A stretch of 64,000 nucleotides of DNA from contig NZ_CP084058.1 in the NCBI RefSeq assembly GCF_020215645.1, positions 8,680,001 through 8,744,000 on the forward strand, read 5' to 3'. The position numbers and the translations under genes were made by a program. How positions within the stretch are numbered: the first letter of the stretch is position 1; every line of letters starts with the position of its first letter. The stretch is from Nonomuraea gerenzanensis. Its GTDB lineage: Bacteria > Actinomycetota > Actinomycetes > Streptosporangiales > Streptosporangiaceae. The notes below the pieces were generated by a model. The model had not been told where the DNA came from. It worked only from the letters and a program-made list of their open reading frames with translations, and searched no databases. Below are positions 1 to 64,000 of this stretch, one piece after another.

Positions 1-427
1 TCGGCGGCTGGTTCGTCGCCATGGCCTGCTGCAGGTAGGCGGCGCGCATCTCCTCGGTCACTGGGAGGACGAAGTCGCGCAGCCTGTTGAGGGAGATGGC
101 GTCCCGTTGCTCCTCGGTGAGCTGGTGCACGGTGGCGTAGACGAAGGGCTCCGTCGAGCCCAGGAGATGGTTGACCGACGGATCCGCTGACTGGTCGAAG
201 GCCGTCGACCAGACCCGCTGGGCCCGCAGGAGCGCCGCCTGCGAGTTGGGATGGTCGCCGGACAGGTACAGCTCGATGGGATAGGCGTCGAGCTGCGTGA
301 ATGAGGCCGGCACCTTGAAGTACGTGGTGCCGCTCTTGTCGCGTACGTAGGTGAACTCCGGCTGTCCGCACGCGGACAGCATCAGGACCGCGACCATGAG
401 CGCGATCAAAGCCCGTGTCTTTTTCAC
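1..427 (-). CDS. Putative lipoprotein, 3' end outside window
   Basis: A GTG start at 427 is preceded by GGAGGTAAG, a strong ribosome binding site. The first 142 codons are in the window and the stop lies beyond base 1. The N-terminus has two lysines, a hydrophobic stretch and a lipobox LMLSAC at about residues 15-20, so the protein should be exported and lipid-anchored. The mature part (FTYVRDKSGTTYFKVPAS, later VYATVHQLTEEQRDAISL) is not a family I recognise. It is transcribed away from the carboxymuconolactone decarboxylase-like gene. Function unknown. Confidence 0.75.
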   Translation of the reverse strand, partial: MKKTRALIALMVAVLMLSACGQPEFTYVRDKSGTTYFKVPASFTQLDAYPIELYLSGDHPNSQAALLRAQRVWSTAFDQSADPSVNHLLGSTEPFVYATVHQLTEEQRDAISLNRLRDFVLPVTEEMRAAYLQQAMATNQPP

Positions 428-510
428 CAGGGCTTACCTCCGCATGACGGACCAACGGAGTTGTTGTGCCCGCTTTGGAGGGAAATCAGCTCGCCGCACG
501 GTGAGAAATC

Positions 511-551
511 TTGACCAAAACTTGGCCAAGCCTTGGCTTTACTTGTTACAG
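511..551 (+). promoter_or_regulatory. Possible promoter region with palindrome CTTGGCCAAG
   Basis: The gap between the divergent lipoprotein and CMD-like genes is locally AT-richer than its surroundings. It holds TTGACC at 511, a perfect ten-base palindrome CTTGGCCAAG at 521-530, and TTACAG at 546-551, which lies 18 bases after TTGGCC at 522. A promoter for the plus-strand gene is plausible. The palindrome could be an operator. Not certain. Confidence 0.25.
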
Positions 552-640
552 ACCCAAAAGCCCTCCGTGCCGGGGCTGCGCCGCTCCGCTACAACGTTCA
601 TGCAACCCCCATTGGTTCATGCCAGGAAGTAGCGAAAGAT

Positions 641-1009
641 ATGAGGATCCCTATCGACACCCTGGAGCGGACAATGACAGAACCCGCGATGGAGACCGTC
701 GACTCCTTCGGCATGACGGCCGAGCGTCAGTTCGCCGACCTGTGGTCCCGGTCGGTCCTGACGGTCAGGGAGCGTCGCCTGCTCCTCCTCGGGCTGCTCG
801 TCGGCCAGGGGCTGCACGAGATGACCGACGCCCAGCTCGACGTGGCGTTGCGCGCCGGCGAGCTGAGCGAGGCCGAGCTGCGGGAGGTGGCGGTCTTCCT
901 GACCCACTACGCCGGCTGGGCCAGGGGCGCCAAGCTGAACGACCAGGTGGAGTCGCTGATCGCGCGGGTCACGCGGGCTCGATCCGATAGATCGGACCCT
1001 GGAGGCTGA
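641..1009 (+). CDS. Carboxymuconolactone decarboxylase family protein
   Basis: A 122-residue protein with the AhpD/CMD-like pattern: FADLWSRSVLTVRERRLL followed by GLLVGQGLHEM and an LTHYAGWARG segment near the end. Family members are small helical proteins acting as ring-cleavage decarboxylases or disulfide peroxidases. The CxxC pair of AhpD is not present, so a peroxidase role is unlikely. I take ATG 641 as the start, with an AGGAAG 11 bases upstream. ATG 674, with GGAGCGG just before it, is a close alternative. The 3' end overlaps the convergent sugar dehydrogenase gene by 41 bases. The substrate cannot be inferred from context. Confidence 0.75.
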   Translation: MRIPIDTLERTMTEPAMETVDSFGMTAERQFADLWSRSVLTVRERRLLLLGLLVGQGLHEMTDAQLDVALRAGELSEAELREVAVFLTHYAGWARGAKLNDQVESLIARVTRARSDRSDPGG

Positions 1010-2147
1010 GCGCGTACAGCTCGCCGTCGGGGCCCTCCCCGAACGACGAGAGCTGCTCCACCTTGCCGACCTCGGCCGAGCCCGTCACGTCGTCGGCGGG
1101 CGCGGCCCTGACCCAGCCGGCGCAGAAGTCGCCGTACAGGAACTGCCCCCGCAGCCAGGGGATCCGCTCGCCGCGGTAGACGTACCCGGCGATCACCGAG
1201 CAGTTGCCGCCCTCGTTCAGCGGGTAGACGATCACCGGCTCGACGAGGTCGCGGGCCTGGCCGTCGCGGAAGCGCACCTTGCCCTCGCGCAGGTTCCAGC
1301 CGTAGTTCTCGCCGCCGCGCGAGCGGGCGGGCTGGTGGTCGACCTCCTCCCAGGCGTTCTGGCCGACGTCGCCGATCCACAGGTCGCCGGTGCCGCGGTC
1401 GAAGCTGAACCGCCAGGGGTTGCGCAGGCCGTAGGCCCAGATCTCGCCCCGCACGCCCCGCCGGCCGGCGAACGGGTTGTCGCGAGGGATCTTGTACGGG
1501 GTGCCGCGCGGGTCGATGCGCACGATCTTGCCCAGCAGCGTGCCCAGGTCCTGGCCGTTGCCCTGCGGGTCGCCCGCGCCGCCGCCGTCGCCGAAGGCGA
1601 TGTAGAGCAGGCCGTCGGGGCCGAAGGCGAGCTGGCCGCCGTTGTGGTTGGCGTACGGCTGGTCCTGCTTGAGCACCTCGCGCCTGCCGGTCGCCCGCTC
1701 GCCGTCGTAGGCCCACTCGGTGATGTGGGTGTGGCCCCGCGCATCGGTCCAGTCGAGGTAGACCCAGCGGCCCGTGGGGTGGAACGCGACGCCGAGCAGC
1801 CCCTGCTCGTTGCCCGTGCTCACCTCGCCCGACAGGTCGATCACGGTCCTGCCGTCGGTGGTGCGCAGGCGGCCCGTCTGCTCGGCCACGTACAGCCGGT
1901 CGTCGCCCTTGCGCACCGCGAACGCCACGGGCTGCTCCAGCCGGGCGATCTCGGTGAAGCGCAGCTCGCCCCGCGCGGGCCTGGGCGTGGACGTGCTGGT
2001 CTGCGGCTCGGGCGGGCTGGTGCGGGGTGAGGGGGCCGCGCCCGTGGGCGTGGCGGGGCGCGTCGCCGACCCCGCCGGCTGCTCGGGCGTACAGGCGGTG
2101 ACGGCCATGAGGCAGAGCCCGGCCACGACGAGGCGCACGTCACCCAT
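969..2147 (-). CDS. PQQ-type glucose/sorbosone dehydrogenase family lipoprotein
   Basis: A 392-residue member of the soluble glucose/sorbosone dehydrogenase beta-propeller family. Visible hallmarks are LEQPVAFAVRKGDDRLYVAEQTGR, the NEQGLLGVAFHP block, YANHNGGQLAFGPDG, the GDGGGAGDP loop, and the WAYGLRNPWRFSFD and IGDVGQNAWEEV blades. Relatives oxidise aldose sugars with PQQ and calcium. The signal sequence ends in a lipobox (LMAVTAC), so it should sit on the outer face of the membrane. I chose ATG 2147 rather than the longer frame from 2186 because it places the signal peptide at the very N-terminus. A Thr/Pro/Ser-rich linker follows the lipid cysteine. The gene is divergent from the SDR gene with only 26 bases between them. 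Confidence 0.88.
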   Translation of the reverse strand: MGDVRLVVAGLCLMAVTACTPEQPAGSATRPATPTGAAPSPRTSPPEPQTSTSTPRPARGELRFTEIARLEQPVAFAVRKGDDRLYVAEQTGRLRTTDGRTVIDLSGEVSTGNEQGLLGVAFHPTGRWVYLDWTDARGHTHITEWAYDGERATGRREVLKQDQPYANHNGGQLAFGPDGLLYIAFGDGGGAGDPQGNGQDLGTLLGKIVRIDPRGTPYKIPRDNPFAGRRGVRGEIWAYGLRNPWRFSFDRGTGDLWIGDVGQNAWEEVDHQPARSRGGENYGWNLREGKVRFRDGQARDLVEPVIVYPLNEGGNCSVIAGYVYRGERIPWLRGQFLYGDFCAGWVRAAPADDVTGSAEVGKVEQLSSFGEGPDGELYALSLQGPIYRIEPA

Positions 2148-2173
2148 CCTGCCACGACCGTTATGGTGCAGGC

Positions 2174-2923
2174 ATGCCAACCGCACTGATCACTGGCGCG
2201 ACCGCCGGCATCGGCGCCGCCTTCGCGCGCCACCTGGCCGCCGACGCCTATTCGCTCGTCCTCGTGGCGCGCGACGAGCTCCGCCTCACCAAGGTCGCCG
2301 ACCAGCTCAAGCTCAGGTACGGCGTGTCCGTCGAGGTGCTGCCCGCCGACCTGGCGACCGAGGAGGGCCTGGCCAGGGTCGAGTCGAGGCTGCGTGACGG
2401 CGTCGATCTGCTCGTCAACAACGCCGGCTTCGGCAACGCCGGGCACTTCCCCGACGTGCCGGTCGCCAACGAGGTCCGCATGCTGAAGGTGCACTGCGAG
2501 GCGGTGCTGCGGCTGACGCTGGCGGCGCTGCCCGGCATGCGGGAGCGCGACCGGGGCGCGATCATCAACGTGGCGTCGGTGGCGGCGTTCTTCACCCGGG
2601 GCACCTACAGCGCGTCCAAGGCGTGGGTGGTGAACTTCAGCGAGTCGGCCGCGACGTCGCTCGGCCCCTCGCGCATCCGGGTCATGGCGCTGTGCCCCGG
2701 CTTCGTGCGCACCGAGTTCCACCAGCGGGCCTCGATGGACAGCTCGGGCATCCCGTGGTTCCTGTGGCTGAAGGCCGACGCCGTGGTGCGCGCGGCCATG
2801 CGCGACCTGGCGCTGGGCAAGCGGGTGTCGGTCCCCGACCTGCGCTACAAGCTCATCGTGGCGATCGGCCGGCTGGTGCCGCGCGGCCTGCAGGCCATGG
2901 TGTCCCAGCGCATCGGCCGCTGA
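2174..2923 (+). CDS. Short-chain dehydrogenase/reductase (SDR)
   Basis: A classical 249-residue SDR acting on an unknown substrate with NAD(P)H. It has the Rossmann motif TGATAGIG (residues 7-14), NNAG (82-85) and the catalytic triad Ser135, Tyr145 and Lys149 (TYSASK). The segment CPGFVRTEF after the active site is typical of the family. The C-terminal stretch (AVVRAAMRDLALGKRVSVPDLRYK) resembles mycobacterial and actinobacterial SDRs of unknown role. It stands alone, facing the convergent MsiK-type gene, with a strong terminator hairpin between them. Confidence 0.9.
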   Translation: MPTALITGATAGIGAAFARHLAADAYSLVLVARDELRLTKVADQLKLRYGVSVEVLPADLATEEGLARVESRLRDGVDLLVNNAGFGNAGHFPDVPVANEVRMLKVHCEAVLRLTLAALPGMRERDRGAIINVASVAAFFTRGTYSASKAWVVNFSESAATSLGPSRIRVMALCPGFVRTEFHQRASMDSSGIPWFLWLKADAVVRAAMRDLALGKRVSVPDLRYKLIVAIGRLVPRGLQAMVSQRIGR

Positions 2924-2968
2924 GCCCGTTCACGCAAGGGTTCGCGCGAAAGGTTCGCGCAAGAGAAC

Positions 2969-3005
2969 GGGCCCCCGCCGCGGGAGGGGGTCGCGGTGGG
3001 GGCCC
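2969..3005. terminator. Bidirectional terminator hairpin
   Basis: Arms GGGCCCCCGCCGCG (2969-2982) and CGCGGTGGGGGCCC (2992-3005) pair over 14 bases with one G-T pair. The hairpin lies between the convergent SDR and MsiK-type genes. A weaker outer arm pair, GCCCGTTC at 2924-2931 with GAACGGGC at 2965-2972, encloses the palindrome TTCGCGCGAA at 2941-2950. Confidence 0.7.
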
Positions 3006-3045
3006 GGGCGGTCGCGGGCTCACGCCCGCGGCCGGGAATCGGTTG

Positions 3046-4260
<1,215 letters not shown>

Positions 4261-4340
4261 GACATTCCTTCGCGCTCCAGGGCGGATGGCCCGGATGGTC
4301 CCGTCAGATCCACTCGCATGGAGCGGATCTCCCCACTCGG
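4261..4340 (-). ncRNA. Candidate structured msiK leader
   Basis: The msiK 5' leader can form a stem in which GATCCACT (4307-4314) pairs with AGCGGATC (4322-4329), allowing one G-U pair, around a seven-base loop. It also contains repeated GGATGG segments at 4283-4302, and the AAGGA ribosome site follows. An 'msiK RNA motif' is described upstream of msiK genes in actinobacteria. I cannot check the consensus here, so the assignment rests on position plus folding. Confidence 0.35.
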
Positions 4341-4342
4341 CG

Positions 4343-4356
4343 TGGATACGTTTTCA
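4343..4356. promoter_or_regulatory. LacI-type operator candidate at the msiK promoter
   Basis: TGGATACGTTTTCA is an imperfect dyad (10 of 14 symmetric positions) around a central CG, the pattern of LacI-family operators. On the minus strand it includes TATCCA, a plausible -10 box for msiK, so binding would block msiK transcription. The divergent LacI regulator is the natural candidate ligand. Confidence 0.4.
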
Positions 4357-4448
4357 AGCATCTCACCCGAAACGGACATCGGTGTCAAGGGTTACGGCGT
4401 GACCAGCCCTTGCGCTCACAGGAGACTTCCAGTTTTCCCGGAACCATG

Positions 4449-4464
4449 ATGGAATCGTTTCCAT
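4449..4464. promoter_or_regulatory. LacI-type operator overlapping its own start
   Basis: ATGGAATCGTTTCCAT is symmetric at 14 of 16 positions around a central CG and covers the first two bases of the LacI gene's ATG at 4463. This is a textbook LacI-family operator shape and suggests autoregulation. Confidence 0.55.
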
Positions 4465-5533
4465 GGACAAGCGGGCGACGATCAAGGATGTGGCCGAGGC
4501 AGCCGGCGTGGGCGTCGCCACCGTCTCCCGGGTGCTGTCGGGCGGCTCGGCCAGCCCGCAGACCAGGGAGCGCGTCCTGGCCGTCGCCGCGCAGCTCGAC
4601 TACCGCCCCAGCGCGCTGGGCCGCAACCTGCGCCAGCGCCGCACGGGCGGCATGGGCCTGCTCGTCCCCGACCTGACCGACACCTTCTACGCCCAGCTCG
4701 CCGAGGGCGTGCTCGCCTGCGCCCGCTCGGCCGGCGAGCCGGTCATGCTCGGCTCCACGGCCGGCGACCCCGAGCAGGAGGCCGAGCTGATCGGCATGCT
4801 CCTGGAGCAGAGCGTCGACCGCCTCATCGCGGTCCCCTCGGGCGAGGAGGACACCTGGGCGCCGGCCATCCGCGCGGGCATGACGGTGGTCTTCGCCGAC
4901 CGCCTGCCCGCCCCGCCGGCCCCCGAGGAGGAGGACCCGGCCGCCGCGGCCGTCGGCGACCTCATGCTCCTGGACGGCCTCGCCGCCCCCCAGCCCGCTT
5001 TCAGCCGCCCGCCGGAGGTGCCCGCCGTGCTGGCCGACGACCGGGCGGGCATCCGTACGGCGGTCCGCTACCTGCGCGGCCTGGGCCACAGGCGCATCGC
5101 CTTCCTCGGCGGCCCCGGCCACGACCGGCGGGTGGCGGCGTTCAGGGAGGCGGTGGGAGCGCCGGTGGACGAGGAGCTGGTCGTGTTCGGCACGGGCAGC
5201 CGTGACTCGGCCTACGCCGCCGCCTCCGGCCTGTTCCAGAGCCGTCCCGACCTGTCGGCGGTGGTCGCCGGGGGGAACGTGCTGGGCGAGGCCGCGGTGC
5301 TGGCCGCCAGGGAGCTGGACCTGCGGGTGCCGCGCGACGTGTCGCTGGTCATGTACGACGACGTGCCCTGGGCCGAGCTGTGCTCGCCGCCCCTGACGGT
5401 GGTCGCCCAGCCGGGTCGCGACATGGGCTACCGCGCGGCCGAGCTGGTGCTGCGCTCGGGCGGCCGCAGGGCCCGCTCCGTCGTGCTGCCCACCGAGCTG
5501 ATCATCCGGGGAAGCTGCGGCCCGCACCGGTGA
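4463..5533 (+). CDS. LacI family transcriptional regulator
   Basis: A 356-residue repressor. The N-terminal helix-turn-helix and hinge are clear (TIKDVAEAAGVGVATVSRVL, then YRPSALGRNLRQRRT), followed by a periplasmic-binding-protein-like sugar-sensing domain (GLLVPDLTDTFYAQLAEGV, LGHRRIAFLGGPG, VSLVMYDDVPWAEL). An alanine/proline/glutamate-rich insert at about residues 150-175 is unusual for the family. The start is fixed by the family N-terminus. No good ribosome site precedes it, and an operator-like dyad covers the start codon, so autoregulation with short or no leader is likely. It probably controls msiK, which is divergent. The 3' end overlaps the next convergent gene by 32 bases. Confidence 0.9.
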   Translation: MDKRATIKDVAEAAGVGVATVSRVLSGGSASPQTRERVLAVAAQLDYRPSALGRNLRQRRTGGMGLLVPDLTDTFYAQLAEGVLACARSAGEPVMLGSTAGDPEQEAELIGMLLEQSVDRLIAVPSGEEDTWAPAIRAGMTVVFADRLPAPPAPEEEDPAAAAVGDLMLLDGLAAPQPAFSRPPEVPAVLADDRAGIRTAVRYLRGLGHRRIAFLGGPGHDRRVAAFREAVGAPVDEELVVFGTGSRDSAYAAASGLFQSRPDLSAVVAGGNVLGEAAVLAARELDLRVPRDVSLVMYDDVPWAELCSPPLTVVAQPGRDMGYRAAELVLRSGGRRARSVVLPTELIIRGSCGPHR

Positions 5534-6656
5534 GCCCCGTGTAGCGGCGGGGCAGGATCATCACGGGGTTGTCGTCGAGGATCACCTCCGGCGGGCCGAA
5601 CCGCGCCGCCACCTGCCTGATCTCCGGCTCGTCGAGCAGCAGCAGCCGCCCCCGCTCCACGAACGTCTCCCCGTCCACGACCACGGTCGGCCGGTCCACC
5701 TGGCAGTCGCAGTGCGCGTAACCCGGCCCCGTGGTGACCGGCACGCCGTCGGTCAGCCCGTCGAGGCCGCAGTAGAAGGCTCCGGCGTGCTTCTCCCGCT
5801 CGAACTGCGTGCCGCCCGCCACGCGGACCTTCGGGTTCAGCCCGAACAGGGCGTGGCGCATGTAGTAGCCGCCGGGCGCGTAACGGCGCAGCTGCGCGGC
5901 GGCACTCCCGCCCTCGATCTTGCGCACCAGGTTGCCCTCCAGCGTGATGCGCAGCGGCTCCTCCGGCACGCCGGTGACCGTGCTGTCCTCGACGACGAGC
6001 ACGCCTTCCGTGCCGGTCGGCCAGCAGTTCACGCCGCCGTACGGGAAGGGCCGCCAGTCGCCGGGCCGCAGGCCGTCCGGGCCGGCGTCCTCGAAGGTGA
6101 CGCCGGAGAACGTCAGATCCGTGCCGCGCGCCGAGGTCACCCTGATCGAGGCGGCGCCGCCGAGCCGGCGCAGCGCCGCGGCCACCAGCGCGTGGAAGAC
6201 CTCGGCGGGCAGCCGCGCGCCGGTCAGCAGCGCGCCGGCGGTGGCCGTCATGTGCAGGGACAGGAAGCGGGCCGAGCGGGCTCTGATCTGGTCGAAGAAC
6301 AGCGGCTTCGTGTGCACCTCGCCCCACCACGTGCCGCTGATCACCACGTCCGCCTCGCGGAAGGCCGCCGTCTCGATCGGCAGCGGCGCCTCACCGTCCC
6401 ACCCGCCCGCGCTGAACGACGGCACCGACAGGATGCGCACGTCCGCGTCGCGCAGCGCCGCCGCCGCGGCGATGGCCTGGACGACGACCGGGTCCACGGT
6501 GTGCTCCATGATCAGCAGCACGCGTTCGCCCGCGGCCAGCCGGACGTACTCGCACAGGTTGTGCACGCCGGGCATCAGCTCGACGATCGCGTACGGGGCC
6601 GCGGCCGGCTCGGCGACGTAGCTGAAGGGCGAGGCCGCGTACGGATTGGTCGTCAT
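5502..6656 (-). CDS. M29 aminopeptidase / NicX-like metalloprotein
   Basis: A 384-residue protein resembling the group that joins thermophilic aminopeptidases (M29) with 2,5-dihydroxypyridine 5,6-dioxygenase (NicX). Shared features are an N-terminal LLIMEHTVDPVVVQAI region, the FPYGGVNCWPTGTEGVL block, a central ITLEGNLVRKIEGG strand, and C-terminal metal-ligand candidates GYAHCDCQVDRP with an acidic residue after VVVDG. NicX uses iron to open a pyridine ring, while M29 enzymes remove N-terminal amino acids. Sequence alone does not decide between them. Start ATG 6656 is set by GAAGGAG eight bases upstream. It sits between a LacI gene and the LuxR regulator, and neighbouring catabolic genes are absent. 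Confidence 0.65.
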   Translation of the reverse strand: MTTNPYAASPFSYVAEPAAAPYAIVELMPGVHNLCEYVRLAAGERVLLIMEHTVDPVVVQAIAAAAALRDADVRILSVPSFSAGGWDGEAPLPIETAAFREADVVISGTWWGEVHTKPLFFDQIRARSARFLSLHMTATAGALLTGARLPAEVFHALVAAALRRLGGAASIRVTSARGTDLTFSGVTFEDAGPDGLRPGDWRPFPYGGVNCWPTGTEGVLVVEDSTVTGVPEEPLRITLEGNLVRKIEGGSAAAQLRRYAPGGYYMRHALFGLNPKVRVAGGTQFEREKHAGAFYCGLDGLTDGVPVTTGPGYAHCDCQVDRPTVVVDGETFVERGRLLLLDEPEIRQVAARFGPPEVILDDNPVMILPRRYTGLTGAGRSFPG

Positions 6657-6755
6657 TTCCTGGCTCCTTCTCACGTTCTACGGGCAGTCGATACCCAGCG
6701 TGGTCGGTTGTGTACCGTTCGTGCGGCATTCGTCCCGGCCCTACAGTGGACGTTT

Positions 6756-9700
6756 GTGCTGTTCGGAAGATCGGCGGAGATCGCCGCCATCGAGGACGTG
6801 ATCTCCCGGGCCCGCTCCGGCGCGGGCTCCGCGCTGGTGCTGCGCGGCGAGGCGGGCGTGGGCAAGACGGCCCTGCTGGACCTGGCGGCCTCCCGGGGCG
6901 GGGACATGCGGGTGCTGCGCACCACCGGCGCCGAGGCCGAGTCGGACCTCGCCTTCGCCGCCCTGCACCAGCTCCTGCGGCCGGCGGCCGGGCTGCTGGA
7001 CGCGCTGCCCGAGCCGCAGCGCGACGCCGTGCGCGGGGTGCTCGGGCTGGGCGGGGACGCGTCCGGCGATCGGTTCCTGCTGGCGGCGGGCGTGCTGTCG
7101 CTGCTGGCCGAGGCCGGTGCGGCCGAGGGGCTGGTGTGCGTGGTGGACGACTTCCAGTGGGTGGATCGGGCCTCGGCGGACGCGCTGCTGTTCACCGCGC
7201 GGCGGCTGGGGACGGAGCGGGTCGCGATGTTGCTGGCGGTGCGGGGGGACGCGCCGCCGGTCAAGGGCGTGCCGTCACTGGCGATCGGCGGGCTGCCGGA
7301 GCCGGCGGCCACCGCGCTCCTGGACGCGGCCGTCTCACGGCCCTCGCTCTGGGCCGGGGACGGCGCCGCACGAGCGGACTCGGCACCCGCGCCGGGCACC
7401 TCCGCCCAGGTGGACCTCGTCCCCTCAGCGGGCGACCCCGCCCAGGCCGATTTCGTCCCCTCGGCGGGCGACCCCGCCCAGGCCGGCATGGCGCCTTCCC
7501 CTCCTCTAGCCGGCGCGATGGCGCCTGCCGTGAAGCGTGCCCTGGTGACGCTGACCGGCGGCAACCCCCTGGCCCTGCGCGAGACCGTACGGAGGCTGAG
7601 CGCCGAGCAGCTCGCCGGACGTGAGCCGCTGCCCGACCCGCTCCCCGGCGGGACACACCTGTTCGGCGAGCAGGTGGCGGCCCTGCCCGGGGAAGCCCGG
7701 CTGGTGGCCCTGCTGGCGGCCGTCGAGGGCGACCTCGACGCGGTGCTGCGCGCCGCCGGCCGGATGGGCGCGGGCCGGGAGGCGCTGCACGCGCTGGAGG
7801 CGACCGGGCTGGCGCGGATCGAGGGCACGTCCGTACGGTTCCGCCACCCGCTCATCCGCTCGGCCGTGCACGAGGCCGCGTCCCCGGCGGACCGCCGCGA
7901 GGCGCACCGGGTGCTGGCCGGGGAGGCGGAAGGCGACCGCCGCGCCTGGCACCTGGCGGCGGCGGCGCTGGGCCAGGACGAGTCCGTCGCCGCCGCGCTC
8001 GCCGAGACCGCCGCACGGGCCCGCGACCGGGGCGGTTACGGCGCCGCCGCCACCGCCCTGACCAGGGCCGCCGAGCTGACCCCCGATCCGGCGGCGCGGG
8101 CCGCCCGGCTCAAGGACGCCGCGGTGGCCGCCTGGCTGGGCGGGCGTCCGGGGCAGGCGGAGTCCCTGCTGGCGGAGGCCAGGGAGCACGCGGGGGGTGA
8201 TGCGGTGCTGGGGATGGAGCTGGCCCAGTTGCGCGGCCGGTTCGAGCTGAACTCCGGCAGCGCCGTCGAGGCCGTGCGGATCCTGGCGGCGGGTGACAGC
8301 CTCGACATGCTGGCCGACGCGGCGGAGGCGGCCTCGTACGCGGGCGACGTCGCGGCCATCGTCGAGATCGGCCGACGCGCGGCGTCCCACCCTGAGGGTT
8401 TCCTACGGGACGTCCTGACCGGCATCGGCCTGACCCTCGCCGGCGGCACCTTCGGCCCCCCGCACGCCGAGCCACGTGCATCGCACCCCTCCGCCACCGC
8501 CCCTGACGTCCTGCAAGGACAGGCACACCCACCCGGCAGCGCCCCTCACAGGCATGCACACCCACCCGGCAGCGCCCCTCACGGGCATGCACACCCGCCG
8601 GTCAGCAACGCACACTCACGCGGCGGCACGGCATCCGGCCAGGCCCACCCCCACGGCGCCGCGCACGCCCTTCTGCGGCGGGCGCTGGCAAGGACCGGCG
8701 AGTTGTCGGAGGCAGCCGAATTCCTGTGGGCGACGGCCGCGGCCAGTTACCTGGGCGAGGCCGACCTGTCAGCCGAGCTGGCGGCGCGGGCGGGCCGGGT
8801 CGCCAGGATGTCGGGCATGGTCGGCCAGCTCCCCGTGGTCCTGGAGTTCGTGGCCACCGCCGACCGCGTCGCCGGCCGGCTGGCGGAGAGCCAGGCCGTC
8901 TCGGAGGAGGGCCTGGAGCTGGCCGGGGAGGCCGGCTACACCAACACGGTGGCCGCGCACCTGGCCAACCTCGCGGTCCTGGCCGCGCTGCGCGGCGAGG
9001 AGGACGAGTGCCGCCGCCTGGCCCAGGAGGCGCTGGCCATCGCGCTCCCCCACCGCGTGGGCCTGCGCGCGGGCGTGGCGGCGTACGCGCTGGCCATGCT
9101 GGACCTGGGGATGGGCCGGTTCGCCGCCGCCCACGACCGCTTCACGGCGCTCGCGGCTGCCGGGCCGGGCGCGGGGCATCCGACGATCGTGTGGCGCTCG
9201 ACGCCGGACCGGATCGAGGCCGCCGTCGGGGCGGGCGACCGGGAGGCCGCCGGGGCGGCGCTGGCGGCGTACGAGCGGTGGTCCACGCACGCGGCCACCC
9301 CCGAGGCGCGGGCACTGCTGGCCCGGTGCCGGGCCCAGGTCACGGAGGGCCACGAGGGTTTCGAGGAGGCACTGCGGCTGCACGCGAACCCGTTCGAGGC
9401 GGCCAGGACCGCGCTGCTGCTGGGCGAGCGGCTACGCCGGTCGCACCGCCCCGGCCAGGCCCGTGCGCACCTGCGGGCGGCGCTGGAGACGTTCCAGCGG
9501 GCGGGAGCCTGGCCATGGGCGCGGCGCGCCCACGGCGAGCTGCGCGCGGCGGGCGAGACCCCGGTGCCCGTGAGCGCCAGGAGCGGCGGCGTGGACGTGA
9601 GCGCGGCAGGCGAGCGCGGCACGGGCAGGGGTGACGCGGGCACGGGCGTGGGCCGCGCGGGCACGGGCACGCACGGCACGGGCGCTGCGGGCAGGCACGG

Positions 9701-10094
9701 CAGGGACACGAGCGGCGAAGGCGCGGACGGCGTCGGCACGAGCCGCACCGCCGAGGGGGTGGGCGGCGCAGGCTTGGGCCCACGCGGCGCGGGCGGCGCA
9801 GGCTTGGGCCCAGGCGGTGAGGGCCGCGCGACGGCAGGCGGCGCGGGTGCGGGCGGCGAGCTGGTTCACGGTCCTGGGCTGGAGGCGCTCACCCCGCAGG
9901 AGCTGCGCATAGCCGGGCTGGTAGCCGACGGCCTGTCCAGCAAGGAGATCGCCGCCCAGCTCTTCCTCAGCCCCCGCACGGTCGAGTACCACCTCTACAA
10001 GATCTACCCGAAGCTCGGCATCGGCACCCGTACCGAACTGGCGCGCCTAGTAGTTCTACGGAAGGCACCCCCACCCCCACAGGCCATGCTGTGA
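6756..10094 (+). CDS. LuxR family regulator with large ATPase domain (LAL type)
   Basis: A 1112-residue LAL-type regulator. The N-terminal ATPase has Walker A GEAGVGKTA and Walker B LVCVVDDFQWVD, the centre is helical and TPR-like, and the C-terminus is a LuxR helix-turn-helix (LTPQELRIAGLVADGLSSKE, then LSPRTVEYHLYKIYPKLGI). LAL proteins activate secondary metabolism or sugar-use operons in response to an unknown ligand. Three low-complexity inserts interrupt it: Pro/Ala/Asp repeats encoded at about 7370-7500, His/Pro repeats at 8510-8650, and a Gly/Arg/Thr-rich linker at 9560-9870. GTG 6756 lies eight bases after TACAGT, which suggests a leaderless message. It overlaps the next hydrolase gene by four bases. 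Confidence 0.9.
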   Translation: MLFGRSAEIAAIEDVISRARSGAGSALVLRGEAGVGKTALLDLAASRGGDMRVLRTTGAEAESDLAFAALHQLLRPAAGLLDALPEPQRDAVRGVLGLGGDASGDRFLLAAGVLSLLAEAGAAEGLVCVVDDFQWVDRASADALLFTARRLGTERVAMLLAVRGDAPPVKGVPSLAIGGLPEPAATALLDAAVSRPSLWAGDGAARADSAPAPGTSAQVDLVPSAGDPAQADFVPSAGDPAQAGMAPSPPLAGAMAPAVKRALVTLTGGNPLALRETVRRLSAEQLAGREPLPDPLPGGTHLFGEQVAALPGEARLVALLAAVEGDLDAVLRAAGRMGAGREALHALEATGLARIEGTSVRFRHPLIRSAVHEAASPADRREAHRVLAGEAEGDRRAWHLAAAALGQDESVAAALAETAARARDRGGYGAAATALTRAAELTPDPAARAARLKDAAVAAWLGGRPGQAESLLAEAREHAGGDAVLGMELAQLRGRFELNSGSAVEAVRILAAGDSLDMLADAAEAASYAGDVAAIVEIGRRAASHPEGFLRDVLTGIGLTLAGGTFGPPHAEPRASHPSATAPDVLQGQAHPPGSAPHRHAHPPGSAPHGHAHPPVSNAHSRGGTASGQAHPHGAAHALLRRALARTGELSEAAEFLWATAAASYLGEADLSAELAARAGRVARMSGMVGQLPVVLEFVATADRVAGRLAESQAVSEEGLELAGEAGYTNTVAAHLANLAVLAALRGEEDECRRLAQEALAIALPHRVGLRAGVAAYALAMLDLGMGRFAAAHDRFTALAAAGPGAGHPTIVWRSTPDRIEAAVGAGDREAAGAALAAYERWSTHAATPEARALLARCRAQVTEGHEGFEEALRLHANPFEAARTALLLGERLRRSHRPGQARAHLRAALETFQRAGAWPWARRAHGELRAAGETPVPVSARSGGVDVSAAGERGTGRGDAGTGVGRAGTGTHGTGAAGRHGRDTSGEGADGVGTSRTAEGVGGAGLGPRGAGGAGLGPGGEGRATAGGAGAGGELVHGPGLEALTPQELRIAGLVADGLSSKEIAAQLFLSPRTVEYHLYKIYPKLGIGTRTELARLVVLRKAPPPPQAML
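7421..7492 (+). repeat. 36-base in-frame repeat in the LuxR gene
   Basis: Two near-identical 36-base units encode VPSAGDPAQA plus two residues each, within a longer Pro/Ala-rich insert between the ATPase and helical regions. The repeats preserve the reading frame. Confidence 0.6.
8519..8604 (+). repeat. 33-base in-frame repeat encoding His/Pro-rich units
   Basis: About two and a half copies of a 33-base unit encode HAHPPGSAPHR or HAHPPGSAPHG. They extend a His/Pro/Gly insert inside the helical repeat region of the LuxR regulator. Copy identity is high, which suggests recent slippage or unequal exchange. Confidence 0.65.
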
Positions 10095-10981
10095 GCATGC
10101 AAAACGACATCTGGAGCGAAGAGTTCGGCAACACCGCCGACGAGCCGATTCTGCTGATCATGGGTTCGATGTCGCAGGGCATCCTGTGGCCGGACGAGTT
10201 CGTGGGCAGGCTGACCGCCGGAGGCCGCCGGGTGATCCGGTACGACCACCGCGACACGGGCCGCTCCCGCACCGTGGACTTCGAGCAGGAGCCGTACACC
10301 TGGGAGGACATCAAGGACGACGTGCTGCGGGTGATGGACGCGCACGGGCTGGAGAGCGCGCACCTGGTGTGCCATTCGGCGGGCGGGCTGCTCGGGCAGC
10401 TGATCGCGGTGGAGCGGCCGGAGCGGGTGCGTACGCTCACCGTCATCGGCTCCTCGCCGCTCGGCGGCGGTGAGGGCATGGTGATCATGCGGGCGCTGAT
10501 GGGCCAGCCGCAGCCGGAGGGCAGCCTGCCGGAGCCGATGCCGGAGTTCGTGGCGTTCTACCGGGAGCTGATGGCGGCGCCACCGGCGGCGAGCAGGCGT
10601 GAGCGGATCGAGACGATGATCGCCGAGCAGCGCCTGCTGCACGGCACGGCGCTGCCGTTCGACGAGGACGCCGCCCGCCGCCTCCAGGAGCGCATCTACG
10701 ACCGGGCGCGCGACCTGGACGCCGTGGCGAACCACCGCCTGGCCGCGGCGGCCCGGCCGGACTTCGAGCCGGTGGGCGTGCTGGACCGGGTCAAGGCGCC
10801 CACCCTGGTCATCGAGGGCACCCACGAGCCGTGCAAGCCCGGCCACGGCGCGCTCATCGCCGAGCGGATCCCGGGCGCGCGGCTGCTGATGATCGAGGGC
10901 ATGGGGCACACGCTGCCGCCCGAGGTGCACGAGGAGCTGGCGCGGGCCGTCCTGGCGCACACCTCCACGACGAACGGCTAG
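10091..10981 (+). CDS. Alpha/beta hydrolase, RdmC/esterase-like
   Basis: A 296-residue alpha/beta hydrolase. The N-terminal block IMGSMSQGILWPDEF and YDHRDTGRSRT match the aclacinomycin methylesterase (RdmC)-like group. The nucleophile is Ser96 in CHSAGG, and the C-terminal MIEGMGHTLPPEV supplies the catalytic histidine. GTG 10091 overlaps the TGA of the LuxR gene (GTGA), so the two are translationally coupled and may share a pathway. ATG 10097 is an alternative start. The substrate is unknown. Members of this group are also common as general esterases. Confidence 0.85.
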   Translation: MSMQNDIWSEEFGNTADEPILLIMGSMSQGILWPDEFVGRLTAGGRRVIRYDHRDTGRSRTVDFEQEPYTWEDIKDDVLRVMDAHGLESAHLVCHSAGGLLGQLIAVERPERVRTLTVIGSSPLGGGEGMVIMRALMGQPQPEGSLPEPMPEFVAFYRELMAAPPAASRRERIETMIAEQRLLHGTALPFDEDAARRLQERIYDRARDLDAVANHRLAAAARPDFEPVGVLDRVKAPTLVIEGTHEPCKPGHGALIAERIPGARLLMIEGMGHTLPPEVHEELARAVLAHTSTTNG

Positions 10982-11046
10982 CCGCGCAGGCCAGGACGCC
11001 GACGTCCGCATGTGAACGCCTGGACGCGGGCGCCGGACGCGGACGG

Positions 11047-11532
11047 CTAGAGCAGCCGCTCGATCGCCGAGATGATCTCCGGGTCCTCCGGAGCGGTGCG
11101 AGGCCGGAACCGGGCGACGACCCGGCCCTCGCCGTCCACCAGGAACTTCTCGAAGTTCCACTGCACGTCACCGGCCTCACCCTGCTCATCCGGCGTCCGG
11201 GTGAGCTCCTCGTACAGGGGATGCCGCCCGGGGCCGTTGACCTCGGCCTTCGCCAGGAGCGGGAAGTCCACGCCGTAGGTGGTGGAGCAGAAGTGCTGGA
11301 TCTCCGCGGCGGTGCCGGGCTCCTGGCCGCCGAACTGGTTGCACGGCATGCCGATCACCGTGAGGCCGCGCGGGCCGTACTCCTGCTGGAGCTTGACCAG
11401 GCCGGTGTACTGCGGGGTGAGCCCGCATCGGGAGGCCACGTTGACGATGAGGGCGGGCTTGCCCGCCGTCAGGTCGGCCAGCGTGGTCGGGTCGTTCGTC
11501 AGGGTGCGAAGCGGGATGTCGCTGAGGCTCAT
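11047..11532 (-). CDS. Glutathione peroxidase family thiol peroxidase
   Basis: A 161-residue GPx-like peroxidase reducing hydroperoxides. The peroxidatic cysteine is Cys36 (NVASRCGLTPQY), followed by GMPCNQFGGQEPG with the conserved Gln, and VQWNFEKFLVD with the conserved Trp-Asn. Cysteine replaces selenocysteine, as usual in bacteria. In actinobacteria the reductant is likely thioredoxin or mycothiol-linked rather than glutathione. Start ATG 11532 fits the family. The upstream 17 codons open in the frame are not expected to be translated. It is divergent from the first muralytic gene across an AT-rich promoter region. Confidence 0.9.
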   Translation of the reverse strand: MSLSDIPLRTLTNDPTTLADLTAGKPALIVNVASRCGLTPQYTGLVKLQQEYGPRGLTVIGMPCNQFGGQEPGTAAEIQHFCSTTYGVDFPLLAKAEVNGPGRHPLYEELTRTPDEQGEAGDVQWNFEKFLVDGEGRVVARFRPRTAPEDPEIISAIERLL

Positions 11533-11720
11533 GATTCTGACCCTACAGAACGAGTCAGGGCGAAAATGTGACGCAGTCCTCATTTTTCGGACAAACCCGC
11601 AAGAAAAGGTATATATCGAGATCTTTACTGACGATCTACATTTCCTTCGTCAAGTGGTTGTAAAGGGAGCCGATCAGGCAGGGTGGCGCGGTCCACGAAA
11701 CCCCTCGAAAGGGAACCCGC

Positions 11721-12110
11721 ATGCCCATGCTCCGCCGTACCGGCGTCCTGCTCCTCACCGCCACCCTGGTGGCGGCGGGCGGCGCCCCGGCCGCACAGGC
11801 GCAGAGCTCCCAGACCAGGAACAAAGCCATCGCCAAGGCCATGGTGGCCGCGCGCGGCTGGGACAACGCGCAGTTCAGATGCCTGGTGAAGCTCTGGCAC
11901 CGCGAGAGCGGATGGAACCACCGCGCCGGCAACGGCTCCGGCGCCTACGGCATCCCGCAGGCGCTGCCCGGCCACAAGATGGCCACGTCAGGACGTGACT
12001 GGCGGACCAACCCCCGCACCCAGATCAGGTGGGGGCTCGGTTACATCAAGCAGCGGTACGGTACGCCGTGTCGCGCCTGGGGGCACTTCCAATCCCACGG
12101 TTGGTACTGA
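11721..12110 (+). CDS. Secreted lytic-transglycosylase-like protein (first paralogue)
   Basis: A 129-residue exported protein with a signal peptide ending near AQAQ (about residue 28). The mature domain has CLVKLWHRESGWNHRA, GSGAYGIPQALPGHKM and TQIRWGLGYIKQRYGTPC, ending in Trp-Tyr. This is the small lysozyme/transglycosylase-like fold seen in actinobacterial cell-wall proteins. The glutamate in HRESGW is the likely catalytic acid, and two cysteines may form a disulfide. AAAGGGAA seven bases upstream supports ATG 11721. A paralogue follows in the same direction after 337 bases. Probable role: peptidoglycan remodelling outside the cell. Confidence 0.82.
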   Translation: MPMLRRTGVLLLTATLVAAGGAPAAQAQSSQTRNKAIAKAMVAARGWDNAQFRCLVKLWHRESGWNHRAGNGSGAYGIPQALPGHKMATSGRDWRTNPRTQIRWGLGYIKQRYGTPCRAWGHFQSHGWY

Positions 12111-12125
12111 GCCAAACCCCAGAGT

Positions 12126-12192
12126 TGCTCGCTGTTTGCGGCAAGGCCCGCCCATTCGGGCGGCGGACCGGGCAAAACCGGCCCTGCGAGCA
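12126..12192 (+). ncRNA. Branched RNA fold after the first muralytic gene
   Basis: TGCTCGC (12126-12132) pairs perfectly with GCGAGCA (12186-12192). The arms enclose two further hairpins, one of CGCCC/GGGCG and one of CCGG/CCGG around GCAAAA. The position just after the stop codon suits a terminator, but the multibranched shape is more complex than needed for one. Confidence 0.4.
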
Positions 12193-12280
12193 GCCCCTTT
12201 ATCCGCAACGGTCGCACAAACACCTGTCCTTCGCGTGTCTGGGTGTATGACCCGGCGTGACGACGCGTAATAGGAATCGT

Positions 12281-12447
12281 GCTAGAGGACACGTCGCGGT
12301 GCCCTCCGGGCCGCCCAGCACGACCGGGCGGAGGCAAGATGCGTCCCGGAGGGCCGCGCGGACTCTCTGCGTCCGAGCCACGGACGCGGACGGCGGGGCG
12401 CCCGCGCAGGGCGCCCGTCCGCACGCGACCCGACAGCAAGGATCGCC
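12281..12447 (+). ncRNA. Long folded leader with competing stems before second muralytic gene
   Basis: TAATAG at 12268-12273 could be a -10 box giving a leader of about 165 bases. The leader folds into three stems: CCCTCCGGG (12302-12310) with CCCGGAGGG (12345-12353), which encloses CCGCCC/GGGCGG; GCGTCCG (12369-12375) with CGGACGC (12381-12387); and GCGGACGG (12386-12393) with CCGTCCGC (12415-12422). The last two share bases and can swap partners. The AAGGA ribosome site and a TTG start follow. This layout suits cis regulation. It does not match the c-di-AMP riboswitch consensus I know. Confidence 0.4.
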
Positions 12448-12927
12448 TTGGACAGCAAACGCGTACTCAGCGGCACGCTCGTCTCCATCACCGCGTTCAC
12501 CGCACTGAGCGCCGCACTCAGCACCACAGCCAGCGCAAGGGCGGCATCGCCCGACTCCAAACAGCCGATCAGGACCGGGATCTGGACCACGTCGGCGCAA
12601 CCGAAGATGGCGGCCGTCAGGCCCGCCAGCAGGAACAAGAAGATCGCCCTGGACCACGTCGTGCAGCGGGCCTGGAACTTCCAGGAGTTCCGCTGCCTGG
12701 ACAACCTGTGGACCAGGGAGAGCAACTGGAACCACCGGGCGCTCAACCACTCCTCCGGCGCGTACGGCATCCCGCAGGCCCTTCCGGCAGGCAAGATGAG
12801 CGGCGCAGGCCGGGACTGGAAGTCCAACCCGGAGACCCAGATCCGCTGGGGTCTGGCCTACATCAAGGGGAGGTACGGCAGGCCTTGCGGCGCCTGGGGG
12901 CACTGGAAATCACACAACTGGTACTAG
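12448..12927 (+). CDS. Secreted lytic-transglycosylase-like protein (second paralogue)
   Basis: A 159-residue paralogue of the preceding secreted protein, with the same core: CLDNLWTRESNWNHRA, SSGAYGIPQALPAGKM, TQIRWGLAYIKGRYGRPC and a terminal Trp-Tyr. The N-terminus has a signal peptide ending near SARA, then about 30 extra residues before the domain. TTG 12448 is the only reasonable start, with AAGGA a few bases upstream. The weak start codon and long folded leader suggest tight post-transcriptional control. Likely peptidoglycan cleavage at the cell surface. The two copies probably arose by tandem duplication and may act at different growth stages. Confidence 0.82.
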   Translation: MDSKRVLSGTLVSITAFTALSAALSTTASARAASPDSKQPIRTGIWTTSAQPKMAAVRPASRNKKIALDHVVQRAWNFQEFRCLDNLWTRESNWNHRALNHSSGAYGIPQALPAGKMSGAGRDWKSNPETQIRWGLAYIKGRYGRPCGAWGHWKSHNWY

Positions 12928-12935
12928 CCGGCTCA

Positions 12936-12971
12936 GGAGGGCACCCGCAGCGGCTCTACCGGGTGCCCTCC
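12936..12971. terminator. Perfect 12-bp terminator hairpin
   Basis: GGAGGGCACCCG (12936-12947) pairs perfectly with CGGGTGCCCTCC (12960-12971). The hairpin serves the second muralytic gene and the convergent TetR gene. Its right arm lies inside the last TetR codons and stop. Confidence 0.75.
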
Positions 12972-13603
12972 CGACGCCCCGCGTACGCCTCGATCGCCTT
13001 GATCAGCAGCTCGAGGCCGAACTCGAACTCCGCCTCGTGGTCGCACTCGTCGAGCAGCGGCGCCAGCGAGCTGACCTCGGGGAACAGCGCCGGATCCACG
13101 CCGTCGGCCCTGATCGTCCTGGTCTGCACCGGCGCGAACGTCGGCGTCACCCCGACCTCGCGCAGCAGCGAGCCCACGATGTAGGCGATGAACATCCGCA
13201 ACATCCGCACCGCGTCGGCCCCGTCGAACCCGGCGCTGCGCAGCGTGGCCAGCGCCCGCTCGACGGGCAGCAGCCCGGCGGCCGAGTGCAGCTGCCGGCT
13301 GACGACGAGCATGGTGGAGCGCGGGTAGTGGTGGGCGATCTGCCGGAACGCCCTGGCCTGCATGCGCACCCGGTCGGTCCAGTGCGCGTCGGGGTCGTCG
13401 GTGAACTCGATCTGGCTCAGCACCGACTCGGCCACCCCGTTGAGCAGGGCGTCCTTGCCGGGCACGTGGTTGTAGAGCGACATGACGCCCACCCCCAGCT
13501 CGGCCGCGATGCGGCGCATGGAGATCGCGTCGGCGCCCTCCCGCTCGATGAGGTCGATGGCCGCGGCGACGATGCGTGCCCGGGAGAGGGGCTCGGAGCT
13601 CAT
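12956..13603 (-). CDS. TetR family transcriptional regulator
   Basis: A 215-residue TetR-type repressor. The DNA-binding region is ISMRRIAAELGVGVMSLYNH (about residues 28-47), and the rest is a helical ligand and dimer domain of the TetR_C type. The gene is divergent from the diiron protein gene 87 bases away, and a dyad ACGTAC-GGT-GTACGT lies between them, so it probably represses that gene and itself. TAGAAT at 13614-13609 is five bases before the ATG, which indicates a leaderless message. The ligand is unknown. Confidence 0.88.
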   Translation of the reverse strand: MSSEPLSRARIVAAAIDLIEREGADAISMRRIAAELGVGVMSLYNHVPGKDALLNGVAESVLSQIEFTDDPDAHWTDRVRMQARAFRQIAHHYPRSTMLVVSRQLHSAAGLLPVERALATLRSAGFDGADAVRMLRMFIAYIVGSLLREVGVTPTFAPVQTRTIRADGVDPALFPEVSSLAPLLDECDHEAEFEFGLELLIKAIEAYAGRREGTR

Positions 13604-13653
13604 AGCTCATTCTATTGACGGGCGCGCGGCGCGGGCGCAGGCTCGGAGCACGG

Positions 13654-13668
13654 ACGTACGGTGTACGT
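13654..13668. promoter_or_regulatory. TetR operator candidate
   Basis: ACGTAC-GGT-GTACGT is a perfect six-base inverted repeat with a three-base spacer. It lies between the divergent TetR and diiron genes and just upstream of the diiron gene's GGAGG site. TTGACG at 13615-13620 could be a -35 box for the diiron gene. Confidence 0.5.
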
Positions 13669-13689
13669 AGGCCCCCCATCGGAGGTCCC

Positions 13690-14805
13690 ATGTCGACCCA
13701 CGATCTCTACACCATCCCCGCCGGGCTCTCCACGTGGAACGTCGAGATGGCCGGCGTGAGCCGTTTCACCTGGGAGTACGACGACGGCCGCGACCGCATG
13801 CTGGCCCTCTACCAGAAGGGCAAGGACAAGCAGTGGGACTCGGCCAAGCGCATCGACTGGGACCTGGAGGTGGACCCGTACGACGTGCTCGGCGTCCCTG
13901 ACCAGACCATCGCCATCCACGGCACCCCGCTCTGGGAGCGGATGAGCCCCAAGACGCGCAACGACGTCCGGTTGCACGGCGCGGCCTGGCAGTTCTCCCA
14001 GTTCCTGCACGGCGAGCAGGGCGCGATGATCTGCTCGGCCAAGATCGTGGAGTCGGTGCCCGACCTGGACTCCAAGTTCTACGCCGCCACCCAGACCATG
14101 GACGAGGCCCGCCACGCCGAGACCTACGCCCGCTTCCTCCAGGAGAAGGTGGGCCTGGCCTACCCGATCAACGAGCACCTCAAGTCGCTGCTCGACAGCA
14201 CGCTGAGCGACTCCCGCTGGGACATGCCCTACCTTGGCATGCAGGTGCTCATCGAGGGGCTGGCGCTGGCGGCGTTCGGCGTGATGCGTGACATCACCAC
14301 CAAGCCGCTGCCCAAGCAGATCCTGTCGTACGTGATGCAGGACGAGGCCAGGCACGTCGCCTTCGGCCGGATGGCGCTGCGCGACTACTACCGCGGCCTG
14401 TCGGAGGCCGAGCTGCGCGAGCGCGAGGACTTCGTCATCGAGGGCTGCTACCTCATGCGCGACCGGCTGCGCGGCAGGGAGACGTGGGAGTACCTGGGCC
14501 TGTCGAAGGCCGAGGTGGAGGAGGCCATGGAGGCGACCGACCGCTCCGACTACCTGCGGGCGTTCCGGTCGCTGCTGTTCAGCCGGATCGTGCCGTGCGT
14601 CAAGGACATCGGGCTGTGGAGCCCGCGGCTGCGGCAGGCGTACGCGGAGATGGGCGTGCTGGAGATGGCGGGGCAGTCGCTGGACGCGCTGATGCGGCAG
14701 GACGAGGAGATCGCCGACCGGATCGACGCGGAGCGCTTCGCCGCGGAGGAGGCGTCGCGGCACGCCGAGGTGGCCGACACCATCGCGCTCGGCGCCGACT
14801 CCTAG
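13690..14805 (+). CDS. Ferritin-like diiron protein
   Basis: A 371-residue all-helical protein with two diiron-type repeats: a glutamate in FLHGEQGAM, then DEARHAETYARFL, and later a glutamate in VLIEGLAL with DEARHVAFGRMAL. This EX2H pattern belongs to the ferritin-like superfamily (ribonucleotide reductase small subunit, fatty-acid desaturase and AurF-like oxygenases). It may oxidise or desaturate an organic substrate. ATG 13690 with GGAGG at 13681 sets the start, so the longer frame from 13615 is not used. It is divergent from a TetR gene that probably controls it. No ferredoxin or reductase partner is adjacent. Confidence 0.82.
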   Translation: MSTHDLYTIPAGLSTWNVEMAGVSRFTWEYDDGRDRMLALYQKGKDKQWDSAKRIDWDLEVDPYDVLGVPDQTIAIHGTPLWERMSPKTRNDVRLHGAAWQFSQFLHGEQGAMICSAKIVESVPDLDSKFYAATQTMDEARHAETYARFLQEKVGLAYPINEHLKSLLDSTLSDSRWDMPYLGMQVLIEGLALAAFGVMRDITTKPLPKQILSYVMQDEARHVAFGRMALRDYYRGLSEAELREREDFVIEGCYLMRDRLRGRETWEYLGLSKAEVEEAMEATDRSDYLRAFRSLLFSRIVPCVKDIGLWSPRLRQAYAEMGVLEMAGQSLDALMRQDEEIADRIDAERFAAEEASRHAEVADTIALGADS

Positions 14806-14889
14806 GCCGGCGAAGCCGTACCGGGCGCGGGCGGGGATCCCGTGGTGGCGGGCCAGGGGCAGGCAGAGGACGGTGAAGAAGCCGGGCAT
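14806..14889 (-). pseudogene. Remnant of a transglutaminase-like gene
   Basis: Between the diiron and NACHT genes, the minus strand encodes 28 residues containing FFTVLCLPLARHHGIPARAR followed by YGFAG. This closely resembles the core of transglutaminase-like cysteine-protease-fold proteins, where the pattern is hxxLLRxxGIPARARxGFA. Nothing else of that family is present, and the frame runs into the diiron gene antisense. I read it as a decayed leftover that marks an old deletion or insertion boundary. Chance resemblance is possible for so short a piece. Confidence 0.35.
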
Positions 14890-14948
14890 GCCCGCCGGTG
14901 TGTGTAACGGGGCCCGCGCTTCCGCTCGTTTTCGGCAGACTTGAGTGC

Positions 14949-17900
14949 GTGCGGCAGATCATCACCTATCGCGACGCCGTCGCCCTGCTGGGCGGGCCGA
15001 CCGCCGTCTCGGGCGTCCTGGACAAGGCCTCGTCCCTGGTGCTGTTCGGGGTGGGCGGGATCGACCTCTTCGACGCCCGCGCCGAGGCCGTGCGGCTGGG
15101 GGACGCGTTCCTGCGCGGGCTGCGCGCCAAGGTCAAGGGCCTGAGCAGGTACGACACGACGCAGCGGCTGACGGCGGCGCACGCGGTCATCGTGGTCACC
15201 GCCTTCCTCGACGCGCTGGGCGAGGTGGACGTGCTGCGCGAGCTCACCCCGGAGGACCAGCGCCGGATCACCGGGACGGAGGGCCTCGGGGGCCGGCTCG
15301 CCGGCCTGCAGGCGCCGATGCCGGGCCCCGCCCTGCCGTTCGAGCGGCTGCTCGACGAGCTGAGGGGCCACTACGAGGCGCAGACCCGCCTGCTGGTCGC
15401 CTTCCTGGCGGGGCTGCGCCGCTGGGACACCTGGGACGAGACCACCCGGGCCCGGCTGGCCGAGGGACTCCCCGCGCGGGCGGTCCGCCGCTACGAGGAG
15501 CTGTTCCACCGGCTGGTCGCGGACTTCCCCGAAGTGGCCTCCTGGTCCGACCGGGTCGATCACCAGGCCACCAGGAACGAGATCAAGAGCCTGGCCGACG
15601 GGCTGGCCGGGGTCTGGGACCAGGTCGCCAGGATGCCCGCGGCCCGTACCCCGTCCGACCGGCTGGCGGCGCTGGTGCGGGCGAACAGGGCCACGCTCAG
15701 GCGCCCGATCGTGAGCGCCCCGCGCACGCCGAACGGCGTGATCCCGCCGCTGGAGGAGGGCTACGTCAGCCCGGCCTACCGCCTGCTCGTGTCGGCCTGG
15801 CGCCACCTGGTCACCTCGGACGACGTCTGGGACAAGCTGCCCTGTCACAGCAACCTGGACACCTTCCTGGCCGGTCATCTCACGCTGCCGCAGGCCACCG
15901 AGTCGCCCCTGCTGGTGCTCGGCCAGCCGGGCGCGGGCAAGTCCGTGCTGACGCGGGTGCTCGCGGCCCGGCTGCCCGCCTCCGAGTTCCTGCCGCTCAG
16001 GGTCGAGTTGCGCGGCGTGCCCGCCGACGGCGCCGTGCTCGCCCAGATCGAGCACGGCATCAGGGCCGCGCTGGACGAGCCGATGTCCTGGCCGGAGTTC
16101 GCGGCCGGCACCGGCGGCGCGCTCCCCGTCGTCATGCTGGACGGCTTCGACGAGCTGCTCCAGGCGACCGGCGTGAACCAGACCGACTACCTGGAGCGGG
16201 TCGCGCGGTTCCAGCGCGACCAGGCGGAGAAGGGCCGGCCGCTGGCCGTCGTCGTCACCTCCAGGACCGCCGTCGCGGACCGGGCCCGCCTGCCGGACAA
16301 GACGTTCGTCATCCGGCTGGAGCCCTTCGACGACCACCGGATCCGCCGGTGGATCACCAGCTGGAACCGCAGCAACGACGGCTACTTCCGTGAACGCGGG
16401 CTGGCGCCCCTGCCCGTGGACAAGGTGCTGGCCGTCCGCAAGATGGCCGAGCAGCCCCTGCTGCTGCTCATGCTGGCGCTCTACGACGCCGACGCCAACG
16501 CCCTGCGCGACCTGCCCGAGGACCTGCACGAGGCCGAGCTGTACGAGCGGCTGCTGCACGACTTCGCCGTGCGGGAGGTGGGCAAGACCCGTCCCGGCCT
16601 GGCGGAGGAGGACCTGGCGCGGGCCGTGGAGGACGAGCTGCTGCACCTGTCGATCACGGCGTTCGCGATGTTCAACCGGGGCCTGCAGTGGATCGCCGAG
16701 CCCGACCTGGACGCCGACCTGCGAGCGCTGCTGCCCCAGGAGACGCAGCAGTCGGAGGGGTTCCGCCGGGCCGTGAGCCGGGCGGAGGGCGTCATCGGCG
16801 GCTTCTTCTTCGTCCACACCTCCCAGGCCCTGCGCGACGAGCAGCGGCTCAAGACCTACGAGTTCCTGCACGCCACCTTCGGCGAGTACCTGGTGGCCCG
16901 CCTGCTCGTCAGGGAGCTGGCCGACACGGCCGGGGACCTGGCCTCCGCCGTGTCCCGCCGCCGCCCCGTCCGGCCGGACGACGCCTATCTGCGCGCGCTG
17001 CTGTCGTTCGCGGCGCTCACCGTCCGCGCCCCCGTCGTGGACTTCCTCCGGCACGGCCTGCGCCGTACGGTCCCGCACGGGGAGCGCCTGCTGCTGAGGA
17101 GGCATCTGTGCGAGCTGTTCTCCGAGTCGCTCCTGGCCAGGCCGGGCTCCCCCTACGACGCCTACCAGCCGGTACGGGCGGAGCTGACGGCCCTGTGCGC
17201 CGTCCACAGCGCCAACCTGCTGCTGCTCGCCGTGCTGGCGGCGGACGAGCCGCTCGCGGGCACGGAGCTGTTCCGCGTCGAGCAGCCGGAGCACGCGAAC
17301 GAGCGGTGGCGCAGGATCGCCCGCCTCTGGCACTCCCAGCTCGGCAGGGCCGAGTGGGACTCGCTCATCCATACGCTCCGGGTCCGGCACTCCCTGCAGG
17401 GCGAGACCAGGACGTTCCAGGTCGCCTTCGACCGGGACCCACTCTTCGACTCCCGCGACCTGGTCTTCTTCACCTGGCCAGGCAGCCCCACCGTGAACCC
17501 CGCCAGGTTGCGGGCCGGTGACCTGATCTGGATGCGTGAGATCTCCTTCCGCGACGACACCACGCTCGGCCACCTCTTCGCGAACCTGCTCCCCTACCTG
17601 ACGGAGATCGACACGGACCTGTCCGCCCATCCGCGCAGCCCCGTCGCGGACCTGCTGGCGGTCCTGCTGAGCGAGCGGCCCGAGCCGGAGCTCTTCCGCC
17701 GCGCCCTGGAGGGGGCGCCGAGCCGGGCGTACCTGGAACGGGTGCTCGGACAGCTCGAACAGCACGCGCCCCTGATGCCGGGTGACGAGGTGCTGTCCCT
17801 GGTGGAGACGGCCGGCGGCGATCGGGTCACCCGGATACTCCGCGGCCTGGCGCGACGCCCGGACGTGGATGGTGACAAGGTGGCGGCGCTACTGGCACGG

Positions 17901-17993
17901 CAGGGTGAGGACCATCCGGGTCCGCGGCCCCTCGCCGATCGTCAGATCCCCTCCGTGCGCCCTGGCGATGTCCCTAGCGATCGGCAGCCCTAG
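14949..17993 (+). CDS. NACHT domain STAND NTPase (NLR-like)
   Basis: A 1014-residue protein with an N-terminal helical region of about 290 residues, beginning ITYRDAVALLGGPTAVSG, followed by a NACHT module. Walker A is GQPGAGKS (Lys331), Walker B is VVMLDGFDEL (Asp398, Asp401, Glu402), and the sensor-like VVTSRTAV comes after it. The next about 250 residues form a winged-helix/helical region (YEFLHATFGEYLVARLL is the typical NACHT-distal block), and the C-terminus is a helical sensor-like domain. Bacterial NACHT proteins include antiphage defence switches and regulators. The N-terminus looks like the actinobacterial NNH7-type helical domain, by memory only. GTG 14949 aligns with that family start. 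The 3' end overlaps the kinase gene by 105 bases. Confidence 0.85.
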   Translation: MRQIITYRDAVALLGGPTAVSGVLDKASSLVLFGVGGIDLFDARAEAVRLGDAFLRGLRAKVKGLSRYDTTQRLTAAHAVIVVTAFLDALGEVDVLRELTPEDQRRITGTEGLGGRLAGLQAPMPGPALPFERLLDELRGHYEAQTRLLVAFLAGLRRWDTWDETTRARLAEGLPARAVRRYEELFHRLVADFPEVASWSDRVDHQATRNEIKSLADGLAGVWDQVARMPAARTPSDRLAALVRANRATLRRPIVSAPRTPNGVIPPLEEGYVSPAYRLLVSAWRHLVTSDDVWDKLPCHSNLDTFLAGHLTLPQATESPLLVLGQPGAGKSVLTRVLAARLPASEFLPLRVELRGVPADGAVLAQIEHGIRAALDEPMSWPEFAAGTGGALPVVMLDGFDELLQATGVNQTDYLERVARFQRDQAEKGRPLAVVVTSRTAVADRARLPDKTFVIRLEPFDDHRIRRWITSWNRSNDGYFRERGLAPLPVDKVLAVRKMAEQPLLLLMLALYDADANALRDLPEDLHEAELYERLLHDFAVREVGKTRPGLAEEDLARAVEDELLHLSITAFAMFNRGLQWIAEPDLDADLRALLPQETQQSEGFRRAVSRAEGVIGGFFFVHTSQALRDEQRLKTYEFLHATFGEYLVARLLVRELADTAGDLASAVSRRRPVRPDDAYLRALLSFAALTVRAPVVDFLRHGLRRTVPHGERLLLRRHLCELFSESLLARPGSPYDAYQPVRAELTALCAVHSANLLLLAVLAADEPLAGTELFRVEQPEHANERWRRIARLWHSQLGRAEWDSLIHTLRVRHSLQGETRTFQVAFDRDPLFDSRDLVFFTWPGSPTVNPARLRAGDLIWMREISFRDDTTLGHLFANLLPYLTEIDTDLSAHPRSPVADLLAVLLSERPEPELFRRALEGAPSRAYLERVLGQLEQHAPLMPGDEVLSLVETAGGDRVTRILRGLARRPDVDGDKVAALLARQGEDHPGPRPLADRQIPSVRPGDVPSDRQP

Positions 17994-19202
17994 CCCGGTG
18001 CCTCCGGTGTCGCGCGAGCGCGTGCGGTCCAGCCGGGTGAACCGCTCGAACACCAGGTCCCGCTTCTCCTCGGGGATCCCCGGCCCGTCGTCGGCCACCT
18101 CCAGCACGGCCTGGTCCTCCGCCCGCCACACCGACACCCACACCGCCGTGTTCCCGTACCGGTCGGCGTTGGACAGCAGGTTCGTCAGGATCCTGGCGAG
18201 CCGCAGCCTGCTGCCCTCCACGCACACCCCCGGCTCCACGTCCAGCGTCACCGGCAGCCGGGCGGCCCGCCTGGCCACCTCCTGCTCCACCAGCTGCCCC
18301 AGATCGATCCGGTCCGTGCCGATCTCCACGCCCGCGTCGAGGCGGGCCATCAGCAGCAGATCCCCGACGATGTCCGACAGCCGCTGGGCGTCGTCCATGG
18401 CCGCCCGCCAGTCCGCCTCCGTCCGCTCGTCGATCCCGGCCTCCAGCCGTACCAGCAGCCCCGCGATGGGTGAGCGCAGCTCGTGCGAGGCGTCGGAGAC
18501 GAACCGGCGGTGCCGTTCGACGGCGTCCTCCAGCCGCTGCAGCGTGTCGTTCACCGTCTCGGCGAGCCCGGCCACCTCGTCCCCGCTGCAGGGCACCTCG
18601 ACCCGCCGGCTGAGGTCCTCGGCGTTGATGCGTTCCAGGCCCAGGCGGATCCGTTCCACGGGAGCCAGCACCCGGCCGACCCCGAACCAGGCGGCCCAGC
18701 CCAGCAGCGCCACCAGCGTGGCGGCGGACCCGTACAGGACGGCGGGCAGGAAGGTCGAGTGCAGCAGGAACGGCTCGCGCACGGCGGCGTAGGCCACGAC
18801 GGGCCCGTAGGCGGTGGCGCGGTTGCTGGTGCCGACCACGACCATGCAGCCCCACGGCCGGCACACCCGGTCGCTGACGCGTGAGTCGCCGCCGGTGGGG
18901 CGGGCGGAGGTGAGCGGCGGCCGGCCGGTGAGGGGGGCGCTGGCCGCCACGACCTGGCCGTTGGCGTCCACGACCTGGAGCATGCTGACGTTGTCCTGGG
19001 GCGGGATGGACCCGGCGAAGCGTTGCCTGTCGACCAGCGTGGTGATCCGGCGGCTGGCCTCGTCGGCCTGCTCCACGAGCTCGGCCCTGGCCCGCACCGG
19101 GTACATGGCCGAGATCGCCGTCACCCCGCCCATGATGACGATGCCGAACGAGACCACCGTCGCGATCGTCGCCCGGGCCCTGATGGAGCGGCCGTGCACC
19201 AT
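17889..19202 (-). CDS. Two-component sensor histidine kinase (orphan)
   Basis: A 437-residue membrane kinase. Two transmembrane segments (about 12-34 and 151-175) flank an extracellular sensor loop with two cysteines (114 and 119). A HAMP region follows, then the dimerisation and phosphoacceptor helix with His240 (DASHELRSPIAGLL), and an ATPase domain with NLLSNADRYG, VADDGPGIP and GGTGLGLPIAR. No response regulator gene lies next to it. The reading frame ends 105 bases inside the convergent NACHT gene, which is an unusually long overlap. The signal sensed is unknown. Confidence 0.9.
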   Translation of the reverse strand: MVHGRSIRARATIATVVSFGIVIMGGVTAISAMYPVRARAELVEQADEASRRITTLVDRQRFAGSIPPQDNVSMLQVVDANGQVVAASAPLTGRPPLTSARPTGGDSRVSDRVCRPWGCMVVVGTSNRATAYGPVVAYAAVREPFLLHSTFLPAVLYGSAATLVALLGWAAWFGVGRVLAPVERIRLGLERINAEDLSRRVEVPCSGDEVAGLAETVNDTLQRLEDAVERHRRFVSDASHELRSPIAGLLVRLEAGIDERTEADWRAAMDDAQRLSDIVGDLLLMARLDAGVEIGTDRIDLGQLVEQEVARRAARLPVTLDVEPGVCVEGSRLRLARILTNLLSNADRYGNTAVWVSVWRAEDQAVLEVADDGPGIPEEKRDLVFERFTRLDRTRSRDTGGTGLGLPIARDIARAHGGDLTIGEGPRTRMVLTLPCQ

Positions 19203-19238
19203 ACGTCCGACTGTGCCACGGAGAGTACAAACCGCAGG

Positions 19239-19718
19239 TCAAATGGGCGTGTGGAAGCGACGGTGCAGGTCGCGCACCTCCTCGGCCAGCTCGGGCACCG
19301 GCCCGTCGACGATCACCCCGGGCGCGATCTCACCGACCGGCAGCGTACGCACGGGCGGCGCGGGCACCCCCAGCTCGCTCAGCCAGCCCGCGAGCTGCGC
19401 CGAGGAGGCGGCGTAGACGATGCGCCCGAGCCCCACCCAGGCGTGCGCGGCGGCGCACATCGGGCAGTGCTCGCCGGAGGTGTAGACCGTGGCGGCGGCC
19501 CGCTCCTCGGGCGTCAGGTGCTCGGCGGACCAGCGGGCCAGGGCGAACTCCGGGTGCCTGGTGCGGTCGCCCGAGGCCACCCGGTTGTGGTCCTCGGCCA
19601 GCACCGCCCCGTCGCCGGAAACCAGCACGGAGCCGAAAGGCTCGTCACCCACCTCCAGCGCCCGCGCTGCCAGTTCGACGCAGCGCCGCAGGTACGGCAG
19701 CTCAGAAGGCTTGATCAC
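19239..19718 (-). CDS. Nucleoside/base deaminase (CMP/dCMP deaminase family)
   Basis: A 159-residue zinc deaminase of the guanine/cytidine deaminase and tRNA-adenosine deaminase superfamily. It has HPEFALARW (zinc His with catalytic Glu), and the second motif is GEHCPMCAAAHAW (two zinc cysteines). The likely reaction is hydrolytic removal of an amino group from a free base or nucleoside. GTG 19718, preceded by GGAG at five bases, is preferred to the upstream frame opening at 19763. A perfect dyad CATGAA-CA-TTCATG lies upstream. Confidence 0.85.
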   Translation of the reverse strand: MIKPSELPYLRRCVELAARALEVGDEPFGSVLVSGDGAVLAEDHNRVASGDRTRHPEFALARWSAEHLTPEERAAATVYTSGEHCPMCAAAHAWVGLGRIVYAASSAQLAGWLSELGVPAPPVRTLPVGEIAPGVIVDGPVPELAEEVRDLHRRFHTPI

Positions 19719-19754
19719 AACAACTCCAACACACGTAACGGCCCGCCGAAAGCG

Positions 19755-19768
19755 CATGAACATTCATG
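19755..19768. promoter_or_regulatory. Dyad CATGAA-CA-TTCATG
   Basis: A perfect six-base inverted repeat with a two-base spacer lies between the divergent deaminase and ABC exporter genes, in an AT-richer stretch. It may be an operator for either gene. No regulator is linked. Confidence 0.35.
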
Positions 19769-19845
19769 TTTGCCCACGTCATGTACATAAATCCCGCCCT
19801 GGGGCCACAGAAAATCGGTTGATCCCACGTATTAGCCTAGAAGGG

Positions 19846-21630
19846 ATGCCTCCCGATACGCACAAACCTCGCCGTCCCCTGCTGTCTTCCAACTCCCTGT
19901 GGCGGATGAAGCCGTATCTCCGCCCCTACGTCGCCAGACTGATCGTCATCTGGCTGACCGCGCTCGTCGGTGTCGGCCTCGTCATCGTGTTCCCCCTCAT
20001 CATCAAGTCCGTCATCGACGGGCCCGTCGAACACGGTGACTCCGGTGCGCTGCTGCCCCTCGGGCTGCTCGCCGTCGGCGTCGGCGCCCTTGAGGCGCTG
20101 CTGATCCTGTTCCGGCGCTACATCCAGGTCAAACCGGTGCTCGGCCTGGAGACCGCCGTCCGTGACGACCTGTACGAGCACCTGCAGCGCCTGCCCATGG
20201 GCTTCCACGGAGACTGGCAGTCCGGGCAGCTCTTATCACGGGCCACGACCGACCTGTCGACGATCCGGCGCTTCCTCGGCTTCGGAGGGCTGTTCCTGGT
20301 CATGAACGTCCTCCAGGTCATCACGGTCACCGTGCTGCTGCTGAACATGTACTGGCCGCTGGGCCTGCTGGTGCTGGCCTCGGTGGTGCCGATCGTGTGG
20401 ACCTCGCAGCGCTTCGAGAAGCGCTACATCAAGATCTCCCGCCAGGTCCAGGACGAGCAGGGCGACCTCGCCACGCTCGTCGAGGAGTCCGCGATCGGCA
20501 TCCGCACCATCAAGGCGTTCGGCCGCCGTCACCACGTCTACGACCGCTACGACGACGCGGCGCTGAAGGTCTACGGCTCCTCGATGGACAAGGTGCGCGT
20601 GTCGGCCAAGTTCTTCTCCTTCCTGGAGATCGTCCCCAACATCACGCTGGCCCTGGTGCTGCTGATCGGCGCGCTGGCGGTCGGGTCCGGCGACCTGACG
20701 CTGGGCGCGCTGATCGCCTTCACCACGCTGATGCTGCAGCTCGTCTGGCCCGTGGCGAGCCTGGGCTACCTGCTGGTCATGGCCCAGGAGGCGATGACCT
20801 CCGCCGACCGGCTCATGGAGGTCATGGACACCGTCCCGGCCATCGAGAGCGGCACCGGCACGATCGAGGAGCCGCGCGGGCACCTGCGCTTCGAGGGCGT
20901 CGGCTTCCGCTTCGCCGACTCCGAGGAGCCGGTGCTGCGTGAGGTCTGGCTGGAGGTCAGGCCGGGCGAGACGGTGGCCGTCGTGGGCGCGACCGGGGCG
21001 GGCAAGACCACGCTGACCGCGCTGGTGCCCCGCCTGATGGACCCCACCTCCGGCCGGGTCACGATCGACGGGCACGACGTACGCGACCTCGACCTGAAGA
21101 CCCTGCGCTCGGTGGTGGCCACCGCGTTCGAGGAGCCCACGCTGTTCTCGATGTCCGTGCGCGAGAACCTCATGCTGGGCCGGCCCGACGCCACCGAGGA
21201 GGAGCTGGCGCAGGCCGTCCAGACCGCGCAGGCCATGTTCGTGCACGATCTGCCGTGGGGCCTCGACACCCGCATCGGCGAGCAGGGCCTGTCCCTGTCG
21301 GGCGGGCAGCGGCAGCGGCTCGCGCTGGCCAGGGCGGTGCTGAGCAAGCCGCGCATCCTCGTGCTCGACGACACGCTGTCGGCGCTCGACGCCGAGACCG
21401 AGGCGCTGGTGGAGGAGGCGCTGCGGCACGTCCTGCGTGACGCGACCGGCATCGTGGTCGCCCATCGCGCCTCCACCGTGCTGCTGGCCGACAAGGTGGC
21501 GCTGCTGCGCGACGGCACGATCACGCACGTCGGGCAGCACCGCGAGCTGCTGGCGCGGGTGCCCGAGTACCGGGAGCTGCTGGCCCAGGACGCCGACTTC
21601 GACGACGCGGCGGAAGGAGCGCTTCGATGA
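19846..21630 (+). CDS. ABC exporter half-transporter with degenerate catalytic site
   Basis: A 594-residue fusion of a six-helix membrane domain and an ATPase domain. Walker A is GATGAGKTT, the signature [14 protein letters not shown] is intact, but Walker B reads ILVLDDTLSALD, with Asp509 where the catalytic glutamate should be. This is the usual sign of the impaired subunit of a heterodimeric multidrug or lipid exporter (BmrC/TM287-like). TATTAG at 19830-19835 suggests a nearly leaderless message. The stop overlaps the next gene by four bases (ATGA). It should pair with that product in the membrane. Confidence 0.9.
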   Translation: MPPDTHKPRRPLLSSNSLWRMKPYLRPYVARLIVIWLTALVGVGLVIVFPLIIKSVIDGPVEHGDSGALLPLGLLAVGVGALEALLILFRRYIQVKPVLGLETAVRDDLYEHLQRLPMGFHGDWQSGQLLSRATTDLSTIRRFLGFGGLFLVMNVLQVITVTVLLLNMYWPLGLLVLASVVPIVWTSQRFEKRYIKISRQVQDEQGDLATLVEESAIGIRTIKAFGRRHHVYDRYDDAALKVYGSSMDKVRVSAKFFSFLEIVPNITLALVLLIGALAVGSGDLTLGALIAFTTLMLQLVWPVASLGYLLVMAQEAMTSADRLMEVMDTVPAIESGTGTIEEPRGHLRFEGVGFRFADSEEPVLREVWLEVRPGETVAVVGATGAGKTTLTALVPRLMDPTSGRVTIDGHDVRDLDLKTLRSVVATAFEEPTLFSMSVRENLMLGRPDATEEELAQAVQTAQAMFVHDLPWGLDTRIGEQGLSLSGGQRQRLALARAVLSKPRILVLDDTLSALDAETEALVEEALRHVLRDATGIVVAHRASTVLLADKVALLRDGTITHVGQHRELLARVPEYRELLAQDADFDDAAEGALR

Positions 21631-23471
21631 CCACGACGGTTCAGGAGAAGAGCGGCTCCTGGCGCGGCGTCGCCTCCGAGGATCAGGACGAGCTGTCGGA
21701 GAAGGTGTCCGTGCTGCTGCGGGCGCGTTCGCGGCGGCTGCTCGGCGACCTGCTCCGGCCGTACAAGAAGAAGATCGCGCTGCTCGTGCTGATCATCGTG
21801 GTCTCCAACGCGGCCGGGCTGTCGATCCCCTACCTGGTCACGGTGGGCATCGACTCGGGCATCCCGCCCATCACGAACGGCTCGGGCGCCGGGATCCTGG
21901 TGACCGTGGTCGGGGCCATCCTGGCCGCGGCGGTCACGCAGGCGCTGACCCGGCAGGCGTTCCTGCGGCTGATGGGCGCGGTCGGCCAGAGCATCCTGCT
22001 GACGTTGCGCAGGAGGGTGTTCGACCACTTCCAGCGGCTGTCGCTGAGCTTCCACGAGCAGTACACCTCGGGCCGGGTGATCTCCCGGCTGACCTCCGAC
22101 ATCGAGGCCATCGCCGAGCTGGTGCAGTCGGGCTTCGACGCGCTGGTCAAGGCCGTGCTGACGCTGGTGGGCACGGCGGTGCTGCTGCTGGTGCTGGACG
22201 TGCACCTGGGCCTGGTGGCGCTGATCCCGATCCCGCTGCTGCTGCTGTTCACCAAGTGGTTCCAGCGGCAGTCGGCCGTGGTCTACCGGCGGACCCGCGA
22301 GACGGTCGCCTTGGTGATCGTTCACTTCGTGGAGTCGATGATCGGCATCCGCGCGGTGCAGGCCTTCCGCAGGGAGCCGCGCAACCAGGAGATCTTCGAG
22401 CAGCTCAACGACGACTACCGGGACGCCAACGCGCGCAGCATGATCCTCGGCGCGACGTTCATGACCGGCGTCAAGCTGATCGGCAACATGACGATCGGCG
22501 CGGTGCTGCTCTACGGCGGCTACCTGGCCCTGCGCGGCGAGGTCTCCCCCGGCGTGCTGGCCGGTTTCATGCTCTACCTGCGCTCGTTCTACGAGCCGAT
22601 GCAGGAGATCAGCCAGTTCTACAACACGCTGCAGTCGGCCGGCGCGGCGCTGGAGAAGCTGTCGGGCGTGCTGGAGGAGGAGCCCGGCGTGCCCGAGCCG
22701 CGCGAGCCGCAGGCGCTGCCGCAGGGCAGGGCCAGGGGCAAGGTGCGCTTCGACGGCGTCGAGTTCGCCTACGTCAAGGAGATGCCGATCCTGCCGCGCC
22801 TGGACCTGACGATCCCGGCTGGGCAGAGCGTGGCGCTGGTCGGCGCGACGGGCGCGGGCAAGACGACGCTGGCCAAGCTGATCTCCCGCTTCTACGACCC
22901 GACGCAGGGGCGCGTGCTGCTCGACGGCGTGGACCTGCGCCGGCTCGACGAGCCGACGCTGCGCCAGGCCGTGGTCATGGTGACGCAGGAGAACTTCCTG
23001 TTCGACGGCACGGTGGCGGACAACATCAGGTTCGGCAAGCCCGACGCCACCGACCGGCAGGTGCGCGAGGCGGCCAAGGCCATCGGCGCGCACGAGTTCA
23101 TCTCGGGCCTGCCGCAGGGCTACGACACCGAGGTGGGCAAGCACGGCGGGCGCATGTCGGCCGGGCAGCGGCAGCTCGTCGCCTTCGCGCGGGCCTTCCT
23201 CGCCGACCCCGCCGTGCTGATCCTCGACGAGGCCACCTCCAGCCTCGACGTGCCGAGCGAGCGGCTGGTGCAGCGGGCGCTGCGCACGATCCTGGCCGAA
23301 CGCACCGCGCTGATCATCGCGCACCGGCTGTCGACTGTGGAGATCGCCGACCGGGTGCTCGTGCTGGACGGCGGCCGCATCGTCGAGGACGGGCCGCCCG
23401 AGCAGCTCATCGCCGCCGCGGGCCGCTTCGCCGGGCTGCACCGGGCGTGGCTGGAGAGCCTCAGCTCCTAG
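21627..23471 (+). CDS. ABC exporter half-transporter, catalytic partner
   Basis: A 614-residue half-transporter. It starts with a soluble stretch (to about residue 45), then six membrane helices, then an ATPase with Walker A GATGAGKTTL, Walker B LILDEATSSLD with the catalytic Glu535, and a non-canonical signature MSAGQ (510-514) in place of LSGGQ. Together with the upstream subunit this gives one canonical site (this Glu with the partner's LSGGQ) and one degenerate site. That arrangement defines asymmetric heterodimeric exporters. Cargo is unknown; drugs, lipids and peptides are possible. Confidence 0.9.
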   Translation: MTTTVQEKSGSWRGVASEDQDELSEKVSVLLRARSRRLLGDLLRPYKKKIALLVLIIVVSNAAGLSIPYLVTVGIDSGIPPITNGSGAGILVTVVGAILAAAVTQALTRQAFLRLMGAVGQSILLTLRRRVFDHFQRLSLSFHEQYTSGRVISRLTSDIEAIAELVQSGFDALVKAVLTLVGTAVLLLVLDVHLGLVALIPIPLLLLFTKWFQRQSAVVYRRTRETVALVIVHFVESMIGIRAVQAFRREPRNQEIFEQLNDDYRDANARSMILGATFMTGVKLIGNMTIGAVLLYGGYLALRGEVSPGVLAGFMLYLRSFYEPMQEISQFYNTLQSAGAALEKLSGVLEEEPGVPEPREPQALPQGRARGKVRFDGVEFAYVKEMPILPRLDLTIPAGQSVALVGATGAGKTTLAKLISRFYDPTQGRVLLDGVDLRRLDEPTLRQAVVMVTQENFLFDGTVADNIRFGKPDATDRQVREAAKAIGAHEFISGLPQGYDTEVGKHGGRMSAGQRQLVAFARAFLADPAVLILDEATSSLDVPSERLVQRALRTILAERTALIIAHRLSTVEIADRVLVLDGGRIVEDGPPEQLIAAAGRFAGLHRAWLESLSS

Positions 23472-23968
23472 GGGTGCTGGTGGGCCGCCGCCATGGCGCC
23501 GGCGTACAGCTCGTACCCGACGAACAGGGCCAGCGGCACGCCCAGCGCGACGAGCAGCCTGCCGGGCAGGCGCGTCCGCTCCGTCTGCGGAGCGGACGCC
23601 CTGTCCGGCGGCCACGCCGGCATGAGCACCGGTTCCGGCTCGGGCTCGTGCTCGGGCTCGGGCTCGGGGTGGCGGGTCGGATACCCGGAGGGGAACCAGG
23701 TCACCCGGTACGCGCCGCAGGCCGGGCAGCAGGCGCTCGACCAGGGCGGCTGCACGGGAACTCCCGAGCTGAGCCAGATGTCGCCCCCGTTGCCGTAGGC
23801 GTCGGAGAGGTGCCTGACGACGAACTCCTCTTCCCAGACGTGCAGGCAGCGCAGGCATTCGAAGGGCCATGTCTCGCAGGTGTCGAACCCGTCCGGCACA
23901 AGGACCACCCCCGGCTTGTCGATCGCCGTGTCACTCCGAGTGTCGGTCCGGTCACGATCTCCCTGCAA
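23468..23968 (-). CDS. Zinc-ribbon protein with C-terminal membrane anchor
   Basis: Up to 166 residues, though the true start is unclear because 23968 is a TTG and GTG 23908 is also possible. The core has FECLRCLHVWEEEFVVRHL, and later CCPACGAYRVTWFPSGYPTRHPE, giving two CxxC pairs that probably bind one zinc. A Pro/Glu-repeat stretch (PEPEPEHEPEPEPE-like) links it to one transmembrane helix near the C-terminus. It is a paralogue of the gene just upstream at 24025. Family and function are unknown to me. Confidence 0.65.
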   Translation of the reverse strand: MQGDRDRTDTRSDTAIDKPGVVLVPDGFDTCETWPFECLRCLHVWEEEFVVRHLSDAYGNGGDIWLSSGVPVQPPWSSACCPACGAYRVTWFPSGYPTRHPEPEPEHEPEPEPVLMPAWPPDRASAPQTERTRLPGRLLVALGVPLALFVGYELYAGAMAAAHQHP

Positions 23969-24024
23969 GACGGGCTCCTGACACCGGTGGTCAGGAAATC
24001 CTTACCGGCAGTCAGGTTACGCCG

Positions 24025-24381
24025 TCAATACAGCGGTTTCGGCACCGGGCTGAACAGCGGTGTCGCGTCCGGCAGGATCGGCTCGGCCGGCGGGATCAGC
24101 TCCGGATGGCGCGCGAGATAGCCGTCCGGGAACGTGGTCACCTGCTGGCAGCCGCACTGCGGGCAGATGGCGCCCGACGACGGCGGCGGCGCGGGCAGCC
24201 CGGCACGCAGCCAGATCACGCCCTCGTTGCCGTGATCATCCTCGCTGTGCCTGACGACGTAGTCCTCCTGCCAGACGTGCCAGCAGCCCCGGCACTCGAA
24301 AGGCACATTTCTCAGTTCTTCTTCCACGGTGAGGCTCACCCCCTGATTCCGAGTGTCCGCCCCCTTCGCGGATCGGCGCAA
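24025..24381 (-). CDS. Zinc-ribbon protein, soluble paralogue
   Basis: Up to 118 residues. The core FECRGCWHVWQEDYVVRH and CPQCGCQQVTTFPDGYLARHPE matches the neighbouring 23468-23968 product almost block for block, but it lacks the acidic linker and membrane helix. The frame opens with TTG at 24381. GTG 24339 (VSLTVEEEL) is a more likely start. The two CxxC motifs suggest one structural zinc. It probably belongs to the same minus-strand run as the DUF202 genes. Confidence 0.65.
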   Translation of the reverse strand: MRRSAKGADTRNQGVSLTVEEELRNVPFECRGCWHVWQEDYVVRHSEDDHGNEGVIWLRAGLPAPPPSSGAICPQCGCQQVTTFPDGYLARHPELIPPAEPILPDATPLFSPVPKPLY

Positions 24382-24387
24382 CCAGGC

Positions 24388-24723
24388 TCACCGGATGGTG
24401 AGGACGAAGGTGAAAGCGCCCGCGACCACGCTCAACGTGCCCAGCCAGGCGAACAGGACGTCCAGCCCGGCGTTCAGCGGCGTGCCGGCGTGCAGCGCGG
24501 CCTGTACCCGCCGGTAACGCAGTCGGGTCCTGATCAGGAGCACGCCGCCGCAGAGCGCGGCCATGGTGAAGCCGACGACGGCGAGCGCGGGCAGGCCGTG
24601 CCGGACCGCGAGCCCGGCCGCGCCGAGCCCGCCGGTGGACAGGGCCACGGCGGTGCGCACCCAGGCCATCCGGGTGCGCTCGCTCTGCAGCCCCTTGTCC
24701 CAGATCTCCTCTTCCGGCGTCAT
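24388..24723 (-). CDS. DUF202 membrane protein (second of pair)
   Basis: A 111-residue protein with three predicted membrane helices. The N-terminal SERTRMAWVRTAVALSTGGL matches the DUF202 (YidH-like) pattern of ERT-W-RT followed by a helix. It starts four bases after the stop of the upstream DUF202 gene, so the two are cotranscribed and may form a complex. Members of this family sit in the plasma membrane, and their function is not established. Confidence 0.8.
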   Translation of the reverse strand: MTPEEEIWDKGLQSERTRMAWVRTAVALSTGGLGAAGLAVRHGLPALAVVGFTMAALCGGVLLIRTRLRYRRVQAALHAGTPLNAGLDVLFAWLGTLSVVAGAFTFVLTIR

Positions 24724-24727
24724 GCGG

Positions 24728-25054
24728 TCACGCGGACAGGATGATCAGGACGAGGGCCACGACGGCCACGGCCGCGACGCCGTACCCGAAGACGGCCGCC
24801 AGTGCGGGCGGCGGGAGCGGCGCCTGCCGGCGCAGCGCGCGCTGGATGTTGCGCCAGCGCGGGTAGGCCATGCCCGCCGCCAGCGCGGAGAGGGTGACCA
24901 GCACGATGGCCAGCCCTGTACGGATCCACGGCACGAACACGTCGGACGGCACCGCCGCCATGGCCACCCCACCCGCGCTGAGCGCCAGCGCCGTGCTCAG
25001 CCAGGTGAGGAAGGTGCGTTCGTTGGCCAAGGTGAAACGCGGGTCGGGTTCCAT
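24728..25054 (-). CDS. DUF202 membrane protein, YidH-like (first of pair)
   Basis: A 108-residue three-helix membrane protein with the DUF202 signature NERTFLTWLSTALALSAGGV near the N-terminus. It is the first gene of a minus-strand run that continues with the second DUF202 gene and probably the two zinc-ribbon genes. Pairs of DUF202 genes are common in bacteria, but no biochemical role is known to me. A short dyad GGGAT-T-ATCCC lies upstream at 25096-25106. Confidence 0.82.
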   Translation of the reverse strand: MEPDPRFTLANERTFLTWLSTALALSAGGVAMAAVPSDVFVPWIRTGLAIVLVTLSALAAGMAYPRWRNIQRALRRQAPLPPPALAAVFGYGVAAVAVVALVLIILSA

Positions 25055-25112
25055 GAGTAAAACGCTAATTCGTACCCATTTCCCCTAGAGAAGCCGGGAT
25101 TATCCCAGCAGG

Positions 25113-25499
25113 TCAGCTACAGGCCTGGGCCACCTTCTCCACGTAGGCGGCGCTCTCCGTGGTGACCTTCTGCACCGCGTCGACAGCGTCGTTGGCGTCC
25201 TGGACGTTGATGCTCGTCAAGGTGCCGGCCATGCTGTCGGTGGCCTCCTTGAGCGTGGTGTTGGCGGCCTGGTCGGCCAGCCCGTTGAGCTTGCCGGCGG
25301 CGTCGTCGATGGCCTTGTCCATGGCCTGGGGGTCGTTGGTGAGCTTGCTGATCTCCGCACCCAGCTCAGTGATGATCTTCGGTGCTTCGAGGCATGCCTG
25401 AGCCTTGTCGATCGTGCTGTTGACCTCGCTGCACCCGGCAGCCAGGACACCTGCGGCGAACAGGGCCAGTGGCAGGAACCGGCTCTTGAGATGTCGCAT
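25113..25499 (-). CDS. Small helical lipoprotein
   Basis: A 128-residue protein with a signal sequence and lipobox VLAAGC, so it should be anchored on the outside of the membrane at Cys23. The mature part is Ala/Asp/Lys-rich and predicted helical (ITELGAEISKLTNDPQAMDK, ANDAVDAVQKVTTESAAY), with two further cysteines that could form a disulfide. No family recognised. It lies between the DUF202 genes and the epoxide hydrolase, all on the minus strand. Confidence 0.75.
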   Translation of the reverse strand: MRHLKSRFLPLALFAAGVLAAGCSEVNSTIDKAQACLEAPKIITELGAEISKLTNDPQAMDKAIDDAAGKLNGLADQAANTTLKEATDSMAGTLTSINVQDANDAVDAVQKVTTESAAYVEKVAQACS

Positions 25500-25508
25500 G
25501 CCTCGACC

Positions 25509-26474
25509 CTACCCAAGGGCCGGGCTCTCTGCGGTCACCGCGCGCAGCCAATCGCACACGATCCGGTTGACCTCCTCGGGCCGCTCCTGCTGGACCCAGT
25601 GGCCGCAGCCCTCCAGCAGATGCACCCCGGCCATGCCCGGCACGGTCTGCGGGAACGCCTCGATGGCGCCGGCCATCCAGGTCGTGCTGGCGTCCAGCGC
25701 CCCGCCGACGAACAGCGCGGGCCGCCTGATCGGGGCGCCGTCCCAGGCCGCCAGGTCCTCCCAGTCCCGGTCCACGTTGCGGTAGCGGTTCAGCGCGCCG
25801 GTCAGGCCGGTCCGCTCGAACTCGCCCGCGTACACGTCGAGGTCGGCCTCCGTCAGCCAGGACGGCAGGGCCCCTCCGGGGAACCGGTCGCGCAGCCTTC
25901 CTCCCCTGGGCACGAAGTAGGCGCCCTGCCCCTCGCCTGACAGGGCGGTGTAGAAGCCGGCCAGCCAGCCGCGCACGTCCGGCTCGATCTCGGCCTCGGC
26001 GCGGCCCCGCGCCTGGAAGTAGCCGACGTAGAACTCCTCGTCCCCGCCCATCGCGGCGAACCCGTCGGTGGGGCGGTGCGGGCCGCGCGGCGCGTACGGG
26101 ACGCTCAGCATGCCCACGGCACTGAACAGGTCCGGCCTGAGCAGGGCGCTGTTCGCGGCGATCGACGACCCCCAGTCGTGCCCGACGATCACGGCCGAGT
26201 CCGCGCCGAGCGCGCGCACCACGGCGGCGTTGTCGGCGACGTGGGCCAGCATCCGGTAGTCCGCGACGCGGGCGGGCGCCGAGGAGCGGCCGTAGCCGCG
26301 CACGTCGATCGCCGCCGCGCGGAACCCGGCCGCGGCGATGGCGGGGAGCTGGTGGCGCCAGGAGTACCACGACTCGGGGAAGCCGTGGACGAGCAGGACC
26401 AGCGGCCCGCTGCCCTGCTCGACCACGTGGATCCGGCCGCCCGGCACCTCGACCAGGCGATGGGTCTGCGACAT
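25509..26474 (-). CDS. Alpha/beta hydrolase, epoxide hydrolase type
   Basis: A 321-residue epoxide-hydrolase-like enzyme. HGFPESW (30-36) supplies the oxyanion hole, Asp100 in VGHDWGSS is the nucleophile (an aspartate as in epoxide hydrolases and haloalkane dehalogenases), and GCGHWVQQERP near the C-terminus carries the catalytic histidine. The cap region has tyrosines suited to epoxide opening. ATG 26474 with GGAGG six bases upstream is the start; the frame open to 26600 is not coding. A dyad TTGCCG-TTC-CGGCAA (26537-26551) lies upstream. Substrate unknown. Confidence 0.87.
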   Translation of the reverse strand: MSQTHRLVEVPGGRIHVVEQGSGPLVLLVHGFPESWYSWRHQLPAIAAAGFRAAAIDVRGYGRSSAPARVADYRMLAHVADNAAVVRALGADSAVIVGHDWGSSIAANSALLRPDLFSAVGMLSVPYAPRGPHRPTDGFAAMGGDEEFYVGYFQARGRAEAEIEPDVRGWLAGFYTALSGEGQGAYFVPRGGRLRDRFPGGALPSWLTEADLDVYAGEFERTGLTGALNRYRNVDRDWEDLAAWDGAPIRRPALFVGGALDASTTWMAGAIEAFPQTVPGMAGVHLLEGCGHWVQQERPEEVNRIVCDWLRAVTAESPALG

Positions 26475-26536
26475 GTACGTCCTCCGTCTCGTTCTCCCCG
26501 CACTCTCGGGCGTGGCGGGGGAACGGGCGAATCCTG

Positions 26537-26551
26537 TTGCCGTTCCGGCAA
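26537..26551. promoter_or_regulatory. Dyad TTGCCG-TTC-CGGCAA
   Basis: A perfect six-base inverted repeat with a three-base spacer, 63 bases upstream of the epoxide hydrolase start. Possible operator. Confidence 0.35.
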
Positions 26552-26609
26552 ACGCGCGGCGGCGCCATTCGCTTACCTTATGGCGCTGACCTGCATTCAT
26601 ACGTCAACA

Positions 26610-26632
26610 GATATCGCTCGTTTCGCGATATC
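26610..26632. promoter_or_regulatory. Operator-like dyad at the beta-lactamase promoter
   Basis: GATATCGC and GCGATATC form a perfect eight-base inverted repeat with a seven-base spacer. It ends two bases before TATTAG (26635-26640), a good -10 box for the beta-lactamase gene, so a bound protein would block the promoter. A second palindrome, ATCACGTGAT, is at 26643-26652. Confidence 0.6.
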
Positions 26633-26710
26633 GCTATTAGACATCACGTGATCGCATCTGCTTTGCTCCTCACCTCCAGACCGATCCCATGACAGCGAGG
26701 ACACACACGC

Positions 26711-27655
26711 ATGCGACACCTCCGCACCCGGGCCGCGCTCCAGGCGGCCGCCGCCCTGACCGTCTCCCTCGTGGCGGGCGGCGCGCTCACCCCGGGCACG
26801 GCCTCGGCCTCCGCCGGCGTCAGCGTCACCGCCGCGCGGCACGACACGGCGCAGGCACAGGTCAAGAAGGAGCTGCGGGCGCTGGAGGCGTCCTTCAAGG
26901 GCCGCATCGGCGCCTACGCCATCGACACCGCGACGGGCAGGACCGTCGGATACCGCTCGGGTGAGCGGTTCCCGCTGCTGTCCACGTTCAAGGCGCCGCT
27001 CTGCGCCGCCGCCCTGCACAGGGCCCGCACCACCGAGCCCGGCCTGATGGAGAAGGTCGTCAAGTGGACGGCCGCCGACCTCAAGCCCAACTCGCCCACC
27101 ACCGAGAAGCACGTCGAGGACGGCCTGAGCGTCGCCAAGCTGTGCGAGGCGACCATCACCGAGAGCGACAACACCGCCGCCAACATGATCCTCAAGCAGA
27201 TCGGCGGGCCGGCGGGGCTGACGAAGTACTTCCGCTCGCTCAAGGACCCGATCTCCCGGCTCGACCGCTACGAGACCGAGCTGAACGACTGGACCGCCAA
27301 GGAGAAGCGCGACACCACCACGCCCGCGGCCATCGCCCGCGACCTGCGCCTGCTCACCGCGGGCAACGCGCTGCAGGCCAAGGACCGCGAGCAGCTCAAC
27401 GCCTGGCTGATCGCGAACAAGACGGGCGACGCCCGCATCCGCGCCGGCCTGCCCAAGACGTGGAAGATCGGCGACAAGACGGGCACGAACGGCGAGATCG
27501 GCGGCGCCAACGACATCGCCGTCGTCTGGCCGTCCGGCGCGTCGAGCGCCCCGATCATCCTGGCCGTCTACACCCACCGCACGGTCGCCGCCGCCGACGA
27601 CGCCGTCGTCGCCAAGACCGCCACGATCCTGGCCCGCGGGCTCGGCAGGCTCTGA
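26711..27655 (+). CDS. Class A beta-lactamase
   Basis: A 314-residue exported serine beta-lactamase. All class A elements are present: STFK with nucleophile Ser91 (Ambler Ser70), SDN at 152-154, the omega-loop ETELN with Glu188 (Ambler Glu166), and KTG at 256-258. A twin-arginine-free signal peptide ends near ASASA. It hydrolyses beta-lactams or at least binds them. GAGGA lies nine bases before ATG 26711. The stop overlaps the start of the downstream penicillin-binding protein (TGATG), so both are cotranscribed. No blaR or blaI type regulator is linked. Confidence 0.93.
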   Translation: MRHLRTRAALQAAAALTVSLVAGGALTPGTASASAGVSVTAARHDTAQAQVKKELRALEASFKGRIGAYAIDTATGRTVGYRSGERFPLLSTFKAPLCAAALHRARTTEPGLMEKVVKWTAADLKPNSPTTEKHVEDGLSVAKLCEATITESDNTAANMILKQIGGPAGLTKYFRSLKDPISRLDRYETELNDWTAKEKRDTTTPAAIARDLRLLTAGNALQAKDREQLNAWLIANKTGDARIRAGLPKTWKIGDKTGTNGEIGGANDIAVVWPSGASSAPIILAVYTHRTVAAADDAVVAKTATILARGLGRL

Positions 27656-29841
27656 TGTCGCGTCGGGGGACGAACATCATGCGCCTGGCCGCCGCGGGCG
27701 CGGCGGCGGGGCTGGTGGTGGCCGCGATCGCGGTCCCGGCGGTGGGGGGCGCCGGGCTCGGCTTCGTGACGGCGGCGGGTGAGGTGAACCTCAAGCCGCT
27801 CGACCTGGCCGAGCCGCCACCGGCGGAGGTCACGATCGTGCGCGACGCCAAGGGCGGCGAGCTGGCCCGCTTCTACGAGGAGTACCGCGAGGTCGTCGGC
27901 TTCGACGAGATCTCCGAGACGATGAAGACGGCGATCGTGGCGATCGAGGACTTCCGCTTCTACGAGCACGGGGCGATCGACATCGAGGGCACGCTGCGCG
28001 CGCTGGCCACGAACCTGCAGTCGGGCCGGGTCAGCCAGGGCGGGTCCAGCATCACCCAGCAGTACGTCAAGCAGGTGCTGCTCAACTCGGCCGACACGCA
28101 GGCGGAGCGGAACGCGGCCGTGGAGGCGAGCTACGCGCGCAAGCTCAACGAGCTGCGGTACGCGATGGGCATCGAGGAGAAGTACACCAAGGACGAGATT
28201 CTCGCCAAATATCTGAACATCGCGTACTTCGGCGCCAGCGCTTACGGCGTGGAGGCGGCGGCCAGGCGCTTCTTCGGCGTCTCCGCGGCCGACCTGACGC
28301 TCCCCCAGGCCGCCACGCTGGCCGGCGCCGTCCAGGACCCGAACGCCACGGACCCGAACCTGGGCAAGCAGCAGCGCCGGCGCCTGCTCGACCGCCGCGA
28401 CGTCGTCCTGGACCGGATGGCCGAGCTGGGCAAGATCACCGCCGCCGAGGCGGCCGAGGCCAAGGCCACCAAGCTCGGCTACAAGGGCACCCGCATCCCG
28501 GGCGGCTGCGAGAGCAGCAAGCACCCGTACTTCTGCCTCTACGTGCGCCACGAGATCCTCGGCAACCCGGACTTCGGCCGCACCGCCGAGGCCAGGCTCG
28601 CGATGCTCAACCGCGGCGGCCTGACCATCACCACCTCCCTCGACCCGGCCATGCAGGCCGCGGCCGACCGGGCGATCAAGCGGTACGTGCACCCCTCGGA
28701 CGCCCCGGTCGCCGCCCAGGCCCTGGTCGAGCCGGGCACCGGCGAGATCAAGGCGATGGCGGCCAGCCGCCGTTACGGCACGAACGCCGCCAGGAACGAG
28801 ATCTCCTACAACGTCGTGGCCAACACCGAGCACGGCGGCGGCATCGGCTTCCAGCCCGGCTCCACGTTCAAGACGTTCACCCTGATCACCGCCCTGCGGC
28901 AGGGCATGAAGCTGGGCGACGGCATCGCGGCGGGCGCGGGTTACCGGGCGCCCGCGTACTCCACGTTCAAGACCTGCAAGGGCCAGAACGTCGGCGACCC
29001 CACCCACACCGTCACCAACGACGAGGGCTCGCCCGGCTGGAAGACGCTCAGAACCGGCACGTGGGACTCGGTGAACACGTTCTTCATGGAGCTGGAGGAA
29101 CGGGTCGGCCTGTGCGAGACCGTCCAGACGGCCAAGTCCCTCGGGATCCGGCGCGCGGACGGCAAGAAGCTGCAGGAGTACGAGACGTTCACGCTCGGCA
29201 TCAACGAGTCCGACCCGGTGACGGTCGCCACCGCGTACGCGGCGATCGCCGCCCGCGGCCGGTACTGCGCCCCGCTGGCCATCACCCGCATCACCGACCG
29301 CGACGGCCGGACCACCCGCTACCGCCAGAAGTGCCACCAGTCCCTCGACCCGGCCATCGCCGACGCCACGGCCGAGGTCCTGTCGGGCGTCTTCACCGAG
29401 GGCACGATGAGCGGCGTCGGCGGCCTCGACCGCGACGCCGCCGGCAAGACGGGCACCACGGACGACTACGCCTCGGCCTGGTTCGCCGGCTTCACCCCCG
29501 ACCTGGCGTCCGCCGTCAGCCTCGGCGACCCGCGCGGCTCCCAGCAGCACAAGCTGACGGGGGTCACCATCGGCGGGCGGTACTACGGGGCGGTCCAGGG
29601 GGCCAGCATCCCCGGGCCCATCTGGCGCGACACCATGGCGTCGGCGCTGCGCGGGGTGCCGGCCACGCCGTTCACGGCCATCGACGAGGGCCGGTTCGAG
29701 GGGTGCTCGGTCAGCTGCCGCCCGGCCGAGGGTCCACCGAAGGAGGACGAGGCGACTCCCGAGGTGACCCTGTCCCCCGAGTCCCCCGAGTCCCCGGATT
29801 ACCCGGAGTCCCCGCAGTTCCCGGAGGACATCCTGGAGTAG
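27655..29841 (+). CDS. Class A penicillin-binding protein (transglycosylase/transpeptidase)
   Basis: A 728-residue bifunctional cell-wall synthase. After an N-terminal membrane helix comes the GT51 domain (catalytic Glu98 in IEDFRFYEHG, then GGSSITQQYVKQ and EILAKYLNIAYFG), then the transpeptidase domain with STFK (Ser403), SVN (Ser472) and KTGTT (Lys598). The C-terminal tail is Pro/Glu/Ser-rich with repeated SPESP-type units. ATG 27655 overlaps the beta-lactamase stop by one base, so translation is coupled. An extra class A PBP made with a beta-lactamase suggests a role in antibiotic tolerance or in regulated wall synthesis. Confidence 0.92.
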   Translation: MSRRGTNIMRLAAAGAAAGLVVAAIAVPAVGGAGLGFVTAAGEVNLKPLDLAEPPPAEVTIVRDAKGGELARFYEEYREVVGFDEISETMKTAIVAIEDFRFYEHGAIDIEGTLRALATNLQSGRVSQGGSSITQQYVKQVLLNSADTQAERNAAVEASYARKLNELRYAMGIEEKYTKDEILAKYLNIAYFGASAYGVEAAARRFFGVSAADLTLPQAATLAGAVQDPNATDPNLGKQQRRRLLDRRDVVLDRMAELGKITAAEAAEAKATKLGYKGTRIPGGCESSKHPYFCLYVRHEILGNPDFGRTAEARLAMLNRGGLTITTSLDPAMQAAADRAIKRYVHPSDAPVAAQALVEPGTGEIKAMAASRRYGTNAARNEISYNVVANTEHGGGIGFQPGSTFKTFTLITALRQGMKLGDGIAAGAGYRAPAYSTFKTCKGQNVGDPTHTVTNDEGSPGWKTLRTGTWDSVNTFFMELEERVGLCETVQTAKSLGIRRADGKKLQEYETFTLGINESDPVTVATAYAAIAARGRYCAPLAITRITDRDGRTTRYRQKCHQSLDPAIADATAEVLSGVFTEGTMSGVGGLDRDAAGKTGTTDDYASAWFAGFTPDLASAVSLGDPRGSQQHKLTGVTIGGRYYGAVQGASIPGPIWRDTMASALRGVPATPFTAIDEGRFEGCSVSCRPAEGPPKEDEATPEVTLSPESPESPDYPESPQFPEDILE

Positions 29842-30179
29842 CCGGATCGTGGACGGCCCGCGGTGGGCCGTCCACGGCCGCCGGCGCGTAGATGTAGCGA
29901 TGTGCGTGCAGCAGGCTCCCGTCCGCCTGCGCGGCCACCCCGAACGGGTCCGCCGGGTGCTCGCCCAGCTCGACGGGCATCGCCTCGCGCACCCTGAGGA
30001 ACCAGGTCATCCCGGCGATCGGCCTGGAACGCGGCTCGTCCCGCCTCGATGAGCTGGCCGAAGTCGTCGACGTGGTGGTCGGTGCGGGTGAGGATGGTGA
30101 TCACGTCTCCAGATCCGGGGAAGGCTTCTTCGGGCGTCGCGACGCCGCTCTCGCCCGATCGTGCTGTGTCATCCACCAC
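29842..30179 (-). pseudogene. Frameshifted open reading frame of unknown family
   Basis: Codon use points to coding in two different minus-strand frames. From GTG 30104 the frame reads ITILTRTDHHVDDFGQLIEA and continues to about 30020. A different frame then takes over with MTWFLRVREAMPVELGEH and RYIYAPAAVDG down to about 29842. Both parts have almost only G or C at third positions. A single-base insertion or a two-base deletion near 30015-30025 would restore one protein of about 90 residues. Family not recognised. A sequencing error is the other explanation. Confidence 0.35.
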
Positions 30180-30256
30180 GTGGTCGTCCCTCCGTCTCCC
30201 ATCCGGCGCAGGTGCTCCGGTTCGTCTCTCGCCGGCCGATGTACAAGAATGATCGG

Positions 30257-30650
30257 GTGACAGCCCAGGACGCCCAGGTCCACCACATGCCGGTCACCGC
30301 GTACCTCGCCAGATTCATCATGACCCTCCAGCTCGCATGGGCTTCGCGGGGATCGCCATCATGATCTACGTCTCCATCGGATCCGGCTCAGCCGCCCACC
30401 TGCTGCTCCCGCTCGCCGCCGCAGCCGTCACGGCGCTCCTGTGGCTCCTGGTCGCCCGCTGGCCGTCACGCCGCAGGCCGGTGCGCTGGGGAGCCATCGC
30501 CCTCCAGGCGGTCATCTGCGTCGGGGCCTCGCCGGGCCCCTGCTCGAAGGCGACACCGGCCCGACCGGCAGGCTCATCGCCGCCCTCGTCCCCCTGGCCA
30601 CCATCCTCCTGCTCGCCACCCCGTCCGCGGGCCGCTGGTTCGACCGCTGA
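30257..30650 (+). pseudogene. Membrane protein gene broken by two frameshifts
   Basis: Three consecutive frames carry one plausible membrane protein. The frame from GTG 30257 encodes PVTAYLARFIMTLQLA; from about 30337 a second frame encodes GFAGIAIMIYVS, two hydrophobic helices and ALQAVICVG; from about 30530 a third frame encodes GRLIAALVPLATILLLA and ends in RWFDR at 30650. Each change is a minus-one shift, as single-base deletions would cause. Joined, it would have about 130 residues and three membrane helices. Family unknown. Confidence 0.45.
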
Positions 30651-30689
30651 CCGCCGTTCCCGCGCCCGCCGTGCGGGTAGCGCTCGCCC

Positions 30690-31502
30690 ATGCGCGTCGT
30701 CACCCTCAACCTCTGGGCCCGCCACGGCTCCTACCCCAGGCGCAGGCAACTCCTGATCGACGGGTTGCGCGACCTGGACCCCGACCTCGTCGCCTTCCAG
30801 GAGTCCGTCGTGACGGACGACCACGATCAGGTCGTCGATCTCCTGGGCCCCGCCTACCACGTCGTCCACCAGGAACGCGGCGAAGCCGACGGCACCCGGG
30901 CCTCGATCGCCAGCCGCTGGCCCCCGCACGACGTCCGGCAGGCCAGGCTGGACGTCACCGCCCGGGTGGATCCGTCGGAGTTCGCCGGGTGGGTCGGGCT
31001 CACGGAGGTGCACGTCCCCGAGCTGCGGCCGGCGCCCCTGCTGTTCGTCAACCACAAGCCCTCCTTCCGTCTCGGCCACGAGTACGAGCGCGAGCTGCAG
31101 GCCGTACGGGCGGCCAGGCTGATCGAGGAGGCCGTCGGGGGCCGGGACGACGTGCACGTGGTGGTGGCCGGGGACTTCGACGCGCCGCCCGAGTCCGCCG
31201 GCGTCCGGTTCTGGAGCGGGCTGCAGTCCCTGGAGGGGATGAGCGTGGCCTATCGCGACGTGTGGCGGTGGGCGCACCCGAACGCGCCCGGGCACACGTT
31301 CACGCCGGTCAATCCACTGGTGACGAGCGGGAACTGGCCGCTGGAGACGGGCCGGCGCATCGACTACCTGTTTGTACGGTGCCACGGCAACGGGCCGACG
31401 CTGCGGCTGGTGGACTGCCGGCAGATCTTCGACCGGCCGGTGGACGGCGTCTGGGCCGGCGACCACTTCGGCCTCGTCGCGGACTTCGCGGCGCTGCCGT
31501 AG
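30690..31502 (+). CDS. Endonuclease/exonuclease/phosphatase family protein
   Basis: A 270-residue metal-dependent phosphoesterase of the EEP fold (DNase I, sphingomyelinase, inositol phosphatase). The pattern is complete: TLNLWA at the N-terminus, LVAFQES with the metal glutamate, LLFVNHKPSF, VVAGDFDAPPES, RRIDYLFV and the C-terminal GDHFGLVADF with the Asp-His pair. There is no signal peptide, so it is probably cytosolic. The last 58 bases of the gene are repeated twice more downstream. Substrate unknown. Confidence 0.88.
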   Translation: MRVVTLNLWARHGSYPRRRQLLIDGLRDLDPDLVAFQESVVTDDHDQVVDLLGPAYHVVHQERGEADGTRASIASRWPPHDVRQARLDVTARVDPSEFAGWVGLTEVHVPELRPAPLLFVNHKPSFRLGHEYERELQAVRAARLIEEAVGGRDDVHVVVAGDFDAPPESAGVRFWSGLQSLEGMSVAYRDVWRWAHPNAPGHTFTPVNPLVTSGNWPLETGRRIDYLFVRCHGNGPTLRLVDCRQIFDRPVDGVWAGDHFGLVADFAALP

Positions 31503-31618
31503 CGGCGTCCGGGCCGGCGATCACCTCGGCCTCGTCGCGGACTTCGCGGCGCTGCCGTAGCGGCGTCCGGGCCGGCGATCACCTCGGCCCCGTCGCGGAC
31601 CTCGCGGCGCTGCCGTGG
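31445..31618 (+). repeat. Three tandem 58-bp repeats at the 3' end of the EEP gene
   Basis: Copy one (31445-31502) is the end of the EEP gene including its TAG. Copy two (31503-31560) and copy three (31561-31618) follow without a gap and differ at only a few positions. Copy three ends exactly before the stop codon of the convergent DinB-family gene at 31619. The array looks like repeated duplication of a gene end. Confidence 0.9.
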
Positions 31619-32146
31619 TCAGCCCAGGCCGGCGGCGCGCAGCAACCGCAGCTGCCCGATCTCGGTGACGTTCTTCATCAGCTCGGCGTTCACCCAGGCG
31701 AGCATGTGCGCGACGGTCTGCCCGGACTCCTCCGGCCACGGGAACGACGCCACGGCCTCCAGGTCGGCATCGGTCAGCCGCCCCAGCAGCCCCAGCCACT
31801 CCTCCCGCAGCCCTCGCAACCACGCCACGGCGCTCTCCCCGTCACCCGGCCACCTCACCTCGGCCCTCTCACGCGGCACCCGCCCCTGGACGTGATCGAT
31901 GCTCACGCTCCACCACCAGCCGATGTGCCAGCTCACCCAGGCGATCGTGGGCACGGGCACGGGATCGGGCTCGCTCTCCGCCCAGTCCGGCTCCCACCTG
32001 CCCTCGGCGTCACGGCGCACGGTCCAGCAGTGCGGCGCGGGCTCCCACAGGAAGTCGCCGGGCTCCAGCCGCTCCAGGTGATACTCGAACAACGACCAGG
32101 TGAACTCGAACTGCCACCGCAGCAGCTCACTTCGCGATCCAGACAT
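31619..32146 (-). CDS. DinB family protein
   Basis: A 175-residue four-helix-bundle protein of the DinB/YfiT superfamily. The pattern LLRWQFEFTWSLFEYHLERL, SWHIGWWWSVSIDHV and TVAHMLAWVNAELMKNVTEI places possible metal-binding histidines as expected. Relatives are thiol transferases that use mycothiol or bacillithiol, or proteins of unknown role. ATG 32146 is preceded by no strong ribosome site. Its stop codon abuts the third 58-bp repeat. Confidence 0.83.
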   Translation of the reverse strand: MSGSRSELLRWQFEFTWSLFEYHLERLEPGDFLWEPAPHCWTVRRDAEGRWEPDWAESEPDPVPVPTIAWVSWHIGWWWSVSIDHVQGRVPRERAEVRWPGDGESAVAWLRGLREEWLGLLGRLTDADLEAVASFPWPEESGQTVAHMLAWVNAELMKNVTEIGQLRLLRAAGLG

Positions 32147-32200
32147 CGGCCGATGCTCGCACGCCCGGCCCCCGTCCGTAAAACGGTTTAGGGGCGTACC

Positions 32201-32830
32201 TCAGAACTCGTCGTGACCCGCGACCTGAGCGATGGAGAAGACGTGCCGGCTCGCGGCGCAGATCGTCTCCAGCACGTGCACGGGCACGTCCTCGGTGGAG
32301 TAGCTCGCCCGCAGCACCTGCACGACCCACTCCCCCGGATCCAGCTCCAGCGTCTCCCGCTCGAACCCCGTCGGTGGCCGCGCCGTCAGCGTCTCCTCCG
32401 CCCGGCCGAACGCGTGGCCGAGGGCGACGAGCGCGGACTGGAGCGACGGCCGCACGAACTCCGGCTCGGCGAGCCTGGTGCCGCCGAAGAGGTCGGCCCG
32501 GAAGTAGCTGGTGGCGACGCGCACGGGGACGTCGTTCGCGGTCATCATCTTGCGCCGCGCCACGACGTCCGTGCCCGGCTCGACCCGCAGGCAGGCCGCC
32601 ACCTGGTCACCGGCCGGTTCCAGCCCGACGTACAACATCCGGCGGCCCGCCTTCAGCCCCTGGCGCTGCGCCTCCGACAGGAACAGCGACGCCGAGCCCC
32701 GCACGGCGGGCTCCGTCGGCAACGCCCGCCGCACCAGGACACGCGGCACGCCGCCGGCCCGCTCCCCGGACGCTCGTCCTGCGGGGTCGCCGCCCTGGAC
32801 GTCTTCCCTGCTCGGCGCCTCGTCGCCCAT
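32201..32830 (-). CDS. UTRA domain protein lacking the GntR DNA-binding domain
   Basis: A 209-residue protein whose bulk is a UTRA ligand-binding domain (SASLFLSEAQRQGLKAGR, EPGTDVVARRKMMTANDVPV, SYFRAD, PTGFERETLELDPGEWVVQV). UTRA normally follows a winged-helix in GntR/HutC regulators. Here the first about 50 residues are Gly/Arg/Pro-rich with no winged helix. ATG 32830 with AGGAGG upstream is preferred to 32893. A perfect palindrome covers the likely -10 box. It may be a truncated regulator or a ligand-sensing partner of another protein. Confidence 0.75.
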   Translation of the reverse strand: MGDEAPSREDVQGGDPAGRASGERAGGVPRVLVRRALPTEPAVRGSASLFLSEAQRQGLKAGRRMLYVGLEPAGDQVAACLRVEPGTDVVARRKMMTANDVPVRVATSYFRADLFGGTRLAEPEFVRPSLQSALVALGHAFGRAEETLTARPPTGFERETLELDPGEWVVQVLRASYSTEDVPVHVLETICAASRHVFSIAQVAGHDEF

Positions 32831-32865
32831 GCGGATGTCGCCTCCTGTCGGATCCGGCACGATGA

Positions 32866-32879
32866 GGCACTCTAGTGCC
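32866..32879. promoter_or_regulatory. Palindrome at the UTRA gene promoter
   Basis: GGCACT-CT-AGTGCC is a perfect six-base inverted repeat with a two-base spacer. On the minus strand it contains TAGAGT (32874-32869), a plausible -10 box for the UTRA gene. GntR-family proteins bind short dyads of this size, so a related regulator may bind here. Confidence 0.45.
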
Positions 32880-32923
32880 CTGTCATGACGCACCTGTGCG
32901 TACCCTCGGGCATTCGGGGCGTG

Positions 32924-33235
32924 TCAGCCCGTACGTCGCGCGACGGTGAGCACCGCCGACCAGTGGCGGGTGAGCCGGCCGTCCGGGCGTTCGGCGAGGA
33001 GGCGGCGGATCTCGCGGTAGAGGCGCGCGTTCCTGGCCCGATCCATGGCGATATGGCCGGAGAACGTGTCCAGCAGCGCGATGTACTCGTCGGCCGTGTA
33101 ACGCAGCGCCCACACGTACAGCTTCGTCCCGATCACCGTGAAGTGCCCGGAGTCCTCGATCTCGGCGGCGTCGTAGGACGGCCTCGCAATCGGCGTGGCG
33201 TTCCAGCGCCGCCTGGGCGAGCCGGCCGCGCCTCA
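32924..33235 (-). pseudogene. C-terminal remnant of a SAM-dependent methyltransferase
   Basis: The open frame encodes about 100 residues matching the end of class I methyltransferases: IEDSGHFTVIGTKLYVWALR, ADEYIALLDTFSGHIAMD and RPDGRLTRHWSAVLTVARR. The N-terminal two-thirds, including the glycine-rich SAM-binding motif, is missing, and an in-frame stop lies just upstream at about 33238. There is no good start codon. This is a truncated gene. Immediately upstream a short stretch reads SREIARVLGRPISDLL in another frame, from an unidentified source. Confidence 0.7.
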
Positions 33236-33395
33236 CACAGCAGATCGCTGATCGGCCGGCCGAGCACCCGCGCGATTTCGCGGGACAGGCGTCACCGTTT
33301 CACCTCGATGAGGGTTGGGGACAGGCCCAGCATGGCCTCTGACCTGGGGCCGAACTGTGCGCGCGATGATCCATGGTGGGCGAGGGGGCGACGTC

Positions 33396-34712
33396 ATGCG
33401 CGGGTGGGGGGCGATGGTGCGTGACCTGGCGGTGCGCACGCCGGACAGTCGCGAGCGCGACGTCGACATGTGGCGCGCGCTGGCCATCTGCCTGGTGGTG
33501 CTCGGGCACTGGTTCGTCGTCGCCGTGACCTACCGGGACGGCGAGCTGTCCGGGTACAACGCGCTGGACGTTCTCACCTGGATCGATCCGGTCACCTGGT
33601 TGTTCCAGGTGATGCCGATCTTCTTCCTGGTCGGCGGCTTCGCCGGCGGCGCCTCGATGGCCTCGCACCGCGCTTCCGGAGGTGACGGCATCGGCTGGGT
33701 GCTGAGGCGAACCGACCGGCTGCTTCGGCCCACAACTGCGCTGTTCCTGGTGCTGCCGCTGGTGTCGGTGGCCGCGGTCGCAGCCGGGATGAACGCCGAG
33801 CTGGTCGGTCACGCAGCGTGGCTGGCCTCCATCCCGCTGTGGTTCCTGCTGGCCTACCTCGTCCTGGTGGTGTTCACGCCGTGGCTGCACAGGCTGCACC
33901 GCCGCGCGGGGCTCGCCGTCCCTGCGGTGATGGTGGTCATCGTCGCGGTCGCCGACCTGCTGCGGCGGGGCCTGCACGTGCCGGTCGTCGGTCTGAGCAC
34001 CTACGTGTTCGCCTGGCTGGCGATCTACCAGCTCGGGTTCTGCTGGCGGGACGGGCTCCTGCGGCTGAGCCCTGGACGGGCGCTCGCGGTCGCGGCCGGC
34101 GGTCTGGCCGCCCTGATCGGGCTGACGGTGCTGGGCCCCTATCCGGTCGGCATGGTCGGCTACAACACGACGCCGCCGAGCCTGGCTCTGATGGCGCTCG
34201 CCGTCACGCAGATCGGATTGGTGCTCGCCCTTCAGCCCGCGGCCAACCGATGGCTGCGCCGGATCGGCCCGTGGAGCGCGGTCGTCGCGACCAACGCGGT
34301 CATCCTGACCGTGTTTCTCTGGCACATGGCAGCGGCGGCGATCGCGGCCGCCGTGCTGTTCCCGACCGGTCTCATGCCGCAGCCCCCGCTGCGTTCCACG
34401 GCGTGGTTGCTGTGGCGAGTGCCATGGCTGGTGTCCTGCGCCGTGGTCCTGGCCGTTCTGGTCGCGCTCTTCGCACGCATCGAACTGCGCAGGTCGACGG
34501 CGCGTTCCTCCGAGCGCGGCCTGTGGCGCGATGGCGCGACCGTGCTCGGATCGGCCGCCGTGCTGGCCGGGCTACTCGTCGTCGCCGTGTCCGGCCCCGG
34601 CTACCACGGGCCCACGGGTCTCCCATGGGCCGGGGTGCTCTCGTATCTGTGCGGTGCCGCTGTGCTGCGCGTGGCGCGAACCAGACCTGTCCGGTCGGCC
34701 GCCGGCCGCTGA
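33396..34712 (+). CDS. Acyltransferase-3 family membrane protein (first copy)
   Basis: A 438-residue multi-pass protein of the acyltransferase 3 family, which moves acyl groups onto sugars, antibiotics or wall polymers across the membrane. Family marks are ERDVDMWRALAICLVVLGHW near the start with the key histidine, FQVMPIFFLVGGFAGG and a late TVFLWHMAAAAI. About eleven membrane helices are predicted. ATG 33396 with GAGGGGG seven bases upstream is the start. A related copy lies at 37906-39051 in the same region. Confidence 0.85.
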   Translation: MRGWGAMVRDLAVRTPDSRERDVDMWRALAICLVVLGHWFVVAVTYRDGELSGYNALDVLTWIDPVTWLFQVMPIFFLVGGFAGGASMASHRASGGDGIGWVLRRTDRLLRPTTALFLVLPLVSVAAVAAGMNAELVGHAAWLASIPLWFLLAYLVLVVFTPWLHRLHRRAGLAVPAVMVVIVAVADLLRRGLHVPVVGLSTYVFAWLAIYQLGFCWRDGLLRLSPGRALAVAAGGLAALIGLTVLGPYPVGMVGYNTTPPSLALMALAVTQIGLVLALQPAANRWLRRIGPWSAVVATNAVILTVFLWHMAAAAIAAAVLFPTGLMPQPPLRSTAWLLWRVPWLVSCAVVLAVLVALFARIELRRSTARSSERGLWRDGATVLGSAAVLAGLLVVAVSGPGYHGPTGLPWAGVLSYLCGAAVLRVARTRPVRSAAGR

Positions 34713-34718
34713 ACGCCC

Positions 34719-35816
34719 TCACCAGCGCAGCATGGCAGCCACTCCGCCCGCCTCGGCGAGCTCCTCCGCCGCACCGGTCTCCAGCATGGTGACCTCGCCT
34801 CCATGCTCGAAGGTGAGCTCGATCATCTCCTCCTCCAGCTCCTCCGGGGCGACGCCCATGGGCTCGGCGTCCCGCGGGCCCGCCTCGTCGAGCAGGAGGT
34901 GCTCGACCCGGCCCTGGCGCAGGAGGGAGAGAATGTCGTCGAGGCCGACCGCGCCGTTGCCGCCCGACAGGGCCAGGTCCCGGGCGCGCACGGCCAGGGC
35001 GGCGTCGTGCCTGGCCCGCGCCTCGTCGAGAGCCGGGCGGACGAACTCCAGCACCTCCGACGGCGACAGGGCGTGATCGAGCACGGCGTCCATGGGGATG
35101 ATCTCCGGGCCGGCCGGCAGCGTCTCGCTCAGCACCGAGGTGTCGCGGGGGTCGCCCACCAGCAGCAGCGTCTCCCAGCCCAGCCGCTGGGCCTGGCCCG
35201 CCACGTGCGGGGCCGCCTCGCGCAGGTACTTGGTCAGGTGCTCCTCGATGCGCTGGTCGAAGCGGTCGGGGTGGATGCCGCGCCGGGAGAGGCTGGGCAG
35301 CGTCACCGGCCCCTTCTCGGGCGCGTCCGCGGTCGCCAGCTTGAAGCTGACCGGCTCCAGCTCGTCGGCCAGGCCGTATCGGCAGTCGAACAGCCGTACG
35401 CCGTCACGCCCCACCCTGGCGACCCCGGCGGGCCTGTCGGCCTGTACGGCGGCGACGAGCGGCAGCAGATAGGCGTGCTCCCTGAGGGTGGCGAGGTGAC
35501 CCACCGGGAGCTGAAGCCACTCGGTGCGTACCTCGTCGCCGGCCACCTGCGCGAACAGGGCACGCCCGAGACCCGGACCGGCCGGGTCGAGCAGTTCGTC
35601 GATCCGCGGCTCCAGCAGGTCGAGGCGGAGGCCCACGAGCCTCGCCCGCTCCTGGTCGGGGCCCGCGGCCAGCTCCTGGCGCAACGCGGCGATCTCGTTA
35701 CGCAGCCGGGCCCGCCCGGCCTGCGTGCCGGGCTCCATCGTGGTGTAGAGCGACAGCACACCGATCTCGTCGCCGAAGGCCGCCAGCTCGCGTAGATCTG
35801 TCTGGTCGAACACCAT
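34719..35816 (-). CDS. baeRF (VLRF1-like) release-factor-fold protein
   Basis: A 365-residue protein of the bacterial archaeo-eukaryotic release-factor group, resembling baeRF family 10. It has an N-terminal LSLYTTMEPGTQAGR segment, a central RNase-H-like release-factor domain (PAGVARVGRDGVRLFDCRYG, LGWETLLLVGDPRDTSVL), and a C-terminal L7Ae-like part (VGLDDILSLLRQGRVEHLLL). Such proteins are proposed to bind ribosomes and act in rescue or hibernation. A promoter (TTGACC and TAAAAT) and a hairpin lie upstream. The gene is convergent with the first acyltransferase, six bases apart. Confidence 0.85.
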   Translation of the reverse strand: MVFDQTDLRELAAFGDEIGVLSLYTTMEPGTQAGRARLRNEIAALRQELAAGPDQERARLVGLRLDLLEPRIDELLDPAGPGLGRALFAQVAGDEVRTEWLQLPVGHLATLREHAYLLPLVAAVQADRPAGVARVGRDGVRLFDCRYGLADELEPVSFKLATADAPEKGPVTLPSLSRRGIHPDRFDQRIEEHLTKYLREAAPHVAGQAQRLGWETLLLVGDPRDTSVLSETLPAGPEIIPMDAVLDHALSPSEVLEFVRPALDEARARHDAALAVRARDLALSGGNGAVGLDDILSLLRQGRVEHLLLDEAGPRDAEPMGVAPEELEEEMIELTFEHGGEVTMLETGAAEELAEAGGVAAMLRW

Positions 35817-35838
35817 GTCGCGCTCACCTCCATGGGCA

Positions 35839-35909
35839 GGGGCCCTTGCGTGGGCCCCAGCGGTGGGGGTGACTTCATTTTATCCGAGCCACCCATCGTC
35901 CCTGGTCAA
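35839..35909 (-). promoter_or_regulatory. baeRF promoter with leader hairpin; rest of the 300-base gap
   Basis: Reading on the minus strand, TTGACC (35909-35904) and TAAAAT (35882-35877) form a promoter with a long 21-base spacer. The leader then holds the hairpin GGGGCCC (35839-35845) with GGGCCCC (35852-35858), about 20 bases before the baeRF start. Between 35910 and 36118 I see no gene. That part should hold the promoter of the acyl-CoA ligase. Confidence 0.45.
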
Positions 35910-36118
35910 CGGCTTTCAGGGGGCCTCAGTCCCGCTTCGCCCGGCTGGCCGGCGAGGATCACGCTGATCGTCATGCACCGGGCCGCCCAGTCGTACAGCC
36001 TTCACGTTTGTGCTCACTGACCTGGGGAAACAACACCATCGGCTGCCCATCGCCGCCCTTCACGCGGCGCCCGGTGCCGCACTCCGCCCGGTTTCCTTTC
36101 CTCACAGGGAGATGGACG

Positions 36119-37909
36119 ATGCGTGTCCACACGAACCCGGCCCCGGTGACCGTTGCTCCGGACACCCAGCTCGCCGACGTGGTGTTCGCCGACGACCGCG
36201 CGAACGGCGACATCATTCTGTTCCAGCGCCGGACGGCCGGCGGCTGGCGCCCGGTGACGGCCAGGCAGTTCGCGGCCGACGTCCGCAGCCTGGCGGCAGG
36301 CTTCCTCGCCGCCGGGATCCAGCCAGGCGATCGGGTCGCGCTGCTGGCGGCCACCAGCTACGAGTGGACGCTGCTGGATTACGCCCTGTGGACGGTGGCG
36401 GCGCTGCCGGTCCCCATCTATGAGACCTCCTCTGCCGAGCAGGTCCGCTGGGTACTGGAGGACGCCGGCCCGGTCGCCGTGGTGGTCGAGCACGACTCGC
36501 ATCGCCGCCTGGTCGAGGACGTGGCCGAGGGCTTGTCCAGGCCGCCGCGGGTGTGGCAGATCGACGGCGGCGGGCTGGACCGGCTCCGCGAGGACGGGCG
36601 AGACGTGGACGACGCTCAGCTGCGGGAGCGCCGCCGGGCGGTGTCGGCCGACGACCTGGCGACGATCATCTACACCTCGGGCACCACCGGCCGTCCGAAG
36701 GGCTGCATGCTGAGTCATGGCAACCTGCTGCACGAGGCTCGCGTCGCGATCGACAGCCTGGAGCAGATCTTCGGCCGGCATGCCTCGACGCTGCTGTTCC
36801 TTCCTCTGGCGCACGTGTTCGCGCGGGTGATCCAGGTGGCCTGCGTGGAGCGGGGTGTGTGCCTGGCGCACAACGCCGACCGCGCCAGGCTGACCGAGGA
36901 CCTGGCCGCCCTGAGACCGTCGTTCCTGCTGGCGGTGCCCAGGGTTTTCGAGCGGGTCCACAACACTGCTCAGCAGCGGGCCCGGGCGCAGGGCAGGGGC
37001 AGGATCTTCGACTGGGCCGAGCGCACCGCCGTGGCCTACAGCCAGGCGCTGGACGACGGGCGGCCAGGCTGGCGCCTGCGCCTGGCACACCGTCTGGCCG
37101 ATCGGCTGGTGTACCGGCGGCTGCGGGCCGCGCTCGGCGGCCGGGTCCGCTACGCCATCTCCGGCGGAGCACCGCTGGGCACCCGGCTGGGCCACTTCTT
37201 CCGTGGGATCGGCATCACCGTGCTGGAAGGCTACGGGCTGACCGAGACCAGCGCCGCCGCGACCGTGAACCTGCCCCACGCGCTGAAGATCGGCACGGTG
37301 GGGCCGCCCCTGCCCGGGGTCGGCGTCCGGATCGCCGACGACGGCGAGATCCTCGTCAAGGGCCCGATCGTGTTCCAGGGCTACTGGCGCAACGAGCAGG
37401 TGACCAGGCAGAGCCTGACCGCTGACGGCTGGCTGCGCACCGGCGACGTCGGCGCCCTGGACGAGAACGGGTTCCTGACGATCTCGGGCCGCAAGAAGGA
37501 GATCATCGTCACCGCCGGCGGCAAGAACCTCGCCCCGGAGCCGCTGGAGGACCACCTGCGCACCCATCCGCTCATCAGCCAGGCGGTCGTCGTCGGTGAC
37601 CGGCGGCCGTACACCGCCGCGCTGATCACCCTGGACGCCGGCGCGCTGACGTCCTGGAAGCGGGCCAACGGCAAGCCCGAGCAGGCCGGCCCGGCCGACC
37701 TCCGCGACGACCCGGATCTGCTGGCCACGCTGCAGGCGGCCGTGGACGCGGCCAACACGAGCGTGAGCCGGGCCGAGTCGATCCGCCGGTTCCGCATCCT
37801 TCCGGGGGACCTGACCGAGCAGAACGGATATCTGACCCCGACCCTGAAGGTCAAGCGCGCCCTGATCCACAAGGACTTCGCGGCCGACATCGAGGAGCTG
37901 TACCGCTGA
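36119..37909 (+). CDS. Long-chain acyl-CoA synthetase (AMP-binding)
   Basis: A 596-residue ANL-family ligase that adenylates a fatty acid and forms its CoA thioester. The P-loop is IIYTSGTTGRPKG (about 182-194), and later come YAISGGAPLG, ITVLEGYGLTETSA, DGWLRTGDVG and RKKEIIVTAGGKNLAPEP, which are characteristic of FadD15-type long-chain enzymes. ATG 36119 with GGGAGA upstream is the start. It is followed directly by an acyltransferase-3 gene that may begin at its stop codon. Together they could make and transfer an activated acyl group. Confidence 0.9.
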   Translation: MRVHTNPAPVTVAPDTQLADVVFADDRANGDIILFQRRTAGGWRPVTARQFAADVRSLAAGFLAAGIQPGDRVALLAATSYEWTLLDYALWTVAALPVPIYETSSAEQVRWVLEDAGPVAVVVEHDSHRRLVEDVAEGLSRPPRVWQIDGGGLDRLREDGRDVDDAQLRERRRAVSADDLATIIYTSGTTGRPKGCMLSHGNLLHEARVAIDSLEQIFGRHASTLLFLPLAHVFARVIQVACVERGVCLAHNADRARLTEDLAALRPSFLLAVPRVFERVHNTAQQRARAQGRGRIFDWAERTAVAYSQALDDGRPGWRLRLAHRLADRLVYRRLRAALGGRVRYAISGGAPLGTRLGHFFRGIGITVLEGYGLTETSAAATVNLPHALKIGTVGPPLPGVGVRIADDGEILVKGPIVFQGYWRNEQVTRQSLTADGWLRTGDVGALDENGFLTISGRKKEIIVTAGGKNLAPEPLEDHLRTHPLISQAVVVGDRRPYTAALITLDAGALTSWKRANGKPEQAGPADLRDDPDLLATLQAAVDAANTSVSRAESIRRFRILPGDLTEQNGYLTPTLKVKRALIHKDFAADIEELYR

Positions 37910-39051
37910 GCGGCGGACGATCGGCACTCGACCGGCTGGTCTCAGCCACGCCGGAGTCCCGCGACCGCGTGGTTGACGCCGCCCGGGCGCTGTGCATCGT
38001 GGTCGTCACCCTCTGGCACTGGACCTTGTCCGTAACCCACCGCACCGCCGACGGCAGCCTGTCCATGCCCAACCCGATCCACGCCGTACCCGGCGGCTGG
38101 CTGGCCACCTGGGTGCTGCAGATCATGCCGGTGTTCTTCCTGGTCGGCGGGTACGCCAACCTGGTCGGCTGGCAGCGGGCTCAGGCGCGCGGGACCACCG
38201 CCGGCCGGTTCGTCCTGGACCGGCTGCGCCGGCTGCTCTGGCCGACAGCGGCCTGGGCCCTGATCTGGCTCGCCGGCGAGCTGGTCGCGGCTGCCCTGCC
38301 CGGCACGCACCGATGGATGTGGGAGTGGTTCCCCGGCTACCTGACGCCGCTGTGGTTCCTGGGCGTGTACGGCCTGCTGATCGCCGTGGTGCCGATCACC
38401 ACGAGCCTGCACGCCCGCTACGGAGCCTGGGTCCTGGTAGCGCTCGTGCTGCTGATCGCCCTCGGCAGCGTGGCGCACCGCGGCGCCGGCCTGGCCTGGG
38501 CAGGTTGGGTGACCGCCGCCCTCGTGTGGCTGTTCTGCCACCAGCTCGGCTACGCCTGGCGCGGCTGGGAGCTGGGGCACCGGCCGCTGGCGCAACGGCT
38601 GGCTGTCGCCGGGGCCGGGCTGATCGCGCTGGTCGGGCTGACGGCGGGAGCGGGCTACCCCGCCTCGATGGTGGCCACCGCCGGCGTCGAATCCAACATC
38701 TTCCCGACGAACGCCGCCATCGCCGCCCTGGCCGTCTTCCAGCTCGGGCTGCTGATCCTGGTCACCCCGGCCGCCGGGCGCCTGCTGCGCCGGCCGGCTG
38801 CCTGGAAGCCGGTGGTGGCACTCAACGTGGCCGCGTTGACCATCTTCCTCTGGCACATGACCGCTTACCTGGTGGTGCTGTGGGGCTATGAAGGGCTCGG
38901 CGGCACGCTGCCGGCCCGGCCGACCGCCGGCTGGTGGGCCCAGCGCTGGCTGTGGTTGCTGGCCCCGTCGGTCGTGATGGCCGTCCTGGTCGTCCTGTTC
39001 GTCCGAGTCGAGCTGGCCGCCCGCCGGCCCCGGAGACAGGCGCGTCGCTGA
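37906..39051 (+). CDS. Acyltransferase-3 family membrane protein (second copy)
   Basis: A paralogue of the acyltransferase at 33396, with LDRLVSATPESRDRVVDAAR matching that protein's N-terminus, FQ-like LQIMPVFFLVGGYANL, and late LTIFLWHMTAYLVV. About ten membrane helices. The homologous N-terminal residues lie upstream of GTG 37969, and no ATG, GTG or TTG precedes them. The only candidate is CTG 37906, which overlaps the ligase stop (CTGA) and has GAGGAG eight bases upstream. If GTG 37969 is used instead, the protein has 360 residues and lacks that segment. Confidence 0.8.
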   Translation: MSGGRSALDRLVSATPESRDRVVDAARALCIVVVTLWHWTLSVTHRTADGSLSMPNPIHAVPGGWLATWVLQIMPVFFLVGGYANLVGWQRAQARGTTAGRFVLDRLRRLLWPTAAWALIWLAGELVAAALPGTHRWMWEWFPGYLTPLWFLGVYGLLIAVVPITTSLHARYGAWVLVALVLLIALGSVAHRGAGLAWAGWVTAALVWLFCHQLGYAWRGWELGHRPLAQRLAVAGAGLIALVGLTAGAGYPASMVATAGVESNIFPTNAAIAALAVFQLGLLILVTPAAGRLLRRPAAWKPVVALNVAALTIFLWHMTAYLVVLWGYEGLGGTLPARPTAGWWAQRWLWLLAPSVVMAVLVVLFVRVELAARRPRRQARR

Positions 39052-39214
39052 TCTCGGGCACGAAGCCCTGGCGCCCCTCGTCCAGGCATGCGTCTGGCGG
39101 ACGATGTCCGTGAGGATTTGCACCGCACTTTACGCCCGGCGCGGCGTCCGCCCTTCAAGCGCGGGTAGGTCGTGATCAGATACGTACCGGACCGGGGGCA
39201 GAGGGAAATCAGGT

Positions 39215-40543
39215 GTGATGTCGCTGGTTGTCCGGGGAATCTTCTGGGTCGGGGTCTACCTGGCCGTGGCCGTCGCTCCCCTGGTGTTCGCGCTGCTCGG
39301 CGAGGCCCCGCCCGGGCGTGGGTTCCTCGTCGACTTCTCGGTGGCCCTCGGATTCGTCGGGCTGTCGATGATGGGGCTGCAATTCGCCCTCGTCGCGCGT
39401 TTCCGGTCAGTCGCCGCCCCCTTCGGCGAAGACGCGGTGGTGCAATTCCACCGGCAGATCGCCTACGTCGCGACTCTGTTCATCCTGGCTCACCCGGTGC
39501 TCCTGCTGATCCAGAACAGCAGCCTGATCGCCCTGTTCAACCCGGTCACGGCGCCCTGGCGGGCCCGCTTCGCGGTCGTCTCCACCCTGTGCGTGCTGAC
39601 TGTCATGGTCACCTCCGTCTGGCGGCGGCAGGTGCGCATGCGTTATGAGGTGTGGCAGGGCCTGCACATGCTGCTGTCCATCGCCTCCGTGCTGTTCGCA
39701 CTCGCGCACGTCGAGCTGGTCGGCTACTACGTCGACACGCCGTGGAAGCGGGTGCTGTGGGCGATCATGACGGCTGCGTTCGTCGGACTGATCGTGTGGG
39801 TACGCCTCGTCCGCCCGCTTCGCCGGCTTCGCCGGCCCTGGGAGGTCGAGGAGGTCACCGCCGAGCCGGGCGCCACCACGACGATCACCTTGCGCCCGGT
39901 CGGGCACGAAGGGTTCAGGTTCGAGCCCGGACAGTTCGCGTGGATCACGGTGGAACGCTCTCCCTTCGCCCTCACCCAGCACCCCTTCTCCTTCTCCTCC
40001 AGCGCGGAGGCCGACGGCAGGGTGCAGCTGAGCATCAAGGCGCTCGGCGACTTCACCACCAGCATGGCCGGACTGCGGCCCGGCACCCGCGCCTACCTGG
40101 ACGGCCCCCACGGCGTGTTCACCCCCGACCGCAACGAAGGGCCGGGCTTCGTGCTGATCGCCGGCGGAATCGGCATCACGCCCATGATGAGCATGCTGCG
40201 CACCTTCGCCGACCGGGGGGACCGGCGGCCGTGCCACCTGTTCTACGGCGTCACCACCCTCCAGGACGCGACCTTGCTGGAAGAGATCCGGCAGCTGGAA
40301 CGGCGGCTCAACCTCACCCTGGTGCCCGTCGTCCAGGACCCGCCCGCGGACTGGACAGGTGAACGAGGCCTCATCGACAAGGACCTGCTCACCCGGCGGC
40401 TCCCCGGGCTGCCCGACCGCCACCGGCGGATGCAGTACTTCATCTGCGGGCCGCCACCGATGCTCGATGCCATGGAGTCCGGCCTCGCCGAACTCGGCGT
40501 GCCGGTAGCGCACATCCACACCGAACGATTCGTCTTCGTCTGA
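39215..40543 (+). CDS. Ferric-reductase-like membrane flavoprotein
   Basis: A 442-residue electron-transfer protein. The N-terminal half has about six membrane helices with histidines spaced as heme ligands (QFHRQIAYVATLFILAHPVL, WQGLHMLLSIASVLFALAHV). The C-terminal half is a ferredoxin-reductase module: FAD-binding HPFSFSSS, pyridine-nucleotide-binding IAGGIGITPMMSML and a terminal FICGPPPMLDAM. It should move electrons from NAD(P)H through FAD and heme across the membrane to iron or oxygen. GTG 39215 or ATG 39218 may start it, with GAGGGA upstream. A 30-residue membrane peptide gene follows. Confidence 0.87.
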   Translation: MMSLVVRGIFWVGVYLAVAVAPLVFALLGEAPPGRGFLVDFSVALGFVGLSMMGLQFALVARFRSVAAPFGEDAVVQFHRQIAYVATLFILAHPVLLLIQNSSLIALFNPVTAPWRARFAVVSTLCVLTVMVTSVWRRQVRMRYEVWQGLHMLLSIASVLFALAHVELVGYYVDTPWKRVLWAIMTAAFVGLIVWVRLVRPLRRLRRPWEVEEVTAEPGATTTITLRPVGHEGFRFEPGQFAWITVERSPFALTQHPFSFSSSAEADGRVQLSIKALGDFTTSMAGLRPGTRAYLDGPHGVFTPDRNEGPGFVLIAGGIGITPMMSMLRTFADRGDRRPCHLFYGVTTLQDATLLEEIRQLERRLNLTLVPVVQDPPADWTGERGLIDKDLLTRRLPGLPDRHRRMQYFICGPPPMLDAMESGLAELGVPVAHIHTERFVFV

Positions 40544-40557
40544 TCGGGAGCACGCCG

Positions 40558-40650
40558 ATGCGTCACCTCTACACCACGCGCGCTGTCTTCCTCATCACCC
40601 TCCTGCTCGTCCTCGCCTCGGCGGCCTTCGCGGTGGTGACGAACGCATGA
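40558..40650 (+). CDS. 30-residue single-helix membrane peptide
   Basis: ATG 40558 is preceded by GGGAG at seven bases and the frame ends with TGA at 40650. The product has a short basic N-terminus (MRHLYTTRA), one strongly hydrophobic helix and a polar tail ending TNA. It begins only 15 bases after the flavoprotein stop, so the two should be cotranslated. A small subunit or stabiliser of the flavoprotein is a reasonable guess. A strong terminator follows. Confidence 0.6.
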   Translation: MRHLYTTRAVFLITLLLVLASAAFAVVTNA

Positions 40651-40712
40651 CCGTCCCGGGAGGGGGCCGGTGTGCTTGATCTCCATCCCCTCCTTCCGCG
40701 CGAAGCCCTTTT

Positions 40713-40740
40713 CGGGGCGGGCTCCCGACGGCCCGCCCCG
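40713..40740. terminator. Perfect 9-bp terminator hairpin
   Basis: CGGGGCGGG (40713-40721) pairs perfectly with CCCGCCCCG (40732-40740) around a ten-base loop. It ends the flavoprotein/peptide unit and the convergent livK operon. Confidence 0.7.
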
Positions 40741-40774
40741 GCGCTGGGCAACGGGTGGGTGGCAAGGGGCCGGC

Positions 40775-42061
40775 CTACAGCTTGGAGAAGCAGGGCCCGT
40801 CGAAGGTGTAGCCCTGCGCGGTAGGCCCGGTGAAGAAGTCCTTCACGATGGTCACCCCCGTCGTAGCCTTGTCATCCACCTTGTTGATCAGGGTCTGCCG
40901 GAACACCGCCGAAGCGTCCGCGAAGTTCCCCGCCTCCGCCGGCAGCATCCCCTCATAGTCCACCGTCTTCAGCGTCTTCACCGCCGCCAGCAGCCCGCTC
41001 CTGCTCACGTTCCCGCCGGCCACCATCGCGTCCAGCGCCGCCTTCATCGGGTACGCCCACGCCCACCCCGAGGTGTACCCGTCGTTGGGCGTGACGCCCG
41101 GCAGCGCGTCCCGCATCGCCTTGTGCCCGGGGGTGTCGGCGTCCCAGGGCTTGCCGGGGGCCGACTGCTCGTACAGGGCCTTGAGCGCGGGGGCGGCGGG
41201 GGACTGGAGCAGGGCGGGGTTCCACGTCGGGCCGGTGCCGATGAAGCGGCCCTTGTAGCCGGCGGCGGCCGACTGGCCGACGATGGTGGCGGCGTCCGCG
41301 GGGCCGGTGGTCAGGACGACCAGGTCGGGCTTGTTCTTGGTGATCTCGGTGATGGCGCGGCCCTGCTCGGTGGCGCCCGTCGGGGTCTCGACGTTGGTGA
41401 AGGTCAGGCCGCTGCGTTCGGCGGCGGCCTTGGCGCCGGCCGCGGCGTCCGCGCCGTAGTCGCCGGCCAGGTGGACGGCCATGACCGACTTCACCTTGTA
41501 CGTCTCCACCGCGTAGTCGACGGAGTTCATCGCCTCCACGCAGTAGTTGGACCCGGTCTCGATGATGACGTCCTCGAACTCCCAGGCCGAGGTCCACGAC
41601 GCGGGCGCCGAGACGATGTTGTTGGCCTTGAGGTCGCCGATGATCGCGGCGGTCGTGGGCGAGCCGAGGGTCTGGGCGAGGCCGAGCACCTCGTCCTTGA
41701 TCTCGTTGTAGACCTGCCGGTGCACCTCGGGGTTGTACTTGTTGTCCTTGACGTACTTGGTGACGTCCACCTCGTACTTGCCGCCGATGCCGCCCGCCTT
41801 GTTGACGCGGGCCCAGAAGGCCTTCTGGGCGTCGGTGATGGGGACGGCGAGCGCGGCGAAGGGGCCGGAGGTGAGGTCGGAGATCGTGCCGAGGTAGATG
41901 CAGCCCTTGTTGCTGTCCACCGCGGAGGGGCAGGGCTCGGTGGTGACACCCGGCGCCGCGACGGCGCCGCCCTGAGTGCCCTGGTCGTCCCCCCGGAAGA
42001 CGCCGCACGCGGACAGAAGGGCCGCTATGGCGACAACAGTGACTGCATAGCGACTCTTCAT
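40775..42061 (-). CDS. Branched-chain-amino-acid-type ABC substrate-binding lipoprotein
   Basis: A 428-residue periplasmic-binding-type protein with lipobox LLSAC (Cys19). It has the LivK/Peripla_BP_6 layout: YLGTISDLTSGPFAALAVP, KAFWARVNKAGGIGGKYEV, VYNEIKDEVLG and YKGRFIGTGPTW. It captures a small organic ligand outside the cell for the LivHM channel. It is the last gene of the operon. Because the operon carries an acyl-CoA ligase, the ligand is more likely a carboxylic acid than leucine. Confidence 0.88.
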   Translation of the reverse strand: MKSRYAVTVVAIAALLSACGVFRGDDQGTQGGAVAAPGVTTEPCPSAVDSNKGCIYLGTISDLTSGPFAALAVPITDAQKAFWARVNKAGGIGGKYEVDVTKYVKDNKYNPEVHRQVYNEIKDEVLGLAQTLGSPTTAAIIGDLKANNIVSAPASWTSAWEFEDVIIETGSNYCVEAMNSVDYAVETYKVKSVMAVHLAGDYGADAAAGAKAAAERSGLTFTNVETPTGATEQGRAITEITKNKPDLVVLTTGPADAATIVGQSAAAGYKGRFIGTGPTWNPALLQSPAAPALKALYEQSAPGKPWDADTPGHKAMRDALPGVTPNDGYTSGWAWAYPMKAALDAMVAGGNVSRSGLLAAVKTLKTVDYEGMLPAEAGNFADASAVFRQTLINKVDDKATTGVTIVKDFFTGPTAQGYTFDGPCFSKL

Positions 42062-42083
42062 GGAGAACCCCTCCTAGAGCGAG

Positions 42084-43247
42084 CTAGTACGAGAAAGGCC
42101 AGGACTTCCAGTAGTTGCGGACCCGGACCCACAGGCCGAACAGGCCCCGTGGCTCGAAGATGAGGAACAGCACGATCAGCAGCCCGTACAGCACGGTCTC
42201 GACCTGGAACACGTTCGGCGTCTGCGTGGTGTCGCCGCTGATGAACGGCACCAGCGCCGGCAACGACCTGGTCACCGGCTGCAGCAGCGAGATGAACAGC
42301 GCCCCCGCGATCGCCCCCGACACCGTGGCCACCCCGCCGATCAGCACCATCGCGATGAACTGCACCGACAGCAGCAGGTTGAACGACGACGGCTCGACGT
42401 ACCCGGAGATCGTGAACAGCAGCCCGCCCGCGCACCCCGCGTAGAAGGAGGAGATGCCGAAGGCGAGCACCTTGTAGCGGGCCAGCGGCACCCCGATGAC
42501 GGCGGCGGCGATGTCGCGGTCGCGGATGGCGGCGAAGGCGCGGCCGATGCGGGAGCGGGCCAGGTTACGGGCGGCCACGGCGAAGACGAGGAGCAGCGTC
42601 AGCATGAGCGTGTAGAGGAGCTGCTCCTTGGTGCCGAGCGGCCCGTCCTGGTCCAGCCGCACGCCGAAGAGCTGCGGGATCGCGGCCTCCCTGCCCACGC
42701 CCGGCCCGCCGGTCAGCTCCTGCCACTCCTTGAAGATGTGCTCGCCCAGGAAGACCAGCCCGAGCGTGACGACGGCCAGGTAGAGCCCGCGCAGCCGGGT
42801 GGCCAGCGGCGCGACCAGCACCCCGGCCGCTGCGGCGACGAGGCCGGCGGCGGGCAGCCAGATCCACAGCTCGGCGACGCCGTAGCCGATGTTCTCGCCG
42901 TCGGGCGGGCCTGACAGGGCTGCGGCCGTGTACGCGCCGATCGCGACGAAGAACGCGTGCCCGAGCGAGACCTGCCCGGCGTACCCGGTGACGATGTTCA
43001 GCCCGATCGCCCCGATGCCCAGCACGTACGCCGCCGCCAGCACCTCCAGCGACCGGTCCTGCAGCAGCACCGCCAGCGCGAACGCGACGACCACCAGCAG
43101 CCCCGTCGAGACCCGCTTGGCGGGGGTGTCGAGCAGCGCCATGTCCTGGGCATAGGAGGTGTAGAGCAGGGGCCGCCCGCGCACCCTCCTGGCCCGCCCG
43201 GCCGGGAGGTCGGGGGGAGCGGCGGCGGAGGTGCGCGTCTCGGTCAT
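42084..43247 (-). CDS. ABC permease LivM type
   Basis: A 387-residue membrane protein with eight to ten helices and the LivM signature (ITGYAGQVSLGHAFFVAIGAY-like NIVTGYAGQVSLGHAFF, AIRDRDIAAAVIGVPLARYK and AGCAGGLLF). Start ATG 43247 overlaps the livH stop by four bases. Together with LivH it forms the membrane channel. The longer upstream frame to 43766 is antisense noise over livH. Confidence 0.9.
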   Translation of the reverse strand: MTETRTSAAAPPDLPAGRARRVRGRPLLYTSYAQDMALLDTPAKRVSTGLLVVVAFALAVLLQDRSLEVLAAAYVLGIGAIGLNIVTGYAGQVSLGHAFFVAIGAYTAAALSGPPDGENIGYGVAELWIWLPAAGLVAAAAGVLVAPLATRLRGLYLAVVTLGLVFLGEHIFKEWQELTGGPGVGREAAIPQLFGVRLDQDGPLGTKEQLLYTLMLTLLLVFAVAARNLARSRIGRAFAAIRDRDIAAAVIGVPLARYKVLAFGISSFYAGCAGGLLFTISGYVEPSSFNLLLSVQFIAMVLIGGVATVSGAIAGALFISLLQPVTRSLPALVPFISGDTTQTPNVFQVETVLYGLLIVLFLIFEPRGLFGLWVRVRNYWKSWPFSY

Positions 43248-44131
43248 ACCCGCTCGACCTCCCGCGTCCCGAACAGCCCGTACGGCCGCACCATCAGCAC
43301 GATCAGCATGACCACGTACGGCGACACGACCGCGAAGTTCTGCCCCAGCCACGGCGCGAACTCCCCCTGGTACGACTGGAACAACGACTCCACCACGCCC
43401 ACGATCAGCCCGCCCGCCACGGCCCCGCCCAGCGAGTCGAGCCCGCCCACGATGATCGCGGGCAGCGCCTTCAGCGCGACCACCCAGGTGAGCTGCTCGA
43501 TCCCCTGCCCGGTGCCGACGAACATGCCGGCGATCGCCGCCAGGAACCCGGCCAGCCCCCACGACAGCGCGAACACCGCCCCCACGGACACCCCCTGGGC
43601 CAGCGCGATCTCCTGGTCGAAGGCCGCCGCCCGCATGGCCAGCCCGTAGCGCGTGTAGCGGAAGAACGCGAACAGCAGCGCCACCAGCACGGCCGTGACC
43701 AGCATCATGGCCAGCCAGCGCGACTGCACGACCAGCGGCCCGAGCGAGACCTGGGTGAACCCCCACGGGTCCCCCACCTGCCGCACGTCCCGTCCGATGA
43801 AGCCGTTCACGATCACCCGCAGCACCACGTCGATGCCGAGCGTGATGATCGCCACGACGAAGACCGGGCGGCCCACCATCGGCCTGATCGACACCCGCTC
43901 GACGACCAGCGCCACGCCCGCGATGAGCAGCGCGGCCAGCAGCACGGCCGGGTAGAAGCCGGTCAGGGCGGCCAGGTAGCTGACCGCGACTCCGCCGGCC
44001 AGCATGAGGGCGGGCTGGGCGAAGCTGATCACTCGCGTGGCCTTGTAGATGATCACGAAGCCGAGGGCGAGCAGCGCGTACACCGAGCCGTTGCCCAGTC
44101 CCCTGATCACCGACTCCAGCAGCCCCTTCAC
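43244..44131 (-). CDS. ABC permease LivH type
   Basis: A 295-residue permease of the LivH group: GLGNGSVYALLALGFVIIYK near the start, ALPAIIVGGLDSLGGAVAGG in the coupling region, and a C-terminal MLIVLMVRPYGLFG. Eight helices predicted. The stop overlaps livM by four bases, and the start overlaps the ligase gene by four bases. It pairs with LivM. Confidence 0.9.
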   Translation of the reverse strand: MKGLLESVIRGLGNGSVYALLALGFVIIYKATRVISFAQPALMLAGGVAVSYLAALTGFYPAVLLAALLIAGVALVVERVSIRPMVGRPVFVVAIITLGIDVVLRVIVNGFIGRDVRQVGDPWGFTQVSLGPLVVQSRWLAMMLVTAVLVALLFAFFRYTRYGLAMRAAAFDQEIALAQGVSVGAVFALSWGLAGFLAAIAGMFVGTGQGIEQLTWVVALKALPAIIVGGLDSLGGAVAGGLIVGVVESLFQSYQGEFAPWLGQNFAVVSPYVVMLIVLMVRPYGLFGTREVERV

Positions 44132-45975
44132 CGGCTGTACATCCCCTCGACCAGGTCCTCGAAGAGCTTGGCGATGGCCGAGCGCTTGACCTTCTGGGTG
44201 GCGGTCAGCTCGCCGTCCTCGTGGTCGAGCTCCTTGGGCAGGAACGCGAACCGCTTGATCCGCTCCACGTACGCGAACCGCTCGTTCACCTCGTTCACGA
44301 TCCCCTGGACCAGCTCGCGCACCTCAGCCTTGCCCGAAAGGTCGCGGTAGGTGGTGTACGGCAGGCCGCGCCGCCGCGCCCACTCCCCCACGGTGTCCAG
44401 CTCGATCCCGATCAACGCCACCAGGTACGGCCGCTGGTCCCCGATGACCACGGCCTCCTTCAGGTAGGGGGACGCCTTCAGCGCGTTCTCGATCTCGCTG
44501 GGCGCGACGTTCTTGCCGCCGGCCGTGATGATGATGTCCTTCATCCGGTCGGTGATCCGCACGTGCGTGCCCTCGACCCACTCGCCCACGTCGCCGGTGT
44601 GCAGCCAGCCGTCCTCGTCCAGCACGTCGGCGGTGGCGCGCGGGTTGCGCCAGTAACCGGCGAAGTTCCCCGGGTGCCTGGTCAGGATCTCGCCGGTGAC
44701 CTCGTCGATCTTCAGCTCGACGCCGTGGTGCGGCTCGCCGACCGTGCCCAGGCGCACCCGTCCGGGGCGGTTGGCGGTGGCGATGGCGGTGTTCTCGCTC
44801 ATGCCGTACACCTCGTGCATGGGCACGCCGATCCCCATGTAGAACTTGAGCACGTCCGGCGCGATCGGCGCGGCGCCGGAGGCGGCGTAGCGGACCCGCC
44901 GCATGCCGAGCCGCTCGCGCAGCGAGCGGTAGCAGAACACCCAGCCCATCGCGTACGCCGCCCGCGTCCAGGCCGTGTGCCGGCCCCCGGTGCGCACCAG
45001 CGCGTCGCCGACCCGGTCGGCCACCCGCAGCCAGAACCTGCTGAACGCGCGCTTGACCGGCGAGGCCGACTCCAGCTTGATGTTGACCTGCGCGAGCACC
45101 TTCTCCCAGATGCGCGGCACCCCGAACAGGATCGTCGGCTGCACCTCCCGCAGGTTGGCCTGCACGGTGTCGATGGACTCGGCGAAGTTCACCTGCACCC
45201 CGGCCGCCGAGTTGAACCACACGGTGAACGCCCGCTCCGCCACGTGGCACAGCGGCAGGTACGACAGCGCGAGATCGTGCTCCGACGGCGGCGGGGAGGT
45301 GAAGCCGCCGCCCACGACCAGCGTGCGCAGCGCGAACTCGACGTTGGCGACGGTGAGCATGACGCCCTTGGGCGGCCCGGTGGTGCCGGAGGTGTAGATG
45401 AGCGTCATCACGTCGGCGGGCTCGGCCTCGGCCATGCGCCGTTCCACGGCGCCGGGGTGCGCGGCGCGGTGCTCGGCGCCCAGCGCGAGCAGCTCGGGCC
45501 AGGACATCAGCACGTCGTCGTCGTAGCGGCCGCGGATGCCACGCGGCTCCAGGTAGACGATGCGCCGCAGCTCGGGGCAGCCGTCGATGACGGACAGCGC
45601 CTTGTCCACCTGTTCCTGGTCCTCGGCCACGAGGATCTTCGCACCGGAGTCGGCCAGCAGGTAGGCGACCTCGGCGGGCGGGTTCGTCGGGTACAGCCCG
45701 ACCGTGATGGCGCGCGCGGCGACCGTGCCGAGGTCGGTGTAGAGCCACTCCGGGCGGTTCTCCGCGTGCACGGCCACCCGGTCGCCCGGCTCGACGCCGA
45801 GCGCGAGCAGCGCGTGCGCGACCAGCTCGACCTGCGTCCAGTACGCGGCCCAGGTGACCTCCTGCCAGATGCCGAAGTCCTTGTGCCGCATGGCGACGCC
45901 CTCGGGAGCGCTCCTGGCGCGCTCGCGCACCCGCGTGACGATGGTGGCGGTCCTCGACGCGACACCCACACTCAT
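44128..45975 (-). CDS. Acyl-CoA ligase embedded in the liv operon
   Basis: A 615-residue AMP-binding ligase with YTSGTTGPPKGVML, YLPLCHVAERAF, VYGMSENTAIAT, DGWLHTGDVGEW and MKDIIITAGGKNVAPSEIEN, like FadD15-type long-chain acyl-CoA synthetases. It overlaps livH by four bases at its end and livG by four bases at its start, so it is translated as part of the transporter operon. Probable role: to trap the imported acid as a CoA thioester as it enters (vectorial acylation). Substrate unknown. Confidence 0.9.
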   Translation of the reverse strand: MSVGVASRTATIVTRVRERARSAPEGVAMRHKDFGIWQEVTWAAYWTQVELVAHALLALGVEPGDRVAVHAENRPEWLYTDLGTVAARAITVGLYPTNPPAEVAYLLADSGAKILVAEDQEQVDKALSVIDGCPELRRIVYLEPRGIRGRYDDDVLMSWPELLALGAEHRAAHPGAVERRMAEAEPADVMTLIYTSGTTGPPKGVMLTVANVEFALRTLVVGGGFTSPPPSEHDLALSYLPLCHVAERAFTVWFNSAAGVQVNFAESIDTVQANLREVQPTILFGVPRIWEKVLAQVNIKLESASPVKRAFSRFWLRVADRVGDALVRTGGRHTAWTRAAYAMGWVFCYRSLRERLGMRRVRYAASGAAPIAPDVLKFYMGIGVPMHEVYGMSENTAIATANRPGRVRLGTVGEPHHGVELKIDEVTGEILTRHPGNFAGYWRNPRATADVLDEDGWLHTGDVGEWVEGTHVRITDRMKDIIITAGGKNVAPSEIENALKASPYLKEAVVIGDQRPYLVALIGIELDTVGEWARRRGLPYTTYRDLSGKAEVRELVQGIVNEVNERFAYVERIKRFAFLPKELDHEDGELTATQKVKRSAIAKLFEDLVEGMYSR

Positions 45976-46736
45976 GCCGTTCCTCCCAGGTACGCCTCGA
46001 TGACCGCGGGATCCTGCTGCACCTCGGCCGGGTTCCCCAGGGCGACCGGGCGGCCGAAGTCGAGCACCAGCACCCGGTCGGCCAGGTCCATGACCAGCGC
46101 CATGTCGTGATCGACGAGCACGACGGGGATGCCCAGCTCGTCGCGGATGTCCAGCACGAACCTGGCCATGTCCTCGGTCTCCTCCAGGTTCATGCCGGCC
46201 ACGGGCTCGTCCAGCAGGAGCAGCCGGGGCTCCATGGCCAGCGCCCGGCCCAGCTCGACCCGCTTCTGGATCCCGTACGGCAGCAGCCGCACGGGATGGC
46301 GGCGCCAGGCCTCCAGCTCCAGGAAGTCGATGATGTCCTCGACCTTGGCGCGGGCGGCCAGCTCGGCCCGCCTGGCGCGGCCGTACCAGGCGAGCGCGGA
46401 CAGCGCCCCGTAGCGGAAGTGGTGGTGGCGGCCGAGCATGAGGTTGTCCAGGACGGTCAGGTTGTGGAACAGCTCCACGTTCTGGAACGTCCGTGCCAGG
46501 CCCATGGCGGCGATCTCGTGCGGGCGGCGGGCCAGCAGGTCCTCGCCGAGGAAGGTGACGCGCCCGCGCTGCGGCCGGTAGACGCCGGACAGCACGTTGA
46601 AGATCGAGGTCTTGCCGGCGCCGTTCGGGCCGATGACGGCCAGCAGCTCCGCCTGCCCCACCTCGAAGGAGACGCCGTCGACGGCCTTGACCCCGGCGAA
46701 GCTCAGGTGCACGTCCTCGAACGTCAGGAGAGCCAT
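45972..46736 (-). CDS. ABC ATPase LivG type
   Basis: A 254-residue ATPase with Walker A GPNGAGKTSIFN, the LivG-specific ARTFQNVELFHNLTVLDNLM, the variant signature LPYGIQKRVELGRALA and Walker B LLLLDEPVAGMN. It powers the importer with LivF. It overlaps livF by 13 bases upstream and the ligase by four bases downstream. Confidence 0.92.
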   Translation of the reverse strand: MALLTFEDVHLSFAGVKAVDGVSFEVGQAELLAVIGPNGAGKTSIFNVLSGVYRPQRGRVTFLGEDLLARRPHEIAAMGLARTFQNVELFHNLTVLDNLMLGRHHHFRYGALSALAWYGRARRAELAARAKVEDIIDFLELEAWRRHPVRLLPYGIQKRVELGRALAMEPRLLLLDEPVAGMNLEETEDMARFVLDIRDELGIPVVLVDHDMALVMDLADRVLVLDFGRPVALGNPAEVQQDPAVIEAYLGGTA

Positions 46737-47485
46737 CTTTTTCTCCGCTTGTAGTGCTTGACCTCGCGGAAGGACCGGACGGCCCCCAGGTAGAACTCCT
46801 TGATGTCCTCGTCGGCCAGCAGCTCGCCCGACGGCTTGTCCATCACGATCTTCCCGGTCTCCATGACGTAGCCGTGCGAGGCGATGGACAGCGCCATCGT
46901 GGCGTTCTGCTCGACCAGCAGGACGGTGGTGCCCTGGCGGTTGATCTCCACGATGAGGTCGCGCACCTGGCGGACCAGCGACGGCGCCAGGCCCAGGCTG
47001 GGCTCGTCCAGCAGCAGGTACCTGGGGCCGGCCATGAGGGCCCGGCCGACGGCCAGCATCTGCTGCTCGCCGCCCGACAGGTAGCCCGAGACGCTCCTGC
47101 GCCGCTCCCGCAGCACGGGGAACAGGCCGTAGACGCGGTCCAGGTGGGACTCGGCGGCGGTGTGGCCGCCGACCCTGAGGTTCTCCTCGACGGTCAGCTC
47201 CGACAGGATGCGCCGGCCCTCCATCACCTGGCTGACGCCGCGCCGGACGATCTGGGCGGGCCGCAGGTGCTGGATGGGCTCGCCCTCCAGCGTGACCTCG
47301 CCCTTGGTGATCTCGCCGTCGTGCACGTCGAGCAGCCCCGACAGGGCCCGCAGCAGGGTGGTCTTGCCCGCGCCGTTCGCGCCGAGCAGCGCCACGATCG
47401 AGCCGGGCGGGACGCGGAGGCTCACGCCGCGCAGCACGAGCATCACGTCGTCGTAGACGACCTCGAGGTTGCGTACCTCAAGCAC
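46724..47485 (-). CDS. ABC ATPase LivF type
   Basis: A 253-residue ATPase, first gene of the operon. Walker A GANGAGKTTLLRALSG, signature YLSGGEQQMLAVGRALM and Walker B YLLLDEPSLGLAP are intact. The C-terminal tail is longer and more basic (HYKRRKRW) than usual. GTG 47485 has GGGGAG seven bases upstream. It faces the UBP zinc-finger gene. Confidence 0.92.
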   Translation of the reverse strand: MLEVRNLEVVYDDVMLVLRGVSLRVPPGSIVALLGANGAGKTTLLRALSGLLDVHDGEITKGEVTLEGEPIQHLRPAQIVRRGVSQVMEGRRILSELTVEENLRVGGHTAAESHLDRVYGLFPVLRERRRSVSGYLSGGEQQMLAVGRALMAGPRYLLLDEPSLGLAPSLVRQVRDLIVEINRQGTTVLLVEQNATMALSIASHGYVMETGKIVMDKPSGELLADEDIKEFYLGAVRSFREVKHYKRRKRWLS

Positions 47486-47612
47486 GCGCGGCTCCCCGGG
47501 ATTGTGTGGCCTGTGTCACTCCCCCCGATGAGGCCAATGTCCACGCTTGCTCAGCGACCGACAAGAGGTCCGGCCGAAATTCGACCCGCACGGTGCGCCT
47601 AGGATTCCTGGT

Positions 47613-47870
47613 ATGGCAATTTGTGAACATCTTTCCAAGGCAGACGACCCCGAGGCCCGGACGCCGGAGGGCTGCGAGGAGTGCCTGGCCATGGGGGGCC
47701 GCTGGGTGCACCTGCGGCGCTGCCTGGAGTGCGGCCACGTGGGGTGCTGCGACTCCTCGCCGGCCAAGCACGCCACGGGGCACTTCCACGAGACGGGGCA
47801 CCCGGTCATGCAGTCGTTCGAGCGCGGCGAGAGCTGGCGGTGGTGCTTCGTCGACAACCAGATGGGCTGA
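47613..47870 (+). CDS. UBP-type zinc finger protein
   Basis: An 85-residue zinc-finger protein of the UBP (ubiquitin-hydrolase-like) group that is widespread in actinobacteria. Cysteine and histidine ligands follow CEHL, GCEECLAMGG, LRRCLECGHVGCCDSSP, HATGHFHETGHPV. In eukaryotes this fold reads ubiquitin tails; in bacteria the role is unknown. TAGGAT (47600-47605) lies seven bases before ATG 47613, so the message is probably leaderless. The stop is three bases from the antiporter stop. Confidence 0.87.
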   Translation: MAICEHLSKADDPEARTPEGCEECLAMGGRWVHLRRCLECGHVGCCDSSPAKHATGHFHETGHPVMQSFERGESWRWCFVDNQMG

Positions 47871-47873
47871 CGC

Positions 47874-49448
47874 TCACCTTTCGAGCAGCGCCTCCTCGAA
47901 GTCGAGCTGCGCCATCACCTCGCGCAGCACCTCGTCGTCGAGGCGGCGCTCGTCACGCAACCGCACGAACACCTCTCGCTCAGCCTGCAGCATGTCGCGC
48001 CGCAGGCGGCGGTAGAGCGCGCTGGGCGTCTCGGCGCCGCCCGCGCCCGTGCCGCCGCCCAGGCGCTCCCACGCCGTCAGCGAGCGGCGCCACGACTTCT
48101 CCCTGAGCTGCTCGATCACCTGCCGCTGGATCTCGTCGGGCTCGCCGTCGAGCTCCCCGACCAGCCGCTCCAGCTCCGCCAGGCCCGACTCCAGCGCGGC
48201 CTGCTGCGCCGCCGCCTCGGCCAGACGGTCTTCGTACTGCTCCTGCTCGCTCGACACGCCCAGCCGCCTGATCAGCGCGGGGAACGTGGTGCCCTGGATG
48301 AGCAGCGTGCCGATCACGGTCGTGAACGTCAGGAACAGCAGCAGCGCCCGGTCCCGCGAGGACACCCCCGAGATCGAGAACGCCGCCGCCAGCGACACCA
48401 CGCCCCGCATGCCCGCCCAGCCGAGGATCACCGTCTCGGCGACCGACGGCGCGCTGCCCCGGTGCCGTACCTTGAGCAGGAACGTCACCGAGAACACCCA
48501 CACGAACCTGCTGACGATCGTCACCGCCAGCACCGCCGCCGCGTAACCGGCGACCGCCCAGGGGCTGTAGCCGGTGATGCCCTCGATCACGGTCACGAGC
48601 TGCAGCCCGATGAGGGCGAAGACGATCGACTCGAGGAAGAAGTCGGTGACCTTCCACACCGCGTCGGACACCAGCCTGGTGCCGAACCCCCGAAGGTGCA
48701 TGCGGTTGCCCAGGTAGAGGCCGACGATCACCACCGCGATCACGCCCGAGGCGTGCACGCTCTCCGCCGCCAGGTAGGCGGCGAACGGGATCAGCAGCAT
48801 CAGCGTGTTCTCCACCAGCGAGTCACGGGTGCGCTGGAAGATCCAGGCGAACACGAACGCCAGCGCCAGCCCGATCGCCACCCCGCCCAGGGCGGCGAAC
48901 AGGAACTCCCACAGCCCCTCCCACAGGCTGACGGCCCCGCCCACGGCCGCGCCGATGGCCACGCGGTAGAGCGTGAGCGCGGTGGCGTCGTTGAACAGGC
49001 TCTCGCCGACGAGGATGGTCAGCGACCGGCGCGGCAGGCCCAGCCGCCGGCCGACCGCGACGGCCGCCACCGCGTCGGGCGGGGCGATGATGGCGCCCAG
49101 CGCGAACGCCAGCGCCAGCGGCAGCTCGGGCAGCAGGAGGTGCACGACCAGCCCGACCACGGCCGTGGTGAACAGCACCAGCCCGACCGACAGCAGCCCC
49201 ACGGCCCGCTTGACGTCACGCAGGCGCAGGTAGGAGCTGTCGAGCGCGGCGGAGTAGAGCAGCGGCGGCAGGAACACGTACAGCACCAGCTCCGGCTGCA
49301 GCGGCACCGCCGGCACCAGCGGCGAGACCAGCAGCCCGGCCGCGACCAGCAGCAGCGGGGCCGGCCAGCCCTGACGCCGCGCGATCGCCGCGACCGCGAT
49401 CGCCCCTCCGGCGAGCAGCAGCAGCTGCAACCCCATGCTCGGATCCAC
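47874..49448 (-). CDS. Na+/H+ antiporter, CPA1 family
   Basis: A 524-residue cation/proton antiporter with about twelve helices. Motifs: VLYVFLPPLLYSAALD, GAIIAPPDAVAAVAV, GESLFNDATALTLY (the conserved ND pair), and GWAGMRGVVSLAAAF. The C-terminal 130 residues are cytosolic, charged and partly coiled-coil (QAALESGLAELERLVGELD), probably regulatory. It exchanges sodium or potassium for protons across the plasma membrane. Confidence 0.9.
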   Translation of the reverse strand: MDPSMGLQLLLLAGGAIAVAAIARRQGWPAPLLLVAAGLLVSPLVPAVPLQPELVLYVFLPPLLYSAALDSSYLRLRDVKRAVGLLSVGLVLFTTAVVGLVVHLLLPELPLALAFALGAIIAPPDAVAAVAVGRRLGLPRRSLTILVGESLFNDATALTLYRVAIGAAVGGAVSLWEGLWEFLFAALGGVAIGLALAFVFAWIFQRTRDSLVENTLMLLIPFAAYLAAESVHASGVIAVVIVGLYLGNRMHLRGFGTRLVSDAVWKVTDFFLESIVFALIGLQLVTVIEGITGYSPWAVAGYAAAVLAVTIVSRFVWVFSVTFLLKVRHRGSAPSVAETVILGWAGMRGVVSLAAAFSISGVSSRDRALLLFLTFTTVIGTLLIQGTTFPALIRRLGVSSEQEQYEDRLAEAAAQQAALESGLAELERLVGELDGEPDEIQRQVIEQLREKSWRRSLTAWERLGGGTGAGGAETPSALYRRLRRDMLQAEREVFVRLRDERRLDDEVLREVMAQLDFEEALLER

Positions 49449-49521
49449 CGGCGCCCCTCCAGCCCCCAGCCGGGCGATCGCGAGCCGACCGCCTCAGCTC
49501 CATCGTCCCGCCGGAAGCGTA

Positions 49522-49540
49522 CCCGCCGCGCCGCGGCGGG
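49522..49540. terminator. Hairpin terminator after the Pro/Gln-rich gene
   Basis: CCCGCCGC (49522-49529) pairs perfectly with GCGGCGGG (49533-49540) around a three-base loop, just past the stop of the minus-strand gene at 49544. Confidence 0.6.
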
Positions 49541-49543
49541 ATC

Positions 49544-50749
49544 TCACCACTCCCTGCGATCGCTTCTCTCGTGGTAGTCGGGCTGCTCGGGGCGCAGGCG
49601 CTCGCCCGTGGAGAACATGGGGTCCCCGACGTACGGGCGGGACATGCCCGCGTCGGGCTGCTGCTGCGCGTACGGGTCCTGGCCGTACTGGTCCTGTGGC
49701 GGGTACTGGTCCTGCGGGGGGTACTGGTCCTGCGGCGGGTACTGCTCCTGGCGGCCGAGCGCCAGCAGCGGGTCCACCGGGTTGGGCTGCGGCGGGCTCT
49801 GCTGGTAGGAGCCGTAGTCCTGGGCGGGCTGCTGCGGCGCCGCGCGGCGGCGGCCGGCACCCGGGATGCCGTGCATGGGCGTGCCCAGCCCCGCCGTGCT
49901 CGGCTGGGGCTGGGGCTGCTGGTAGCCGTCGGCGTGCCGGCTCCCGTACGGGTCGGAGGGGTACGGGTCCTGCTGGTACGGCTGCTGCGGGGCGGCCTGG
50001 TACGGCTCGGCCGCCTGGGAGGGGAAGCCGAGCGGGTCGGTGCTGAGTGGCGACTGCCTGCGCTGGTCGCCGCCGGGCAGCTGGTAGACGGGCTCGGCGC
50101 TGTCGACGTACTGCGGCCCGGTGAACGGCTCGGGCTGGGCGGGCTGCGTGTAGTGCGGGCCGCTCAGCGGGTCGGAGGTGTACTGGGGGCCGCTGAACGG
50201 GTCGCCGGTGTACTTCTGCTGCGGGCCCGTCGTCTCCACGTAGTGCGGGGCCGCCGGCTCCGCGTACTGCGGGCCGGTGAAGGGCGAGCGCTCCCCGTAC
50301 GCCGGGGTGGTGTCCCTGGGCCCCGTGGTCTCGCTGTAGGAGGCCACCAGCTTGTCCTGCGGGGCCGGGCCCCTGGCCACGAGGACGTCGTTGGGCGACA
50401 GGGCGGCCGTGGGCCGCTCGTCGAGCTGCGGCGCCGGCGGCTGCTGGCTGTGCTGCTGTGGCCGGTGGTACGTGCCGGTGCCCGGCATGACCTCCGTGCC
50501 GGGGTCGTGCGCGGGCACGGCGGGCTGCTCGCCCGTCGCCTCCGCGAACCCCTCGTCGAGGGTGTCGAGCAGCCGGCCGACATCCTCCATCGGCATGCGG
50601 AAGCTCGCTGTGCACATCTCGCCACGCCACAGGCTGAGGACCAGTGTCCCCTCATGCCACGTGACGCGGAGGCAGCGCTCCTGACCTCGTGCATCGAAGA
50701 AGACTTCGCCGAACGACGGCAACGGGACAACTTCCGACATGGCAGACAT
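49544..50749 (-). CDS. Pro/Gln/Tyr-rich protein with N-terminal folded domain
   Basis: A 401-residue protein. The first 75 residues look folded (VPLPSFGEVFFDARGQERCL, HEGTLVLSLWRGEMCTASFR). The rest is disordered and repetitive: FTGPQY, SGPQY and SGPHY units, then three copies of QYPPQD encoded by an 18-base repeat at about 49690-49745, and a C-terminal acidic/basic tail. Similar proteins occur in Streptosporangiales, without a known role. The sticky Tyr/Gln/Pro tail may drive self-association. The start could also be ATG 50740. Confidence 0.7.
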   Translation of the reverse strand: MSAMSEVVPLPSFGEVFFDARGQERCLRVTWHEGTLVLSLWRGEMCTASFRMPMEDVGRLLDTLDEGFAEATGEQPAVPAHDPGTEVMPGTGTYHRPQQHSQQPPAPQLDERPTAALSPNDVLVARGPAPQDKLVASYSETTGPRDTTPAYGERSPFTGPQYAEPAAPHYVETTGPQQKYTGDPFSGPQYTSDPLSGPHYTQPAQPEPFTGPQYVDSAEPVYQLPGGDQRRQSPLSTDPLGFPSQAAEPYQAAPQQPYQQDPYPSDPYGSRHADGYQQPQPQPSTAGLGTPMHGIPGAGRRRAAPQQPAQDYGSYQQSPPQPNPVDPLLALGRQEQYPPQDQYPPQDQYPPQDQYGQDPYAQQQPDAGMSRPYVGDPMFSTGERLRPEQPDYHERSDRREW

Positions 50750-50991
50750 ACTGCTTTAACCAGCCTTTATTCGTCCACTCAACCCCGGAAAACCCAGAGG
50801 AACCGGCACTACCATCTACAACGGGACTCCCTCCGGTCACACCCGGTGAAGGCCGTCCGCGACCAGTTGGAGTTCCGATCGCCCAGTGTGCCACGCGACG
50901 CGCCGGGAGTATCCGGGAACGCCGGGATGCGTCTGGCCGATCACACCGCGTTCGGCGCGGCGACCCCGGAATGCCGGTAGCGTTTAGTGCC

Positions 50992-52965
50992 GTGCCGGAC
51001 TCCCATCTCCCACCAGTGGACACCCTGCTCAGCATCGCGGTCGGCGCTCTGGGCGGGAGCGAGCGGCAGGGCCAGCTCACCATGGTCCGGGCCGTGCAGC
51101 AGGCCATCGACGACGAGGAGCACCTGGCCGTCCAGGCGGGCACCGGCACCGGCAAGTCCCTGGCCTACCTCGTGCCCTCGATCCGGCACGCCATGGACAG
51201 CGACACCCCCGTCGTCATCTCCACCGCCACCATCGCGCTGCAGCGCCAGCTCGTCGACCGCGACCTGCCCCGGCTGTCGGAGGCCCTGGCCAAGGAGCTG
51301 CCGCACGAGCCGACGTTCGCCATCCTGAAGGGCCGGCGCAACTACCTGTGCCGCTACAAGGCGACGGCGGGCTGGCCCGAGGAGGACGAGCAGGACCAGC
51401 TCTTCGACCCGCGCGAGGTGAGCGCCACCGGCCGCATGGTGCAGCGCATCCAGGAGTGGGCCGAGGAGACCGAGACCGGCGACCGCGACGAGCTGGTGCC
51501 GGGCGTCAGCGAGCAGGCGTGGCGCCAGTTCTCCGTCAGCGCCCAGGAGTGCCTGGGCGCCAACCGCTGTCCCAGCGGCGCCGAGTGCTTCGCCGAGCTG
51601 GCCCGGGCGCGGGCCGGCGAGGTCGACGTCGTCGTCACCAACCACGCGCTGCTGGCCATCGACGCCATGGGCGACCTGCCGGTCCTGCCCGAGCACGACG
51701 TGGTGGTCGTCGACGAGGCCCACGAGCTGGCCGACCGCGTCACCTCCGTGGTCACCAGCGAGCTGTCGGAGGCGTCCGTCATGCTCGCCGTCCGCCGGGT
51801 CGGCCGCCTGATCGACCAGCCCGTCGCCGACCAGCTCATGGAGGCCGGCGAGGACCTCAAGGCGCTGCTGGCCGCCGCCCCGCCCGGCCGCATCGACGAC
51901 CTGCCGCAGGTGCTCGGCCTCACCCTGCAGCTCATCCGCGACACCGCCTGGCGCTGCATCACCGCCATGGGCCCGCGCAACGCCGACAAGGACGACCCCG
52001 ACAAGGCCGGCCAGCGCAAGGCCGCGTTCACCGCGCTCGACGAGGTGCACGACACGGCGGTGCGCATGCTCGACGCCTACGGCCACGCCTCCGAGGCCGA
52101 CCGGGCCGAGGTCGTCTGGCTCGACGCCGGCACCGACCGCCGCCCGCCCTCCCTCCGCGTCGCGCCGCTGAGCGTGGCCGGCATGCTGCGCGACAAGCTG
52201 TTCGGCGAACGCACGGTGGTCCTCACCTCCGCCACGCTGGCGCTCGGCGGCACGTTCGACGCGCTGGCCGCCCAGTGGGGGCTCACCGAGGGCAAGTGGC
52301 AGGGCATGGACGTCGGCTCCCCGTTCAACCACCCCCGCGCCGGCATCCTCTACGTCGCCAAGCACCTCCCCCAGCCCGGCCGCGACGGGCTGCCGCAGCA
52401 GTACCTCGACGAGATCACCGAGCTCATCGAGGCCGCCGGCGGCCGCACCCTCGGCCTGTTCTCCTCCATGCGCGCCGCCAAGGCCGCCACCGAGGCGCTG
52501 CGCGACCGCCTGGACGTGCCGCTCCTGTGCCAGGGCGACGACTCCACGATGCTCCTGGTCAAGCAGTTCGCCGAGGACGAGCCGACCTGCCTGTTCGGCA
52601 CGCTGTCGCTCTGGCAGGGCGTGGACGTCCCCGGCCCGTCCCTGCGCCTGGTCATCATCGACCGCGTCCCCTTCCCCCGCCCCGACGACCCGCTCACCTC
52701 GGCCCGCCAGCGCCACGTGGCGGCCAGGGGCGGCAACGGCTTCATGGCGGTGGCGGCCAACCACGCCGCCCTCCTCCTCGCCCAGGGCGCCGGCCGCCTC
52801 CTGCGCGCCCAGGACGACAAGGGCGTCATCGCCGTCCTCGACCCCCGCCTGGCCACGGCCCGCTACAGCGGCTTCCTGCTGAACTCCCTGCCCCCGTTCT
52901 GGCGCACCACGGACCCGGCCATCCCCCGCGCCGCCCTCAAACGCCTGGCCACCGACCCCTCCTGA
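50992..52965 (+). CDS. DinG-family ATP-dependent DNA helicase with Fe-S cluster
   Basis: A 657-residue XPD/DinG-type helicase. Walker A is AGTGTGKS (49-56) and the Walker B box is DEAH (241-244). Four cysteines at 120, 187, 193 and 199 (YLCRYK, QECLGANRCPSGAECF) should bind a 4Fe-4S cluster. Late motifs QGVDVPGPSLRLVIIDRVPF and QGAGRLLR complete the helicase core. It unwinds DNA and may act on R-loops, D-loops or G-quadruplexes. TAGCGT (50978-50983) lies eight bases before GTG 50992, which fits a leaderless start. Confidence 0.9.
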   Translation: MPDSHLPPVDTLLSIAVGALGGSERQGQLTMVRAVQQAIDDEEHLAVQAGTGTGKSLAYLVPSIRHAMDSDTPVVISTATIALQRQLVDRDLPRLSEALAKELPHEPTFAILKGRRNYLCRYKATAGWPEEDEQDQLFDPREVSATGRMVQRIQEWAEETETGDRDELVPGVSEQAWRQFSVSAQECLGANRCPSGAECFAELARARAGEVDVVVTNHALLAIDAMGDLPVLPEHDVVVVDEAHELADRVTSVVTSELSEASVMLAVRRVGRLIDQPVADQLMEAGEDLKALLAAAPPGRIDDLPQVLGLTLQLIRDTAWRCITAMGPRNADKDDPDKAGQRKAAFTALDEVHDTAVRMLDAYGHASEADRAEVVWLDAGTDRRPPSLRVAPLSVAGMLRDKLFGERTVVLTSATLALGGTFDALAAQWGLTEGKWQGMDVGSPFNHPRAGILYVAKHLPQPGRDGLPQQYLDEITELIEAAGGRTLGLFSSMRAAKAATEALRDRLDVPLLCQGDDSTMLLVKQFAEDEPTCLFGTLSLWQGVDVPGPSLRLVIIDRVPFPRPDDPLTSARQRHVAARGGNGFMAVAANHAALLLAQGAGRLLRAQDDKGVIAVLDPRLATARYSGFLLNSLPPFWRTTDPAIPRAALKRLATDPS

Positions 52966-52969
52966 CCCC

Positions 52970-53006
52970 CTCCGCCGCCCGGCGTGCCCGCCGGGGCGGG
53001 GCGGAG
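52970..53006 (+). terminator. DinG gene terminator hairpin
   Basis: An outer pair CTCCGCC/GGCGGAG encloses CCCGGCG/CGCCGGG around a TGCC loop, beginning six bases after the dinG stop. From there to 53174 I see no gene. Confidence 0.6.
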
Positions 53007-53174
53007 TGACGCGGGGGCGCTGGAACGGCGGCGCGGCGGTGCAGGCGTGCGGCGCGGTGAGCGCGACGCGAGAGGCGAGTCCGCCCACGGAACCCGGCCC
53101 ACCATGCGCCGTAACGAAGGCCGGCCCCGTGCGGGTCTAGAAGCGTCCCCCTGGAGGCCCCCAGCCCCGCACGG

Positions 53175-53200
53175 CGGCAGGCGCCCAAGCCCGCCTGCCG
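53175..53200. terminator. Hairpin terminator of the aro/SGNH operon
   Basis: CGGCAGGCG (53175-53183) and CGCCTGCCG (53192-53200) pair perfectly around an eight-base loop, 13 bases past the stop of the SGNH hydrolase gene. Confidence 0.65.
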
Positions 53201-53213
53201 TAAACCATAGAAC

Positions 53214-53969
53214 TCACGACCACGGGGCGAGATCGGGCCGCTTCGGCGACAGCCCATCCCCCGAGGACACCCCCCGGAGCCGCCGGGACACCCACGGCAC
53301 CAGATGCTCGCGCAACCACTGAGCATCCTCCCGCCGCCGCGCCCGCGGATCCACCGCCCGGTCCGGCCACTCCTTGCGCCAGTCCTCGAACGGCACCCCC
53401 AGCACATCGAGCACCCGAGCCGCCACCAGCCGATGCCCGTCCTCGTTCATGTGCAGCCGGTCCGGGGCCCACGCCCGCCAGTCGCGCAGCCCCTGCATCG
53501 ACCACTGATCGACGAGCCGGCACCCGTACAGGTCGGCGATCGACCGCAGATGCAGGTAGAACACCGCGAACCGCCCCCGCAACCGCCGCATCAGCGGCGT
53601 GTCCCGCGGATCCACCCCCGTGAACAGCACCACCTCCGCCCCGCACCCCCGCAGGTCGCGGACGGCGCGGGCGAGCTTCTTCGCCATCACGTCCGGATCG
53701 CTGCCGGGCCGCAGCAGGTCGTTCCCGCCGGCGCAGAAGCTGATCAGGTCGGGTGCCATGTCGACGGCCAGCGGCACCTGCTCGGCCACGATCTGGTCGA
53801 GCAGTTTGCCGCGTACGGCGAGGTTGGCGTAGCGGAAGGCGGGCTCGTCGGCGGCGAGCCGCTCGGCCACCCGGTCGGCCCAGCCACGGTAGTGCCCGTC
53901 CGGCCCGGGATCGTTCAGTCCTTCTGTGAAGCTGTCGCCCAGGGCGACGAAGGACTTGTAGTGCCTCAT
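53214..53969 (-). CDS. SGNH/GDSL hydrolase
   Basis: A 251-residue esterase of the SGNH group: [10 protein letters not shown] (Ser nucleophile), [24 protein letters not shown] (block III Asn) and [15 protein letters not shown] (Asp-x-x-His). No signal peptide, so it is probably cytosolic. ATG 53969 overlaps the aroQ stop by four bases, so it is the last gene of the shikimate operon. It has no known role in that pathway. The frame beyond 53969 is aroQ antisense space. Confidence 0.9.
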
Positions 53970-54400
53970 GAGGTGGTGTTCATCTCCGAAATAGCATGCA
54001 GCGCAAGGACGTACGACTGTAGTCCGAACCCGGCGATGGTGCCCGTCGCCACCCCGGCCACGACGGAGGTATGGCGAAACTCTTCCCTGGCCGCGGGGTT
54101 GGAGATGTGCACCTCGATGAGCGGCGCGGTGCGCTGGGCGATGGCGTCGCGCAGGGCGTAGGAGTAGTGGGTGAAGGCGGCCGGGTTGAGCACGACCGGG
54201 ATCCGCCCGTCGCACGCCTCGTGGATCCAGCCGATCAGCTCGGCCTCGGAGTCGGTCTGGCGCACCTCGACGTCGTGGCCGAGCTTCCCGCCGGTCTCGC
54301 GGCAGAGGTCGACGAGGTCCTCGTACGTGTCGGCGCCGTAGATGGACGGCTCCCGCTTGCCGAGCCGGCCCAGGTTGGGCCCGTTGAGCACGAGGATCAT
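53966..54400 (-). CDS. aroQ: 3-dehydroquinate dehydratase, type II
   Basis: A 144-residue type II dehydroquinase, third step of the shikimate pathway. Diagnostic blocks are [20 protein letters not shown] (with the catalytic Tyr), [30 protein letters not shown] and the catalytic His in that last block. Four-base overlaps join it to aroB upstream and the SGNH gene downstream. Confidence 0.95.
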
Positions 54401-55470
54401 GCGGAGATCTCCTTGTAGGCGGCTTCGAGCAGCTCTTCCGCGGGGCCTTCGAGGCGGCCCGGCCTGGCCAGGTCGTCGAGCACGACGAACCGCTGCTTGG
54501 CCCCGCGGTTCTTCTTGTCCAGGCGCATGTGGTCGCGCAGCCGCGGCCAGGCGTCGGCCGCGTAGGTGATGGGCAGGCCGACGCCGGTCAGGATGGCGCG
54601 GGTGCGGGCGACGACGTCGGCGCGGCCGGCCAGCCTGGACAGCTCGGCGGCGTAGACCATGCCGATGGCGACGGCCTCGCCGTGGCGGATGCCGTAGTGC
54701 CGGTCGCGTTCGATGGCGTGGGCGAGCGTGTGGCCGTAGTTGAGGATCTCGCGCAGGCCGGCCTCGCGCAGGTCGGCGCCCACGACGTCGGCCTTGACCT
54801 GGATCTTGCGCTCGATCAGCTCGCGGGTGTGGGGGCCGTCGGGACGGGTGGCGGCCTCCGGGTCCTCCTCGATGAGCCGCAGGATCTCCGGGTCGGCGAT
54901 GAAGCCGCCCTTGATGATCTCGGCCAGGCCGGCGACGTAGTCGGCCTTCGGCATGCCGGCCAGTGTGGACAGCTCACACAGCACGCCGGCGGGCGGCAGG
55001 AAGGTGCCGACGAGGTTCTTGCCCTCGGGCGTGTCGATGCCGTTCTTGCCGCCGACCGCCGCGTCGACCATGGCCAGCAGCGTCGTGGGCACCAGCACCA
55101 CCTGCACGCCGCGCAGCCACGTGGCCGCCACGAACCCCGCCAGGTCCGTCGTCGCGCCCCCGCCCACGCCCACCACGGCGTCGGAGCGGGTGACGCCGTG
55201 GCGGCCCAGCTCGGACCAGAGCCGCGCGGCCACCTCGACGGTCTTGGCCTGCTCGCCGTCGGGCACGGGCAGCTCGACGACCTCGTAGCCGGCCTCGGAC
55301 AGCGCCGCGCGCACCGGCCGGGTGATCTCCGGCAGGGTCTCGGGGCCGATCACCGCTACGGTGCGCACGCCGGGCTTGAGCAGCGTGGGCAGCTCGGCCA
55401 GCACGCCGGTGCCGACCACCACGTCGTACGGGCTGTCGCCGCGCACCTGGATCCTCGTCGCGGCCGTCAT
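54397..55470 (-). CDS. aroB: 3-dehydroquinate synthase
   Basis: A 357-residue NAD- and metal-dependent enzyme that makes 3-dehydroquinate from DAHP. It has [20 protein letters not shown] for [21 protein letters not shown], and metal ligands in [17 protein letters not shown] and [10 protein letters not shown]. Four-base overlaps link it to aroK and aroQ. Confidence 0.96.
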
Positions 55471-55967
55471 TCGGGCAGCCCCCTCACGATCTCGTCGGCG
55501 AGCTCCTCGGGCTCCCGCTTGTCGGTCGCCACGGTGACCACGGCCAGCCGCTCGTAGACGGGCCGCCGCTCCTCCATGAGCTTCTTGAGCTGGCTGCGCG
55601 GGTTGAGCACCAGCAGCGGCCTGGCCGCCGCGAGCCCGACCCGCTGCACCGCGTCGGACAGCCCGACCTGGAGGTAGACGACGTGCTGACCGGCGAGCAG
55701 CGCCTGCGTCTCCTCGTGCAGCACGGCGCCGCCGCCGAGCGCCAGGATGCCGTCGTGCTCGGCCAGCGCGCGGCGTACGGCCTCGTGCTCCAGCTCGCGG
55801 AAGCGGGCCTCGCCGTCCTCGACGAAGATGTCGGCGACGGGCTTGCCCGCCACGGCCTCGACGTCGGCGTCGGTGTCGCGGAAGCCGAGCCCGAGCCGCT
55901 CGGCGAGCAGCCGCCCGAGCGTGCTCTTGCCGGACCCGGGCGGGCCGATCAGCACAGCGCGTGTCAT
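55467..55967 (-). CDS. aroK: Shikimate kinase
   Basis: A 166-residue kinase that phosphorylates shikimate with ATP. Walker A is [12 protein letters not shown], the substrate region is [19 protein letters not shown] with RFRELE, and LALGGGAVL is the glycine-rich lid base. Four-base overlaps with aroC and aroB. Confidence 0.95.
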
Positions 55968-57145
55968 TTGATCACCATGGAAGAGAGGTAGCCGGACAGG
56001 TTGCGGGCGACTTCCTCGACGGAGTCACCGCCGAACTTCTCGATCGCCGCGTCGGCCAGCACCAGCGCGACCATCGCCTCGGCCACGATGCCCGCCGCCG
56101 GGACGGCGCACACGTCGGAGCGCTCGTGGTGGGCCTTGGCGGCCTCGCCGGTCTTGACGTCGATCGTGGCCAGCGCCCTGGGAACGGTGGAGATCGGCTT
56201 CATCGCGGCGCTGACCCGCAGGACCTCGCCGTTGGTCATGCCGCCCTCGACGCCGCCCGCGCGGTTGGTGATGCGGCGCACGCCGTCGTCATCGGTGTAC
56301 TCGATCTCGTCGTGGGCGCGGGAGCCGGGCCTGCGCGCGGTCTCGAAGCCGTCGCCGACCGCCACGCCCTTGATCGCCTGGATGCCCATGAGCGCGGCGG
56401 CCAGCCGGGAGTCGAGCCTGCGGTCCCAGTGCGTGTAGCTGCCCAGGCCAGGCGGCAGGCCGTAGGCGAGGACCTCGACGACGCCGCCCAGCGTGTCGCC
56501 GTCCTTGTGGGCCTTGTCGATCACGGCGACCATCGCGGCGCTGCCCTCGGCGTCGGCGCAGCGGACCGGGTCGTCGTCGATCCTGCCCAGGTCGCCGGGG
56601 CCCGGCAGGGTCTCGGCCGGGGTGCGGGCGCCGCCGATCTCGGTCACGTGGCTGATGATGTCGACGCCGAGCGCCTGCTTCAGGAAGCGCCTGGCGACCT
56701 CGCCCAGCGCCACCCGGGCGGCGGTCTCACGGGCGCTGGCCCGGTCGAGGACGTTGCGGGCGTCGTCGAAGCCGTACTTCTGCATGCCCGCCAGGTCGGC
56801 GTGGCCGGGGCGGGGGCGGGACCTGGGGGCGTTGCGCGCCAGGCCCTCCAGCTCGGCCGGGTCGACCGGATCGGCCGACATGACCTTCTCCCACTTGGGC
56901 CACTCGGTGTTGCCGACGCGGATCGCGACCGGGCTGCCCATCGTGTGCCCGTGGCGGACGCCGCCGACGATCGTCACCTCGTCCTGCTCGAACTTCATCC
57001 GCGCGCCGCGCCCGTATCCGAGCCTGCGGCGGCGCAGGGCCTCGTCGATGGCGGCCGTGGTCACCTCTACCCCGGCCGGCAGGCCTTCGAGGATGGCGAC
57101 GAGTTCGGGCCCGTGGGACTCTCCGGCGGTCAACCAGCGCAACAT
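55964..57145 (-). CDS. aroC: Chorismate synthase
   Basis: A 393-residue FMN-dependent enzyme giving chorismate from EPSP. Marks: [19 protein letters not shown] at the N-terminus, [53 protein letters not shown] and [19 protein letters not shown]. It is the first gene of the tightly overlapped aro run. A prepilin peptidase gene ends 43 bases upstream. Confidence 0.96.
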
Positions 57146-57188
57146 GCGTACAAGTCTTCCATGTACGGCCCAGTGAGATGTCCCTCGG

Positions 57189-57818
57189 TCACGATGCGAG
57201 ACAGAGTGTCGGAAGTGTTCCGAGCAGCATGAAGGTGCCGAAGGGGAACTGGGTGTGCCTGGTGCCGCGTCCGGTCGCCAGCAGGGAGACCGCGTACAGC
57301 GCGCCGAGCAGCTGCCCGCAGAAGGCGGCCGCCACCAGGGCCTGCCAGCTCATCGCGGCGGCGGCCATGCCGATCAGCCCGGCGATCTTGACGTCGCCGA
57401 GCCCCATCGCCTCCGGCCTGGCGAGCCACAGCACCCCGTACACCGCCGCCAGCACCGCTCCACCGGCCAGCGCCCTGGGCAGCTCCCCTGTGGGGAGCAG
57501 CGCCAGCGCCGTGATCGGGTACGCCGGCAGCGTGATCGCGTCGGGCAGCGTGCTGGTACGCCAGTCGATGACGGCCAGCGCGACGGCGATCACGGCGAAG
57601 CACACGTACGGCGGCCCGGCCCGCCACGCCACCAGCCCGGCCACGGCGGCGCTGACCAGCTCGAGGGCGGGCCAGCCGCGGGTGTCGCCGGGTGCGGCGT
57701 AGGAGGCGGCCAGAGCCCGGATGCGGTCTCCGCAGACCAGGCCGGCGAGCGCCATGAGTGCGACCACCCGGCCGACGCTAACCGCGCCGGCCCGCCGGCC
57801 GCGCCCCGCCATACGCAC
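57189..57818 (-). CDS. Prepilin peptidase (A24 family)
   Basis: A 209-residue integral membrane aspartyl peptidase. [14 protein letters not shown] carries the first catalytic Asp and [13 protein letters not shown] is the GxGD motif with the second. About six helices. It cleaves leaders of type IV pilin-like proteins in the membrane. No pilin genes are nearby, but its place before aroC is seen in related actinomycetes. A dyad GCCATAC-N7-GTATGGC at 57808-57828 covers the start. Confidence 0.87.
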
Positions 57819-57828
57819 CCGGTATGGC
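57808..57828. promoter_or_regulatory. Dyad over the prepilin peptidase start
   Basis: GCCATAC and GTATGGC form a perfect seven-base inverted repeat with a seven-base spacer that includes the start codon region. It may be an operator or a start-masking hairpin. Confidence 0.35.
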
Positions 57829-57841
57829 AGGTGGTCCTGCC

Positions 57842-58375
57842 TCAGCGGCGGCGCGAGAACCAGCGGCGCTTGCGTGGCGCGGCCTCGACCCTGGCCACGG
57901 TCACGCCGTCCAGCTCGCTCACGGTGCCGGACTCGACGGCGGCGAGCGCCGCCAGCACCTCACCTTCGATCACGAACTGCACCGGCCCTGCCACGTCCAC
58001 CACGACCGCCGCCGCCCCCTCCTGCACGGCGGCCTGACAGACCTGCAGCGTGGTGGCCTGGATCGGGCGCGCGTCGGGGCGCCACCGGGTGAGCGCCTCC
58101 GTGCCGGTGAACCCGAGCACCGCCTGCCGGCCGTCCTGCCCGACGAGCTTGGGCAGCGCCATCTCGCTCTCCTTCTCCTGCCGCAGCCCGTGCTCCCCCA
58201 CCTCGGACTCGGTCAGCAACGCCACCACGGGCACCAGCAGGCGGGCACCGCCGAGCGCGTTCAGCACCTCGGCGGGGCCGGCCGTGCCGTCCTGGTAGGC
58301 GGCCAGCGCGGCGGCGACGGCTGGGGCGGGGCTGCCGTCGTCGTTGGGGTCGAGGGGTTGCGGAATGCTCGGCAC
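57842..58375 (-). CDS. SseB family protein
   Basis: A 177-residue SseB-like protein. It begins PSIPQPLDPNDDGSPAPA and contains LLVPVVALLTE, LVGQDGRQAVLGFTGTEAL and VVVDVAGPVQFVIEGEVL, the usual SseB_N pattern. Function in actinobacteria is unknown. GTG 58375 lies eight bases after TAGTCT, indicating a leaderless message, so the frame open to 58459 is not used. The C-terminus is very basic. Confidence 0.82.
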   Translation of the reverse strand: MPSIPQPLDPNDDGSPAPAVAAALAAYQDGTAGPAEVLNALGGARLLVPVVALLTESEVGEHGLRQEKESEMALPKLVGQDGRQAVLGFTGTEALTRWRPDARPIQATTLQVCQAAVQEGAAAVVVDVAGPVQFVIEGEVLAALAAVESGTVSELDGVTVARVEAAPRKRRWFSRRR

Positions 58376-58439
58376 AGCGTCCGAGACTACCCGCGCCCGC
58401 CACCGCCCCCGATCCCGACCGCCCGCCCGTCCGCTCCCT

Positions 58440-59465
58440 TCAGCACTCGTCGCCATCACCGAGTCTGGCCCGGATCGCGTGCACCGCCGCGCCCAGCACG
58501 GGCGGCACGGTGATGACGATCACCACGGCGTCGGTGATCCGCTCGGCCGCCGCGTCCAGCACCAGCCAGCCGAGCAGCGGCGCGAGCACGGTCCACGCCC
58601 GCAGATCCGATCGCACGACCCAGCGCAGGCATCGCACGGCCGCCCGCCGGACCGCGGCCGCGGGTCCCGCCGCAGCCGAACGCCCGACCGCAGCGGAGCG
58701 CCCGACCGCGACTGACGCGAGGGCGGCTCGCCGACGCAGCGTCAGCGCCATGCGCGGCATGCCGACGATGAGCGCGAACGCGAAGCGCGCCCGGCTGCCG
58801 CGACCGGGCAGCACGAGCAGCTCGCCCAGCCATTCCTCCAGCCACCTGGCCCTGACCACCGTGGGCAGCATGACCGCACCCACCGTGATGGCCCCGAAGC
58901 AGACCTGGGCACCGCCGAGCCCCGACAGGTTCGCCATGGCCAGCCGCCGCAGCTCCGCCTCGACCTCCGTCAGCCCCAGCCGGCGCGCGACGGGTGCGAC
59001 GACGTCCAGGGTCTCCTGGGATTTCACCCGCTGCCTGGCCTCGGGCAGACCGCTGATCGTGCGCTGGTTGTGCAGCCGGTCGGCGAGCTTGAGCAGGAGC
59101 ACGCGCCTGTCCGTCGCGGTGGGCCAATCGGGAGGTCTGCGCGCGGCATCATCCAGAATCTCCATGCCGCGCACCAGGCTCGTGACCGGCTCGCCGAACT
59201 CGGCGGCCAGTTCCTCCTCCGAACAGGACGTGTCGTCCAGCACGTCGTGGAGCAGCGCCGCACATAACATCTCGTGGTTCGCATCAAGCTCAGCCAGAAT
59301 CACGGCAACCGCGACCGGATGGGTGATGTAAGGACTCCCGTCCCGCCGGAGCTGCCCGTTGTGCCAGCGCTCGGCCACCTCGTACGCCCGCCGCACCAGC
59401 CTCAGCTGCTCACCACTCAGCGAGCCACCGACGACCTTCAGCAGCGGCTGGAGGTACCCGCTCAC
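58440..59465 (-). CDS. RelA/SpoT-type HD domain protein with membrane tail
   Basis: A 341-residue protein with the ppGpp-hydrolase-type HD domain: RRDGSPYITHPVAVAVILAE, ALLHDVLDDTSCSEEELAAEFG and LLKLADRLHNQRT. The usual HDxxED reads HDVLDD (Glu to Asp). The synthetase, TGS and ACT domains of Rel are absent. The C-terminal half has hydrophobic segments (LLGWLVLDAAAERITDAVVI), so it is probably membrane-bound. GTG 59465 overlaps the PadR stop by four bases. It may hydrolyse (p)ppGpp or a related nucleotide. Confidence 0.8.
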   Translation of the reverse strand: MSGYLQPLLKVVGGSLSGEQLRLVRRAYEVAERWHNGQLRRDGSPYITHPVAVAVILAELDANHEMLCAALLHDVLDDTSCSEEELAAEFGEPVTSLVRGMEILDDAARRPPDWPTATDRRVLLLKLADRLHNQRTISGLPEARQRVKSQETLDVVAPVARRLGLTEVEAELRRLAMANLSGLGGAQVCFGAITVGAVMLPTVVRARWLEEWLGELLVLPGRGSRARFAFALIVGMPRMALTLRRRAALASVAVGRSAAVGRSAAAGPAAAVRRAAVRCLRWVVRSDLRAWTVLAPLLGWLVLDAAAERITDAVVIVITVPPVLGAAVHAIRARLGDGDEC

Positions 59466-59791
59466 GGCAACCCCACCACCCACCCCGGCACCCGCTGCCT
59501 ACGCGCCCGGTAAGCCCTGGCGATCGCCTCCCGCGCCTCCTGCGCCCCGTCGGTCGTCACCCGGTAGTACCGGCGGCGCGGACGCCCCTCCGCCACGTGC
59601 GCCTCAGGATCCTCCCACCGGCTCTCCACCCACCCGATCTGCTCCAGCCGGGCCAGGATGGGGTACAGCGTCCCGCTGGGCAGGCCGGCGAGCTCGCACA
59701 GCTCCAGCCCGTAACGCTCACGCAGGGGATCGTCCAGAAAGGCCCGCAGGACCGCCTGCGTCGGCATGGTCATCCGTAACCCGGCCCGCAT
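59462..59791 (-). CDS. PadR family transcriptional regulator
   Basis: A 109-residue winged-helix regulator: TMPTQAVLRAFLDDPLRERY, LPSGTLYPILARLEQIGWVE and RPRRRYYRVTTDGAQEAREA. ATG 59791 is the family-like start. The frame further upstream is not coding. CTAC-ATAG-GTAG at 59802-59813 just upstream may be its own operator. It is translationally coupled to the HD protein and probably controls it. Confidence 0.87.
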   Translation of the reverse strand: MRAGLRMTMPTQAVLRAFLDDPLRERYGLELCELAGLPSGTLYPILARLEQIGWVESRWEDPEAHVAEGRPRRRYYRVTTDGAQEAREAIARAYRARRQRVPGWVVGLP

Positions 59792-59801
59792 GTCTCGAAC
59801 T

Positions 59802-59813
59802 CTACATAGGTAG
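59802..59813. promoter_or_regulatory. PadR operator candidate
   Basis: CTAC-ATAG-GTAG is an inverted repeat with a four-base spacer, 11 bases upstream of the PadR start and inside its likely promoter. Confidence 0.35.
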
Positions 59814-59870
59814 ACGTACGCGAAACCGTCACCGTACGGCCTGAGCTTCATGACCCCCGGCGAGCCGGCC

Positions 59871-60962
59871 TCAGCCCACGTCGGCGATGGCCGCCACCGG
59901 CCCGCCACCGGACGGCCCCTGGTGCACGGCCGCCACCGACACGAACACCGCCGGATCCCCGGTGACAGCAGCCGCCACCCCACCCACCGCGGCCTTGATC
60001 TGCCGGTGCCAGTGCACGTCGGAGTCGTCGAGCATGATGTTGCGCCGCCCCCGCACCCGCCCCGACGGGTCCGCCTCGCACTTCATGAACACGTTGACCA
60101 GCCGCCCCCCGAGGTCCGACGGGTGCGGGCGCTCGGGCAGCGGGAGGCCGGCGTCGCGGATGGCCTCCCAGATGCCGTCGGCGTCCAGCGCGTCCTTCAT
60201 CACGCTGTGCCCGATGCGGTAGCGCCCGCCGATGCCCCGGACGTTGCCCACCAGCACGATCTGCGCCCGGTCCAGCTCCACGCCGGAGGAGCAGGAGGCG
60301 ACGGAGGAGTACAGCGACAGGTCCTTGTGGATCTGGCCGGCGGACGGCATCTCGATCTCGCCGAGGGCGACGGCGATGCCGAGGGCGGTGGTGGAGTTGG
60401 ACAGGTCCATGGAGGGGCCGGTCTCCTCGATGGCGGTGTCCTGGCCGCGGCTCTTGGCGTCGGTGATGGTGGCCAGGGTGAGCAGCGGGGTCTTGGTCTG
60501 GACGTAGTGCACGTCGCGCGGGTCGTCGATGCCCGCGATCTTCATGGCCTCGCGGACGCCGGCGGCGACCTTCTCGACCATGGCCGGCCGGCCGATGTCC
60601 TCGGGCAGGATGACCTCGCTCATCGCGACGCCGACCGACAGCCGGGGCTCCTCGGAGGCGGGGGCGTCGGCCGTGGTGGCGAAGACGGTGGCGTGCGGGC
60701 TGAGGATGCCGTCGGTGCCGCCGGACCAGACCAGCGGCACGCTCTCCGGCGACGGATGCCCGTGCTCGGCCAGGACCTCGCGGAAGGCGCGGTCGGCGAG
60801 GATGCGGGTGTAGTCGTTGACTCCGCCGTTGCCCTCGGTCTTGCCGATGACGGCCAGCACCCGGTCCGCCTCGATCACGCCGTCGGCGATGAGCCTGGAC
60901 AGGCCGGAGGCGTCGGTGACGCTCTCGATCGGCACCTTGCGCACTTCGATCGGGTCCGGCAT
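59871..60962 (-). CDS. Ring-opening amidohydrolase (barbiturase/cyanuric acid hydrolase family)
   Basis: A 363-residue enzyme of the rare Toblerone-fold family. The three serine-lysine repeats are visible: [15 protein letters not shown] with [21 protein letters not shown] with [14 protein letters not shown], and C-terminal [17 protein letters not shown] with [17 protein letters not shown]. It opens barbiturate or cyanurate rings by hydrolysis. No other pyrimidine- or triazine-breakdown genes are adjacent, so its real substrate is open. Confidence 0.9.
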
Positions 60963-61119
60963 TGCGTACGCCCTTTCTGCTGGCGGCGGGTCCCCACGCT
61001 ACCGAGCCGGCCGGCGGGGTTCATGGTCAATGTGTGCCCAGGAACCCCGCCGGCGATGTCAAGACGCGCTGATCGCGGGCGGCGATCGCGGCACCGGACG
61101 AACGCCATAAAGTCGGACT

Positions 61120-61806
61120 GTGATTCGCGACGCGCACGTCAACGGGATCAGGCTCGTCTACCGGGAGGAAGGCGACCCGTCCTCTCCCCCGCTGATGCTG
61201 ATCCACGGCCGTACGGCCAACCACAACGACTGGAACGGCATCACCCAGCACTTCGCGGCCCGCTACCACGTGTTCGCCCCCGACCTGCGCGGCCACGGGG
61301 CCAGCGACCGTCCGGGCACCTATCGGTTGCCCGAGATGGCGGCGGACGTGGTGGCGCTGCTCGACCACCTGGGCGTCGGGCGGGTCAGGCTGGTCGGGCA
61401 CTCGCTCGGCGGCGTGGTCGCGTGCCTGGTGGCGATGGGGCATCAGGACCGGATCGAGCGGCTCGTGCTGGAGGACCCGCCGCCCGCGTATCCGCTCACG
61501 GGGCGCCCGCCGATCGTGGAGGACGGCTCGACCGGGTTCGACTGGCGGATGGTGCACGAGACCGAGCGGCAGCTACTGGATCCCGATCCGGCGTGGGCCG
61601 AGGGGTTGGTCAAGATCACGGCGCCGACGCTGGTGCTGTCGGGGACGCTGAGCCCGTTCGAGCCGGACATGGCGGCGCGCATCCCGGGGGCGGAGCTGGT
61701 CCGGGTCGAGGCCGGGCATCTGGTGCACATGGACGCCCGCAAGGAGTTCCTGCGCGTGGTGGACGCCTTCCTCGGCCAAGGCCCAGACCTGGCAAAGCAG
61801 GCTTAG
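61120..61806 (+). CDS. Alpha/beta hydrolase
   Basis: A 228-residue hydrolase: LMLIHGRTANHNDWN with the oxyanion hole, VGHSLGGVVACL with the Ser nucleophile, and VRVEAGHLVHMDARKEF with the catalytic His. The cap is short. TAAAGT (61108-61113) lies six bases before GTG 61120, so the message is probably leaderless. Substrate unknown. It is divergent from the amidohydrolase, and joint control is possible. Confidence 0.87.
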   Translation: MIRDAHVNGIRLVYREEGDPSSPPLMLIHGRTANHNDWNGITQHFAARYHVFAPDLRGHGASDRPGTYRLPEMAADVVALLDHLGVGRVRLVGHSLGGVVACLVAMGHQDRIERLVLEDPPPAYPLTGRPPIVEDGSTGFDWRMVHETERQLLDPDPAWAEGLVKITAPTLVLSGTLSPFEPDMAARIPGAELVRVEAGHLVHMDARKEFLRVVDAFLGQGPDLAKQA

Positions 61807-61855
61807 CTGGGGCAAATGTGACCTTACTGTCATAAAGATCCGCCAAGGTGGAGGA

Positions 61856-62980
61856 GTGCTAAACAGGCTCAGCGATCTCGTCAAGGAGCGGCTGGGCACG
61901 TTCGGCCTCACGGCGCCGTCGATCGTGCAGTGCGCGGTGGGCGCCGCCCTGGCCTGGACCGCCGCCATCGAGCTGCTCGGCCACCCCGCCCCGTTCTTCG
62001 CCCCCATCTCCGTGCTGATCTGCGTGGGCGTCGGCCTCGGGCAGCGGCTGCGCCGGGTCGTCGAGCTGGTCGTCGGGGTCAGCCTGGGCGTCGGGGTGGG
62101 CGACCTGCTGGTGGCCTGGATCGGCTCGGGAGCCTGGCAGCTCGCCCTGGTGGTGGGGCTGGCCATGACCGTGGCCGTGCTGCTCAACAGCGGAGCGCTG
62201 TTCGTGGCGCAGGCGGGCTCGTCGGCCGTGCTGGTCGCCACGCTCGTGCCCGGCGAGGGCGCCGGTGGCCTGGACCGGATGGCCGACGCGCTGACGGGCG
62301 GCGTCATCGGGATCGCGGCGGTGGCGCTGATGCCCGCCAGCCCGTTCGCGATCGCGGCCAAGCATCTGTCCGGGGTGCTCGACGCGCTGTCCACCGTGCT
62401 GGAGCGGGCGGCGGAGGCCATCGAGAAACGCGACGCCGACCTGGCGGCCGAGGCGCTGGAGGAGGCCCGTACGACGCAGGCGGCGGTGGAGGAGTACGAG
62501 GCGGCGCTGGAGACCAGCAAGGAGATCACGATGATCTCGCCGCTGCACTGGCACCGGCGGGCCCGCCTGGCCCGCTACGAGACCGCCGCCGTGCCGGTGG
62601 ACCTGGCGTTGCGCAACGCCCGGGTGCTGAGCAGGCGCACGCTGGCCTCGCTCGGGGAGTCGAGCCCGCCGCCGGCCGCGCTGGCGGAGGCGATGCGCGA
62701 GGTGTCCGAGGCGGCGCTGCTGCTGCAACTGGAGCTGGGGGCCGGTCGGGAGCCGACGCTGGCGCGGCAGGCGCTGCTGGCCGTGGCGGCCCGTGAGCGG
62801 CCCCGGGGGCTGGGGTTCTCGGCGCATGTGATCATCGCGCAGTTGCGGTCCGTGGTGGTGGATCTGCTGCAGGCCACCGGGATGGAGCACGAGGAGGCCA
62901 CGGCGGCGCTGACGCCACTGGACGAGGGCGGCTCGGGCGGGCGGAGCGGTGTGGAGGACGAGGCGACGCGGCACGGGTGA
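61856..62980 (+). CDS. Aromatic acid exporter family (FUSC/ArAE) membrane protein
   Basis: A 374-residue protein with an N-terminal membrane half of about six helices (CAVGAALAWTAAIELLGHPA, FFAPISVLICVGVGLGQRLR and SLGVGVGDLLVAW) and a helical cytosolic half (EEARTTQAAVEEYEAALETS). This matches the ArAE/FUSC exporters that expel aromatic carboxylic acids. GTG 61856 follows AAGGTGGAGGA. It follows the alpha/beta hydrolase after 49 bases and may be cotranscribed. Confidence 0.85.
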   Translation: MLNRLSDLVKERLGTFGLTAPSIVQCAVGAALAWTAAIELLGHPAPFFAPISVLICVGVGLGQRLRRVVELVVGVSLGVGVGDLLVAWIGSGAWQLALVVGLAMTVAVLLNSGALFVAQAGSSAVLVATLVPGEGAGGLDRMADALTGGVIGIAAVALMPASPFAIAAKHLSGVLDALSTVLERAAEAIEKRDADLAAEALEEARTTQAAVEEYEAALETSKEITMISPLHWHRRARLARYETAAVPVDLALRNARVLSRRTLASLGESSPPPAALAEAMREVSEAALLLQLELGAGREPTLARQALLAVAARERPRGLGFSAHVIIAQLRSVVVDLLQATGMEHEEATAALTPLDEGGSGGRSGVEDEATRHG

Positions 62981-63057
62981 GGGGCCCGTGCGGGCTCAAG
63001 CGGGTGCATGGTCGCCCGCGACCGCGGCAGGGCGTCGGAGCCCGCCAGCGTGGGTGC

Positions 63058-63072
63058 GTTCCTCCTAGGAAC
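63058..63072. promoter_or_regulatory. Dyad GTTCCT-CCT-AGGAAC
   Basis: A perfect six-base inverted repeat with a three-base spacer, 72 bases upstream of the Atu4866-type lipoprotein gene. The GGAAC within it could also be an ECF-sigma -35 box. Not decided. Confidence 0.35.
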
Positions 63073-63143
63073 ATCTCACCACTGCCTCCATCCTTCCGGC
63101 CTCGGCAGACTCGTCATCACCGCCACCCGGAAGGAAGATTCAC

Positions 63144-63482
63144 ATGATCGGCAGAATGCTGCTCACCCTCGGCCTGCTCACCGCGATGACCGCCTGCGCC
63201 GACGGCGGCCGTGGCGCGAAGCAGGCGCCGGATCGGGCGAGCGCGCCCCCGCACCCGTACGTCGGCATGTGGGTGACCGCCGACGGCCGGATCAGGCAGG
63301 AGCTGCTGCCCGACGGCCGCTACGAGGAGGAGCGCGACGGCCGCGAACGCGCCTACACCGGCCGGTACACCGTCACCGGCGACCACCTCGACTACTTCGA
63401 CGACGCGGGCTTCACCGCCACCGGGGACGTCCGCGACGGCGTGCTCTACCACGAGCACCTCGTCCTCTACCGGGAGCGATGA
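63144..63482 (+). CDS. Atu4866-domain lipoprotein
   Basis: A 112-residue lipoprotein with lipobox LTAMTAC (Cys18). The mature part matches the Atu4866 domain: YVGMWVTADGRIRQELLPDG, RERAYTGRYTVTGDHLDYFD and DGVLYHEHLVLYRE. The family is a small beta-barrel of unknown role that often sits beside NmrA or SDR genes. GGAAGGA before ATG 63144 is a strong ribosome site. Strange 12-base repeats follow its stop. Confidence 0.85.
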   Translation: MIGRMLLTLGLLTAMTACADGGRGAKQAPDRASAPPHPYVGMWVTADGRIRQELLPDGRYEEERDGRERAYTGRYTVTGDHLDYFDDAGFTATGDVRDGVLYHEHLVLYRER

Positions 63483-63545
63483 CCGGAGCGATGACCGGAG
63501 CGATGGCGGGGGCGATGGCGGGGGCGATGGCGGGGGCGATGCTGG
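63479..63545 (+). repeat. 12-base tandem repeats downstream of the lipoprotein gene
   Basis: Two copies of GATGACCGGAGC, starting within the stop codon region, then three copies of GATGGCGGGGGC and a partial copy. The array is noncoding on both strands in any useful frame and sits just before a terminator. Confidence 0.8.
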
Positions 63546-63571
63546 ACGAGCGAGGGTCGGGCGAGGGTCGA

Positions 63572-63602
63572 GGCCGGCGGGCCGCGACGCGGGCCGCCGG
63601 CC
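63572..63602. terminator. Terminator between convergent genes
   Basis: GGCCGGCGGGCCGC (63572-63585) and GCGGGCCGCCGGCC (63589-63602) pair over 13 of 14 bases. It serves the lipoprotein and the convergent acetyltransferase. Confidence 0.65.
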
Positions 63603-63610
63603 TCAAGGGG

Positions 63611-64000
63611 CTACGGCTGGAACGGATACGGCGCGGTGACCTCGAAGCGGGCCAGCTCCTCCGTGGAGCTCACCCGCCGGAACCCGGCCTTCTCGAGCAC
63701 GCGAATCGAGGCCGGATTGGCCGGTTCCGCGTGCGCGAGCACCGTGTGCACCTCGGGGGCGGTCAGGGCGAACGCCGTCAGGGCGCGGGTCGCCTCGGAG
63801 GCGTAGCCGCGGCCCCGGCGCGAGGCCACGACCCCGTAGCCGATCTCGACGGCCCCGTCCTGGGGCGGCCAGAACAGGCCGAGCGAGCCGACCACCAGCC
63901 CGCTGTCGCGCTCGACGATGAGCCGGTGACCGTACGGGCCGAGCCAGGCCGGGTGCTCGCCGAGCAGCCCGGCGATGACCTGGTCACCCTCGGCGGGGAA
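63611..64000 (-). CDS. GNAT family N-acetyltransferase, partial
   Basis: The last 129 codons are present and the start lies beyond the window. The RimJ/RimL-like GNAT pattern is clear: VVGSLGLFWPPQDGAVEIGY, SRRGRGYASEATRALTAFAL (acetyl-CoA pyrophosphate loop) and NPASIRVLEKAGFRRV. It transfers an acetyl group to an unknown amine. Confidence 0.87.
   Translation of the reverse strand, partial: FPAEGDQVIAGLLGEHPAWLGPYGHRLIVERDSGLVVGSLGLFWPPQDGAVEIGYGVVASRRGRGYASEATRALTAFALTAPEVHTVLAHAEPANPASIRVLEKAGFRRVSSTEELARFEVTAPYPFQP

Follow-up and report, generated by a model that had tools for sequence, protein, structure and literature searches.

The gene at 14949-17993 (+) of the window, by which we mean the whole 64,000-nucleotide stretch of Nonomuraea gerenzanensis DNA analyzed here, is intact and encodes a protein of 1014 amino acids followed by a stop codon. 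Its sequence moderately favors a self-contained, NLR-like immune switch (STAND, NACHT clade), built from an N-terminal NNH7 domain, a NACHT ATPase core, and a fast-diverging C-terminal part that we presume to be the sensor.

Domain organization of the NNH7-NACHT protein

The complete gene runs from a GTG start at 14949 to a stop codon at 17991-17993, with a second in-frame GTG upstream at 14898. Because the antisense frame over it is also open for 987 codons (14802-17765, -), an open frame alone is poor evidence in such GC-rich DNA; it is the Pfam match and the conservation at the protein level that settle the question and confirm the plus-strand frame as the real gene. Its 3' end overlaps convergently with that of the adjacent histidine kinase gene over 105 bp (17889-17993). 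Wherever an orthologous locus has retained the kinase (nine of 12), the matched stretches overlap likewise, by 45-99 bp, and the residues encoded within it in the window, 988-1014, have a pLDDT under 50 in the structural model, with the exception of one residue.

The N-terminal residues 4-203 (14958-15557, +) belong to the Pfam family NNH7 (PF22738), with a score of 193.9 bits against a curated cut-off of 27 bits, and form helices in both structural models, giving a predicted all-helical domain. The original prediction had described an uncharacterized N-terminal helical domain and proposed its comparison with the Pfam NNH families; the helical character is borne out, whereas "uncharacterized" must be amended, in that the domain has a named family. 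Structure comparison of the predicted model returned no confident match of NNH7 to a solved fold. Judged from its position alone, NNH7 is the putative output domain. Within it, residues 20-44 (15006-15080, +) are partly hydrophobic and poorly modeled (pLDDT under 50 at 19-44), and residues 27-52 are well conserved in the nearest homologues (mean entropy 0.46 over the first 34 rows of alignment A1). We considered a membrane-helix output and set it aside: the best 19-residue hydropathy within the first 80 residues is 1.37 (median of 79 sequences, 1.35; 20 of the 79 reach 1.6), which makes no convincing transmembrane segment.

The NACHT clade of STAND NTPases is recognized by a P-loop and by a Walker B motif in which a Mg-binding aspartate and a small residue precede an acidic pair. 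Both are seen here, as GQPGAGKS at residues 325-332 (Walker A with Lys331; 15921-15944, +) and DGFDE at residues 398-402 (Walker B with D398, D401, and E402; 16140-16154, +). Across 120 aligned sequences, P327, G328, G330, the entire D398-E402 stretch, and Arg439 of the TSRT motif (16263-16265, +), which we take to be the sensor-1-like position, are invariant; K331 is among the positions conserved at 90% or more in the same alignment and is invariant in alignment A3 (44 of 44). Translation and alignment thus agree with the earlier statement that the NACHT core is intact, with the positions of Lys331 and Asp398/Asp401/Glu402 correctly given. The general Pfam NACHT model (PF05729) scores only 13.3 bits against a cut-off of 26.7, and AAA_16, with 24.8 bits, is also under its cut-off. 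As only 18 of the 44 relatives scanned match PF05729 at E 0.001, we read the low score as the limited sensitivity of one model rather than loss of the motif; the NACHT assignment accordingly rests on the motifs, the relatives, and the predicted fold. PF05729 matches 21 places in the whole genome G000 at E 0.001, 16 of them above the cut-off, with scores computed for 150 of 468 initial candidates, and the NNH7-NACHT gene of the window is not among them.

In the predicted model (pLDDT 84.8), residues 235-767 (15651-17249, +), comprising the NACHT core and the helical and winged-helix region that follows, resemble NLRC4, NOD2, and NLRP3, with the ATPase, helical, and winged-helix parts in the NLR-like order; the Foldseek TM-scores for these matches, normalized by query length, reach only 0.17-0.28. 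The structure comparison proposed earlier therefore leads to an NLR-like fold, and the long helical regions predicted on either side of the core are present in the model. A sequence search of PDB chains at E 0.1 returned no match. Nothing seen here pointed to either of the outcomes that had been named as counting against an immune role, namely membership of a housekeeping NTPase clade or an N-terminus of known non-immune type. The absence of a recognizable nuclease or protease effector also holds up: Pfam, PADLOC, and NCBIfam reveal no enzyme in the protein, with only two weak PADLOC matches (E 0.007) and only weak NCBIfam matches (E 0.007 or worse).

The protein might instead be a developmental or metabolic regulator of the STAND type, comparable to MalT/SWACOS-type STAND proteins, rather than an immune sensor. 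MalT/SWACOS-type regulators carry a DNA-binding domain within the same protein, and Pfam, which lists 10 families up to E 1, shows none here. Bacterial STAND proteins have been studied chiefly in the role of transcription regulators (PMC7159879), which lends the regulator some credit. Taken together with the genomic evidence below, we regard this alternative as unlikely, though as the likeliest of the rivals.

The third part of the protein, residues 828-1014 (17430-17990, +), is among the fastest-changing by segment identity and is the presumed sensor. In four close pairs it is 49-71% identical, against 78-87% for residues 301-480; in three of these pairs it has the lowest identity of the six segments compared, whereas in the remaining pair the minimum falls at residues 204-300. 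Residues 105-156 of NNH7 are approximately as variable as the C-terminal part (entropy 1.95 over the nearest 34 sequences). The segment identities and entropies thus place variable regions at both ends of the protein and a conserved one in the ATPase. Matches to paralogues mostly end near residue 800-850, and beyond the Nonomuraea orthologues most matches end near residue 800-900. In one homologue, P0115, residues 1054-1140 form a cyclic-nucleotide-binding domain where the sensor would lie. From the rate, the paralogues that cease to match before this part, and the P0115 domain, we infer that the C-terminal part probably senses.

Relatives and the chromosomal site

A total of 1953 homologues were recovered at E 0.001 or better among 7988 candidates scored. 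All 120 of those listed carry PF22738, as do all 44 relatives in alignment A3, and the names given at source are mostly "NACHT domain-containing protein", "NACHT N-terminal Helical domain", or "hypothetical protein". The named sources include Nonomuraea, Microtetraspora, Actinomadura, Streptomyces, Phytohabitans, and Amycolatopsis. The homologues are from actinomycetes, many of them filamentous and developing, a distribution that would also suit a regulator. Among GTDB species genomes, a relative is encoded in 505 of 554 pattern stretches, and the 79 loci kept are all titled as actinomycetes, mostly of filamentous genera (78 of them, L144 being left out, form alignment A2 together with the window). 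In a phylum-level sample PF22738 occurs in three of 198 genomes, the N. gerenzanensis genome included, and this even draw may under-sample rich families. The N. gerenzanensis genome encodes three NNH7 proteins; a second paralogue (L055, 8325-10718) is 39% identical to the window protein and may be more widely kept, because matches of 38-40% are found in many of the 54 genus genomes. Carriage by mobile elements was considered and rejected: phage records hold no relative at E 1e-5, none of the 89 pattern stretches in viral contigs was confirmed as a relative, and the plasmid collection yields four records at E 1e-20. Three of these are Streptomyces plasmids (38-42% identity), and the fourth, the best match at 99.9%, is a chromosome-sized N. 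gerenzanensis record of 11.85 Mb labeled as a plasmid.

Of the 54 Nonomuraea genomes, 49 encode a relative of some kind and 12, the window's own included, an orthologue, defined by identity of 57% or more over most of the length; the full-length versions are 57-79% identical, and 42 genomes are without one. All 12 orthologues lie at one site, between TetR/AurF-like and histidine kinase/deaminase genes. We surveyed this site in 51 of the 54 genomes (12 carriers and 39 non-carriers; G013, G024, and G026, with no TetR match at 1e-40, were left out). In 13 non-carriers it is cleanly empty, with the flanking genes adjacent and about 16-114 bp between the matched ends; in another (G042) two short remnants persist, corresponding to residues 8-101 and 784-906; and in 25 of the 51 genomes the retrieved stretch shows it rearranged or does not resolve it. 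The history of this fixed site, occupied in some relatives, vacant in others, and reduced to a remnant in one, is what the present analysis adds, with no claim to priority. Eleven of the 12 orthologues lack a stop in the matched stretch, the exception (G050) having a single TAG, and in two others (G039 and G003) the match ends at residues 925 and 977, respectively. In a tree of four neighbor proteins from 49 genomes, nine carriers form one clade with a support of 100 and three are scattered; the deep nodes are weak, so that a number of gains or losses cannot be claimed. The many genomes lacking an orthologue and the 13 clean empty sites argue against a regulator of development or metabolism, to which the location among ordinary genes is more congenial.

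That location also matches the original prediction that the gene stands alone rather than in a marked defense island: its neighbors are ordinary, with no defense genes beside it. The PADLOC matches among them to mad3, mad8, and AriA come from two ABC transporters and are taken as ABC-ATPase cross-matches; a hydrolase accounts for one further weak match. Across the orthologous loci of the genus, the histidine kinase is present at nine of 12 and the AurF-like gene at seven of 12. The AurF-like N-oxygenase gene (13690-14805), missing at five carrying loci, is 87-96% identical in the genus wherever it has a full-length match. The kinase gene (17889-19202; HAMP, HisKA, and HATPase_c), absent from three loci, has the deaminase gene directly upstream and no response regulator there. 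Two small proteins similar to SLT-like transglycosylases are encoded at 11721-12110 and 12448-12927; they are 58% identical over 125 alignment positions, and the second falls just under the Pfam cut-off. For 66 of the 79 loci (nine Nonomuraea orthologues and four loci on short contigs being left out), we clustered the ORFs lying up to about 6 kb away, and no partner gene family emerged as tied to NNH7. The largest cluster covers 17 of the 66 loci with mixed strands and distances, and the second (15 loci) was discarded as a partner since it lies inside the NNH7-NACHT gene on the opposite strand, an artefact of GC-rich DNA. As no tied partner gene was found, the output would be NNH7 itself or a factor encoded elsewhere.

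Divergence, selection, and tree discordance

Over 55 pairs from 11 carriers, the NNH7-NACHT protein diverges at a median of 2.80 times the rate of seven neighbor proteins (2.20-8.03), a reference set that excludes the adjacent histidine kinase; the rate and tree tests use 11 of the 12 orthologues, G003 being below a 55% identity filter. It is the fastest of nine proteins measured. Its data reject the neighbor tree (AU p 2e-5 and, in the control analysis, 4e-5), and the reverse rejection is also observed; several nodes of the NNH7-NACHT tree are weak (25-68). The controls show the same tendency elsewhere at the locus. The histidine kinase has a ratio of 2.33 (1.56-4.28) and rejects the neighbor tree (AU p 3e-4; nine genomes), compared with 3.00 and AU p 1.4e-4 for the NNH7-NACHT protein in the same nine genomes. 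For the other seven neighbors the median ratios range from 0.73 to 1.81, and ABC2, the deaminase, glutathione peroxidase, and the second SLT-like protein each reject, at 0.05, the tree built from the remaining six. Fast, discordant evolution is therefore not specific to the NNH7-NACHT gene: the pattern is suggestive, but allele exchange was set aside as a demonstration of immune function, the kinase being just as discordant and four of the seven neighbors discordant too. The controls slightly lowered our confidence both in the immune switch and in the self/non-self conjecture given below. With discordance so common here, the replacement of whole stretches including the kinase is as likely as that of the NNH7-NACHT gene alone. 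That the adjacent kinase evolves in the same manner is a further point for the regulator.

The presence of strongly divergent versions at one fixed locus, exemplified by G049, which is 65.7% identical to the window protein and 95.0% identical in the seven neighbor proteins, might also be expected of a receptor for allorecognition or kin discrimination, which would halt growth or kill when non-kin mycelium is touched or fused with. Fungal NACHT incompatibility proteins provide an analogue (PMC7159879). However, diversification driven by phages yields the same pattern, the discordance is not gene-specific, and ORF clustering around the loci showed no cognate contact-partner gene; we hold this explanation to be very improbable. 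A broader conjecture is given slightly less credence still: mycelial bacteria would keep, at this fixed chromosomal address, a polymorphic locus for telling self from non-self, with lineages exchanging its versions and NNH7 as a new enzyme-free helical output domain.

A different possibility is that constraint has been relaxed and loss is frequent, such that the divergence carries no functional message. The remnant in G042 and the empty sites are in keeping with this, as is a whole-gene dN/dS by the Nei-Gojobori method of 0.45-0.63, against 0.08-0.36 for the neighbors. In dS, the NNH7-NACHT gene is on a par with or above the kinase and deaminase genes and exceeds the other neighbors. Yet the Walker B motif is invariant in all 120 aligned sequences and all but one of the orthologues are free of stops in the matched stretch, and we judge relaxed constraint to be quite unlikely, though not as improbable as allorecognition. 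The YN00 estimate for one pair is 0.09. As the whole-gene dN/dS is below 1, positive selection cannot be claimed; a single segment of a single pair exceeds this value (residues 204-300 versus G036, 1.67 over 96 codons).

Proposed mechanism and comparison with known systems

In the general logic of bNACHT and other STAND proteins (PMC12169576, PMC7159879, PMC8195603), sensing falls to the C-terminal part, switching and assembly to the NACHT module, and action to the N-terminal part. Applied to the immune switch favored here, the C-terminal part would bind an invader-derived or invader-disturbed component, whereupon the NACHT protein might open in an ATP-dependent manner and assemble into a ring or disc. 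The NNH7 domains clustered in this way could constitute the output, whether through membrane damage or by drawing in a host factor whose gene lies elsewhere, and growth of the infected compartment would finally cease or the compartment would die. The role of the protein is probably that of a phage alarm. NNH7-NACHT proteins are widespread in actinomycetes, yet our literature searches on NNH7, and on NACHT with Streptomyces, found no account of NNH7 function. The filled, empty, and remnant states of the site, together with versions that are 57-79% identical, offer handy natural material for dissecting which region detects which signal, and what follows when an NLR-like bacterial protein with no recognized enzyme fires.

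Bacterial NACHT proteins are described in PMC12169576 as tripartite, with a C-terminal sensor, and as defending against phages; the same source credits clade-14 members with antiphage activity despite having no readily discernible effector domain. The window protein resembles bNACHT02 and bNACHT12 of that clade in this last respect, a likeness rather than a clade placement: those proteins have a short C-terminal SNaCT domain, whereas the window protein has an N-terminal NNH7 domain and a long C-terminal part. With the clade-6 defense proteins bNACHT25 and bNACHT32 it shares the tripartite NACHT organization, but these carry an N-terminal PD-(D/E)XK nuclease and NCH1 (PMC12169576), neither of which Pfam finds in the window protein. 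The likeness to animal NLRC4, NOD2, and NLRP3 lies in the predicted fold of residues 235-767 and does not extend to a PDB-chain sequence match or to Pfam matches with other NLR parts. Avs3 (AVAST), an antiphage STAND ATPase, is matched by the protein model with a Foldseek E of 2.2e-4; its chain, however, has 2028 residues, and Avs3 carries a nuclease effector. The public NNH7-NACHT proteins of Nonomuraea, Streptomyces, Actinomadura, and others are of the same family as the window protein. The type is already known and common in actinomycetes, and the gene described here is a further member of it.
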